A stretch of 41,769 nucleotides of DNA, from NCBI GenBank assembly GCA_947170195.1, contig CAMVSS010000004.1:1-41769 (forward strand). Direction: 5' to 3'. This document shows, in pieces, positions 1 through 41,769 of this stretch. How positions within the stretch are numbered: position 1 is the first letter of the stretch; each line of letters starts with the position of its first letter. A program made the position numbers and the translations under genes. The notes beneath the pieces are model-generated. The model was not told the origin of the DNA, did no database searches, and saw only the letters and a program-made list of their open reading frames with translations. This stretch comes from an uncultured Treponema sp. Lineage in GTDB: Bacteria > Spirochaetota > Spirochaetia > Treponematales > Treponemataceae.

Positions 1-53
1 AGAGCGCCACCCTGCGGAGGTGGAGGTCGCACGTTCGAATCGTGTCAGTCTCA
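1..53 (+). tRNA. tRNA-Arg (anticodon GCG), 5' end outside window
   Basis: The window opens inside a tRNA. A canonical anticodon arm is visible: CCACC stem, seven-base loop CTGCGGA, GGTGG stem, which gives anticodon GCG at positions 14-16 and therefore arginine (codons CGC and CGU). It is followed by a five-base variable loop, a T arm with loop TTCGAAT at 34-40, the 3' acceptor strand CAGTCTC and discriminator A at 53. CCA is not encoded. The D-stem 3' strand GAGC at 2-5 is present, while the 5' acceptor strand lies outside the window, so acceptor pairing cannot be checked. Confidence 0.88.
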
Positions 54-62
54 AGTTCTTTT

Positions 63-90
63 AAGGTCAGTTTCTTACTGACCTTTTTTT
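63..90 (+). terminator. Rho-independent terminator after tRNA-Arg
   Basis: A nine-base-pair stem AAGGTCAGT / ACTGACCTT encloses the five-base loop TTCTT and runs straight into a T tract. It lies ten bases after the tRNA discriminator base on the same strand, so it most likely ends the tRNA transcript. Confidence 0.85.
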
Positions 91-159
91 ATGCCCTGAT
101 ATCTTCTTAAAAACTTTCGCCGATTCCATTATCTCGGCACGTGCCATTCAACCCCGCCC

Positions 160-1710
160 TTACGACTTCAGCCATTTTTCGACAGCTTTTCGAACAGACT
201 GCGTTTTAAACTGAACATTCTGGCCCTGAGCGTAAAATCCGTTCTTGAAGCGGCAGCCTGAAAGCTTTGATTTTAGATTCAGCTCGGTCTGCCCGAATCC
301 GTTTCCCTCATGCGTGCAGAACGGAACTATTGTCTTGCCTTTCAAATCCACTGACTCGAAAAAAGTATACATGCACATCGGAAGATCGCCCCACCAGTTC
401 GGATACCCCACATAAATCAGGTTGTAGGCGGAAATGTCCGGAAGCGGCTGAATTTCAGGACGCTCCTCCCTCACCTGCTCTCTCTTTGCAACCGCTTTGC
501 ATTCCTCGTAGCTCTCAGGATAAGGAACCACCGGTTTGATTTCAAAAATATCAGCCCATTCCTTCTCCGCGATTATTTCCGCGAGGATCCGCGTGCTTCC
601 CTTTTCGACGTTTCCAACCTCATAGTTTTCGCCAGCGCGGGAGAAATAGAACACGGCCTTCTTCAGCTTGTTTTCGTTCAGGATTTTTCTGACTACACAA
701 TTCTTTCCGTTTCGCTTTCCGTAGTAAAGCCTGTCGTCGGCATCGCGGATTACAGACTCGTAATCGGAAAGGTTGGTTCCGGTGCACATTCCGACCGTCA
801 TCGTAACTTTTATTTCCTTTCCCTCAAATTCAACTATGGTGCTCCGTACTTTTTCGCACAGTTTTTCCAGATAATCATAGGCTTCGTTTCCGTCAGTCTG
901 CGGCATATAGAGTATGAATTCTTCGCCGCCCCACCTGACGGGGACATAGTTTTCTTTTGCGCAATCCTCGATAATTTTGCTCACTTTTTTTAAAACTTCG
1001 TCTCCGGCCTGATGTCCGTAAGTATCATTGACCTTCTTAAAATCATCTATGTCGAAAAGCGCGATCGTGTACTTGTTTTCGTTCTCGGACTTATTGCGCT
1101 TCATTATGTGCTCAAAAAAACGGCGGTTAAAAAGCCCCGTCAACAAATCGTGGTTGCTCGTGTAATTCAGCTTGTCGTTTACTGTGTTGACCTCAATAAA
1201 ATAAAGGTTGGAAATGTAAAACAACGTGAAGAGAGTTATGAACAGATTAAAAAATCCGATCTGATACTTATAGGACTCGACGATGGATTCATATTGAGGA
1301 AAAAGGGCGAAATGTTTTATCCGAATTATGTAAATCGCGATGGCATATAAAATACCGATTCCCTGAAAAATGTGCTTCATGCGCTTGTTTGGCGGAAGAA
1401 GATAGAAGACCGTGGAAATCATACCGACGACAAAGAAGATATAAAGAAAGGAGCCGCCTGAAAAAAGTTCGCTTATGAACGAAAAAGTGATGATTTCGAA
1501 GTATGTAAAGATTATATAAACATCAGTATGCCGCTTGAAAAGCTTAAGAACCGCGGCGTAAAACGTTGCGCTAAGAACATTCAGAATTGCGAGTGGAAAA
1601 AAACCAAGGAAGTAAAAAACAACCGCATTGATACCGTGCACAAAAAAGCACATTATTAAAAAGAGCAGCGTTTTCTTCTGGGAAAGAAAACTTAGGAAAT
1701 CTTGCATCAT
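160..1710 (-). CDS. Membrane diguanylate cyclase fused to a C-terminal flavodoxin domain
   Basis: Numbering follows the 543-residue track ORF. Residues about 40-200 hold five or six hydrophobic membrane segments. A GGDEF domain spans about 210-368 with an intact GGEEF active-site motif (288-292) and the FDIDDFKKVND metal and nucleotide region (246-256), so it should make cyclic di-GMP from GTP. Without a stop codon the frame continues into a flavodoxin_4-type domain (about 378-543) starting AVFYFSRAGENY and containing GYPNWWGD, which resembles stand-alone FMN flavodoxins of gut bacteria. The track start is not preferred: the ATG at 1710 (residue 28) has a GGAGAG ribosome-binding site five bases upstream. 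A GTG at residue 380 could allow internal translation of the flavodoxin alone. Redox control of the cyclase is inference; a lost stop codon between two neighbouring genes is the alternative. Confidence 0.85.
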   Translation of the reverse strand: MMQDFLSFLSQKKTLLFLIMCFFVHGINAVVFYFLGFFPLAILNVLSATFYAAVLKLFKRHTDVYIIFTYFEIITFSFISELFSGGSFLYIFFVVGMISTVFYLLPPNKRMKHIFQGIGILYAIAIYIIRIKHFALFPQYESIVESYKYQIGFFNLFITLFTLFYISNLYFIEVNTVNDKLNYTSNHDLLTGLFNRRFFEHIMKRNKSENENKYTIALFDIDDFKKVNDTYGHQAGDEVLKKVSKIIEDCAKENYVPVRWGGEEFILYMPQTDGNEAYDYLEKLCEKVRSTIVEFEGKEIKVTMTVGMCTGTNLSDYESVIRDADDRLYYGKRNGKNCVVRKILNENKLKKAVFYFSRAGENYEVGNVEKGSTRILAEIIAEKEWADIFEIKPVVPYPESYEECKAVAKREQVREERPEIQPLPDISAYNLIYVGYPNWWGDLPMCMYTFFESVDLKGKTIVPFCTHEGNGFGQTELNLKSKLSGCRFKNGFYAQGQNVQFKTQSVRKAVEKWLKS

Positions 1711-1878
1711 AAACTCTCCGGAGCATTGGCAGGTTAAGTACTGGCAAAAACGACCTATTCGTGGACATCCATGCTCAATCAAATTTAACACACGTTCCGC
1801 CGATTCCGCAAATTATAATTGACAACAGCGCTTTAAAAGTCTGTTTTGTCCAACATTTACAAATTTTGATGTTTTTTT

Positions 1879-1907
1879 TTGATTTTATTTCCCGCTAGGA
1901 TTAAAAT
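1879..1907 (+). promoter_or_regulatory. Sigma70-type promoter for the NUC1-like gene
   Basis: TTGATT and TAAAAT are separated by 17 bases, and the -10 ends 27 bases before the start codon of the following gene, which has its own GAGGAG ribosome-binding site. A TTGACA at 1819 has no matching -10 and was not chosen. Confidence 0.65.
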
Positions 1908-1934
1908 AGGAACTATAGAAAAACAGAGGAGTAT

Positions 1935-2690
1935 ATGAAGAAATTTGCATTATTATTTTTGCTTTTGGTTCCAGCCTTAGGGGCTTTTGCGGAGGACATT
2001 GCTTCACCAATCGCAAACGACAGCTCGGCTTATGTTATTGAGAATCCAAACTACAAGACATGCTACAGCGACCGTTACGGCCAGCCGCTCTGGTCATTTT
2101 ACAAGCTCAATTCGTCAATGATCGTCAGCGGAACGATCACAGAAGAGTACAAGCTGGACAACCGCGTCAAGAACAACAAAATCACGCCAAAGGAAATGGC
2201 ATCATCACCGTTTGAAAAAGTCCAGCTGTTTCCTGCCACACACGCAGGGAGCAATCCGACAGTTCAGAAAAGCACATTTCTTACCACAAACGTTGTCCTT
2301 ATGAGCAAACAGCTTGCGGATACGACCTGGACAAGAATCACAAAGGACATCGAGGATATCTCAAGAAACAGCGGAAACGTCTATGTGATTTCAGGCCCGG
2401 TATTCGACAAAGAGACGGCGAAAATCAAATACATGCTGGGCAACAAATGTGCGATTCCGGCATTCTTCTACAGAATCGTACTCTACTACGAGGGCGGAAG
2501 TCCCGTTTACAAATGCTGGAAATTTACGAACCGCATTCCGAGCGACTATGAGCGAACATGCGACCTGGACACATACCGCTACAACCTTTACCAGCTCGAA
2601 GCCGAAACAGGAATCGACTTTTTTGATTCGGCAGTTGACAATGCGTTCAGAAAAGACAAGATGAAGTACCTGGAGAAACACATAAAATAG
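1935..2690 (+). CDS. Secreted NUC1-fold (DNA/RNA non-specific endonuclease-like) protein lacking the catalytic His
   Basis: The 251-residue product starts with a cleavable signal peptide (MKKFALLFLLLVPALGAFA), so it is exported. The rest follows the layout of NUC1/Serratia-type endonucleases: YSDRYGQPLWSFYKL near 44-58, the motif region near 91-103, TTNVVLMSKQLADTTW near 117-132, VYVISGPVFD near 149-158, and ETGIDFFD near the C-terminus. Where active members have DRGHxxPAAD this protein reads EKVQLFPATH, so the catalytic His is replaced by Gln (Q97), while the metal-ligand Asn region is kept (N119). It is therefore probably not an active nuclease of the usual kind and may bind nucleic acid or have another role. 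The start has a good GAGGAG ribosome-binding site. The gene stands alone between a promoter and ffs. Family assignment rests on motif alignment by eye. Confidence 0.7.
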   Translation: MKKFALLFLLLVPALGAFAEDIASPIANDSSAYVIENPNYKTCYSDRYGQPLWSFYKLNSSMIVSGTITEEYKLDNRVKNNKITPKEMASSPFEKVQLFPATHAGSNPTVQKSTFLTTNVVLMSKQLADTTWTRITKDIEDISRNSGNVYVISGPVFDKETAKIKYMLGNKCAIPAFFYRIVLYYEGGSPVYKCWKFTNRIPSDYERTCDLDTYRYNLYQLEAETGIDFFDSAVDNAFRKDKMKYLEKHIK

Positions 2691-2754
2691 TCCGCTCGCC
2701 GACGACCTTCAGTGCGCCGGCAACGTTCAGTTTTCACACATCTTCACACATCTA

Positions 2755-2783
2755 TTGAAAAAAATCGTCAGTTATGATAGATT
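2755..2783 (+). promoter_or_regulatory. Promoter for ffs
   Basis: TTGAAA and TAGATT are separated by 17 bases, placing the transcription start near 2790, just before the first stem strand of the SRP RNA. A TATGAT at 2773-2778 is an alternative -10 but is only 12 bases from TTGAAA. Confidence 0.55.
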
Positions 2784-2789
2784 TTCTGC

Positions 2790-2886
2790 GTTGGTCAGGA
2801 GCCAGCAAGATTTTTCTTCAAAACCGTGTCAGGCCGGAAGGAGCAGCACTATGAAGCAAAAAACTGTGCATGGTTTCCCTGACCTT
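2790..2886 (+). ncRNA. ffs: Small signal recognition particle RNA (4.5S-type SRP RNA)
   Basis: The universal SRP domain IV signature is present: GTCAGGCCGGAAGGAGCAGC at 2828-2847, with the GGAA tetraloop and the asymmetric CAGG/AGCAG internal loop. The flanks fold back as one long rod: GGTCAGG at 2793-2799 pairs with CCTGACC at 2878-2884, and CTTCA pairs with TGAAG further in. The length of about 95 bases fits a bacterial 4.5S RNA without an Alu domain. It would bind Ffh for co-translational targeting of membrane and exported proteins. The RNA runs into a T tract that serves as its terminator and overlaps the stop codon of the convergent M48 protease gene. Confidence 0.93.
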
Positions 2887-2888
2887 TT

Positions 2889-4160
2889 TTATTTTTCTGC
2901 CTTCAGTGCGCTTATTCTCTCAAGCAGCGGCGGATGATTGTAATAAAACACGCTGTAGATTTTCGGCACTTGAATTTCAGACAGATTTTCTTTGTTCAGC
3001 TTGATGAGCGCAGTCACAAGGGCATCTCCGCTTCCGCAGAGCTTCTTTGAGAACGCATCAGCCTCAAACTCATCCTTCCTGCTGAAAAAATTCGAAACAG
3101 GGCTGACCAGACAGTCAAAATCTCCGAATGCGACAGAGAGCAGGAACAGACCGACCACCATCATCTGATAAGGGACGACATCGCCCACAGCAAAACCGAA
3201 TCCCGAGTACAGCGAAGGCATTTTTATAAAGATGCTGACGGCGTACAGAACTACAAACACGAGCGGAATCATAACGACGAGCCGCTTAATGATGTGATGC
3301 TTTTTCGAGTGCCCCAGCTCATGAGCCAGAACGGCCTCAATCTCTTCGACAGAAAGCTGTTCGATCAGCGTGTCGTACAAAACCACCCTCTTTGACTTTC
3401 CAAAACCTGTAAAATACGCGTTCGAGTGACCGCTTCTTCGCGAAGCATCCATCACGAAAAGCCCGCTCGCCTTAAAACCGCACGAATCAAGCATTTTCTC
3501 AAGGCGGGTCTTAAGCTCACCGTCCTCAAGCGGCTGGAATTTATTGAACAAAGGCGCGATAAAAATCGGATAAATCACGGAGACGGCAAGACTGAAAATC
3601 AGGTAAACGACACCGAGAAAGAGCCACCACAAATCCCCGGCATGCTTAAAGAGCATCGTCGCGGCAAAAATAAGCGGCGCAAGGAGCAGCAGGTTCAAAA
3701 TCAGCCCCTTGATCCTGTCCGCAACCCACAGCCCGAGAGTCATTTTGCTGAATCCGAACTGCTTTTCGATACCGAATTCCGAATGCAAATCAAACGGAAC
3801 GGTTAGCAAAAGCGCAGGAACAGAGCCCAAAATCAAAAAGAAATACGCGCAGAAAAAAGAATTTTCAGTCCAGCCCAATACCACGCCGAACAGCGCAGGA
3901 TAAAATCCCGAAAAAACGAGGTAATAGCCGAGCGCAAGCCCAAAAATCGAGCGCGGAATGCTGAATTTATACTTTGCATCCTCGTAGCGGCAAGTTTTTT
4001 TCAAGACAGACTCGTCAACATGCCCCTGAAGCATTGGCGGAATCTCAGTTCCATGCTTTTTTCTGAACCTGAAATCAATAAAATCAAGCGTTGTATCGAG
4101 CAAAAACCCAAACGCGCTGCCGACGATAAACAAAACCACGAAAATATTCGTATAATCCAT
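2889..4160 (-). CDS. M48-family membrane metalloprotease, Ste24/CAAX-protease type
   Basis: A multi-spanning membrane protein of 423 residues from the chosen start. The zinc-binding HELGH motif (about residues 280-284) is followed by KKHH, and the third-ligand region SRKDEFEADAF lies about 80 residues later, both as in Ste24-type M48A proteases. The NAYFTGFGKSKRVVLYDTL segment before HELGH is also typical. About five hydrophobic segments precede the catalytic part (M48_N-like) and two lie between the zinc motifs. The substrate is unknown; bacteria generally lack prenylated CAAX proteins, so membrane-protein quality control is a reasonable guess. The start at 4160 is chosen because AGGAAAGG lies just upstream, while the longer track start lies in repeat-like sequence. 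The stop codon overlaps the T tract of ffs. Confidence 0.88.
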   Translation of the reverse strand: MDYTNIFVVLFIVGSAFGFLLDTTLDFIDFRFRKKHGTEIPPMLQGHVDESVLKKTCRYEDAKYKFSIPRSIFGLALGYYLVFSGFYPALFGVVLGWTENSFFCAYFFLILGSVPALLLTVPFDLHSEFGIEKQFGFSKMTLGLWVADRIKGLILNLLLLAPLIFAATMLFKHAGDLWWLFLGVVYLIFSLAVSVIYPIFIAPLFNKFQPLEDGELKTRLEKMLDSCGFKASGLFVMDASRRSGHSNAYFTGFGKSKRVVLYDTLIEQLSVEEIEAVLAHELGHSKKHHIIKRLVVMIPLVFVVLYAVSIFIKMPSLYSGFGFAVGDVVPYQMMVVGLFLLSVAFGDFDCLVSPVSNFFSRKDEFEADAFSKKLCGSGDALVTALIKLNKENLSEIQVPKIYSVFYYNHPPLLERISALKAEK

Positions 4161-4303
4161 AACCTTTCCTCTGAAAATTTTTAAATGGGCGCCGCCAGCT
4201 TCGCTTGCCGGCTGTTCCACGGCTCGGTAACCCTCGGTCGACGCAAGAAACTTGCATCGACTGGATTCGCCACCGTTCCATAGCCTGGCGCGTCAGCTGA
4301 AAA
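4161..4303. repeat. GC-rich intergenic sequence with hairpin, possible dispersed repeat
   Basis: These 143 bases between pyrKD and the M48 gene are richer in G and C than their surroundings and hold small inverted repeats, the clearest being GTCGACGCAAG / CTTGCATCGAC at 4237-4261 with a three-base loop and one mismatch. No believable gene lies here; the 82-residue track ORF across it has no ribosome-binding site and overlaps two genes. It resembles a dispersed intergenic repeat, but no second full copy was found in the window. Confidence 0.35.
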
Positions 4304-6094
4304 TCAGTTTTGCGCGCTTCCCCGGAAATCATCCAGCGACCTGAAGCCTTTGCGTTTCATGTACTCGCGGAGACCTTCGACAATCTCTTTCATCGCAAAA
4401 GGATTTCCAAAAGTGGCTGTTCCGACCTCGATTGCGCTCGCTCCAGCCATTATAAACTCTACGGCATCACGCCAAGTGGAAATTCCGCCAAGGCCAACCA
4501 CGGGTATTCTTTCGCTCTCAGGAAGCTTGTTCATAGCCTGAACTACATCGAACACCATTCGGAGAGCTATCGGTTTTACGGCAGGACCGCTGAATCCGGC
4601 GCGGACATTGTTAAAAACAGGCCTTCCGGTCTCGATATCGATGGACATAGCCTGGAAAGTATTCACCAGACTGATTGCATCCGCGCCCGCTTCCCGGACA
4701 GCCATTGCAATTCCGATCAGGTCGGGAGCATTCGGGCTGAGTTTTACCATGAGCGGCTTTTTAGTGACTGCCCGAACAGCCGACGTGACGCTCGCCGCGC
4801 TAGTGCAGTCCATTCCGAAAGCCATTCCGCCGGCCTTTACGTTCGGGCAGCTGATATTAAGCTCAATCATCGGAACATCTGTCGCGTCAAGCAGCTTTGC
4901 ACCCTCGACATAGGTGTCCAGCGACGAACCGGAGAGATTCGCGATCGTCTTTGTCTTTAATTTGAGCATCGATGGCAGCTCGTGTTCGATAAAATGAGCT
5001 ATTCCCGGGTTCTCAAGTCCGATTGAGTTTATCAAACCTGACGGAGTCTCAACGAGACGAACCCCGCCATTGCCCGGACGTCCCTCAAGCGTAAGCCCCT
5101 TGGAACAAATACCTCCGAGCGTATTCACGTCGAAAAGGTCGCCGTATTCCGAACCATAACCGAATGTTCCGCTCGCCGCAATCACCGGATTTTCAAATCT
5201 GACACCGGCGATACTTGTGCTCATATCCGGGATTTCGTTTTCTTTCAGAGGTTCGCGGCGCGCTGGCTTTGATGCAGGAGGCGTAAAGTCAAGGATCGAG
5301 CCGTCGAAAACAGGGCCGTCCTTGCAGCAACGTTTATTTCCTTCTTTTGTGGAGATTGTGCATCCCAGACATGCGCCGACTCCGCACGCCATTCTGTTCT
5401 CCATGCTGAGATAGCATTTTACATTTGCTTCGGCGCATATTTTCTGAATGTAGGCAAGCATCGGAGTCGGGCCGCAGGCATAAACCACGGTGTATCCCTT
5501 CGAGCGCAGGGTGTCGGCCGTGAGGGCGGCGGTGATCATTCCGTGCACGCCGACAGAGCCGTCATCTGTTGTGACAGTCAATTCGGCCGGATGAACAAAA
5601 TCAAGGCCGTATGAGCCGCTTTTGAAGCTTGCGTAAAAATCGTAGGAATTATCGCCCAGGGTTGAGGCAAAACCGGCCACAGGAGCAACCCCGACGCCGC
5701 CGCCGACAATGCAAACCTTGTCGCTTTCTTTAGGAACCGGGAAAGTGTTTCCCTCAGGCCCGATCAGCTCGATTCCGTCTCCCTCGCAGAGAGAGCAAAG
5801 CTCCTGAGTTCCGGTTCCTTTTTTTAGGATTAAAAATGATATTTGAACTGAATCGCCTTTTTTTTCGGCGGCATAAACGCTGATAGGACGACCAAGAAGG
5901 ACTTCTGATTTGACCGAGCGCAGCATGTAAAACTGCCCCGCAAGCGGAAGATCTCGATTTTTTCCATCAAAATCAACTTTAAGAAGATAAATGCTTCCGA
6001 GAGGACGCGCGCTTTCAACGACTCCGCAGAAACATACTTTTCCAACACCAAAGCTTGGGCGTGGCATACCGTTACAATCAGTCAAGTGTTCCAT
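4304..6094 (-). CDS. pyrD: Dihydroorotate dehydrogenase, PyrK electron-transfer subunit fused to PyrD catalytic subunit
   Basis: Oxidises dihydroorotate to orotate, the fourth step of UMP synthesis, passing electrons to NAD. Numbering follows the 598-residue track ORF. Residues about 20-275 are the PyrK part: FAD motif GRPISVY (70-76), nucleotide-binding VGGGVGVAP (132-140) and a 2Fe-2S cysteine cluster ACGVGACLGC (238-247) plus C258/C259. Residues about 293-590 are a class 1B PyrD with catalytic Cys in NISCPN (C418) and FMN-binding GLGGIS (536-541). In Firmicutes the two are separate subunits; here one chain carries both. The TTG track start and the ATG at 6094 both lack a clear ribosome-binding site, and ATG is preferred. 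It lies about 75 bases after pyrF on the same strand, probably in one transcript. Confidence 0.95.
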   Translation of the reverse strand: MEHLTDCNGMPRPSFGVGKVCFCGVVESARPLGSIYLLKVDFDGKNRDLPLAGQFYMLRSVKSEVLLGRPISVYAAEKKGDSVQISFLILKKGTGTQELCSLCEGDGIELIGPEGNTFPVPKESDKVCIVGGGVGVAPVAGFASTLGDNSYDFYASFKSGSYGLDFVHPAELTVTTDDGSVGVHGMITAALTADTLRSKGYTVVYACGPTPMLAYIQKICAEANVKCYLSMENRMACGVGACLGCTISTKEGNKRCCKDGPVFDGSILDFTPPASKPARREPLKENEIPDMSTSIAGVRFENPVIAASGTFGYGSEYGDLFDVNTLGGICSKGLTLEGRPGNGGVRLVETPSGLINSIGLENPGIAHFIEHELPSMLKLKTKTIANLSGSSLDTYVEGAKLLDATDVPMIELNISCPNVKAGGMAFGMDCTSAASVTSAVRAVTKKPLMVKLSPNAPDLIGIAMAVREAGADAISLVNTFQAMSIDIETGRPVFNNVRAGFSGPAVKPIALRMVFDVVQAMNKLPESERIPVVGLGGISTWRDAVEFIMAGASAIEVGTATFGNPFAMKEIVEGLREYMKRKGFRSLDDFRGSAQN

Positions 6095-6169
6095 GCCCAA
6101 AAGTATAGCACGTAAACAAGAACTTGTTCGAGAGGACTCAAAAATCAGTCCTCCCGAAACATGTCGATA

Positions 6170-7105
6170 CTACAAGCCAAGCTCTCTTTTTGCGTTGAGC
6201 AAATCCTCTGAGGATGCTTTTGCAGCACGCGCGGCGCTGTCAGCAATGTCGGACAGGGTAAGAGCGCCTGACTCACGTTTTTTTGCCAGCAGCTCGTCTT
6301 TTTTCCATGCGCAAAGGATTCCGCGGCTGGAATTTACTGTGCCACCGGCCTTGTCGAGCAGCGTTGCCGCAATTCGAGCGGCTCCGCCCTGAGCACCGTA
6401 GCCAGGAATCAAGAAGAACATTTTTGGATACGCGTCGCGAAGCAGTCTGGCATCGCTTTCTTCTGTGCAGCCGACAACAGCTCCGACCGGGGAACAAGTC
6501 TCGTCCATGTATACCGAGTCAAATTCAGCTCCGAGGCGGGCAAGCTCGTTTCCCGTTCTGTCCAAAACCCTGCCGCCAGCCGCAAGCTCCTGCTGCTCGA
6601 TATCCACCATTCCGGGATTTGAAGTTCTGAGCAGAACGAACATGCCTTTTCCGCCCAGATCAGGCTTGCTGTACTCCGCGAACGGCTTTAATGTATCGAA
6701 TCCCATATAAGGATTCACCGTGATGATATCGGTTTCAAAGTCGCTGCCTGAGGCAAGATGCGCACGCGCATACGCTTTTGCAGTGTCGGCGATGTCACCG
6801 CGCTTTATATCGCTGATTGCAATCAAACCTGCCTTTTTTACAGCCTTTATCGTCTCGACATAAGCTTTCAGGCCTTCGATGCCCATCGCCTCGTAATATG
6901 CGATCTGGATTTTGCAGCAACATGCGGTTTTTTCCGCAGAAATCCGCGAGATGATTTCCTTGTTGTAAGCAAGAATCGCTTCCGCAGGGGAAGAAAAAGT
7001 CTTTAAAACCGACTCCGGCAAATAAGAAGGGTCCGTATCAAGTCCGACACAGAGCGGTCCGTTTTTCAAAGCTGCTTCCTGCAGCACCTGCATGGTGTGT
7101 TTCAT
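6170..7105 (-). CDS. pyrF: Orotidine 5'-phosphate decarboxylase (long, type 2)
   Basis: Decarboxylates OMP to UMP, the last step of de novo pyrimidine synthesis. The 311-residue chain has the family landmarks in order: CVGLDTDPSYLP near the N-terminus (substrate Asp), KIQIAYYEAMG (catalytic Lys region), and the signature SDIKRGDIADTAKAYA containing the D-x-K-x-x-D catalytic array. The C-terminal half carries the phosphate-binding region around IPGYGAQGG. The length matches the longer PyrF subfamily of about 270-310 residues rather than the E. coli type of about 245. The ATG at 7105 is preceded by TGAGG. It is the upstream partner of pyrKD, so the last two UMP-forming activities before orotate phosphoribosyltransferase and after it are co-transcribed; pyrE is not in the window. 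Confidence 0.94.
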   Translation of the reverse strand: MKHTMQVLQEAALKNGPLCVGLDTDPSYLPESVLKTFSSPAEAILAYNKEIISRISAEKTACCCKIQIAYYEAMGIEGLKAYVETIKAVKKAGLIAISDIKRGDIADTAKAYARAHLASGSDFETDIITVNPYMGFDTLKPFAEYSKPDLGGKGMFVLLRTSNPGMVDIEQQELAAGGRVLDRTGNELARLGAEFDSVYMDETCSPVGAVVGCTEESDARLLRDAYPKMFFLIPGYGAQGGAARIAATLLDKAGGTVNSSRGILCAWKKDELLAKKRESGALTLSDIADSAARAAKASSEDLLNAKRELGL

Positions 7106-7141
7106 CGCAAAACCTCAGAATTCAAAATATAGGGCACCCCG

Positions 7142-7168
7142 AAAAACCGCGCTCATAGCGACGGTTTT
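7142..7168 (-). terminator. Probable terminator after the amidase lipoprotein gene
   Basis: On the minus strand AAAACCGTCGC pairs with GCGCGGTTTT (one bulged T) around loop TATGA and ends in a short T run. It lies about 90 bases downstream of the amidase stop codon and just upstream of pyrF, so it would insulate the two genes. Confidence 0.5.
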
Positions 7169-7259
7169 CAGATGTTCAATAGGATAATTCTAGTTTTTTT
7201 TGCACACTAAAACAAGAATACCGCTGGCCGCAGAATCAGAATGTCGGACCTCGCAAATC

Positions 7260-9584
7260 CTATTTTGCGAAAAAAGCTTCGATTCCGCTCAAGAGGGCTT
7301 CCGCGCGAGCCTCAAGATTTTTGGTGGAGGTGTCAGTGTGCTGATTTCCAAGCTCAATATCCACGGTCGGAATTGTGCTGAAAGAAGTCTGGGTCAAATC
7401 AGTGTCGAGCTTTCCGTCCGCATAAATCGGCAAATCCGCGCTCCTCAAAGCCGCGACCAGCAGCTCTCCGAGCCTCGTGCTTTCAGCGCAATGTTTTTCC
7501 ACATTCTTAAGCTTTCTCAAACCATCAGGGATGCCGCAATAAAAGCAGCCTTTGTCGAATTTTTGTCTGTCTCCGTCAAAATGAATCGAGATATGGATGT
7601 CGGCATAGTTGTTGCAAATCACCGTGCGCGCGATGTTATCGAGCTGAACATCAGCGGAATCACGAATCATCAGCACATCATATCCTTTTTCGAGCAGCTT
7701 GGATTTTAAGATATGAGCTGTCCGAAGATTCACTTCAGCCTCCGTTTTTCCATCTGAAAAAATCATTCCGTCGCTGACAGCAATCGATTCGACTGCGCCC
7801 AAAGGATTTGTCCCTCCGGTAAGCTTAGGCGATCTGTCGGGATGCGAGAAAGTCTTTTCGGATTTGCCGCCAGCCGTACCGTGACCTGCATTCAGCGCGA
7901 CCGTGATGTTTTTTTGCTTTTGCTTTGCAGAATAAAAAACTGCCGAACCGCTGTTGATTTTTGAGAATTCCGCAAACTGCCAGCTCTTGTTAAAGCTGAT
8001 TTTTCGCTTGAAAGAAGCCTCGTCCGCGGTCAGGACAAAACTTTTTGCCTGCGTCAGATTCTCAAGCCATGTCAGACCATTTTTTCTATATACGTCGAGC
8101 GTGTTCACATTTACGGAACAAGCGTCTATTACAGCGGCCTTGCTTTCCTCGCTGTTTTTGTCAAATTTCTGCGGATAATAAGAGCCGAGCGCGCTGATGA
8201 CATAGTTTTTCCCGTTTTCCGAGCCAAGATACATCATCACATGACCGGGAAATCCCAGCACATCGCCGGGAGAGCAGGATGCGAGCACATTTTTTTTCTG
8301 GGCGACGGATTTTTTTGTAAGCTCCTCGGTCTTTCCCGAAACGGAGAGCTGCCCCCGGCTGTTTCTTGGCAGCATGAATCCGAAGCACCTGAATATATCT
8401 TTCAGATATTCTGAGCAATCCCGCGCGCTTTCCATTCCTCCCCAGCCGTAGCGGATTCCCAGCGGCTTAAAGGCAAGGTTCAGCACATTTGCTTCGGTGT
8501 AGTCCAAAAGTCCGCGCGCGCAGCAACCGGCCGGAAACGAAGCGTAGGCTATTCCGAGAGATTCGTCCGCTTTTTTGTAGGGAATCTCAACGAGGTAGCT
8601 CGCATAAGGGATTCGCGGAGAAAAGGAATCTGAAAATTTCGGGTCGTCCCAGTCCGCGGTGTGGAGATACGTTCCCATGAAAAATTCAGGGAGTGTCTTT
8701 TCTTCCTCAGGGATTTTTCCGACCGCATACTCATCGGAAAGAACCAGCCTGTCCACAGTCACCGTAACGAATGACGATGACGGCTGATTTGTGTAATCGA
8801 AATACCTCTGGAATTCTTTTTCCGTGCAGAACGCCACATCCTCGCGGTGGATCCAGCCGGTACAAAAACTGGACTGCACGAAGAACCATTTTTTGTCGGA
8901 ACTTTCCCAAAGCACCAGGACAGGCTCGTTCATCAGGATGCCTGAATTCTGGGCTATGTCGTCGTACCAAAAATCCTGATCGTCGCTGTAAAAATTGTCC
9001 GAGGGAACAAGCCTTATGTTTGCCCTTCGCACGCAAACCGCCTTTCTGACAGGAAAATCACGCAGCTCGGTTTTGTCAGAGCGCGTCGCATTGAGGAAAT
9101 AAGCGGAGCTTCCCAGCTCATTGTAATTCATCAGCTTGTAGAACTTCTGCCAATCAGCCTTTGTCAGCTGGCGGATCTCGCCGTCTTTTTTTTCGTACCA
9201 CGGGTGCCCCGGAGAATACCGCTGCATCGTATACCGAATGTCCTCGTTTGTGATAAAAGAATCAGCCGCACGCAAATCGGTCAGGGCGTAAAGGGATTTT
9301 CCGATGCCGGAATAAACGTGATCAAGCATCAGGTCGTTCCAGACCGAAATCTGCTTTTTTGACATCTTGATCTCATAAGGCTTTTTCGAGCGCAAAATCC
9401 AATAAGATGCGTCCAGCATTTTCTCCGAAACATCGGGAGCAAGCCTGACAATCTTTTTGTCGGAAATTTCGTCGTCCTCGACATCGATCTCCGAACTTCT
9501 TTTTACGGAAGCGCAGGAAAAGAGAACGGCTATGAGCTGTGCAGAAAAAACAAATTTAATAAAACGGTGGTGATTTTTTTTCAT
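7260..9584 (-). CDS. Lipoprotein with NlpC/P60 endopeptidase and N-acetylmuramoyl-L-alanine amidase domains
   Basis: A 774-residue predicted lipoprotein: signal peptide with lipobox ending LFSC24. The region about 180-260 looks like an SH3-type wall-binding domain (GWIHREDV), followed by a second beta-rich segment. An NlpC/P60 domain covers about 360-490, with catalytic Cys in ESARDCSEYL (C390) and His in PGHVMMYLG (H448). A zinc Amidase_3 domain covers about 560-774: NAGHG (H568), TEAEVNL (E617), ISIHFD (H668) and catalytic Glu in TVDIELGNQHT (E744). All key residues of both enzymes are present, so one exported protein could cut both the peptide crosslink or stem (NlpC/P60) and the sugar-peptide bond (amidase). 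Start choice is uncertain because no strong ribosome-binding site precedes it. It follows the acyl-CoA ligase gene by about 100 bases. Confidence 0.9.
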   Translation of the reverse strand: MKKNHHRFIKFVFSAQLIAVLFSCASVKRSSEIDVEDDEISDKKIVRLAPDVSEKMLDASYWILRSKKPYEIKMSKKQISVWNDLMLDHVYSGIGKSLYALTDLRAADSFITNEDIRYTMQRYSPGHPWYEKKDGEIRQLTKADWQKFYKLMNYNELGSSAYFLNATRSDKTELRDFPVRKAVCVRRANIRLVPSDNFYSDDQDFWYDDIAQNSGILMNEPVLVLWESSDKKWFFVQSSFCTGWIHREDVAFCTEKEFQRYFDYTNQPSSSFVTVTVDRLVLSDEYAVGKIPEEEKTLPEFFMGTYLHTADWDDPKFSDSFSPRIPYASYLVEIPYKKADESLGIAYASFPAGCCARGLLDYTEANVLNLAFKPLGIRYGWGGMESARDCSEYLKDIFRCFGFMLPRNSRGQLSVSGKTEELTKKSVAQKKNVLASCSPGDVLGFPGHVMMYLGSENGKNYVISALGSYYPQKFDKNSEESKAAVIDACSVNVNTLDVYRKNGLTWLENLTQAKSFVLTADEASFKRKISFNKSWQFAEFSKINSGSAVFYSAKQKQKNITVALNAGHGTAGGKSEKTFSHPDRSPKLTGGTNPLGAVESIAVSDGMIFSDGKTEAEVNLRTAHILKSKLLEKGYDVLMIRDSADVQLDNIARTVICNNYADIHISIHFDGDRQKFDKGCFYCGIPDGLRKLKNVEKHCAESTRLGELLVAALRSADLPIYADGKLDTDLTQTSFSTIPTVDIELGNQHTDTSTKNLEARAEALLSGIEAFFAK

Positions 9585-9645
9585 GAAAAAATTCGCGAAG
9601 ACTTATTCGGAAAGAGATTTTTTAAGCGGATTTATGAGTCACGGA

Positions 9646-9674
9646 ACCCAACGCCGCATTCAACGGCATCGGGC
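9646..9674 (-). other. Stable stem-loop in the leader of the amidase gene
   Basis: On the minus strand GCCCGATGCCG pairs over 11 positions (some G-U) with CGGCGTTGGGT around loop TTGAATG. No T run follows, so it is not a simple terminator. It lies between the stop of the acyl-CoA ligase gene and the start of the amidase gene and could protect an mRNA end or attenuate read-through; function unknown. Confidence 0.4.
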
Positions 9675-9686
9675 CCCGGATTTATC

Positions 9687-11423
9687 TCATTTTTTGTATG
9701 TTCGCTTTACTTTTTTTGTCGTCGTCATTTCCAAAGGTTTTTCAAGGATTGTGATTTTCTTGATTCTGGCGTAAGGCTGAAGCTGCCGGTTCACCCGGTC
9801 AACATGCAGTTTCATCAGCAGGAATACATCGCTGTCCTGAGAATGTCCTTCGCGCTCAATGCCGAGCTGTTTGAACACATCGTCGCTCGGATAAATCAAA
9901 GCCTCGATCTCTTCATTTTTGCTTGCCGCATTCTCGACGAAAGCCTGAACCGTAATCTGTTCGATGTCCGTCACTAGCTGGAACAAGTTTTCGATTTCTT
10001 CCGGATATACGTTCTTTCCGCCGTTGGTAACGATCATGTTCTTGGCGCGACCGCTGAGCATCAGGTAGCCGTCGCTGTCAATCCATCCGAGGTCACCTGT
10101 CTTGAAGAAACCGTCCTCTGTAAATGATTTTGCGGTCTCCTCCGGCATTTCATAATATCCCTTGAATACCATCGGACCTTTTACGGCAACCTCACCAACG
10201 CCGTCCTTTTCCGCGTCGATAATCTTCATCTCCATGTGAGGGAAGAAATACTGTCCGACGCTCTGAATCTTAAAGTGCTCCACCGGATTGAGCGCGATGA
10301 TTGGGCTGGTCTCCGTAAGTCCATATCCCTGAACGAAGTCAATTCCCATTTCGTTGTAGATTTTGAATACGCTGTCAGCGAGCGGGCCGCCGCCACAGAT
10401 TGCAATTCTGAGCGAGTAGATGTTTGCCTGCTCCAGAACCGTCTTGAACAGCTTTTTTCCGATGTTGATTTTAAAGAATTTTTTGCAAAGGTAAGAGATT
10501 GTGAGCATAACATGAATCGCCGCATTCACGAGCACGCCCTTTGATTTGATGCCCTTCATTATTCCGGCAAGCAGCTTGTTGAACAAAAGCGGAACGCCGA
10601 GAAGCATCGTTATCTGACCTTCTTTCAGCTCTTTCATCAGCCTTGAGACCGCCATGCTCTTTCCGTAGACGATTTCCGCACCGACAGAAAGCGCTTCGAT
10701 CATAACAGCCTGCATCGTATATGCGTGGTGGATCGGAAGCAAGGCATAGAAAACATCGGTTTCGTAAAGGCGCATTCTCGTCTGCGCGATATAGCAGTCT
10801 GAAACCAGATTTTTATGAGTGAGCATTACTCCCTTAGGCTTTCCTGTTGTGCCGCTCGTAAACAAAATTGCGGCCAGATCGTTTTCCTCAGGCATATCCA
10901 GGATGCCACCCTCGCTTGAAAAGAGGTTGTATACGTACTGGTCAGGATATTTCGGGCTTAAAGAATAGGTCTTGAAATCAAAAGTCTTTTCCGAGAAGTG
11001 CGGATATTTTTCTTCATCGACGAACAGGAATTTTGGCTTTGCGGTGTTGAGAAGATTCTCAACCTCTGAGTCGTGCAGTGCGTAATCGATCGGACAGATT
11101 ACAGCTCCTGTATACAGGGAAGCCAGAAAAACGATCGTCCATTCTGGAGCGTTTTTACCTGACACGGCGATTCTGTCGCCTTTTTTGACTCCGTTTCCGC
11201 TGAGCCAAGCCGCAAGCTTTAAAACCCTGCGCTCCGTCTGGGCATAAGTCATCGTATTTTTGCTTCCGTCCGGTCCCTCAAAATCGGTAAGACAAGGACG
11301 GCTTCCGAATCGTTTTACAGAGATAGAGAACATTTCCGGCAAGGTCGGCCATTCACCGGCAAAATCCTTGCCCCTGAACTCATCAAGAAATTTCCACGGA
11401 ATATAATTCAAATAGTCTTTCAT
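9687..11423 (-). CDS. AMP-forming acyl-CoA ligase (long-chain fatty acid type)
   Basis: Activates a carboxylic acid with ATP to an acyl adenylate and transfers it to CoA (or another thiol). The 578-residue chain shows the ANL superfamily motifs in order: P-loop TSGTTGKPKG (189-198), the HHAYTM region near 232, GYGLTETSP near 370, KTGDLGW (Asp that binds ribose) and the hinge and C-terminal domain with NGGKNVYPEEIE. The last residues VKRTYKK contain the usual catalytic Lys region. It resembles bacterial long-chain ligases rather than the aryl ligase type of the gene at 28336. It is transcribed with its own promoter, divergently from the NlpC/P60 gene, and lies close to the acyl-chain cluster, which it may feed, although that link is inference from proximity only. 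The start is preceded by GGGG. Confidence 0.9.
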   Translation of the reverse strand: MKDYLNYIPWKFLDEFRGKDFAGEWPTLPEMFSISVKRFGSRPCLTDFEGPDGSKNTMTYAQTERRVLKLAAWLSGNGVKKGDRIAVSGKNAPEWTIVFLASLYTGAVICPIDYALHDSEVENLLNTAKPKFLFVDEEKYPHFSEKTFDFKTYSLSPKYPDQYVYNLFSSEGGILDMPEENDLAAILFTSGTTGKPKGVMLTHKNLVSDCYIAQTRMRLYETDVFYALLPIHHAYTMQAVMIEALSVGAEIVYGKSMAVSRLMKELKEGQITMLLGVPLLFNKLLAGIMKGIKSKGVLVNAAIHVMLTISYLCKKFFKINIGKKLFKTVLEQANIYSLRIAICGGGPLADSVFKIYNEMGIDFVQGYGLTETSPIIALNPVEHFKIQSVGQYFFPHMEMKIIDAEKDGVGEVAVKGPMVFKGYYEMPEETAKSFTEDGFFKTGDLGWIDSDGYLMLSGRAKNMIVTNGGKNVYPEEIENLFQLVTDIEQITVQAFVENAASKNEEIEALIYPSDDVFKQLGIEREGHSQDSDVFLLMKLHVDRVNRQLQPYARIKKITILEKPLEMTTTKKVKRTYKK

Positions 11424-11440
11424 AGATATGCCCCATTTTT

Positions 11441-11470
11441 AAAATACAGTTCTGATTAACACCCTGCCAA
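11441..11470 (-). promoter_or_regulatory. Promoter for the acyl-CoA ligase gene
   Basis: On the minus strand TTGGCA and TATTTT are 18 bases apart, with the -10 about 18 bases before the ATG at 11423 and a GGGG ribosome-binding site in between. Confidence 0.5.
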
Positions 11471-11647
11471 TCGTTTTATGAATCGGTCAGAGCTTTCTTA
11501 ATTATGACACATAAGTTTGCAGAACGCAAAGAGTCTTGATTCTGCTGCCGTCTGGTGCGAATCTACGGGTGGGAGCGTGCTACTCGACGAACGGGAGCAT
11601 TGCGAATATTACTTTACTCTCTTTAAAAAAATACCGATATTTAAGAT

Positions 11648-12796
11648 ATGGATAAAAATAAAACTTTTGTTTCGACTTTGTTTGCCATCGCAATTTTATT
11701 CATCGGAGCATTCGCTTTTGCAGAAGAAGTGTCGGTTTCAAGAAGCGAATCTGCCGTTATGCGTTCAAAACTGGTCGAATACAGCAAAAAATACATCGGT
11801 TCACCGTACGCATCAGGCGGAGTCGGTCCAAATTCCTTCGACTGCTCGGGATTCGTTTTTGCGGTCTCAAGGGAATCCATCAAAGTTCAGCTGCCGCGCA
11901 CCACACGTGCAATCTATTCTTTTTCTACCCCGATAAAAGATTCAGAGCGCGAGGCAGGAGATCTGGTTTTCTTCAAGACGACATCCAGCGGAAACATCTC
12001 GCACGTCGGCATTTACATCGGCAACAATCAGTTCATACACTGCGCGAGCGACGGCCCTAACACAGGCGTAATCGTTTCCTCGCTCAAAGAATCTTATTGG
12101 AAAGCTCACTACTATTGCTCGACACGCTTTTTGCCTGCATCAAAATCTGAGCTTCTGGCTGATAATTCAACAGGCTCAGCTGCGGAAAGTTCTTCTCAAA
12201 AAAAAAATGAATCGTCTGACTCTGCTTCAAAAAGCAGCGGGACGAGCGGCTCTTCCTCATCAAAAACAGCGTCAAATGACGCTCTCGGTGTCAGGATCCT
12301 GCGCCATTTTACGGTAGACGCAAGCGTCATGACCAACTGGAATTTCTACAGCACAAATGGAATCGGGTTGCAGTTCAGGGGCGGCTCTTCCATGGTCAAT
12401 CTGAGCTACAATTCCAAATATGTTCAGCCTGGAATCGGATCAATTTTGTGCTACGACACTCAGACACGGAACCTTCGGCTTCCTTTTGTTCTTTCGGTAT
12501 CTTTTCTGAACTATTTTCGAGTTTATGGCGGACCGGTTTTGTACGTAAAACATCCGCGCGACATAGACGATGATTCCCTGCTCAAACAGTCGATTTTTCC
12601 AGGAATTTTCGGAATTTCCGTTTCTTCTCCGTCAGCAATAATCAAAAAAGCAAGGGTTTGCGTCGTAACGGATCTCAACTACACTGTTTTTAAAAAATGG
12701 GACGGATCGGCGCTCTCTGCAAAAAAAAGCACGTCCACAGGACTTTTGCTTTCGACGGGCGTAAAAGTGACTCTTCCGTTCAATAATCTGTTTTAA
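11648..12796 (+). CDS. Exported NlpC/P60 hydrolase with a C-terminal beta-barrel-like domain
   Basis: Residues 1-25 are a signal peptide ending AFAFA. The NlpC/P60 domain (about 38-160) has the catalytic Cys in FDCSGF (C66), His in ISHVGIYIG (H119) and a third polar residue candidate in FIHCA (H131), so it should cut gamma-D-Glu-diamino acid bonds of peptidoglycan stems. A Ser-rich linker (about 165-210) leads to about 170 residues with alternating hydrophobic strands (GIGLQFRGG, NYFRVYGGPVLYV) ending in the aromatic residue of LPFNNLF, as outer-membrane barrel strands often do. That part is not a family I recognise, and membrane insertion is inference. No good Shine-Dalgarno sequence precedes the ATG, so translation may be leaderless or the start may differ. 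It is divergent from the ligase gene. Confidence 0.85.
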   Translation: MDKNKTFVSTLFAIAILFIGAFAFAEEVSVSRSESAVMRSKLVEYSKKYIGSPYASGGVGPNSFDCSGFVFAVSRESIKVQLPRTTRAIYSFSTPIKDSEREAGDLVFFKTTSSGNISHVGIYIGNNQFIHCASDGPNTGVIVSSLKESYWKAHYYCSTRFLPASKSELLADNSTGSAAESSSQKKNESSDSASKSSGTSGSSSSKTASNDALGVRILRHFTVDASVMTNWNFYSTNGIGLQFRGGSSMVNLSYNSKYVQPGIGSILCYDTQTRNLRLPFVLSVSFLNYFRVYGGPVLYVKHPRDIDDDSLLKQSIFPGIFGISVSSPSAIIKKARVCVVTDLNYTVFKKWDGSALSAKKSTSTGLLLSTGVKVTLPFNNLF

Positions 12797-12803
12797 AGAG
12801 CTG

Positions 12804-12830
12804 CCTCGAAAAACTGCATTTTTTTCGAGG
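12804..12830 (+). terminator. Stem-loop between the NlpC/P60 gene and the lipoprotein gene
   Basis: CCTCGAAAAA pairs perfectly with TTTTTCGAGG around loop CTGCATT, eight bases after the NlpC/P60 stop codon. The A/T-rich upper stem gives a terminator-like shape, but no long T run follows. A degenerate half copy (ACCTCGAAAAAC) occurs near 31410, so this may be a repeated element. Confidence 0.45.
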
Positions 12831-12849
12831 TTCCCTTATATGGAGAACC

Positions 12850-13521
12850 ATGTTGAAAAAAGGATTTTTCTCTCGGATTTTTAGGATTTCATCGGCTGCA
12901 TTTTTGCTTTCAGCCATCGCTTTCACATCCTGCTCACCGGCCGTAAACGTTCAGCAAAAGCCGAACGGAGATATTTTGGTCTCCTTCCGAACAGGATTTT
13001 CACAAATCGCCGCAAAGACTCTGCGCTCAATTTCAGGAGTCGCGGATTCAGACCCGATTTTCTACACGGAGGACATCGAGACAGCCCTCAAAAGCTTCAA
13101 AATCAGGGATGCCCGCGCAACAATTCCGTCTCCGACCGAAATCGCGGCCGAGGGAAACATTTCTTCCATCTCAGAAAACGAGCTTTCAAAATCAGGAATC
13201 TTGAAAAGCTCGAAAAATTCCCTTTCCCTCTCATTGGGACCGGATCAGTTCCGTGCGCTCTATGACATTCTCGACGAAACTTCGCAGGCTTATTTTGACA
13301 TGCTGATGATTCCGTCGCTCATAGGGGAAACGATGTCGCTCGAAGATTACAAAAAACTCGTCGCTTCGCTTTACGGAGCAACTTTCGCAAACGAGCTGCT
13401 CAACGGAACGCTCTCAATAAAATTGTCATCGCCGCTCGCAAAATCAAAAATCAGCGAAACAGTATCCGTCGGTGAAATTCTGACTCTTTCAGAAACCAAA
13501 ACGTGGAGCATTTCCTGGTAA
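12850..13521 (+). CDS. Predicted lipoprotein of unknown function
   Basis: A 223-residue protein with a typical export signal: positively charged start (MLKKGFFSRIFR), hydrophobic core and a lipobox ending in FTSC, so it is probably lipid-anchored in the periplasm or outer membrane. The mature part is mixed alpha/beta and rich in Ser, with no motif I recognise. The ribosome-binding site GGAGAA lies close before the ATG. It runs convergently with the MMPL exporter gene, ending 22 bases from that gene's stop. The position next to the exporter invites comparison with ApeN of proteobacterial clusters, which is also a lipoprotein, but orientation is opposite and I see no sequence similarity that supports this. 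Confidence 0.72.
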   Translation: MLKKGFFSRIFRISSAAFLLSAIAFTSCSPAVNVQQKPNGDILVSFRTGFSQIAAKTLRSISGVADSDPIFYTEDIETALKSFKIRDARATIPSPTEIAAEGNISSISENELSKSGILKSSKNSLSLSLGPDQFRALYDILDETSQAYFDMLMIPSLIGETMSLEDYKKLVASLYGATFANELLNGTLSIKLSSPLAKSKISETVSVGEILTLSETKTWSISW

Positions 13522-13543
13522 ACTACGGTTTCTGATCTGAACG

Positions 13544-15916
13544 CTACTTTTCGATTATCGTCAGCGCGCCCAAAACCGCCGTCACAAGCCCGACAAAAAC
13601 AGTAAGTCCAAGCATGTGCACCGGCGGGAACGAAGAAAGAGCCAAAGCCCCGAAAGAAAGGGCGGTCGTCACAAACGAAAGATAAATCGCGAAATCATTC
13701 AGGGCAGCTCTTTCCTTTGATTTCGCTCCCTCAACCTCGTATATGATATAATCAAGCCCAAGTCCAAACACCAAAATCAATGATGCTATCGGAAAAAAGC
13801 TCAGCGGAATCTTTGCAAGAAGAAGAGCCGCGACGCTCACGAGTGACACAAGGCACGGCACGAAAGCGATTTTTACCACGATCGCAGGTTTGTACAGCAA
13901 GAAAAGCATCCCCACAATTATGATGAACGCAACCAAAAGCAGCTTCAGCATATTCTTTGAAAGCAAATCGAGCTGCGCGGAGATGTCAGTCACCTTGTTT
14001 ACGAAATAAACGCCATCGGTCTTTGCGGCAAACTCCCTGAAAAATTCCGACTGATCGCCGCGGACGTGAAGAGGCATGACGCAGGTATAAAATTCTCCGT
14101 CAACATTTCCGATATAAATGCTCTTTACGGCGGCTTTCAAGCTTTGAGGAAGGTCGTCCATGCCAAAAAATCTGTTTTCTGACTCTTCAAAGCTTTTTTT
14201 GTATGCCGACGCAAAATCTTCAGGGAATCCCAGCAGCTCATATTGAGAATCAACGAGCGGAACAAGTTTTTTTAGCGAATCATAGCTTTTTTTCTGGGTG
14301 GCGGCGGACGGAACGAACTGAGTCACGGACAGGTAAGTTTCGAGCCGCTCATCCTGAATCGCAGAGTCCAGCATCTTGTCCAGATTCTCGTTTTTCCTAA
14401 GCAGCTCCTCTTCGCTCGCCGCTCTCAAAATAAAATACCAGCCGGAAGATCCCGTATTCAGCACGCTGGCTGAGATTTTCTCGTTCTCAAGCATTTTAGG
14501 GGTCATGGAATACAAAGTGCTGATATTGTTGTAGATTTTCAGTTCGCCGCGCTTTTCAAAAATCACCGCGAAAGAAAGAACGGCCAGAACGACCGGAATG
14601 ATTTTCTTCGTCTTTCGGAATTTTGCATCGATAAAACCGATTTTTTCTTTAAACAAAAGCTCTTTTCGATCCGCAGGCAGATTAAAAAGCGGGTAAAGAC
14701 AGATTACGCTCAGAAAAGAAGCCGCGAGTCCCGTAAAAAGGAACAGTCCGACCTGCTTCAAGAGTGGGAACGGCGAGACAAAAAGGCAGGCAAAGCAGAT
14801 TTCCGTGGACAAAAATCCCAGGCCGACACCCTTAAAAATATGATTTCTGACATCCGCGCCGTCCTTGAGAGCCGAATTGAACTTCCAGTTGATAAAAAAA
14901 TGAATCGAATAGTCGAGGCAGGTTCCTATCAGCGTGGTTCCGAAGACAAAGGTCAGCACATGTATTGAGCGGAAAAACAGCAGGACGGAAACGAAGCCCA
15001 TCGAGCACGAGAAAACAACGGCAAGTGCGGAAACCAGCGCAGGAAAAAGGCTCCTGAAAATCAGGAAGAAAGCCGCGACAATCAGAATCAGGCTGACTGT
15101 GGAGATTAACGAAATCTGAAACTGTGCGCTCGAAGAGTTGTCGTAGCTGTGGAAAGGCACTCCCGAAAAAATGAATTCGGAATCCGAGTCAGATTGTATT
15201 GCGGCGCATTCGCGGTAAAGGCTTTTTACTGTAGATTTTTTGTTCAGAAGACTTGCTCCCGACTGGGAAATTGTTCCGCGAATCAGCACGAACCATTTTC
15301 CATCTTTAAAGCAGGCAAGAACTCCGTCCTTCGGAGACATTGAAGTTGCGCTCAGCGCGCCGCTGCCCAAAAATCCGGTCAGTTCCTTTTCGGAAATCAA
15401 AAACGGGTCTTCGGAAAGCACAGAAAGATCAGCGATGTTGAACGCGCCAAAAATCCTGCCGAGGGAATCTTCCTGAAACATTTCTTCTCCGCCGTTCTCC
15501 AGAAGCTCGGTGGATTCAGAATCAAGGAGGTTGAATTTCCAATCGGAAATCCAGCGAGTAACTTCGTCTACAGACTCGTCAGAGACATAGAGGGAAAGCT
15601 CGTCGAAAAAATCTTTTCCGGAATCCTGCGATGTATAGAATGAATAAAGCTTTTCTGCATCGCGCTTCGCCTTATCAAAATCAGCATTCTGAACCAGGAG
15701 AGTCAGCGTGCGCCCGGTGCGTTCGGCAAAAATCGTGTCCGCGTCCTGAACTTCCGAAAGATCCGATGACGGGGGAAGGATATCGAAGAGGCTTGTGCTG
15801 AATTTTATGTTCGGTGAAAAAACAAGCGACAGCGCAAAAGAAAGAAGGATGCTCGCTGTAAAAGCGAGCCACAACAGAAGATTTTTTTTATTGTTCGGTG
15901 AAAAGAGCTTTTTCAT
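13544..15916 (-). CDS. MMPL/RND-type exporter of the aryl-polyene-like cluster (ApeM-like)
   Basis: A 790-residue membrane protein with the doubled RND/MMPL layout: one N-terminal segment (about 10-33), a large extracytoplasmic domain, a bundle of five or six segments (about 260-420), another anchor near 440-460, a second extracytoplasmic domain and a final bundle (about 640-790). A conserved FGTTLIGTCLDYSIHFF and its counterpart FGLGLDYIIYE, each with an Asp-Tyr pair, sit in the membrane parts as in predicted proton-driven exporters. It is about the length of the exporters that follow a LolA-like protein in aryl polyene clusters, where they are thought to move the finished lipid to the outer membrane. 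Its start lies 29 bases inside the upstream LolA-like gene, which indicates translational coupling. The cargo is inferred from context. Confidence 0.85.
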   Translation of the reverse strand: MKKLFSPNNKKNLLLWLAFTASILLSFALSLVFSPNIKFSTSLFDILPPSSDLSEVQDADTIFAERTGRTLTLLVQNADFDKAKRDAEKLYSFYTSQDSGKDFFDELSLYVSDESVDEVTRWISDWKFNLLDSESTELLENGGEEMFQEDSLGRIFGAFNIADLSVLSEDPFLISEKELTGFLGSGALSATSMSPKDGVLACFKDGKWFVLIRGTISQSGASLLNKKSTVKSLYRECAAIQSDSDSEFIFSGVPFHSYDNSSSAQFQISLISTVSLILIVAAFFLIFRSLFPALVSALAVVFSCSMGFVSVLLFFRSIHVLTFVFGTTLIGTCLDYSIHFFINWKFNSALKDGADVRNHIFKGVGLGFLSTEICFACLFVSPFPLLKQVGLFLFTGLAASFLSVICLYPLFNLPADRKELLFKEKIGFIDAKFRKTKKIIPVVLAVLSFAVIFEKRGELKIYNNISTLYSMTPKMLENEKISASVLNTGSSGWYFILRAASEEELLRKNENLDKMLDSAIQDERLETYLSVTQFVPSAATQKKSYDSLKKLVPLVDSQYELLGFPEDFASAYKKSFEESENRFFGMDDLPQSLKAAVKSIYIGNVDGEFYTCVMPLHVRGDQSEFFREFAAKTDGVYFVNKVTDISAQLDLLSKNMLKLLLVAFIIIVGMLFLLYKPAIVVKIAFVPCLVSLVSVAALLLAKIPLSFFPIASLILVFGLGLDYIIYEVEGAKSKERAALNDFAIYLSFVTTALSFGALALSSFPPVHMLGLTVFVGLVTAVLGALTIIEK

Positions 15917-16502
15917 CTGCAGTCAGTGAGTCCTCGTAAACCTGATTTGAGAATTCGTATTTTAGGAAATCGCCGGTGTTTTCGTTCAAGATGACTGATT
16001 TTAAAGCGGAATCTCCGGCCATTTCTATATTCTTTGTGAATTTTTTGAGAACGTCACTTTTTGGAACAAGAACCGCGCTCCAAATCTGCCCATTCCTTGA
16101 AAAGTTGATTTCGAAATTCTTCTCAAGGTTCTCGTAATTTCCGTCAAAAACCGATGAAAGGATTTCAGAAAACTCCTCGAAGGTCTGGTTTCCGCTGCTC
16201 TTCATCACTGATTTTTTTCCTGATGCGGATGTCTGGATTACAGCCGACTTTGTTACGGCCATTTTTGACGGGAAAGGCTTTTCGGTGTTCCAGAAAATGC
16301 CCTCGCCGTCCGCAATGATGAAAGTTCCCCGCGATACAACCTCGCGATTCAGCTTTTTGATCGATTTAGTTTGAACGAAACTTCCTTTTGTAACTTTTCG
16401 CTCAGCAATTTTTGAGCACACATCTGAAAAATCATCTGCGAATGCGGCCGAGCAAGCCAAAAATGCGGAAAAAATCAGAATCGGAAGTCTTTTTATCATC
16501 AT
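15888..16502 (-). CDS. LolA-like periplasmic lipid or lipoprotein carrier (ApeL-like)
   Basis: A 204-residue protein with signal peptide (MMIKRLPILIFSAFLACSAAFA). The mature part follows the LolA/LolB fold outline: GSFVQTKSIKKLNREVVSRG early on, the strand GIFWNTEKPFPSKMAV with the conserved Trp, and regular amphipathic strands after it. LolA folds bind acyl chains in a half-barrel cavity. In aryl polyene clusters a LolA-like gene sits directly before the exporter, exactly as here. It is more likely a dedicated carrier for the cluster product than the general lipoprotein chaperone. Its start overlaps the stop of the thioesterase gene by one base and its end overlaps the exporter start by 29 bases, so the three genes are tightly coupled. 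Confidence 0.82.
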   Translation of the reverse strand: MMIKRLPILIFSAFLACSAAFADDFSDVCSKIAERKVTKGSFVQTKSIKKLNREVVSRGTFIIADGEGIFWNTEKPFPSKMAVTKSAVIQTSASGKKSVMKSSGNQTFEEFSEILSSVFDGNYENLEKNFEINFSRNGQIWSAVLVPKSDVLKKFTKNIEMAGDSALKSVILNENTGDFLKYEFSNQVYEDSLTADEKALFTEQ

Positions 16503-16933
16503 CAGTCCATTTCCTCAAGAAGTTTCTCTACTTTGTCCGTAAAACATTTCGGGCAGACAAACTGAGTCTCACCGGTGGAAGCTTTTATGCACATCTGGCT
16601 GACAGAACCTTTTGTCGTCAGCTCGCCGGTCTGGGCATTGTACAGCTCGAAATTGATTTTAATCATGTTCTCGTACTCGGCAAGGATAGCTTTTGCGCGG
16701 CAAGTGTCACCGAAACGGAGCGAGTGAATGTACTTCACTTTGACTTCCGTTACCGGAAAAAGATAGCCGCTTTTTTCCATGTCGAGATAGTTGTAGCCGA
16801 TTTTGTCCAGAAGTGCGCATCGGGCGCGCTCGAAATAATTCACGTAGTTTCCGTGCCACACAATGCGCATCGAATCAACTTCGAAAAAATCAACTTTAAA
16901 TTCTATTTCTGTCGTCAGCATCTTTGATTCCAT
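16502..16933 (-). CDS. Hotdog-fold acyl thioesterase, 4HBT/YbgC type (ApeK-like)
   Basis: A short single-domain protein (143 residues from the chosen start) with the 4HBT signature VDFFEVDSMRIVWHGNYVNYFERAR at its N-terminus, where the Asp and the HxNYxxxFE segment match YbgC and 4-hydroxybenzoyl-CoA thioesterases. It should hydrolyse an acyl thioester, either a CoA or an ACP ester. The C-terminal CPKCF is an unusual pair of cysteines for the family. The ATG at 16933 is preferred over the GTG at 16939 because GGAG sits eight bases upstream. It is the first gene of the tightly packed thioesterase-LolA-exporter trio and follows the adenylate cyclase by only 22 bases. Confidence 0.86.
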   Translation of the reverse strand: MESKMLTTEIEFKVDFFEVDSMRIVWHGNYVNYFERARCALLDKIGYNYLDMEKSGYLFPVTEVKVKYIHSLRFGDTCRAKAILAEYENMIKINFELYNAQTGELTTKGSVSQMCIKASTGETQFVCPKCFTDKVEKLLEEMD

Positions 16934-16955
16934 TGTCACAACTCCATGTCCGTTT

Positions 16956-19208
16956 TTATTTCACATCCATCTTGAAAACTCCGTCCCAGTCTTTTGCAGG
17001 CGGATTGTTCTTGAAGTGGAAAATTCTGTCCAAGAATACGATTGATGGCATGTCGTTATATTTCTGAGCACAGGCTTTGAAAAATTTCTCGCTTTCATCC
17101 CACTTTTGCTTTCGGTAGAAGCTGAGACCTTTTTCGAAAAGCTCCTTGATATCATACAATTTTTCTGTTCCGCGCACCGTGGTCTGCAAAATCTCATAGA
17201 TTCTGACAGGCTCGGTTTTTCCTTTTACCGTTATGAAATCCAGCTCGCGGCAGATAAACGAATCCTTGAGCTTTGAATAAACGTTTTCCGTGATGATGGA
17301 TTTTGAGCCGTAAGCTTTGTTCGCGCTTTCAAGACGTGCGGCAAGATTGACGGTGTCGCCGATCGATGTAAAATCTTTTCTTGTGCGAGATCCGACCGAA
17401 CCGAAGACGACTTTTCCAGAGTTGATACCGATTCCGATCGAAATGAAAGTCGAGCCATCCTCGCTTGCAAGCTCCTGCTGCTCGCGCATCGCCTGACGAA
17501 TTTCCATGGCGGCTTTGCATGCATTGTATTCTTTTTTAGGGCCGGAGAAGAACGCCATCATCTCATCGCCGACAAATTTATCGATGTCGCCGCCGTTGTT
17601 CAGGATGATTTCCGTTTCGATGTCCAGATAGTGGTTAAGGATATCGACAACTTTCTTTGGCGGCATTCCCTCGCAGATCGAAGTAAAGCCGCGGATATCG
17701 GTGAACAAAAAGCAGATGTCGCGGGAAATAGTGCTGCGCTTGGTGTCTTTTTCTGCATGCTGAAGCGTTGAGAAAGAAATGTAAGGGACGATTCCCTTTA
17801 TGAGCGAGAACATGTTGTCGATTTCAACGGAAAGGTCTTTTATTTCGTCGCGGGTTTTTATTGAATCGTCATAGACAATCTCTTCCGGAACAATTTTTGC
17901 GCTACCGGAAAGCATCTCAGAAATTCCGGCGGAAGTTTTTCGGACGTTCGCACGGAGATAAATCAACGGATTTACGATTACATCCGCCATGAAGATTACG
18001 AACAGAATTGAAACATACAGAAAGATGAGGCTGAACGTGAATACGAAGACTTTTGTCTGAAAATACTGCTTCATCAACACGTCCTGCCGATATGTTACGA
18101 TTGAAAAACCTACGAGCCTGTGACCTGCTTTTCTTGACAGCGTTACAGGATAAATATATTTGCAGGTTCGGTTTGCTTTGTCATAAACAGGACTTTTTCT
18201 AAATGAACCGTTCTGATAGCGGCGGAGAAAATCGTGAGCCTGCTCGTCGGTGAGTTTTTTTTCTGATTCATCAACTTTTGAAGCTCGCGCCGTCGTGTAT
18301 GCAAATACATCAAATGCCGGAAGTTCCGATTCAGGCCCAAGATTCTCGATGAAAATCTGCTCATTTTTGCTCGAAATTATGATGTCGATTCTCTCGTATG
18401 GAGAAGCGGCGATTGCATTGGTTTTTTTCTGCTGCTCAAAATAATTTACGATTTTCTCGTATTTTCCTTCTGCTGATTCGTAGACAGCGGCGGTCTGCTC
18501 TGCCTGAGTTCTGCCGACATCACTGACAGCCTCGGTAATCATCTTTTTGTAGCCGTTAAGAATCAAAATCATGAAAGTCGTAAGAACAACGGCGAGCGTT
18601 CCGATTACAGATGCAAAAAATTTTGTCTTGATGGAAACTTTGCTTTTTTTCTGGTCATTTTCCTTGAGCACCTTGTAATCTTTGTACTCAGGCTTGGAGA
18701 CTCGCAGGTAGACGAGCGTATAAATCGACATGGCTACATGAGCTACGACCGCCCCACCAAAGATTGCATACGTGTACCACGGAACCAGCACGAACCACGT
18801 CGGGCAGTTAGCCTCAAGAATAAGACAGATTATTGATAAAACCAGATAAATCGTAAGGCTTATGAAAGTCGTTATATAAAGCGGCTTGGCAAGTTTTTCG
18901 CGTATAAAAATCGAAATCAGCGTAAAAAGTGCCGTAAACGGAATAAAATAGATAAGGAAGAAAACATATTTTAAGATTCCGTTCTCCAAAAACAAAACAT
19001 CAGTGAGGGGGAGTGAAAATGGGAAGATATACTGCACGGCAGCTTCCGCATCGTACAAATCAACCGACTGAATGCTCATCGGAATGCAGAAAAGTCCCGC
19101 CAAAAGCGCCGCGGAAAAGAATTTGCCTATACCAGGAAGAATCTTAAAAAAGAAGGCTCGCACAGAATCTAAAAAATACAAAACTCGCTGAAAAATTCCC
19201 TTAAACAT
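16956..19208 (-). CDS. Membrane-bound class III adenylate cyclase
   Basis: A 750-residue protein. Residues about 25-170 carry four or five membrane segments; a further segment near 198-218 and one near 387-410 enclose an extracytoplasmic sensor region of about 170 residues; a HAMP-like linker follows. The catalytic domain (about 490-665) has both metal Asp residues (FTDIRGF D504; FVGDE D548), the adenine-selecting Lys (K544), the Asp before TVN (D618), and the transition-state Asn and Arg in VNLAARLE (N621, R625), so it should make cAMP from ATP. The last 70 residues look like one helical repeat pair, as in TPR. It interrupts the acyl-chain cluster and is driven by its own promoter. The -10 lies six bases before the ATG with no Shine-Dalgarno sequence, which suggests leaderless translation. 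Confidence 0.93.
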   Translation of the reverse strand: MFKGIFQRVLYFLDSVRAFFFKILPGIGKFFSAALLAGLFCIPMSIQSVDLYDAEAAVQYIFPFSLPLTDVLFLENGILKYVFFLIYFIPFTALFTLISIFIREKLAKPLYITTFISLTIYLVLSIICLILEANCPTWFVLVPWYTYAIFGGAVVAHVAMSIYTLVYLRVSKPEYKDYKVLKENDQKKSKVSIKTKFFASVIGTLAVVLTTFMILILNGYKKMITEAVSDVGRTQAEQTAAVYESAEGKYEKIVNYFEQQKKTNAIAASPYERIDIIISSKNEQIFIENLGPESELPAFDVFAYTTARASKVDESEKKLTDEQAHDFLRRYQNGSFRKSPVYDKANRTCKYIYPVTLSRKAGHRLVGFSIVTYRQDVLMKQYFQTKVFVFTFSLIFLYVSILFVIFMADVIVNPLIYLRANVRKTSAGISEMLSGSAKIVPEEIVYDDSIKTRDEIKDLSVEIDNMFSLIKGIVPYISFSTLQHAEKDTKRSTISRDICFLFTDIRGFTSICEGMPPKKVVDILNHYLDIETEIILNNGGDIDKFVGDEMMAFFSGPKKEYNACKAAMEIRQAMREQQELASEDGSTFISIGIGINSGKVVFGSVGSRTRKDFTSIGDTVNLAARLESANKAYGSKSIITENVYSKLKDSFICRELDFITVKGKTEPVRIYEILQTTVRGTEKLYDIKELFEKGLSFYRKQKWDESEKFFKACAQKYNDMPSIVFLDRIFHFKNNPPAKDWDGVFKMDVK

Positions 19209-19214
19209 TTTTTA

Positions 19215-19243
19215 AGTATAACATATTTGAAAATCTTTGTTAA
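19215..19243 (-). promoter_or_regulatory. Strong extended -10 promoter for adenylate cyclase, leaderless type
   Basis: TTAACA, a 17-base spacer ending TGT, and TATACT, followed after six bases (TAAAAA) by the ATG at 19208. The expected transcription start falls on or next to the A of the start codon, leaving no room for a ribosome-binding site. Confidence 0.72.
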
Positions 19244-19310
19244 TTTGTGCGGCAGTGCTTCTCCAAAGCAAAATCCGTTTTCGGAAAAACTTTGTCCTTG
19301 GCGGTACCGT

Positions 19311-20249
19311 CTATTTCCAAAAATCGAAGAAGTTATACCACTGAAATGGATGCATTTTGCACAAGGATTCGAGATTTCCAGCATAGTTTTTCGCAGTTCC
19401 TAAAATCCGTTCCTCGCGCTCTTTTCTTCCGCAATCAAAATTGATTCCATTCTTTTTTACGAACATGTCATACTGAGGATTGAGGCTGAAATCTTTCTGG
19501 CGCAAGCCAGTTATAAAATATGTAGGAACATTCAGAAGCGCGATCAAAAGGAATACACCATACGGAAAATTTGCTTCCTCACCGAGAAACGGAATCCTTA
19601 TGTTTCGGTCTGTATGTGCGCTGACTCTGTCACCTGCAATCACGACGACCTCACCCTTTTCAAGACGCTCCTGCATCAAAAAAATCGTTTCGGGACCGAT
19701 GTTGTCCGAGCTTACAAGATTTACGGCGGAGTCAGGGTTTATCTCGTTCAAAAGCGCGTTGAAGCCGCCCGAGATTTTGGCATCGGAAATTGTCGTGATG
19801 CTCATCTTGCGGTCGGTTCCAGATTCTCCGAGCGACGCAAGTCCCTTAAGCATCTGAGGATTTCCAAGATGGGAGATGACGATTATCGTGCCCTTTGCCT
19901 CGTTTATGTTTTTTACGAGATCGCCGACATCATCGTCCTGCCAGTGAACATTTTTGAAAGAGAAAGTGCCTGCCCAGCTCTGAATGTTTTCCACAAGATT
20001 CAGGGCAAAACTGATTATGTGCTTTGCAATTTCCAGCGAAGAAACTTTTCCGCCGTTTTTAAGATGCGAAAGATACTTTCTTGAAACGTCACGGGTCGCT
20101 TTTCCAAAAGCAAAATAGAAAAATCCGACAGGAAAAGCAAGAAAACGCATTATACGAGCCGGAAGAATTTTCATGACGGCAAAAGTCATTCTATAACCGA
20201 GGTTGTGATGCTGCTCAACTTCGTACCACTGTTCCGATTTTCTTGTCAT
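19311..20249 (-). CDS. LpxL/HtrB-like lysophospholipid or lipid A type acyltransferase (C-terminal half of ApeJ)
   Basis: A 312-residue protein of the Lip_A_acyltrans family: an N-terminal membrane-associated helix (about 28-48), the catalytic region TIIVISHLGNPQML (about 121-134) and the later AGDRVSAH motif typical of the family. Members transfer acyl groups from ACP to a lipid acceptor at the inner membrane. The usual HX4D/E dyad reads H127 to Q132 here, so the acidic partner is apparently replaced by Gln. In proteobacterial aryl polyene clusters this domain is the second half of ApeJ, fused behind a glycosyltransferase; here it is a separate gene overlapping the glycosyltransferase stop codon (ATGA), so the two products probably act together. 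The natural acceptor is unknown. Confidence 0.86.
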   Translation of the reverse strand: MTRKSEQWYEVEQHHNLGYRMTFAVMKILPARIMRFLAFPVGFFYFAFGKATRDVSRKYLSHLKNGGKVSSLEIAKHIISFALNLVENIQSWAGTFSFKNVHWQDDDVGDLVKNINEAKGTIIVISHLGNPQMLKGLASLGESGTDRKMSITTISDAKISGGFNALLNEINPDSAVNLVSSDNIGPETIFLMQERLEKGEVVVIAGDRVSAHTDRNIRIPFLGEEANFPYGVFLLIALLNVPTYFITGLRQKDFSLNPQYDMFVKKNGINFDCGRKEREERILGTAKNYAGNLESLCKMHPFQWYNFFDFWK

Positions 20250-20992
20250 TTATGAATTTTTCTCCATAAAAGGCACGGCGAAACAAGAATCATCTTGAAG
20301 AACATCCGCGTAAAGACCCATGAAATTCGCACGTTGTCGCGGAAAGCATGAAAATTTGAAATTCCGTCGCTCGGATAAGTAACTTTTACCGGATAGAATT
20401 CAACATCAACCCCCATCCACATAAGCTGGATGAGAATCTCCGTGTCAAATCCCATGCGTTTGTCGAACATTTTCTTTGTTACGAATTTTAGAGTCGGTTC
20501 AACCGGATAAATTCTGAAACCGCAAAGCGCATCGACGATTTTTCCACTCCATGTAACAATCGCACACCACGTATTTGCAAAAGCGTGGGCATTTTTTCTG
20601 TGCCCCGGAGCCGTTTCGTCGTATTCAGGATAACCGCAAATCATTTTATCCTGACTCGCCTTTGATTTTTCTATGAACAGCGGAATTTTTGAGCTGTCAT
20701 GCTGACCGTCAGCATCCAGCTGAAGCAAATGAGTGTAGCCCTTTTCGTGGGCAAAAATCACGCCCTGCTTGAACGCCGCACCCTTACCGGAATTTTTTGG
20801 GAGAGTGACAATCTCCACGGCAGGATGCTTTTCTTTTATTCCTCGAAGATAGGATTTTGTTTCCTCAGCGTTTCCGTCATCCACAAGAATAATTGGAACA
20901 TTGTATTGAAGAATATTGTCAACGACCTGTGCGCAGGCTTTTCCGTGACGATAAACAGGAATCAAAATGCAGGGATTAAAATTTTCGCTCAT
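20246..20992 (-). CDS. Family 2 glycosyltransferase (N-terminal half of ApeJ)
   Basis: A 248-residue GT-A fold enzyme: ILIPVYRHG at the start, nucleotide-binding VDDGNAE near 37-43, and the metal-binding LDADGQHD near 93-100. The acceptor side around WMGVDVEFYPVKVTYP and the short basic C-terminus match the dolichyl-phosphate mannose synthase-like GT2 proteins found in aryl polyene loci. It would transfer a sugar from a nucleotide sugar to a lipid or aryl acceptor. Its stop overlaps the start of the acyltransferase gene by four bases. The promoter next to it leaves only six bases before the ATG, and no Shine-Dalgarno sequence is present, so a leaderless mRNA is likely. Upstream lies the end of the inserted surface-protein block. 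Confidence 0.9.
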   Translation of the reverse strand: MSENFNPCILIPVYRHGKACAQVVDNILQYNVPIILVDDGNAEETKSYLRGIKEKHPAVEIVTLPKNSGKGAAFKQGVIFAHEKGYTHLLQLDADGQHDSSKIPLFIEKSKASQDKMICGYPEYDETAPGHRKNAHAFANTWCAIVTWSGKIVDALCGFRIYPVEPTLKFVTKKMFDKRMGFDTEILIQLMWMGVDVEFYPVKVTYPSDGISNFHAFRDNVRISWVFTRMFFKMILVSPCLLWRKIHK

Positions 20993-20998
20993 ACCGCA

Positions 20999-21027
20999 AT
21001 TTTACAATGAAAGCAAAAAATCAACAA
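20999..21027 (-). promoter_or_regulatory. Promoter for the glycosyltransferase gene, leaderless type
   Basis: On the minus strand TTGTTG and TAAAAT are 17 bases apart and the -10 is followed by only six bases (TGCGGT) before the ATG at 20992. The promoter overlaps the first codons of the transposase-nuclease remnant on the other strand. Confidence 0.55.
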
Positions 21028-21153
21028 CAGCGGGACATCAGTTACGACATAAACTGTACTTTCGCCGACGGTACGGCAGCCCAAATCGAGATGCAGGGAT
21101 ACGCTCCGGATTATGACTACGGCCAACAGACAGAACTTTCTGAAAGAAACTGA
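21007..21153 (+). pseudogene. Remnant of a PD-(D/E)XK (Rpn-type) transposase nuclease
   Basis: A 48-codon plus-strand reading frame encodes RDISYDINCTFADGTAAQIE followed by MQGYAPDYDYG. This matches the catalytic segment of PDDEXK_2/Rpn-family transposase nucleases, which have an Asp in the first strand and an E-x-Q (here IEMQ) in the second. Intact members are about 250-300 residues; here only the piece around the active site survives and the frame ends at 21153. No ribosome-binding site is visible. It lies between the glycosyltransferase and the giant surface lipoprotein, at the edge of the block that interrupts the acyl-chain cluster, and may mark how that block arrived. Recognition is by motif only. 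Confidence 0.5.
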
Positions 21154-21162
21154 CCTGTCAGC

Positions 21163-21229
21163 AAAAAAGCCACCCTGCAAAGATTGTGTGTACAAAAACT
21201 CGTGCACGTTTAAGCAGGGCGGTTTTTTT
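21163..21229 (-). terminator. Long terminator hairpin after the giant surface lipoprotein gene
   Basis: A-tract, CCGCCCTGC ... GCAGGGTGG and T-tract on the minus strand form a stem with an inner stem GTGCAC / GTGTAC, about 30 bases after the stop codon. The symmetrical A and T tracts allow function on both strands. Confidence 0.75.
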
Positions 21230-21259
21230 ATATGTCCGTCGCTGGGGATAATGGATTTC

Positions 21260-24200
21260 CTAGCTCCATGAACCGGTTTCCGAATTTGTATTTGGAGTCC
21301 AGGTCTTGTAGTTTGTCGTATTGTTGTTGTAATAAATTTTAACAGACATATCGGTTGCCCAGTTGACGCTCGTTGTATATCTTGCACGTTTTACACTCAC
21401 ATTCGATGTCAAATTTGAAGCAGTTCCAGCGTATATGAAAGTAACATTAGAGAAACGACTTGCGGAGTTATTCAATATTTCCAACTGTGTGACCGTTGCA
21501 GGAATGTGTATGTTCACATTGCCTGCTCCTGTATAAGTTGTACCGTCATTAGTGTAATTTAAAAGACCGTTCTCCAAATAAAGAGATGTAGCGTCCATGA
21601 AAAAGATATCTTTCAATGCAGGGCAGTTTACTATAAAGTTCGTAGTTCCAAGTCCATAAGGGTCATTTTCAGAAGTAAAACTTCCGTAAAGATATATATT
21701 TTCCAAATCTGGACAATCCTTAAATTGTTGTCCACTGACGCATTCAGATGCCTTCATAGTGACAGACTGCAGATTATTTAGCGAGTCAAATTTAACGTTG
21801 CTGTCCAAATTTGTTTTGCTGAAATCAAGATGCATCTTATAAGGTGAGTTGTTAATTGCATTCTTCACATTTCCGCTAAAGCTATAAACTTTGCCGGTAT
21901 CAACAATTACAATTTTTTCCCCGTCCGACGTAAGACTTGCTATCGTTTCAGGAAGATCATTCATTGTCGTCACAATGCCAGCCGCGATTGTTCCGTCGTC
22001 GAGGATTGTCCATTTTTTGCCGGTTGAGTCCGGGAGCAGGTCGAATTTTGCTGTGTCCGTTTTGAACTGATTATCTGAACAATTGTCGCCATGTTTAATG
22101 ATAGTGCGTCCGTCAATATATCCAATGTCGTTATATTGAGGTCTGTTATTATCCAACTTCGAAAGTGAGATTTTTCCTATCTTGCCTGTGGTAAGGATTC
22201 CATCTGTAAGAATGCTTGAAAAACTGCTTTCACTTCCAATGTAAAGGTTAATATCATTATTTTTAAAACTTCCATCTGGAATCGAAATATATCCTTTGAG
22301 AGTAATAACATTATCAGTATTACCAGTAGAAGAAACATAGTAAGATATAGCACCTCCAGATCCCCCATAGTCGGTAACGGTATTGCCTATCAATCTTGTA
22401 GGCCTTGAAGAAACGGAACTTCCAATCACAACATTTTTGTTTCCTTTAACATAAATACCACCGCCATAATATTCTGCGACATTCCCCTGAATGGTAACGC
22501 CACCAATCTCAGAATTTCCAGATTCAATTCCTATTCCGCCTCCACCCCTGCCTTTATTATAAGAAATGTTTCCGCTCGCGCATTTTAACACAGAGCCTTT
22601 ATGGCTAATGCCACCGACTGCAGGGTCACTTACATACATAGAGCCACTGTAATTATAATTATGGCAAACTCCACCAGTAAGTGTTTTTTCATGAGTCTCG
22701 CTGTCATAGCCAAGATAGCAGCTGGCATCATTAGCAATGTGTATTCCACCGCCACAAAGATCTGACCTGTTGCAAAGGTTTTCAGTGCCAGTTCTTTCAT
22801 AAATTGTAGAGGTAGAATTGCTTCCGATTAAAGCAGAACCGTACACAAAGAGTTTTGAATTTTGTCCGACATAAACACCGCCACCATAGCTATGTGCGTA
22901 ATTTCCAACAATATGAACTCCGTCTCCAAGCTTTACGGTACAATTATCTCCGATGCATATTCCGCCGCCATTTCCCGTACCAGGATATGCAGTTGAACTG
23001 TAGCCGTAGTCATCAGATTTATATCCACCGGTAATTTTGAGTTTTTCGATCGTTACCGGAGCCTTTGTCGTAATTTTTAATACACCGCCGCTGGAATAAT
23101 AGCTTTTCTCATTGTATGTTGTTTTTCCCTGCAATCCTCGGTCAATTATGTCCGTCGAAGGGCCTGTTTTACCTGTCAGTTTTATTGAAGATACCGCAGT
23201 CTCCGGAGCATTAAGATTCACAGTCCCTGCTGTTTCTATTTTACCGTCAATCGTAATCACATAATCCTGCTTGGTGTCCTGATAGTTAATAAAGGCACTC
23301 ACAGTTGCCAAATCTTTAAAATAAAAGTTTGCCAGCGAAGACGTTTCGTTAAGGCATGTTTTTCCTATACCAGGCGGGTTCCAGGTTGTATCTTTATCGA
23401 AGTTGGACGTGACTGAAAATGCGTTTTCTGCGTCAGGTTTTATATAAAGTCTGTTCGGTGTGTATTTGAGTTTGAGTTTTCCCTGATCGGTTGAAGCTGT
23501 ATTAATCTGGAATCCTCCATTATGAACGAGTGCAAATTTGCTTACATTGGAGCTCAAGGCACTTCCCGTAATCATTACGCGTTTTTTTGCAGGGTCTGTT
23601 GAAGTTACATTTATCTTCTTTGATGAATGTTTTGTTAAATTAGAATCAACCGTTATTTTTGCATTGTTGGCAAGCTGAATGATGTTTGAATATGTTTCCG
23701 GGCTTGTTCCAGAAGCCGGAATATAGGCATTTCCTCCAAGCGTACATGACGAACCAGCAGGTTGATAACTGCTATTATTAGGATTTTTTTCAACTGAACC
23801 ATCATAAAAAATTGCGTCTCCGCCCTTTGCAGCAACGTTACCTTCAATAGTTCCGCCATTCATCTTAAAAGTTGTAATTTTGGAATAAGCACCATTGTCA
23901 TAGTCGATATGACCTTTGCTTATATAAACGCCGCCACCGGTTTCCTGTGTGGTGTTTCCGGTAATCCAAACGCCGTCAGAAACAGTAAGATTAGCACCAG
24001 TGCTCAGGAAAAGCCCTGCACCGGATTTTGTTGAGTTTCCGCCTGTAATCTTAAGGTTCTTGAGCGTTATCGGAGCAGTTTCCGAATACATGCCAATCTT
24101 TAAGACTGGTTCAGAATTTCCATCAGCAAACTTTCCGTCAAAACCGTCCACAGGCCTGCCGTTTGAATCCAAACCGTTGACACCTAACACCAGAACTGAT

Positions 24201-26704
24201 TTCGCATTGTCTTCTGAACAATAAAGTTGTTGAGCACCTGTAAGGATTCCATCGACATAGACTATGTAATCTAGAGATTTGTTGTTAATTCTGTAATTAT
24301 AAGCCTGTTTAATTGATGCATAAGGACGTTTTCTTGAACCGTTACCGGTGCTGTCGCTTCCGGCGACACCGCATTTTGGGTGAATCTCCGGTCCCGCAAC
24401 ATAAAGAGGCGTCTGCATTGTCAGCGATTTGTTGTCCGAAGAAGCAATGCCTTCGTATATGGAGTTCGTAAAAGCAAAAGAATCCTGATACGGACTGATG
24501 TTCGATAATGAGCCGTAGACTTTCGCAAATTCATTTCCAACTTTCCATGCGTTACTGGTTTGGTAAAAACCGATTGTGAGATTGCTTTCAGTCGAAGGAA
24601 CACCTTCCGGAAGGGTTAAAGCACCAGCAACCTGAACAATAACTTTTTCGTTATAAAAGGTAACATCATTTTTAGCCACATTTGAAGCAGTGGTATCGAC
24701 ATACGGAATATATACCGCACCGGATATTCTAAAGGTTGCACCTTCTTTTATATAAAGAGCACCACCGCTGTTAGTACCATAAGCATAATTGGTCTGAATT
24801 CTTCCGCCTTTCATTTCCAGAGTACCGGCAGCAACATAGATTCCTCCGCCGTCGCCAGCCCCATTGCACAGCACTTTTGCGCCGTCTTCGATTGTGACAG
24901 AGCCTGATTTATTGTGAATTCCGCCACCATATTGACTTCCCCTGTTGTAGCTTACGCAGGAACCGCTTTTGAGTGTTAAAGTTCCGCCGTCATTGTAAAT
25001 TCCGCCGCCGTAACTTGCATAGTTTGCACACTCTGATGAAGAAGATCCGGAAGCATAGACGTCAGAAATGTCACCGATTAAAGTTCCTTCATCAAGAGTA
25101 ACTCTGGAGCTGCTCACCATGCTGATTGCGCCGCCATTCGAACCATTTCCGCCAGTAATCTTGAGATTTTTTATCGTGACTGGCTTTGTCGTAGAGATTT
25201 TAAGGACAGTGCCTTTCCTATTTCCTTTAAGAATGTCTGTGGAACTTCCGCTGTTGCCCTGAATCGTTATTGATTTTATCTTTGTGCTGATGGAACTTGG
25301 AAGTTCCGTAGTATTTGTACCTGTTTTGAGAGAAACTTCTCCGCTTATGTTTATCGTGTAGTCTTTTGAAGAATCGCCTGTAGCAACAATTGAACCGATG
25401 ACTTTGGAAAGAGTCTTTGCCGGTGCATAAAAAGATCCCGGATTTTCGTCGCTTCCGTTCACGCCGTCTACGTAAAAATTCGTAATAGAAGATATTGTAA
25501 TTAAGTCAGTTGAAAGCTGGAATGTTCCGTTTGCTTTGATTGCAGAAATTGAAGAAGCTGCAGGATCATACCATGTACTCGTAGTAAGTCCATCGTACAC
25601 ATTAAAAAGCTGCTCTATGCTGTAGAGAAGAGGGGTTTCAAAATTTGTAGTACCAGAAGATATAGTACCCACACTTACATTGCCGTAGAAATTTATTTTT
25701 ACGCGGTAACATCCAGAAGCAAGTTCTACTGCACTTCCGTTTGTCGCTCCAATTTTAACGCTTGTACCGCTTTTGTAAACAGTGGTTTCTTCGGTTTTAA
25801 GACCGGCCGCAGTCCATTTTGAACTGTCTCCATCAAGAAGCTGCATTGTAACTTTCGATATAGAAGTCGGAACTGTCATAGAAGGATTGAGTTTTCCTTT
25901 TTTGCCAGATGTCTGCAATGGCTTAAGTACAAGATCTGCTCTAAAAACAGCATTATCAGCCGAAAGCGCTGTCTCAACCTGAGGCGATTTGTAAATTAAT
26001 GTGTCGTCAGAATTCTTTATAGAAGATTCTACCAGCCATTTTCCGTAAGGAACCGTCATAGAGAAAGAAACATTTCCGTCGATAACAGAAAAGTTTGAAT
26101 TCGAAGCCTCGATTTTTTCGCCGGTATCAACGTTTGTCGCACATGCGTAATATGCGTAGGCCGAAAGAGTTGTTAAATCAGAAGGAACAGTCGATATTGC
26201 AGATTTTGAGATTTCTGGAACTTGGAAAGATTCGGAAGTTCTTTCTGCAGCACCTGTGCCAGAAGAAGCTGCAGAAAGTTCAGAACCAGAATCCACTATG
26301 CCAGAAGCATCCGCAGAAGTATCTTCCTTAGAGATGTTTTTAAGCGCGGCATTCAGTTTTTCTACAACCTGTGCCGGATACGCCCCCTGAGGAAGTGCAA
26401 CTGTGCCGGTAATTGTCGCATAGCCAGCAGATTCAGAATTGCCGGACGTGCCATTGTTACCGCCGGCTCTTGAAGCGAGGCTGCTTAAGAGAAGAAATTT
26501 TTTCTGGTTTTCAGAATTGTCAGAAGAATCAAACAGGTTTGAGCAGGAAGAAAATGTAAAAGAAAAGAAGGCAAGAAATAAAAGAAAGAGCGCAACTAAA
26601 GCCCGGCGACCAGCTCCTTTGACAGAAGAACGGGGGTTAAAATCCATCTGAAGCCCCCCCCTATACAGACATATAGCCTTATTAAAGATAAAACTTTTTT
26701 TCAT
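21260..26704 (-). CDS. Giant surface lipoprotein: three beta-helix modules plus BspA-like leucine-rich domain
   Basis: A product of 1814 residues from the chosen start. A late signal peptide ends in lipobox FTFSSC (Cys 54). After a Ser-rich stretch and beta domains there are three related modules starting near residues 408, 766 and 1124. Each has a polysaccharide-lyase-like strand series, the phrase LKITGG, and runs of GGGIY/GGGVY/GGGIH repeats as in right-handed beta-helix and chlamydial Pmp-type surface proteins. Residues about 1590-1770 resemble BspA-type leucine-rich repeats. Adhesion or surface variation is the likely role. A promoter at 26745-26773 lies downstream of the track start, so ATG 26704 (GGAG before it) or ATG 26647 (poly-G before it) is the real start. 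Eight G lie between them. It forms a pair with the SUMF1-like lipoprotein and interrupts the acyl-chain cluster. Confidence 0.88.
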   Translation of the reverse strand: MKKSFIFNKAICLYRGGLQMDFNPRSSVKGAGRRALVALFLLFLAFFSFTFSSCSNLFDSSDNSENQKKFLLLSSLASRAGGNNGTSGNSESAGYATITGTVALPQGAYPAQVVEKLNAALKNISKEDTSADASGIVDSGSELSAASSGTGAAERTSESFQVPEISKSAISTVPSDLTTLSAYAYYACATNVDTGEKIEASNSNFSVIDGNVSFSMTVPYGKWLVESSIKNSDDTLIYKSPQVETALSADNAVFRADLVLKPLQTSGKKGKLNPSMTVPTSISKVTMQLLDGDSSKWTAAGLKTEETTVYKSGTSVKIGATNGSAVELASGCYRVKINFYGNVSVGTISSGTTNFETPLLYSIEQLFNVYDGLTTSTWYDPAASSISAIKANGTFQLSTDLITISSITNFYVDGVNGSDENPGSFYAPAKTLSKVIGSIVATGDSSKDYTINISGEVSLKTGTNTTELPSSISTKIKSITIQGNSGSSTDILKGNRKGTVLKISTTKPVTIKNLKITGGNGSNGGAISMVSSSRVTLDEGTLIGDISDVYASGSSSSECANYASYGGGIYNDGGTLTLKSGSCVSYNRGSQYGGGIHNKSGSVTIEDGAKVLCNGAGDGGGIYVAAGTLEMKGGRIQTNYAYGTNSGGALYIKEGATFRISGAVYIPYVDTTASNVAKNDVTFYNEKVIVQVAGALTLPEGVPSTESNLTIGFYQTSNAWKVGNEFAKVYGSLSNISPYQDSFAFTNSIYEGIASSDNKSLTMQTPLYVAGPEIHPKCGVAGSDSTGNGSRKRPYASIKQAYNYRINNKSLDYIVYVDGILTGAQQLYCSEDNAKSVLVLGVNGLDSNGRPVDGFDGKFADGNSEPVLKIGMYSETAPITLKNLKITGGNSTKSGAGLFLSTGANLTVSDGVWITGNTTQETGGGVYISKGHIDYDNGAYSKITTFKMNGGTIEGNVAAKGGDAIFYDGSVEKNPNNSSYQPAGSSCTLGGNAYIPASGTSPETYSNIIQLANNAKITVDSNLTKHSSKKINVTSTDPAKKRVMITGSALSSNVSKFALVHNGGFQINTASTDQGKLKLKYTPNRLYIKPDAENAFSVTSNFDKDTTWNPPGIGKTCLNETSSLANFYFKDLATVSAFINYQDTKQDYVITIDGKIETAGTVNLNAPETAVSSIKLTGKTGPSTDIIDRGLQGKTTYNEKSYYSSGGVLKITTKAPVTIEKLKITGGYKSDDYGYSSTAYPGTGNGGGICIGDNCTVKLGDGVHIVGNYAHSYGGGVYVGQNSKLFVYGSALIGSNSTSTIYERTGTENLCNRSDLCGGGIHIANDASCYLGYDSETHEKTLTGGVCHNYNYSGSMYVSDPAVGGISHKGSVLKCASGNISYNKGRGGGGIGIESGNSEIGGVTIQGNVAEYYGGGIYVKGNKNVVIGSSVSSRPTRLIGNTVTDYGGSGGAISYYVSSTGNTDNVITLKGYISIPDGSFKNNDINLYIGSESSFSSILTDGILTTGKIGKISLSKLDNNRPQYNDIGYIDGRTIIKHGDNCSDNQFKTDTAKFDLLPDSTGKKWTILDDGTIAAGIVTTMNDLPETIASLTSDGEKIVIVDTGKVYSFSGNVKNAINNSPYKMHLDFSKTNLDSNVKFDSLNNLQSVTMKASECVSGQQFKDCPDLENIYLYGSFTSENDPYGLGTTNFIVNCPALKDIFFMDATSLYLENGLLNYTNDGTTYTGAGNVNIHIPATVTQLEILNNSASRFSNVTFIYAGTASNLTSNVSVKRARYTTSVNWATDMSVKIYYNNNTTNYKTWTPNTNSETGSWS
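26654..26661 (-). repeat. Poly-G8 tract, candidate phase-variation site
   Basis: On the coding (minus) strand AGGGGGGGGCTTCAGATG lies between the in-frame starts at 26704 and 26647. At eight G the two starts share a frame. Gain or loss of one G would cut off translation begun at 26704 and would change the ribosome-binding distance for the ATG at 26647. Confidence 0.6.
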
Positions 26705-26744
26705 AGTATTCTCCGTCCTCCTTCCCGAAAATGCTCCAACATAT

Positions 26745-26773
26745 ATTATATCACCATCTATCAAGTTTTTCAG
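26745..26773 (-). promoter_or_regulatory. Promoter for the giant surface lipoprotein
   Basis: CTGAAA, 17 bases, TATAAT on the minus strand. The predicted transcript would begin near 26738, which excludes the track start at 26764 and leaves a 34-base leader with GGAGGACGGAG before the ATG at 26704. Confidence 0.65.
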
Positions 26774-26803
26774 AAAATTTTAAGGGAATTACAGGCTGTA
26801 AGT

Positions 26804-27931
26804 TTAGTTGGCGGAGCGAACCACGCGGAAACCAACATCCAAGTAATAGATATCTGGTACACTTTGAAATCTGCGGGAAACAGACGACAGGGAAGCGTCT
26901 TCGCCCCAACTGCCGCCACGTGCAACTCGCTCATCACCGGATAAAGAACCAACTGGATCCGTTACAGCATCCGTTTCGTCGATGTCGCCGTATATGTCAT
27001 AGCACCATTCCCAGACGTTGCCGCTCATGTCGTAAAGTCCAAGAGCATTTGCGGTCTTTTTACCAACTTCGTGGGTACTATAACCGGCAGTTCCACTTGA
27101 AAGGGCTGTAGCAGAACTGGTACCACCAAGATTATATTTATACCAGCCGACCAGATCCAAACCGGTATTTATCTGGGCTGTATAGCTTGTTCCTTCTGCT
27201 GTGTCTGCACCACTGAATACGTAGTTCCACGCTTCGGCTGAAGAGGTCCCGCCACGGGCAGCAAATTCCCATTCGGCTTCCGTTGGCAGACGATAGCCGT
27301 CTGCATTTGCAACAGGAGTAACAGCTGCTTCCCAAATATGTCCGTCAGAATCTACTTCCGTAATTTCAATTGTATATGCTTTTGTAAAACCAAGTTTTTC
27401 GCTCAAAGCGTTGCAGAAATATACTGCGTCATACCATGTTACGCTTTCCACAGGGCGGAGGGACGAAGTTTCCCCAACCGCTATTACATAGTCTGAATTA
27501 TCATTGCGGCACTCAGAAGGAGTTGCGGCAAGAGTATATTCTGTCCCTCTGACAGTCACAGTCTGATTCGACATCACAGCTTCGTAAAGTTCCTGCGTTA
27601 CCTCATATTTTCCCATAATAAACGGAGAAAGGGTAACGTTTCTTCCGTCAGAAAAAACACCCTCATAATTGTCAGTGTACGTATTTCCACTTATTGCGGC
27701 AGCGCTCTCACTTGCATACAGTTCGCTTGTCTTTTCAAAAGTTACGCCGCCTATGGCAATAGCTTCTTTTGGCGTCCTGTCGGCTGACTGTGCACCACTT
27801 CCATTTCCTTGTGCAAGAAGAAATACGTAATTTTTGCTGTCACTTTTATTAAAACTGCACGCTGTAAAAAGTGAAATAAACACAGCAGTAAATAAAACTG
27901 CCGCTCCTTTTGATGTTCTAACTCTCTCCAT
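26804..27931 (-). CDS. SUMF1/formylglycine-enzyme-fold lipoprotein without the catalytic cysteines
   Basis: A 375-residue predicted lipoprotein (signal peptide with lipobox LFTAC). The C-terminal two thirds form a SUMF1 (FGE-sulfatase) domain with MGKYEVTQELYEAV, PVESVTWYDAVYFCN, YRLPTEAEWEFAARGG, DMSGNVWEWC and the final RVARGGSW ... GFRVV. In true formylglycine-generating enzymes two Cys residues follow RGGSW; here GEDASLSSVSRRF has none, so it should not oxidise sulfatase cysteines. Such folds are also used as ligand-binding scaffolds, which fits a surface location. It has its own extended -10 promoter and lies directly upstream of the giant lipoprotein on the same strand, so the two probably work or move together. 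Between the lipobox and the domain lies a poorly conserved 50-residue spacer. Confidence 0.88.
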   Translation of the reverse strand: MERVRTSKGAAVLFTAVFISLFTACSFNKSDSKNYVFLLAQGNGSGAQSADRTPKEAIAIGGVTFEKTSELYASESAAAISGNTYTDNYEGVFSDGRNVTLSPFIMGKYEVTQELYEAVMSNQTVTVRGTEYTLAATPSECRNDNSDYVIAVGETSSLRPVESVTWYDAVYFCNALSEKLGFTKAYTIEITEVDSDGHIWEAAVTPVANADGYRLPTEAEWEFAARGGTSSAEAWNYVFSGADTAEGTSYTAQINTGLDLVGWYKYNLGGTSSATALSSGTAGYSTHEVGKKTANALGLYDMSGNVWEWCYDIYGDIDETDAVTDPVGSLSGDERVARGGSWGEDASLSSVSRRFQSVPDIYYLDVGFRVVRSAN

Positions 27932-27969
27932 TTTCCCTTTTTCCTTTTCAAAAAGATTTTCCCGACGGT

Positions 27970-27978
27970 ATTATAGCA
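27970..27978 (-). promoter_or_regulatory. Extended -10 promoter for the SUMF1-fold lipoprotein
   Basis: TGCTATAAT on the minus strand is a full extended -10 element, 38 bases before the ATG at 27931, with AAGGAAAAAGGG ahead of the start. The -35 region is weak (TTACAG at 17 bases), and it overlaps the last codons of the dehydratase gene. Confidence 0.5.
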
Positions 27979-27979
27979 A

Positions 27980-28333
27980 TTAAATCTTTATGCTGTAACT
28001 TCCGCTGGCATAAGACTTTCCATCGCCAGCATCAGAAATCTTAAAAGTGACTTTACCCTTTTCTGCATCAAAATCCAGCGAGAAAAGCACCGTTGAATCA
28101 GGCAGAATTTTATCGCTGAATTTAAAACGCTTAATGCTCGGAGTAGAAACAGCAACTCCAAAATATTTCTGAGCATAATGGGCAAGTAAATCTATCTGAG
28201 CTACGGCTGGCAAAAGCTTAAACTGCGGAAAGTGCCCGTCAAAATAATCGCTTGTGGCAGGAATTTTTACTCTGACCTGAACTGAGGATTCTGTCTTTTC
28301 AACAACTTCTTCTTCTGGAATTCCGTGAATCAA
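27980..28333 (-). CDS. Hotdog-fold 3-hydroxyacyl-ACP dehydratase (FabZ/ApeI-like)
   Basis: A 117-residue single hotdog domain. YFDGHFPQFKLLPAVAQIDLL (about 30-50) is the FabA/FabZ signature with the catalytic His in GHFP and the LPAVAQ helix where the acidic partner normally sits (here Asp after QI). The short length and N-terminal sequence match the ApeI-type dehydratases of aryl polyene loci rather than housekeeping FabZ. It would remove water from a 3-hydroxyacyl-ACP to leave a trans double bond, the repeating step that builds a polyene. The start codon is TTG, two bases after the stop of the preceding gene, with GGAG nine bases upstream inside that gene. The next cluster gene is 7 kb away because of the inserted surface-protein block. 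Confidence 0.84.
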   Translation of the reverse strand: MIHGIPEEEVVEKTESSVQVRVKIPATSDYFDGHFPQFKLLPAVAQIDLLAHYAQKYFGVAVSTPSIKRFKFSDKILPDSTVLFSLDFDAEKGKVTFKISDAGDGKSYASGSYSIKI

Positions 28334-28335
28334 TT

Positions 28336-30363
28336 TTATTCTCCGTCGCTGTTTTCAAAAAGTGCCTGAATCTCCGGCTTATGCTTTTTTCCCTGCACGT
28401 CAGTCGGGAGTTTTTCAAGATAACGCCATTTTTTCGGAAGAACTACATTCTCGAAGAACTGCAAGAGATAGTCGTGGAAGTGACGGTTAATCAGATATTT
28501 TTCCGTACCTTCAAACTTCTTTTTTCCTTCGGCATTCAAGACAATCGCCGCCGCAAGATACTGTCTTCGGTCTTGCATTGGAACGACCGAGCAGTCAAGG
28601 ACAAGTCCGCTCTGTAGCAGGCGGTTCTCGACTTCAGTAACGGAAATGCGCTTTTCTTCGATTTTGACGATTGAATCAGCGCGGCCTTTTAGAAGGAAAG
28701 TGCCATCTTCGTACATTTCGGCAAGATCGCCTGTCTTAAAACCGGCTGGATCTTTGATATACGGGGAAATAATCGTGAGGCAGCCGTCGTCCTTGTCGAG
28801 CCAGATTTTTGCGTTGTCGAACGGAGTCCAGATAAGGCCTTTTTTTGTCTGCTGGCGGTAAGCGATGCCGGAAGTTTCGGTTGAGCCGTACACTTCAAGC
28901 GGACAGAAGCCGAAAACGCGCTCCGTGTCTTTTGCAAGCTCCGGTGAGACAGCCCCACCCGACGTGAAAATCCACGGATTTTTGAGAGGAAGCTTTTTTT
29001 CGCCCATCTCGGCACAAGTTCTCTTTAAGAAAGCCGGAACTGCAATGATTATGTATGATTCGTCGTCCAGAGCCTCAAATTCCTCAGGAAATTCAATTCG
29101 CTTTCGGCGGAACGGAACGCCCGCAGCAAACGGAAGCGAAATCGTGAACAAAAAGCCGTAGATGTGGTGCTGGGAATTGACCGCGCACAGCTTTCGTGAG
29201 GCAAATTCATCGTACCATTTTGAAAGAATAAAAGCGTTGTCCAGCTCAAACTCGGTCATTCGCTGATGAACGGCTTTCGGATGGCCTGTCGAGCCTGATG
29301 TATACAGGATGATTTTTGTCTCGTCGGAAACAATCTGCGGAGTCTCCATTTTTTCGCTCTCGCCAGGCTCAGCTTCGTCTTCGAGCACTTTCGGAATAAA
29401 GAAAGCGTCTTCGATCTTTTTGCCCTCGACTTCGGTCTGGTCTGTCAGGAAGAGAGTTGTGGTTCCTGCTCCAGTTTTCATTTCCTCAATAAACTTAGGG
29501 CTGATGTTTGCGGTGAGCAGGACTTCTTTTTTGCACTGCAAGAGCGCGACGAATGTGCACAAAAAGTGCCAGTAATCTTCACAATGGAGAATCCACTTTT
29601 CGCAATCGCCGTGGCTTTTGATAAAGCGGCGCATTTTCGCGCTTTCGGTAAGGAAATCGCTCCATGTAAGGTATTTTTTATCGCTCCATTTATGCTCGTA
29701 GCACATGATTTTATCGAGCGGCCATGATTTTGAATCGAATTTTGTGATGTAAGCTAATTTCGGCATTTTTGAATTTACAACCTTCCTTACGATAAACTCC
29801 ACGGAAAAAAGAACGCTCATAAGGGCGTAGGAAATTCCGCCGTTGTAGATTGACCATATTTTATCACTTTTCCAAAAAACTGTGTATAAAGCCGCGCTGC
29901 CATTCAGCACAAAAAAAACACACCATATCAGGGTAACCCCGAAGCAATAGCGTTCGACCCTGCGGGCTATGTGCGACTTCGAAAGGTTTTTGTCGGTAAG
30001 ATTTGCAAGACGGAAGCAGAGGTTCGGCGGAAAGAGCAAGGTCGAGCCAAACGTAAAGAGAAAGATCAGGTTCATCAGGACCGGATACAGCTTGATAAAG
30101 AAGATTTTGCCCGTGGCGAGACAGACGAGGGCCGCAAAAAGCATCAGTGCCGCGCTGACCAAAAGCCTAATGTTTTTTTTGAGCCGCGAAGAAAGGGAAT
30201 CCGAGCCGCCACCGGTAGCAACAAGAACATACACCAGCGCAATAAAAACGATGAACAGAGAGAAGACTTTTATCGGCACGTTAAAAATCACCAGGCAAGT
30301 GAACACCGCAACCGGATAGACGACAGAAAGTATAATAAAAAACAATTTAGAAAAAATGCTCAT
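28336..30363 (-). CDS. Fusion of a membrane domain (ApeG-like) and an acyl-activating enzyme (ApeH-like)
   Basis: A 675-residue protein. Residues 1-200 hold about six membrane segments (for example 5-27, 33-50, 66-83, 88-112, 140-160, 178-195) and resemble the COG4648-type small membrane protein of aryl polyene clusters. Residues about 205-675 are an ANL-family adenylating enzyme with P-loop YTSGSTGHPK (354-363), EVYGSTETSG, KTGDLAEMYEDG and a C-terminal VQGKKHKPE with the catalytic Lys region. In proteobacterial clusters these are two neighbouring genes, so the chain joins them and would fix activation of the starter acid at the membrane. The starter is thought to be an aryl acid in those clusters; here it is unknown. 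The ATG at 30363 has AGAGGGG before it, and a promoter and a palindrome lie upstream. Confidence 0.87.
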   Translation of the reverse strand: MSIFSKLFFIILSVVYPVAVFTCLVIFNVPIKVFSLFIVFIALVYVLVATGGGSDSLSSRLKKNIRLLVSAALMLFAALVCLATGKIFFIKLYPVLMNLIFLFTFGSTLLFPPNLCFRLANLTDKNLSKSHIARRVERYCFGVTLIWCVFFVLNGSAALYTVFWKSDKIWSIYNGGISYALMSVLFSVEFIVRKVVNSKMPKLAYITKFDSKSWPLDKIMCYEHKWSDKKYLTWSDFLTESAKMRRFIKSHGDCEKWILHCEDYWHFLCTFVALLQCKKEVLLTANISPKFIEEMKTGAGTTTLFLTDQTEVEGKKIEDAFFIPKVLEDEAEPGESEKMETPQIVSDETKIILYTSGSTGHPKAVHQRMTEFELDNAFILSKWYDEFASRKLCAVNSQHHIYGFLFTISLPFAAGVPFRRKRIEFPEEFEALDDESYIIIAVPAFLKRTCAEMGEKKLPLKNPWIFTSGGAVSPELAKDTERVFGFCPLEVYGSTETSGIAYRQQTKKGLIWTPFDNAKIWLDKDDGCLTIISPYIKDPAGFKTGDLAEMYEDGTFLLKGRADSIVKIEEKRISVTEVENRLLQSGLVLDCSVVPMQDRRQYLAAAIVLNAEGKKKFEGTEKYLINRHFHDYLLQFFENVVLPKKWRYLEKLPTDVQGKKHKPEIQALFENSDGE

Positions 30364-30421
30364 TTTCCCCTCTTAAAATCTCCAAAATCTTTAATTTTTA
30401 GAGACTTTTTAAAAAAAATGC

Positions 30422-30433
30422 TCGGAATTCCGA
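30422..30433. promoter_or_regulatory. Palindrome TCGGAATTCCGA at the predicted transcription start, operator candidate
   Basis: A perfect 12-base palindrome sits five bases downstream of the minus-strand -10 (30438-30443), where a bound repressor would block initiation of the ApeG/ApeH-like gene. No second copy was found by eye. Confidence 0.35.
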
Positions 30434-30437
30434 AAAT

Positions 30438-30467
30438 ATTTTAAACTTTTTTAGTCAAAATAATCAA
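30438..30467 (-). promoter_or_regulatory. Promoter for the ApeG/ApeH-like fusion gene
   Basis: TTGATT, 18 bases, TAAAAT on the minus strand, 75 bases before the start codon. It overlaps the plus-strand promoter of the 44-residue gene, so the two should compete for polymerase. Confidence 0.5.
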
Positions 30468-30480
30468 ATAGTGTTACACT
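30452..30480 (+). promoter_or_regulatory. Promoter for the 44-residue gene
   Basis: TAGTCA, 17 bases, TACACT with TGT directly before the -10 (extended -10). It overlaps the minus-strand promoter of the neighbouring gene. Confidence 0.45.
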
Positions 30481-30535
30481 GCAAATATCGAATTTCAGAA
30501 AGTTTTGGAGAGAATTTTTTATTTAGGAGGACTTC

Positions 30536-30670
30536 ATGGACGGATGTCTGACTATTGAAAACATTTCTGACGCTGAATTTGATCAGCTCAAGGATGAGGG
30601 CTGGGTTCTTATATCAGTTGATAACTTTTACGATGATAAAAACTTTGTTTTTAAGTTTAGGAAAAACTAA
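30536..30670 (+). CDS. Small protein of 44 residues, unknown function
   Basis: Too short for the ORF track but well supported as a gene: AGGAGGA six bases before the ATG, a promoter 56 bases upstream and a strong terminator six bases after the stop. The product is acidic in the first half and aromatic-rich, containing LTIENISDAEFDQLKDEGW and ending KNFVFKFRKN, with no signal peptide and no membrane segment, so it should be cytoplasmic. I do not recognise a family. The GWVLISVDNFYDDKNFVF stretch looks like a beta hairpin after a helix, as in small regulators. It sits on the opposite strand between the acyl carrier proteins and the ApeG/ApeH-like gene, splitting the cluster into two transcription units, so a role in controlling the cluster is possible but unproven. 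Confidence 0.7.
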   Translation: MDGCLTIENISDAEFDQLKDEGWVLISVDNFYDDKNFVFKFRKN

Positions 30671-30675
30671 AAACA

Positions 30676-30713
30676 AAAAAACGGTTGATTGCCTTTTGGA
30701 ATCAACCGTTTTT
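30676..30713. terminator. Bidirectional terminator between the small gene and the ACP genes
   Basis: AAAAAACGGTTGATT pairs with AATCAACCGTTTTT around GCCTTTTGG. T runs follow on both strands (TTTTTATTTTT on plus, TTTTTTTGTTTTT on minus), so it ends both the 44-residue gene and the carrier-protein transcript. Confidence 0.85.
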
Positions 30714-30732
30714 ATTTTTAAACCAGCCCTGC

Positions 30733-30975
30733 TTATTTTGTAAGCGGCTCCAAAATGTCGATTACGTCCTGAACAGTCTTTACTGATTTGAAAGCATCTG
30801 GCTCAACCTTGTCTTTCAGCATCGGCTTCATTTTTACGATCATTTCCACAGAATCGATGGAATCCAAATCAAGGTCGTCGGCGATCAAAGCATCTGGTGT
30901 GATCAAATCTTCTTCGATGTCAAAATCGTTAATCAAAATCGCCTTGACTTTTGCATAAAGTTCGTCTTTTGTCAT
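30733..30975 (-). CDS. Acyl carrier protein 2 of the cluster (ApeF-like)
   Basis: An 80-residue carrier protein from the chosen start. The phosphopantetheine site is the Ser in DLDLDSIDSVE (S39), followed by the acidic helix II as in type II ACPs. It carries the growing acyl chain as a thioester. The track start is a TTG seven codons earlier; the ATG at 30975 gives the normal ACP length, although neither start has a well-spaced ribosome-binding site, so translation may depend on coupling to the upstream ACP gene 27 bases away. Residues KMKPMLKDKVEPDAFKS after helix II differ from the other ACP, so the two probably serve different partners (starter loading versus elongation). Confidence 0.9.
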   Translation of the reverse strand: MTKDELYAKVKAILINDFDIEEDLITPDALIADDLDLDSIDSVEMIVKMKPMLKDKVEPDAFKSVKTVQDVIDILEPLTK

Positions 30976-31001
30976 AGTAGTTAAAATCAACTCCAAATAA
31001 A

Positions 31002-31268
31002 TTAGTTTGCTTTTGCTCGCTCTGCGGAAATATATTCTGCGAGGGCATTTATTGAAGCAAAATGTTCACGCGTATCTGCATTCTCTGCATTGAATTTTAC
31101 GCCGAACTTTTTCTTGAGGGCAACGCCAAGCTCCAGCGCATCGATGGAATCAAGTCCGAGCCCGGTTCCGAACAATGGCTCTGAGTCAACGATGTTCTCT
31201 GGTTTTATGTCTTCAAGCTCAAGTGAAGAAATAATACATTCTTTGATCTGTTGTTTAAGTTCGTCCAT
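31002..31268 (-). CDS. Acyl carrier protein 1 of the cluster (ApeE-like)
   Basis: An 88-residue ACP with the phosphopantetheine attachment Ser in LGLDSIDALEL (S41), a Gly-rich loop before it and the acidic helix II. It follows the family length closely. AGGAAAGAG precedes the ATG. It is the first gene after a clear promoter and would be made together with ACP 2. Two different ACPs side by side, behind a PlsC-like acyltransferase, is the arrangement of aryl polyene and flexirubin loci. A housekeeping fatty-acid ACP is unlikely because fabD, fabG or fabF are not adjacent. Confidence 0.92.
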   Translation of the reverse strand: MDELKQQIKECIISSLELEDIKPENIVDSEPLFGTGLGLDSIDALELGVALKKKFGVKFNAENADTREHFASINALAEYISAERAKAN

Positions 31269-31339
31269 TTCTCTTTCCTATAAAAATGATAAAGTCTCAA
31301 AAATCAGACGAGTTTTGAAACTGTCTCTAATATATTGGA

Positions 31340-31368
31340 ATTATAGTTGTTTAGTTTTTTGTACGCAA
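31340..31368 (-). promoter_or_regulatory. Promoter for the two ACP genes
   Basis: TTGCGT, 17 bases, perfect TATAAT on the minus strand, giving a leader of about 65 bases before ACP 1. The carrier proteins can therefore be expressed separately from the upstream methyltransferase operon. Confidence 0.65.
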
Positions 31369-31440
31369 TAGTCCAAGTCCGATTTGCAATGACAGAAAAA
31401 TCTAATAGGTACCTCGAAAAACATCAGTTTTTAGAATTGC

Positions 31441-32274
31441 CTAATATCGGTACTGGGCGTTTGCATCGTCCGAAAGAATTTCGCGGATTTTCTGGGTCAT
31501 TCTTTTTGCAGCTATAGCTTCCGGCAAATCTTTGAATTCTTCCGGCAGAACGGGATCTTTTATCTGAAGGTCAAACACATATCTCCCTTTTGTCGCAAAT
31601 TCCAGGACTTTGTCGCCTTTTCGCAATCCTTTTTTGCAATTTCCGCCGATATAGACCGGAATTATCGGACAGCCGGTCGCAAGAGCAACTCTGGCAGCTC
31701 CTTTTTTGTAGCGGTTCTGACCATAAAGCGTGCTTCGAGTTCCCTCAGGGAACATTACGATTGTATTTCCTCTGGCGAGATCCTCTTTTGCCCGCTCAAG
31801 GAGGACTTCGTAAGGCAGGGAATTCGGCATGTACAGCTCATTTATGACCGCATGCATGATGTTTTTCTTTGAGAGGGCTGCCTTGGCGATTATCGACGTG
31901 TGCGGAAATCTTGATATCATCACCGGTGAATCAAGATAAGCCGGATGGTTTGCGACTATAATCGCCGATTTCAGATTTTTCAGATAATTCTTTTTATTAA
32001 CCTTGATTTTTGATACACCCAGCACGTACAGGATTCCCATAAATCCATTGAAGAGCACATAGACCAAATATCGTGTGTGGTATCTGAACTCTTTTTTGTC
32101 ATGGTAAAGAAGCTTAAAAATCGGGAAGCAGACTATCGTAAGCAGGATTGTTCCGATTCCGAACAAGAGAAGAGCAATCAATTTTCCGATTATGTGCAGC
32201 ACGTACATCGGATAGTTGCTGATTTTTTCGTCCGGATAGGTCGGTTTTAAAGTTTCTTCGGGATTGTTTTCCAT
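31441..32274 (-). CDS. PlsC-like 1-acyl-glycerol-3-phosphate type acyltransferase (ApeD-like)
   Basis: A 277-residue membrane-associated enzyme: two hydrophobic segments near 24-58, the HX4D catalytic motif NHPAYLD (about 109-115), and the acceptor motif FPEGTRS (about 174-180), followed by PIIPVYIGG. Such enzymes move an acyl group from ACP or CoA to a lysophospholipid or similar acceptor. In aryl polyene loci one of these sits before the two ACP genes, as here. The start codon overlaps the stop of the ketosynthase-like gene (TAATG), showing tight coupling. General phospholipid synthesis is the alternative role, but the context argues for a cluster-specific enzyme. Confidence 0.9.
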   Translation of the reverse strand: MENNPEETLKPTYPDEKISNYPMYVLHIIGKLIALLLFGIGTILLTIVCFPIFKLLYHDKKEFRYHTRYLVYVLFNGFMGILYVLGVSKIKVNKKNYLKNLKSAIIVANHPAYLDSPVMISRFPHTSIIAKAALSKKNIMHAVINELYMPNSLPYEVLLERAKEDLARGNTIVMFPEGTRSTLYGQNRYKKGAARVALATGCPIIPVYIGGNCKKGLRKGDKVLEFATKGRYVFDLQIKDPVLPEEFKDLPEAIAAKRMTQKIREILSDDANAQYRY

Positions 32275-32900
32275 TAAGCAGTCCTTCTAATAATTTTCTG
32301 CAGAAAGGAGAGGAATTTCTGCGGAGATGCAAAGATTTCATTTTTTGGATTCAGCTCGACTTCCGTGGAACCGGAGTCAGGCTCCGAGGAAAGCACGCAG
32401 GCGAAAGCGAGCGGAGTTTCGTCCGTGTAGCCATCGCAAGACTTGTATTCCTCAGGGATTTTTTCGTCGGCGTAGGCAAAAATCACTTTTTTTTCTGAGC
32501 CGGACATGACGGAGCTTGCGGCTGAGACAAAAGCGGAATAAAAATCATTTTGTCCGGGATAGATTGCCGTGTAACCGGATTTCATTCCAAGGGCGATTGT
32601 CGTGGCTGCAGGCGGCGTGTTGAACACCGAAAGCGAGAAAGGAGCCGGCATAACATCCGCATCCTCCACCAGCCCCTTGTTTATTTTGAGCTGGCGCGCA
32701 ATTTCGCCCCGAAACGATGCGAAAACGAGCTTGAGATTTTTTACGTCGTCGCCAAGGCTGTGCACTGACTCGATGGTCATGCGCGTAATCTGCGAAAGGC
32801 GGCGACGGAACAGAGCGTCCACATACTCAAGCTTGGGCTGCTCCGCCGGATTTTCCTGAGAAGGCTGATATGATGCAAGTTTTGTTACGTATACTTTCAT
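32274..32900 (-). CDS. Half-size ketosynthase-like protein (chain-length-factor type, ApeC-like)
   Basis: A 208-residue protein that corresponds only to the N-terminal half of the thiolase fold (ketoacyl-synt_2 type). Recognisable pieces are ASFRGEIARQL near 62-72, the run PAPFSLSVFNTPPAATTIAL near 85-104 and AFACVLSSEP near 168-177. The catalytic Cys and the C-terminal half with the two His residues are absent, so it cannot condense by itself. In aryl polyene systems a protein of this type pairs with a full ketosynthase and sets chain length. A full ketosynthase partner is not in this window. It has a weak ribosome-binding site and is separated from the methyltransferase by 79 bases containing a hairpin. 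Confidence 0.72.
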   Translation of the reverse strand: MKVYVTKLASYQPSQENPAEQPKLEYVDALFRRRLSQITRMTIESVHSLGDDVKNLKLVFASFRGEIARQLKINKGLVEDADVMPAPFSLSVFNTPPAATTIALGMKSGYTAIYPGQNDFYSAFVSAASSVMSGSEKKVIFAYADEKIPEEYKSCDGYTDETPLAFACVLSSEPDSGSTEVELNPKNEIFASPQKFLSFLQKIIRRTA

Positions 32901-32925
32901 GTTTTTATAATTTTCTCACAGGGAA

Positions 32926-32955
32926 CACAGAGATTTATAAAACAAATTCTCTGTG
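32926..32955 (-). other. Intergenic hairpin between methyltransferase and ketosynthase-like gene
   Basis: CACAGAGA and TCTCTGTG form a perfect eight-pair stem around a 14-base A/T loop, and an outer CTCACAG / CTGTGAG pairing is also possible. No T run follows, so transcription probably continues; it may tune the ratio of the two products. Confidence 0.35.
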
Positions 32956-32979
32956 AGCTCCAAAACTCTGCGAGGGATT

Positions 32980-34101
32980 TTATTTCTTCCTAAAATTGAG
33001 TATCGAATAGAAATTGCTGCCGAGGTTGTGATGCGCGGTAACCAGTTTGAAACCCGCTTTTTCGATCGCTTCGACCAGCTCGCCGTAACGGTACATCTTG
33101 CTGTTTCCGTTCGCGATGCACGTAAAGTAAAGGCTCGTAGCTTGCAGGGCGTAGCTTTCCCCCTCGAATTTCTGCATGTCCCAGAGCGGTTCCATTACGA
33201 AGATGTCGCAGTTTTCGTCAACTGAGTTGTAGATTTTCGTAAGGATTTTCGTAATCTGATGCAGGCTGAAACAGTCAAGGAACTGGCTCATCCATACGGC
33301 GTTTGCTCCCGCAGGAAGTTTTGTCTCCACATCGAGGACGTTTCCGCTCACAAAGCTGACGCGTCCCTCAAATCCTGCGTCCTTTACGTTTTTTTCTGCA
33401 ACGGCAGTCTGTCCAGGCAGGTCGATGATCGTGACATGAACATCCGGGTCGTATTTACAAGAAGTGATAGCCCATTTTGCGGTGTTTCCGCCGATATCGA
33501 AAAGATTTTTCGGCTTGTTCTTGTAAACGATTGGAAGAGCTTCCGGGAAGGCGACATCCGAGTAGAAATGGTCGAATTCAAACCATGATTTTTTCTCTCG
33601 GTCAGGAAGCGTCGAAAGAGCCTCGTAAACGGTTGTCCACTGGTCTCCAAAAACTTTCAGACCTTCCGGTTTTCCATTTTTGATCGAATCAATGAGATTG
33701 AACGCGCCTTTATAGCAGATATCGTTCGTAAAATTGAAATTTACGCGGGTGCAATCATCCTCAAGCAAAAACCAGCCGATTTTTCCGAGCACGAGCTTGC
33801 CAAGGCCGGAAAGACCGTCAGCTTCCTCATCGGAAGTGGAATTGATTTTGATTACGCCCATGCCGAGCGCCATTTCCGCAAGAACGCCGACGCCATATTC
33901 TGATATGCCGGAATCAGCGGAAAGTTCTTTTATAGTAATGCCATCATCTCCGGCATCTGAAATCTTCTTTAAGAGACCAAGCTCAATAACCGCGCGGATT
34001 GCCTGAAAAGTCATAGGCGAAAATGCAATTTTCTGTGCCTCGATTTTTGCATCAAAAGCACGAATTCTGTCTTCGTAGTACGATTTGTTTTCCATTTTCA
34101 T
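32980..34101 (-). CDS. SAM-dependent O-methyltransferase, first gene of the aryl-polyene-like cluster
   Basis: A 373-residue enzyme with the architecture of small-molecule O-methyltransferases: an N-terminal helical dimerisation domain of winged-helix type (FQAIRAVIELGLLKKI, then IKELSADSGISEYGVGVLAEMALGMG), and a C-terminal Rossmann domain with SAM-binding LFDIGGNTAKWA (about 199-210), VTIIDLPGQ (acidic end of strand 2) and VSGNVLD. Methyltransferases of this kind modify the aryl ring of aryl polyenes, and the gene stands first in the locus in the same orientation as the rest. The promoter leaves seven bases before the ATG at 34101, and there is no Shine-Dalgarno sequence, so the mRNA may be leaderless; an alternative ATG lies two codons later. 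It is divergent from pyrB with only 57 bases between. Confidence 0.87.
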   Translation of the reverse strand: MKMENKSYYEDRIRAFDAKIEAQKIAFSPMTFQAIRAVIELGLLKKISDAGDDGITIKELSADSGISEYGVGVLAEMALGMGVIKINSTSDEEADGLSGLGKLVLGKIGWFLLEDDCTRVNFNFTNDICYKGAFNLIDSIKNGKPEGLKVFGDQWTTVYEALSTLPDREKKSWFEFDHFYSDVAFPEALPIVYKNKPKNLFDIGGNTAKWAITSCKYDPDVHVTIIDLPGQTAVAEKNVKDAGFEGRVSFVSGNVLDVETKLPAGANAVWMSQFLDCFSLHQITKILTKIYNSVDENCDIFVMEPLWDMQKFEGESYALQATSLYFTCIANGNSKMYRYGELVEAIEKAGFKLVTAHHNLGSNFYSILNFRKK

Positions 34102-34108
34102 ATTAAAA

Positions 34109-34137
34109 AGTATAGAAGAATAAAGACTAAAAGTCCA
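34109..34137 (-). promoter_or_regulatory. Promoter of the aryl-polyene-like operon, leaderless type
   Basis: TGGACT, 17 bases, TATACT on the minus strand, then TTTTAAT and the ATG at 34101. The predicted transcription start coincides with the start codon. Confidence 0.55.
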
Positions 34138-34141
34138 TGTT

Positions 34142-34152
34142 TGTGATAAACT
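34142..34152 (+). promoter_or_regulatory. Possible extended -10 of the pyrB promoter
   Basis: TGTGATAAACT lies six bases before the pyrB ATG. It fits an extended -10 (TGT then GATAAA, or TAAACT), but no good -35 is present, so support is weak. With no Shine-Dalgarno sequence before pyrB it fits the leaderless pattern of its divergent neighbour. Confidence 0.35.
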
Positions 34153-34158
34153 GAAAAT

Positions 34159-35079
34159 ATGTTAAATGGTCGTCATCTTATAAAACCAAATGATTTGTCA
34201 GTATCAGAAATTGATGAAATCTGTTCATTGGCAGAGCAAATTATTGTTGATCCTTCTTCTTTTAATGATGTGTGTCGCGGGAAAATTCTTGCGACACTTT
34301 TTTTTGAGCCAAGCACAAGAACGAGGCTCTCTTTTGAAGCTGCGATGCTTCATTTGGGCGGTGCAGTCGAGGGATTTTCCGACGCGGCGAATTCTTCGAC
34401 TGCAAAGGGCGAGTCTCTTGCCGATACGATCCGCACGGTTTCCTCTTACGTTGACGTAATAGCGATGCGAAACCCAAAGGAAGGTGCCGCGCTCCTCGCA
34501 AGCCAGTATTCTTCGTGCCCGATCATCAATGCTGGAGACGGAGGTCACTTTCACCCGACGCAGACGCTCACGGATTTGCTGACCATCCGCGCATTAAAAG
34601 GCGGTTTTGAAGGCCACACGATCGGTTTTTGCGGCGACTTGAAGTTCGGACGGACAGTCCACTCCCTCGCCGAAGCAATGAGCCGCTACCCTAAAAACCG
34701 CTACGTCTTCATCAGCCCGAACGAGCTGCAGGTTCCGGAATACGTAACGCAGGAATTGGACGAGGCAGGAATCGAATACACGACTGACGAGCGGCTCGAA
34801 AGCGTAATCGGTGACCTGGACATTCTCTACATGACCCGCGTCCAGAAAGAGCGATTCTTCAACGAGCAGGATTATCTCCGCCTGAAGGACAGCTACATCC
34901 TCGACAACCAGAAAATGACTCTCGCAAAAAAGAACATGATAGTACTTCACCCTCTTCCGCGCGTAAATGAAATCGCCCCGGAAGTTGACGACGACCCGCG
35001 CGCAGCGTATTTCAAACAGGTCAAATACGGAATGTATGTCCGAATGGCACTCATCGCAAAACTGACAGGAGTTTTATAA
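34159..35079 (+). CDS. pyrB: Aspartate carbamoyltransferase, catalytic subunit
   Basis: Condenses carbamoyl phosphate with aspartate, the committed step of pyrimidine synthesis. The 306-residue chain has the carbamoyl-phosphate loop [15 protein letters not shown] (about 50-64), the [11 protein letters not shown] motif near 135-145 and the aspartate-loop region MTRVQKERF near 229-237, followed by [10 protein letters not shown] near 266-275. Length and motifs match the E. coli class B enzyme with a separate regulatory chain. The stop codon overlaps the start of pyrI (TAATG), so the two subunits are co-translated. No attenuator or PyrR-type leader is visible, and there is almost no leader at all. 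Confidence 0.96.
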
Positions 35080-35513
35080 TGCTTAATGTAGATACTATCA
35101 AAAACGGTCTTGTAATCGACCACATAAAAGCCGGTTTGGGGCCTCAGATTTTTCACTATCTGGGATTGGACGTAGCAAATTTCAGCTGCGCCCTGATCAT
35201 GAATGTGGCATCAAAAAAATCTGGCAAAAAAGACATCATCAAGATCGACAACATCATAAACATCGACTATTCGGTGCTCGGCTTCATCGATCCGAACATT
35301 TCCATCAATGTCATAAAGGATGAGCAGATAGTCCGAAAAATCAACATGTCCCTTCCGGAACGCGTTGAGAACGTCATCCACTGCAAAAATCCGCGCTGCA
35401 TCACCATGACGGAACATTACGTTCCTCAAGTGTTCAAGCTCGTAAACAAAGAAAAATCTCAGTACCGATGCGAATACTGCGACGCGCTTTACACAGCAGG
35501 TTCGATCGACTAA
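35079..35513 (+). CDS. pyrI: Aspartate carbamoyltransferase, regulatory subunit
   Basis: The regulatory chain that binds nucleotide effectors and joins the catalytic trimers. Of 144 residues, the N-terminal part is the allosteric domain (NGLVIDHIKAGLG, DIIKIDNI) and the C-terminal part is the zinc domain with the four ligands in HCKNPRCI and YRCEYCDALY (C-x4-C and C-x2-C). Its presence means the enzyme should be the dodecameric allosteric form, controlled by end products. The start overlaps pyrB by one base. Confidence 0.96.
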   Translation: MLNVDTIKNGLVIDHIKAGLGPQIFHYLGLDVANFSCALIMNVASKKSGKKDIIKIDNIINIDYSVLGFIDPNISINVIKDEQIVRKINMSLPERVENVIHCKNPRCITMTEHYVPQVFKLVNKEKSQYRCEYCDALYTAGSID

Positions 35514-35547
35514 AAAACAAAAAATCAGCATAAGGAGAGGAGTTTCT

Positions 35548-36975
35548 ATGAAAACAATGGTTATTTACAATGCGGTTCTTGTTGACAGTAAGATAAGTCA
35601 TCCGGGCACTATTGTTGCGGTCAATGGAAAAATCCGGGCGGTTCTGCTCGGACACTGCAAGACAGCAAAGGAAGCCCTCAAGACAGCTTCTGCCGTTCTC
35701 TCGGAATCCGAATTGAATCAGAAGCCGGAATTTCTGGACGCAAACGGATTGACGCTCATGCCATCTTTCATAGACATGCACGCTCACTTCCGCTATCCGG
35801 GACAAACCGAAAAAGAAGATTTGGATTCGGGGCTTCGGGCAGCGGCGGCAGGCGGATTCGGAACTCTGGTTCTCATGCCGAACACAAAGCCGGTCATCTC
35901 GGACAAGGAAAGCGCAAAAAAAGTCATGGCAGAGGCAAACGAAAAACATCTTGCCCGCATTTTCCAGACGATAAGCATCACGAAAAATTTTGAGGGAAGC
36001 GACACGTCGGAGCTGGAAAAACTGACGGCGAAGGAATTTCCGGTTGTTTCTGAGGACGGACGCGACGTCGGCTCAGCATCGGTGATGCTCGACGGAATGG
36101 GAAAGGCTGGCGAACGAAACATAATCGTAAGCTGCCACTGTGAAGATTTGTCGCTCGCCGCGGATGCAAAACCTTACAGACAGCGCGCCCTCGATTTTAT
36201 GAAAAAATACAATATTCCCGCTGGCAAAGTAAACGCGAAAACTCCCGACGTTCCTAATTCGGTAAATTTCGAGATAGACGGAAACCTTACGACGGCAAAC
36301 AACCTTCTCGCCCTCGCCGAGGACACTGCAACCATGCGCAACATCGAGATAGCGAAACTCGCGGGCTGCCACGTGCACATATGCCACTGCTCGACAAAAA
36401 ACAGCATGGACGCCGTGCGCCGTGCAAAGGCCGCTATCAGGGCAAAAGAGACTCCGCAAAGCTTTGACTGCACCGTGGAAGTCACGCCGCACCACCTCGG
36501 GCTGGTCGGAACAGACGCACCGAACATCCGCGCGCTCGTAAATCCTCCGCTCCGCAGCGAGGATGACCGCCGCGCAATCATAGAAGCCCTCCGCGACGGA
36601 ACCGTGGACTGCATTGCGACCGACCACGCGCCGCACACACAGGAAGACAAAGCGGCGGGAAGCCCGGGATTCACAGGGCTGGAAACAGCCTTCGCCGTCT
36701 GCAACACCGTGCTCTGCAAAAAAGAAGATTTTTCTCTGAGCAAACTCTCCGAGCTGATGAGCGACAATCCTGCGAAACTTCTGAAAATCGAAAGCGGAAA
36801 ATTCGAAGAGAATTACGATGCCAATTTCGTTCTTGTAAATCCTGATGAGGAATGGACTGTAAAACCGGCGAAATTCTTCAGCAAGGGAAAATCGACTCCG
36901 CTTGAGGACAAAAAACTTATAGGCAAGGTTCATGCCACAATCTTCAACGGGGAAGTGGTCTATGGCAAATTCTAA
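35548..36975 (+). CDS. pyrC: Dihydroorotase (class I)
   Basis: Closes N-carbamoyl-aspartate to dihydroorotate, the third step of the pathway. The 475-residue chain shows the metal motif DMHAHFRYPGQTEKED near 73-88 (the usual HxH of cyclic amidohydrolases), LVLMPNTKPV near 112-121, VSEDGRDVG with the Asp that bridges the metals in class I enzymes, CHCED, HICHCST and the catalytic Asp in ATDHAPHTQED. Class I enzymes of this length are common in bacteria outside the gammaproteobacteria. AGGAGAGGAG precedes the ATG. It ends 14 bases inside the fbp gene, so the four genes pyrB, pyrI, pyrC and fbp form one operon. Confidence 0.94.
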   Translation: MKTMVIYNAVLVDSKISHPGTIVAVNGKIRAVLLGHCKTAKEALKTASAVLSESELNQKPEFLDANGLTLMPSFIDMHAHFRYPGQTEKEDLDSGLRAAAAGGFGTLVLMPNTKPVISDKESAKKVMAEANEKHLARIFQTISITKNFEGSDTSELEKLTAKEFPVVSEDGRDVGSASVMLDGMGKAGERNIIVSCHCEDLSLAADAKPYRQRALDFMKKYNIPAGKVNAKTPDVPNSVNFEIDGNLTTANNLLALAEDTATMRNIEIAKLAGCHVHICHCSTKNSMDAVRRAKAAIRAKETPQSFDCTVEVTPHHLGLVGTDAPNIRALVNPPLRSEDDRRAIIEALRDGTVDCIATDHAPHTQEDKAAGSPGFTGLETAFAVCNTVLCKKEDFSLSKLSELMSDNPAKLLKIESGKFEENYDANFVLVNPDEEWTVKPAKFFSKGKSTPLEDKKLIGKVHATIFNGEVVYGKF

Positions 36976-38887
36976 TTTTCTCAAGGTGCTCTCCCGGCAG
37001 TTTCCGACAGAGCGTTCCGTCATCACGGAAATCGTAAACTTGCAGGCAATTCTCGCGCTTCCAAAGGGAACGGAACACTTTCTGACCGACATCCACGGCG
37101 AATTCCAGCAGTTCAGCCATGTGCTAAGAAACGGATCCGGCTCAATCAGAACAAAAATCGAGGAAGTTTTCGGAAATACGGAGACTGCCAGCAACAAACG
37201 CGCGCTGGCGACCTTAATCTATTATCCGAAAGAAAAACTCGAAATCATAAGGCAGACAGAAAAAGACGAAGATCTGAACGACTGGTACACGGTTACACTC
37301 CACAAGCTGGTCGCGATGCTCCGCCGAGTCTCCTCAAAATACACGCGCTCAAAAATCCGCAAGGCAATGCCGGAAGATTTTGCGTATGTCATTGAGGAGC
37401 TGATAACCGAAAAAGAAGAAGTCAACGACAAGCAGGCGTACTACAACGAGATTTTGCAGACCGTCATCAGAATCGGGGCTGCAGAACCACTGATCGAAGC
37501 TCTCTGCAACATGATTCAGCGGCTCGTAATAGACCATCTTCACATCATCGGGGATATCTTTGACCGGGGACCTGCGCCACATCTTATTCTGGACACGCTC
37601 CTGAACTACCATTCCGTCGACATTCAGTGGGGAAACCACGACATCGTATGGATGGGAGCAGCCGCCGGAAGCAAAGTCTGCATCGCAAACGTCGTCAGAC
37701 TCTGTGCGCGCTATAACAATCTCGACGTGCTTGAGGAAGGCTACGGAATCAATCTGACTCCGCTCGTCACATTCTGCATGAAAAACTACGGCAAGATGGA
37801 CAGACAGGCGATTCACAAGGCGATTTCGATAATTCAGTTCAAGATAGAAGACCAACTCATACGCGAAAACCCGGAATTCGGAATGAACAATCGGCTAATC
37901 CTCGATAAAATCAATTTCGAGGACAAGACAGTCACGATTGACGGCAAAAAATGGAATCTGAACGTAAAAGATTTCTCAAAAGACATGCCTACAGTCGATC
38001 CGGAACACCCGTCGCAACTGACCGACGAAGAAACAGTCGTGATGAACAGACTCTGCTATTCTTTCACTCACTGCGAAAAACTTCAGAATCACGTAAAATT
38101 CCTCTACAAAAAGGGAAGCCTGTACAAAGTCTTCAACGGAAACCTTCTCTACCACGGCTGCATGCCGCTTGATTCGGAAGGCAAATTTCTCAAAGTAAAA
38201 GTCTTCGGAAAGGAATACAGCGGAAAAGCACTGTACGACGAACTTGAATTCTGGGCAAGGAAAGGCTATTTCTCAAAACAGGGAACAAAAGAAAAAGAAC
38301 GCGGCGAAAACGTCCTTTGGTATCTCTGGACAGGGCCAAAATCTCCGCTGTTCGGAAAAGACAAGATGGCGTGCTTTGAAAACATGTTCATCGACGATGC
38401 GGCGGCGAGCCACGAAGCGAAGAATCACTATTACGATGAAGTTGATGACGCAAAAGTCGTGGATGCAATTCTGACAGAATTTATGCTCAGCCCGGAAACT
38501 GCGCACATCATAAACGGACATGTGCCTCAGGAAGTCAAAAAAGGTGACTCGCCGATAAAATGTGGCGGAAAACTCCTGATTATTGACGGCGGATTTGCAG
38601 CGGCATATCACGAAAAGACAGGTATCGCGGGATACACGCTGGTCTGTAACTCTTACGGGCTGAGACTCGTCGTGCACGAAAAATTCACAAGCTGCGATCA
38701 GGTTATTGCGACCGACTCCGACATCGTAAGCGACACGATCCAGGTGGAAAAATTCCCAGCCCGCCACTACGTTGCCGACACAGACATGGGCATCGAGATA
38801 AAAGAACAGATTTCGGAACTTGAGGAGCTGCTAAAGGCGTACAGAAAGGGAACCCTGTTTTCCACGCAAACAAGAATGGATTTGTAA
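36962..38887 (+). CDS. fbp: Fructose-1,6-bisphosphatase, class III
   Basis: Hydrolyses fructose 1,6-bisphosphate to fructose 6-phosphate for gluconeogenesis. The 641-residue chain from the chosen start belongs to the long class III (FBPase_2) family with a calcineurin-like phosphoesterase core: TDIHGEFQQF (about 42-51), GDIFDRGPAP (about 195-204), WGNHDIVWMGA (about 217-227) and the later GHVPQEVKKG. The start is set at ATG 36962 (GGGGAAG upstream), ten codons inside the longer track ORF, which leaves a 14-base overlap with pyrC. Linking a gluconeogenic enzyme to pyrimidine genes is unusual, although the connection through ribose phosphate supply is only a guess. A short A-rich stretch follows; no clear terminator. 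Confidence 0.95.
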   Translation: MANSNFLKVLSRQFPTERSVITEIVNLQAILALPKGTEHFLTDIHGEFQQFSHVLRNGSGSIRTKIEEVFGNTETASNKRALATLIYYPKEKLEIIRQTEKDEDLNDWYTVTLHKLVAMLRRVSSKYTRSKIRKAMPEDFAYVIEELITEKEEVNDKQAYYNEILQTVIRIGAAEPLIEALCNMIQRLVIDHLHIIGDIFDRGPAPHLILDTLLNYHSVDIQWGNHDIVWMGAAAGSKVCIANVVRLCARYNNLDVLEEGYGINLTPLVTFCMKNYGKMDRQAIHKAISIIQFKIEDQLIRENPEFGMNNRLILDKINFEDKTVTIDGKKWNLNVKDFSKDMPTVDPEHPSQLTDEETVVMNRLCYSFTHCEKLQNHVKFLYKKGSLYKVFNGNLLYHGCMPLDSEGKFLKVKVFGKEYSGKALYDELEFWARKGYFSKQGTKEKERGENVLWYLWTGPKSPLFGKDKMACFENMFIDDAAASHEAKNHYYDEVDDAKVVDAILTEFMLSPETAHIINGHVPQEVKKGDSPIKCGGKLLIIDGGFAAAYHEKTGIAGYTLVCNSYGLRLVVHEKFTSCDQVIATDSDIVSDTIQVEKFPARHYVADTDMGIEIKEQISELEELLKAYRKGTLFSTQTRMDL

Positions 38888-38944
38888 CAAAAAAACTGCG
38901 GCAAATCTCAGGATTTTACATCCACAACATTTGACAATTTCTCA

Positions 38945-39187
38945 TTAAAAGATTTTTACACTGTTATAATACAAGTCATCAGGGCAGATATCCTGTCCAT
39001 CAGGCCACTCAATATTAAACCCGTTGGTTTTTACTGCAGAGAAATATGGTTTGTCATTAAGCTTTCCAAACCAAGAACCTTTTATATAAGGCTTTACGTC
39101 AAAAAATTTCTTTTCGCCGTTTTCAAACGTAAGAAAAAGTTTGTAATCATCTTGGGGAACTACTTTTATTACTGTCGGACGCAACAT
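38945..39187 (-). CDS. DUF2442 family protein
   Basis: An 80-residue protein that matches DUF2442 along its length: PTVIKVVPQDDYKLFLTFENG, VKPYIKGSWFGKLND and the C-terminal NGFNIEWPDGQDICPDDLY. The family is usually found directly after a DUF4160 gene in gene pairs that behave like small mobile accessory modules; the biochemical role is unknown. Here only the last codons of a DUF4160-like frame remain upstream (39198-39251), so this gene is an orphan half. AGGTG lies ten bases before the ATG. It is convergent with fbp. Confidence 0.85.
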   Translation of the reverse strand: MLRPTVIKVVPQDDYKLFLTFENGEKKFFDVKPYIKGSWFGKLNDKPYFSAVKTNGFNIEWPDGQDICPDDLYYNSVKIF

Positions 39188-39197
39188 TTCATTACAC

Positions 39198-39251
39198 CTA
39201 TTTTAAGGGTTCAATCTTAAAGAACTGTTCACCTTCAGGAGAAAATACAGA
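39198..39251 (-). pseudogene. 3' remnant of a DUF4160 partner gene
   Basis: Immediately upstream of DUF2442, the minus-strand frame ends SPEGEQFFKIEPLK and stop, which matches the usual C-terminus of DUF4160 proteins. An in-frame stop TAA lies directly before this fragment (39252-39254), and no upstream codons of the family are visible, so the gene is truncated. Recognition rests on about 15 residues plus gene order. Confidence 0.5.
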
Positions 39252-39363
39252 TTATAGCACGTTTTTTATATATGAGAAGCGGAAGCAGGAAAGCCAAGTG
39301 CGCCGTGGGGACAGAACCCGCCTACGCAGTATTTTTATGGTTATTGAAACAATTTTGATATTT

Positions 39364-39981
39364 CTATTTTGTTACAATGACTTTCCGAAGTATTCCAATT
39401 AATAAGCGTTGGAAAAGCCATTTATAATCTGATGTCAGAACCTCTTTATATTCTTCTTCATTTTTTTCTTTTATAATTCCATAGTTATCAAGAGCTTCAT
39501 AATCAAATCTTGCACAATCTTTTTTATTTTTAAACAATTCGAACAATTCTCTATTCTGTGAGTATAAATGTAAAACGTATTTTATGTTTTTTAATGTTAC
39601 TTCCGATTCCTCACAATCCATACCGTACGGTGCAGAATCAAATATATGAAAAGTTTCATTTTCATCAATAAATATGTTTAGATCCTGATATCCCAGCATT
39701 CTCAAATAATTATCAGTTGGAAATGTCAATTTATAATACTTGCAGGGAATTATATAAGTTCCGTTCGGAGTATACCAAACCGTAAAATTCATGCTGTTGA
39801 ACTTAAAAAAATAACGGCTCTCTATCAGGAAAAATGAAATAAAAAATCCTATTATCAAAACAATTGCGCAAAACTTTAAAAAAGAGTGAGTTAAGTACAT
39901 AAAAAAAGCGAGAAAAAACTTAATGAGCGTACTAAGAAACTCGCAAGTTATATAAAGAAGACGTTTTATATTTAATAACAC
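39364..39981 (-). CDS. Membrane-anchored protein of unknown function, AT-rich
   Basis: A 205-residue protein starting with GTG (AAAGGA about eight bases upstream). The first 50 residues contain two closely spaced hydrophobic segments (about 10-31 and 34-54), followed by a soluble domain of about 150 residues rich in Tyr, Phe, Asn and Lys that contains GMDCEESEVTLKN and DCARFDYEAL. I do not recognise a family. The base composition is much richer in A and T than the neighbouring fbp and tex genes, and the surroundings hold remnants of other genes, so it may have been gained by transfer. A remnant or small ORF ends 14 bases upstream on the same strand. Confidence 0.6.
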   Translation of the reverse strand: MLLNIKRLLYITCEFLSTLIKFFLAFFMYLTHSFLKFCAIVLIIGFFISFFLIESRYFFKFNSMNFTVWYTPNGTYIIPCKYYKLTFPTDNYLRMLGYQDLNIFIDENETFHIFDSAPYGMDCEESEVTLKNIKYVLHLYSQNRELFELFKNKKDCARFDYEALDNYGIIKEKNEEEYKEVLTSDYKWLFQRLLIGILRKVIVTK

Positions 39982-39995
39982 AGGTCAATCCTTTA

Positions 39996-40115
39996 TCATT
40001 TTCGTCTATCATTTGCATTCTTGTTTTTAGAAGCAAGAACATCCCTATAATCTAATCTGAGTTGTTTCATATCAAAATCATATCCAAGTTTATATAAATT
40101 ATGAAGAAGTTGCAT
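39996..40115 (-). pseudogene. Short ORF or gene remnant upstream of the AT-rich membrane protein
   Basis: A 39-codon minus-strand frame beginning MQLLHNLYKLGYDFDMKQLR and ending NDRRK. The frame extends upstream a few codons (LFSG) towards the tex terminator, with no promoter or good ribosome-binding site. It looks like the C-terminal tail of a lost gene, but a small genuine peptide cannot be excluded. Confidence 0.3.
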
Positions 40116-40125
40116 TCCACTAAAT

Positions 40126-40159
40126 AAAAAAGCCACACGGAGCGTTTCCATGCGGCTTT
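40126..40159 (-). terminator. Terminator of tex
   Basis: On the minus strand GCCGCATGG pairs with CCGTGTGGC (two G-U pairs) around AAACGCT and is followed by a run of T, about 20 bases after the tex stop codon. Confidence 0.85.
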
Positions 40160-40180
40160 CAAGTATTTTATTTGCGCAGA

Positions 40181-41769
40181 TTATTTTTTCATCTTAGCGA
40201 AAGCTGCTGCAAACGGGTTGTAGCTCATTCCGTCGTCGCTGCCGAAGTTCTCGCGTCCCGCTCGGTTTCCGCCGTTGCGCGGGCGGTCGTCGCGAGCTCC
40301 TGCAAATGCCGGCTTTTTATCGCCAGAAGAAGCTCCTGCTCCCTTCTTTACGACTACGACGCGTTTTTTGCCTGTGCCGTCAGACGCCGGCTTTTTGCCT
40401 TCGTTGGTCTGGCCAAGGCGGGTGTGTGCGTCACTCTTCAAGCTCAAGGAGATTCGCATTCGGTCTTTGTCGAGCGCGATGATTGTGAATTCCTTTACAT
40501 CGCCGACTTTGATTACGTCCATCGGGTCAGAAACGAATGAATCGCTCAATTCTGAAACGTGAATCAAAGCTGTCTCGTGCAGGCCGATGTCAACGAAAGC
40601 ACCGAAATCAACTACGTTCTTGATTTTGCCTGTTACCTTCATGCCGACAGTCAAATCCTCGAATTTAACGACACCTTTCTGCATGATTGGAGCCGGATAT
40701 CCGTCTCGTGGGTCTCGGTTTGGCTTTCCAAGCTCTTCGATGATGTCGTTCAAAGTTGTCTCACCAACATTGTATTTTTCGCAGAGTGTTTTCTTGAGGT
40801 CAGAAGGAACCTGTTTTCCTTCTTTTACATAGCCAAGGACTTCGCGGGCTACATCATAGTTTTCTGGGTGAACCCATGTGTTGTCGAGAGGGTCAGAGCT
40901 TTCTGCGATTTTAAGGAAGCCTGCGCACTGTTCGAATGCCTTTGGTCCAAGACCTGGGACTTTTTTGAGCTCTTCGCGGCTTGTGATTTTGCCGTTCTGG
41001 TCACGGTAAGCGACGATTTTCTTTGCGGTGCTCATGTTGATGCCTGAAACATATTTCAAAAGCATGTAGCTTGCAGTATTCAAGTTTACGCCGACCTGGT
41101 TAACGACAGAGCCGACGACTTCATCAAGCTGTTCTGCGAGCTTTTTCTGGTTTACATCATGCTGATAGAGGCCTACACCGATAGCTTTCGGGTCGATTTT
41201 TACGAGCTCTGCAAGAGGGTCCTGCAGGCGGCGGCCCATTGAGATTGCTCCACGGATTGTAAGGTCAAGCTCAGGGAATTCTTCGGTTGCGACAGGGCTT
41301 GCAGAATAAACTGAAGCACCAGATTCATCAACGACTGTGTATTTTACATCGCTGTCAGCATAGTTTTCGCTGATGACTTTTGAAACCAGAGCCTGAACTT
41401 CCGGGCTTCCTGTTCCGTTACCAACGGCCACGACCTGAATGTCATATTTGTCGATTGCCTCATTCAAGAGATTGTAAGCCTCGTCTGCCTGCTGAACCTG
41501 ATAGATTTTGAAGTAGCCCAGGTATTTTCCTGTCTCGTCCAAAGCGGCACATTTTGTACCCGTTCTGATACCAGGGTCGATTCCGAGAACACGGCTTCCC
41601 TTGATTGGCTGAGTCATCAAAAGGTTCTTGAGGTTCTCACTGAAAAGCTCGATTCCGTGGTCGTCAGCCTCGTCAGTCTCGTCACTGCGGATTTCGCGGA
41701 CAACAGCAGGGCTGAGAAGGCGAACCAATCCGTCCTCAATAGCTTCTTTGTGATATTTGTTTGAGATTT
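40181..41769 (-). CDS. tex: Tex-family RNA-binding transcription accessory protein (5' end outside window)
   Basis: The frame stays open to the window edge (codons ISNKYHKEAIEDGL precede the track start), so the N-terminal third lies outside. Visible in order: a YqgF/RNase H-like domain starting VLGIDPGIRTGTK (about 48 from the track start), tandem helix-hairpin-helix motifs (NTASYMLLKYVSGI, KVPGLGPKAFEQCAG), a conserved linker with NPRDGYPAPI-like sequence, and an S1 RNA-binding domain (GMKVTGKIKNVVDFGAFVDIGLHE). A basic, Gly-rich tail of about 70 residues follows, longer than in E. coli-type Tex proteins, which could add RNA affinity. Tex proteins bind structured nucleic acid and affect transcription and virulence gene expression in several bacteria. 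A terminator follows the stop codon. Confidence 0.95.
   Translation of the reverse strand, partial: ISNKYHKEAIEDGLVRLLSPAVVREIRSDETDEADDHGIELFSENLKNLLMTQPIKGSRVLGIDPGIRTGTKCAALDETGKYLGYFKIYQVQQADEAYNLLNEAIDKYDIQVVAVGNGTGSPEVQALVSKVISENYADSDVKYTVVDESGASVYSASPVATEEFPELDLTIRGAISMGRRLQDPLAELVKIDPKAIGVGLYQHDVNQKKLAEQLDEVVGSVVNQVGVNLNTASYMLLKYVSGINMSTAKKIVAYRDQNGKITSREELKKVPGLGPKAFEQCAGFLKIAESSDPLDNTWVHPENYDVAREVLGYVKEGKQVPSDLKKTLCEKYNVGETTLNDIIEELGKPNRDPRDGYPAPIMQKGVVKFEDLTVGMKVTGKIKNVVDFGAFVDIGLHETALIHVSELSDSFVSDPMDVIKVGDVKEFTIIALDKDRMRISLSLKSDAHTRLGQTNEGKKPASDGTGKKRVVVVKKGAGASSGDKKPAFAGARDDRPRNGGNRAGRENFGSDDGMSYNPFAAAFAKMKK

Follow-up and report, generated by a model that had tools for sequence, protein, structure and literature searches.

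Within the window, by which we mean the whole 41,769-nucleotide stretch of uncultured Treponema DNA that was analysed, a single gene joins two different peptidoglycan hydrolase domains, NlpC/P60 and Amidase_3, in one predicted lipoprotein (Table 1). Taking residue comparisons, domain order and gene distribution together, we consider it probable that the product is a dual peptidoglycan hydrolase of accessory status, exported and in most cases anchored by a lipid, that arose by a one-time fusion and supplements a core amidase encoded near flaA. If the predicted activities hold, one protein would cut both the stem peptide and its link to the glycan. The architecture is not a product of chance, since the layout is shared by 21 of 200 genomes from one genus and the catalytic residues are kept in the 18 fusions that could be aligned. 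Both halves are traceable to separate relatives, and among the genomes sampled the fusion keeps to a single genus. Because residue comparisons predict a bond and a substrate form for each half, the benefit of coupling the two cuts can be tested with purified domains.

Table 1. Features of the fused gene and its product; positions are those of the window.
Feature	Residues (aa)	Positions	Strand	Basis
Whole gene, fused NlpC/P60 - Amidase_3 lipoprotein	774 in all	7260..9584	(-)	ORF, Pfam, orthologues
Signal peptide with lipobox VLFS followed by C24		9513..9584	(-)	sequence, read by eye
N-terminal region at the place of the DvLysin c-clip	40-175	9060..9467	(-)	position, partial PnpA profile match; inferred
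SH3b1 domain (Pfam SH3_6 209-246; Cys241)	176-262	8799..9059	(-)	Pfam, profile
Probable SH3b2 domain	263-350	8535..8798	(-)	place in DvLysin/PnpA order; inferred
NlpC/P60 domain	360-516	8037..8507	(-)	Pfam, PDB-sequence match, alignment
NlpC/P60 residues: dyad, third position, substrate site	C390, H448; S464; Y379, W381, D389, S391, R407, N408, S409			
Linker	517-556	7917..8036	(-)	alignment
Amidase_3 domain (zinc H568, E615, H668; catalytic E744)	557-774	7263..7916	(-)	Pfam, alignment, profile
His-Pro-Asp, inside an insertion before the zinc-ligand Glu	581-583	7836..7844	(-)	invariant in amidase subfamily

Translation of the minus strand reproduced the coordinates and strand of the open reading frame given in an earlier, sequence-only reading of this DNA, and placed C390, H448, H568, E617, H668 and E744 at the numbers claimed for them. 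That reading had described a single exported lipoprotein that carries two kinds of peptidoglycan hydrolase, a description borne out by the lipobox at C24 and by Pfam matches above the curated cut-offs for SH3_6 (E 1e-10), NLPC_P60 (residues 377-456, E 1e-9) and Amidase_3 (PF01520, residues 562-760, E 1.6e-12; 48.3 bits against a cut-off of 27). The lipobox Cys, read by eye in the window protein, aligns with a Cys in most orthologues, is absent from two of them (L010 and L031) and is probably absent from a third (L026); export with mostly lipid anchoring is a prediction. Solved structures of the DvLysin/PnpA type run c-clip, SH3b1, SH3b2, NlpC/P60 (PMC7860986), and by position in this order the window protein would contain a c-clip and an SH3b2 domain as well. 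Neither of these two regions has a Pfam match; the c-clip part has a partial profile match to PnpA, and the SH3b2 part gave no profile match of its own. The wall-binding SH3-type region of the earlier description is present as SH3b1, but its function is drawn too narrowly there, as SH3b1 of the solved relatives lines the active-site groove and is not just a wall anchor (PMC7860986). In the linker, the second half (W.FA..SKINSG.A..Y) is common to standalone amidase relatives, which puts the fusion joint near residues 515-527. An AlphaFold2 model built from four sequences reached a pLDDT of 37 and was set aside.

The N-terminal half belongs with the DvLysin/PnpA type, as indicated by the best PDB-sequence matches of the window protein, namely DvLysin (Desulfovibrio vulgaris, 3m1u) and PnpA (Photobacterium, 6sqx); with the NlpC half of 18 orthologues as a profile, these were matched at E 3e-31 and E 5e-20, respectively. 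Like the fusion, DvLysin, PnpA and the Salmonella enzyme EcgA have SH3b1 followed by NlpC/P60, a Cys-His dyad and the residues that recognise gamma-D-Glu, whereas these three proteins end after the NlpC domain and the fusion continues into Amidase_3. The dyad C390-H448 is invariant in 18 of 18 aligned fusions, as are Y379, W381, D389, S391, R407 and S409, the counterparts of the S1-site gamma-D-Glu residues of BcYkfC. The claim of a complete NlpC/P60 set therefore stands for the dyad and falls short at the third residue of the triad. DvLysin and BcYkfC have His at this place and PnpA has Asn, but the window protein has Ser464, outside the accepted set of His, Asn or Gln. Among the 18 fusions, this position is Ser in 16, Asn in one and Gly in one, while nearly all more distant DvLysin-type homologues of the phylum have His in the same column. 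By virtue of Ser464, the NlpC half is best classed from its residues as a divergent relative of the DvLysin type and not as a canonical member, and its turnover may be low.

A second set of residues bears on the substrate form. The recycling subfamily of BcYkfC is defined by Asp256 and Tyr118, which restrict it to free peptides (PMC2954226), and recycling enzymes of the YkfC/DPP VI kind need a free L-Ala. In the window protein, alignment places Asn408 at Asp256, as in DvLysin, and Cys241 at Tyr118 (Val in two orthologues), the latter position being matched by aligned sequence and not by structure. With Asn408 and Cys241, the NlpC half lies outside the definition of the YkfC recycling subfamily, and a pure recycling role, one of the uses first suggested for the protein, is weakened. 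The NlpC half probably cuts the polymeric wall instead, accepting MurNAc-linked stems.

For the C-terminal half, the proposed zinc amidase set proved right at H568, H668 and E744 and wrong at one position, as the second zinc ligand is E615 and not E617. E617 varies among orthologues (E, D, Q, A or F), whereas all 18 aligned fusions and 30 standalone relatives have E615, which a profile-profile comparison pairs with the REKDVNL Glu of the canonical amidase encoded in this genome. H568, E615, H668 and E744 are all invariant in fusions and standalone relatives alike, and to judge from these residues the Amidase_3 half has the full zinc and catalytic set. Its relatives include standalone Amidase_3 proteins of the type found in the family of Clostridium fessum, which we take to be the Lachnospiraceae (e.g. 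L085, L101 and a protein on contig L078). These share about 45-55% identity with the fusion over domain plus linker, together with the invariant HPD insertion and the same His, Glu, His, Glu set, but they are separate proteins, some with an SH3-like region of their own. The canonical Amidase_3 of the same genome (L001) has the same fold and equivalent zinc and catalytic residues; unlike the fusion, it is a core gene product with an N-terminal Cu_amine_oxidN1-type domain and no HPD insertion.

Degeneration of one domain would undercut the idea of a dual enzyme, and neither domain looks degenerate when Pfam matches and selection are considered. By the NG86 method in six pairs, of which the two most distant are near saturation at synonymous sites, dN/dS was 0.08-0.26 for the amidase domain, 0.09-0.23 for the NlpC domain and 0.05-0.36 for the 40-codon linker. 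Both domains are under strong purifying selection, and no internal stop codon was found in the 18 full-length fusions.

Within the genus, homologues occur in 28 of 200 genomes, 21 with the fusion (three in pieces at contig ends; 18 full-length sequences were aligned) and seven with a short form that stops near query residue 514; the other 172 have no match. No amidase remnant was seen by eye behind four of the short forms (L011, L012, L013 and L034). The amidase subtype was never found on its own in 196 genomes of the genus, being always part of the fusion, and no fusion was found outside the genus among 393 genomes of the phylum, so that within the spirochaetes sampled a single genus has it. 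Of 250 genomes from the Lachnospiraceae-type family, by comparison, 36 encode the amidase and about 17 the NlpC half, always as separate proteins; the three genomes with both are about what chance would give from 36 and 17 of 250. In phylogenetic trees, a single branch parts the standalone amidases from all fusions, and the NlpC halves of the 18 fusions group with three short forms in one fully supported clade. One fusion event with later losses fits these trees, in which the outgroup is distant and the direction is not fixed. The fusion would have arisen by the joining of two proteins that are separate elsewhere, for example in Lachnospiraceae, probably once in the genus.

Three scans of viral contigs gave no relative that would point to a phage origin. 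The one strong match in a phage collection, on MT837134.1 (L078), was set aside because the record reads as a bacterial contig, with genes similar to those for a YchF-type GTPase, Lgt, MraZ and a chemotaxis receptor; the entry carries the label 'Bacteriophage sp.' though it looks bacterial. Among Lachnospiraceae homologues of the NlpC half, one (L040, 4900-7347) has an additional N-terminal DUF3089 and represents another fusion of this module. Three short proteins of the same family, L013, L035 (L128:4483-5910) and L036 (L127:6852-8354), have the catalytic Cys replaced by Ala, Ala and Asp and the His by Phe, Phe and Arg, respectively. Each adjoins an ilvD-like gene (named by eye), and they are likely pseudo-enzymes with a conserved neighbourhood. 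More generally, dual-hydrolase wall enzymes are known but uncommon: an autolysin survey describes pairs such as lysozyme-NlpC and glucosaminidase-NlpC, and in the portion of that survey available to us the NlpC-Amidase_3 pair was absent from the pairs reported (PMC8051824), although unrelated fusions of the two folds may exist elsewhere.

The genomic surroundings of the fusion are variable. In the window, the gene has pyrF on one side and a gene for an AMP-binding enzyme on the other; elsewhere, the fusion is often flanked by a HAD-type phosphatase and a NUDIX-like gene (named by eye) at varying locations, and no neighbour, hence no candidate operon partner, was conserved across all lineages in 15 compared loci. 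These loci also bear on the suggestion that the fusion opens the wall for passage of periplasmic flagella. The organism does have flagellin and FlaA (the latter matched at E 5e-73, in keeping with a spirochaete), but flagellin is present in 191 of 192 genomes of the genus as against about 10% for the fusion, none of the 15 loci has a recognised flagellar gene next to the fusion, and the amidase that does lie near flaA is the other one, L001, found in 95 of 98 genomes of the genus. A flagellar role is therefore very improbable. The same observations, an unconserved context, a core amidase near flaA and near-universal flagellin, mark the fusion as an accessory enzyme.

In the mechanism that we propose, the N-terminal half would act as a DvLysin/PnpA-type cysteine endopeptidase that cuts between gamma-D-Glu and the diamino acid, and the C-terminal half as a zinc amidase that cuts between MurNAc and L-Ala. 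As L-ornithine replaces DAP at position 3 of the treponeme wall (PMC5104382), the endopeptidase is predicted to cut at L-Orn in the wall of the treponeme itself, and it would cut at DAP in many foreign walls. Both cuts on one stem would free the peptide from the glycan and leave it as two pieces, L-Ala-D-Glu and a fragment with the diamino acid. For Chlamydia, the separate proteins AmiA and YkfC are proposed to act in succession on the same two bonds as predicted for the fusion, the amidase and then the YkfC-type enzyme removing first NOD2 and then NOD1 signals (PMC9928106). The fusion might, by analogy, destroy stem peptides such that neither product is immunostimulatory, the amidase removing the MurNAc that NOD2 recognition requires and the endopeptidase breaking the gamma-D-Glu-diamino acid unit that NOD1 recognition requires. 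We regard this as a long shot; if true, the relay proposed for Chlamydia would be merged in one polypeptide of a gut spirochaete.

The accessory dual hydrolase that we favour presupposes that both halves are active. It is unlikely that only the amidase works and that the NlpC half is mainly a peptidoglycan-binding or positioning module: Ser in place of the orienting His at position 464 and the existence of paralogues without catalytic Cys and His (L013, L035, L036), which indicate that the fold can outlive catalysis, would suit such a module, yet none of C390, H448, D389, S391, R407 and S409 varies among the 18 fusions, and the low dN/dS of the NlpC domain fits active-site constraint. With both domains at work, it is quite possible, if short of an even chance, that the protein serves in remodelling and turnover of the organism's own wall during growth and division. 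Amidases and DL-endopeptidases commonly remodel their own cell wall, and an exported lipoprotein acting on a wall with L-Orn at position 3 would be in keeping with this role; against it, the 172 of 200 genus genomes without any match imply that growth and division can generally proceed without the protein. We hold more tentatively to the possibility that the dual hydrolase degrades foreign peptidoglycan, from gut competitors or dead cells, at the cell surface in the manner of secreted PnpA, the closest homologue whose ecological role is known, which attacks the wall of other species (PMC7860986). The patchy accessory distribution, the variable genome context and the presence of a core amidase in the genus all favour such a role, but a lipoprotein could equally remain periplasmic, and secretion genes were not recognised next to the fusion.

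Three further genes of the window have composite or related products. Close to the fusion, 11648-12796 (+) encodes another, canonical NlpC/P60 protein (94 bits), whose C-terminal 220 or so residues have no Pfam match. At 4304-6100 (-), dihydroorotate dehydrogenase and a DHODB iron-sulfur (PyrK-like) electron-transfer part share one open reading frame, and at 160-1791 (-), a GGDEF diguanylate cyclase domain is joined to a flavodoxin domain.
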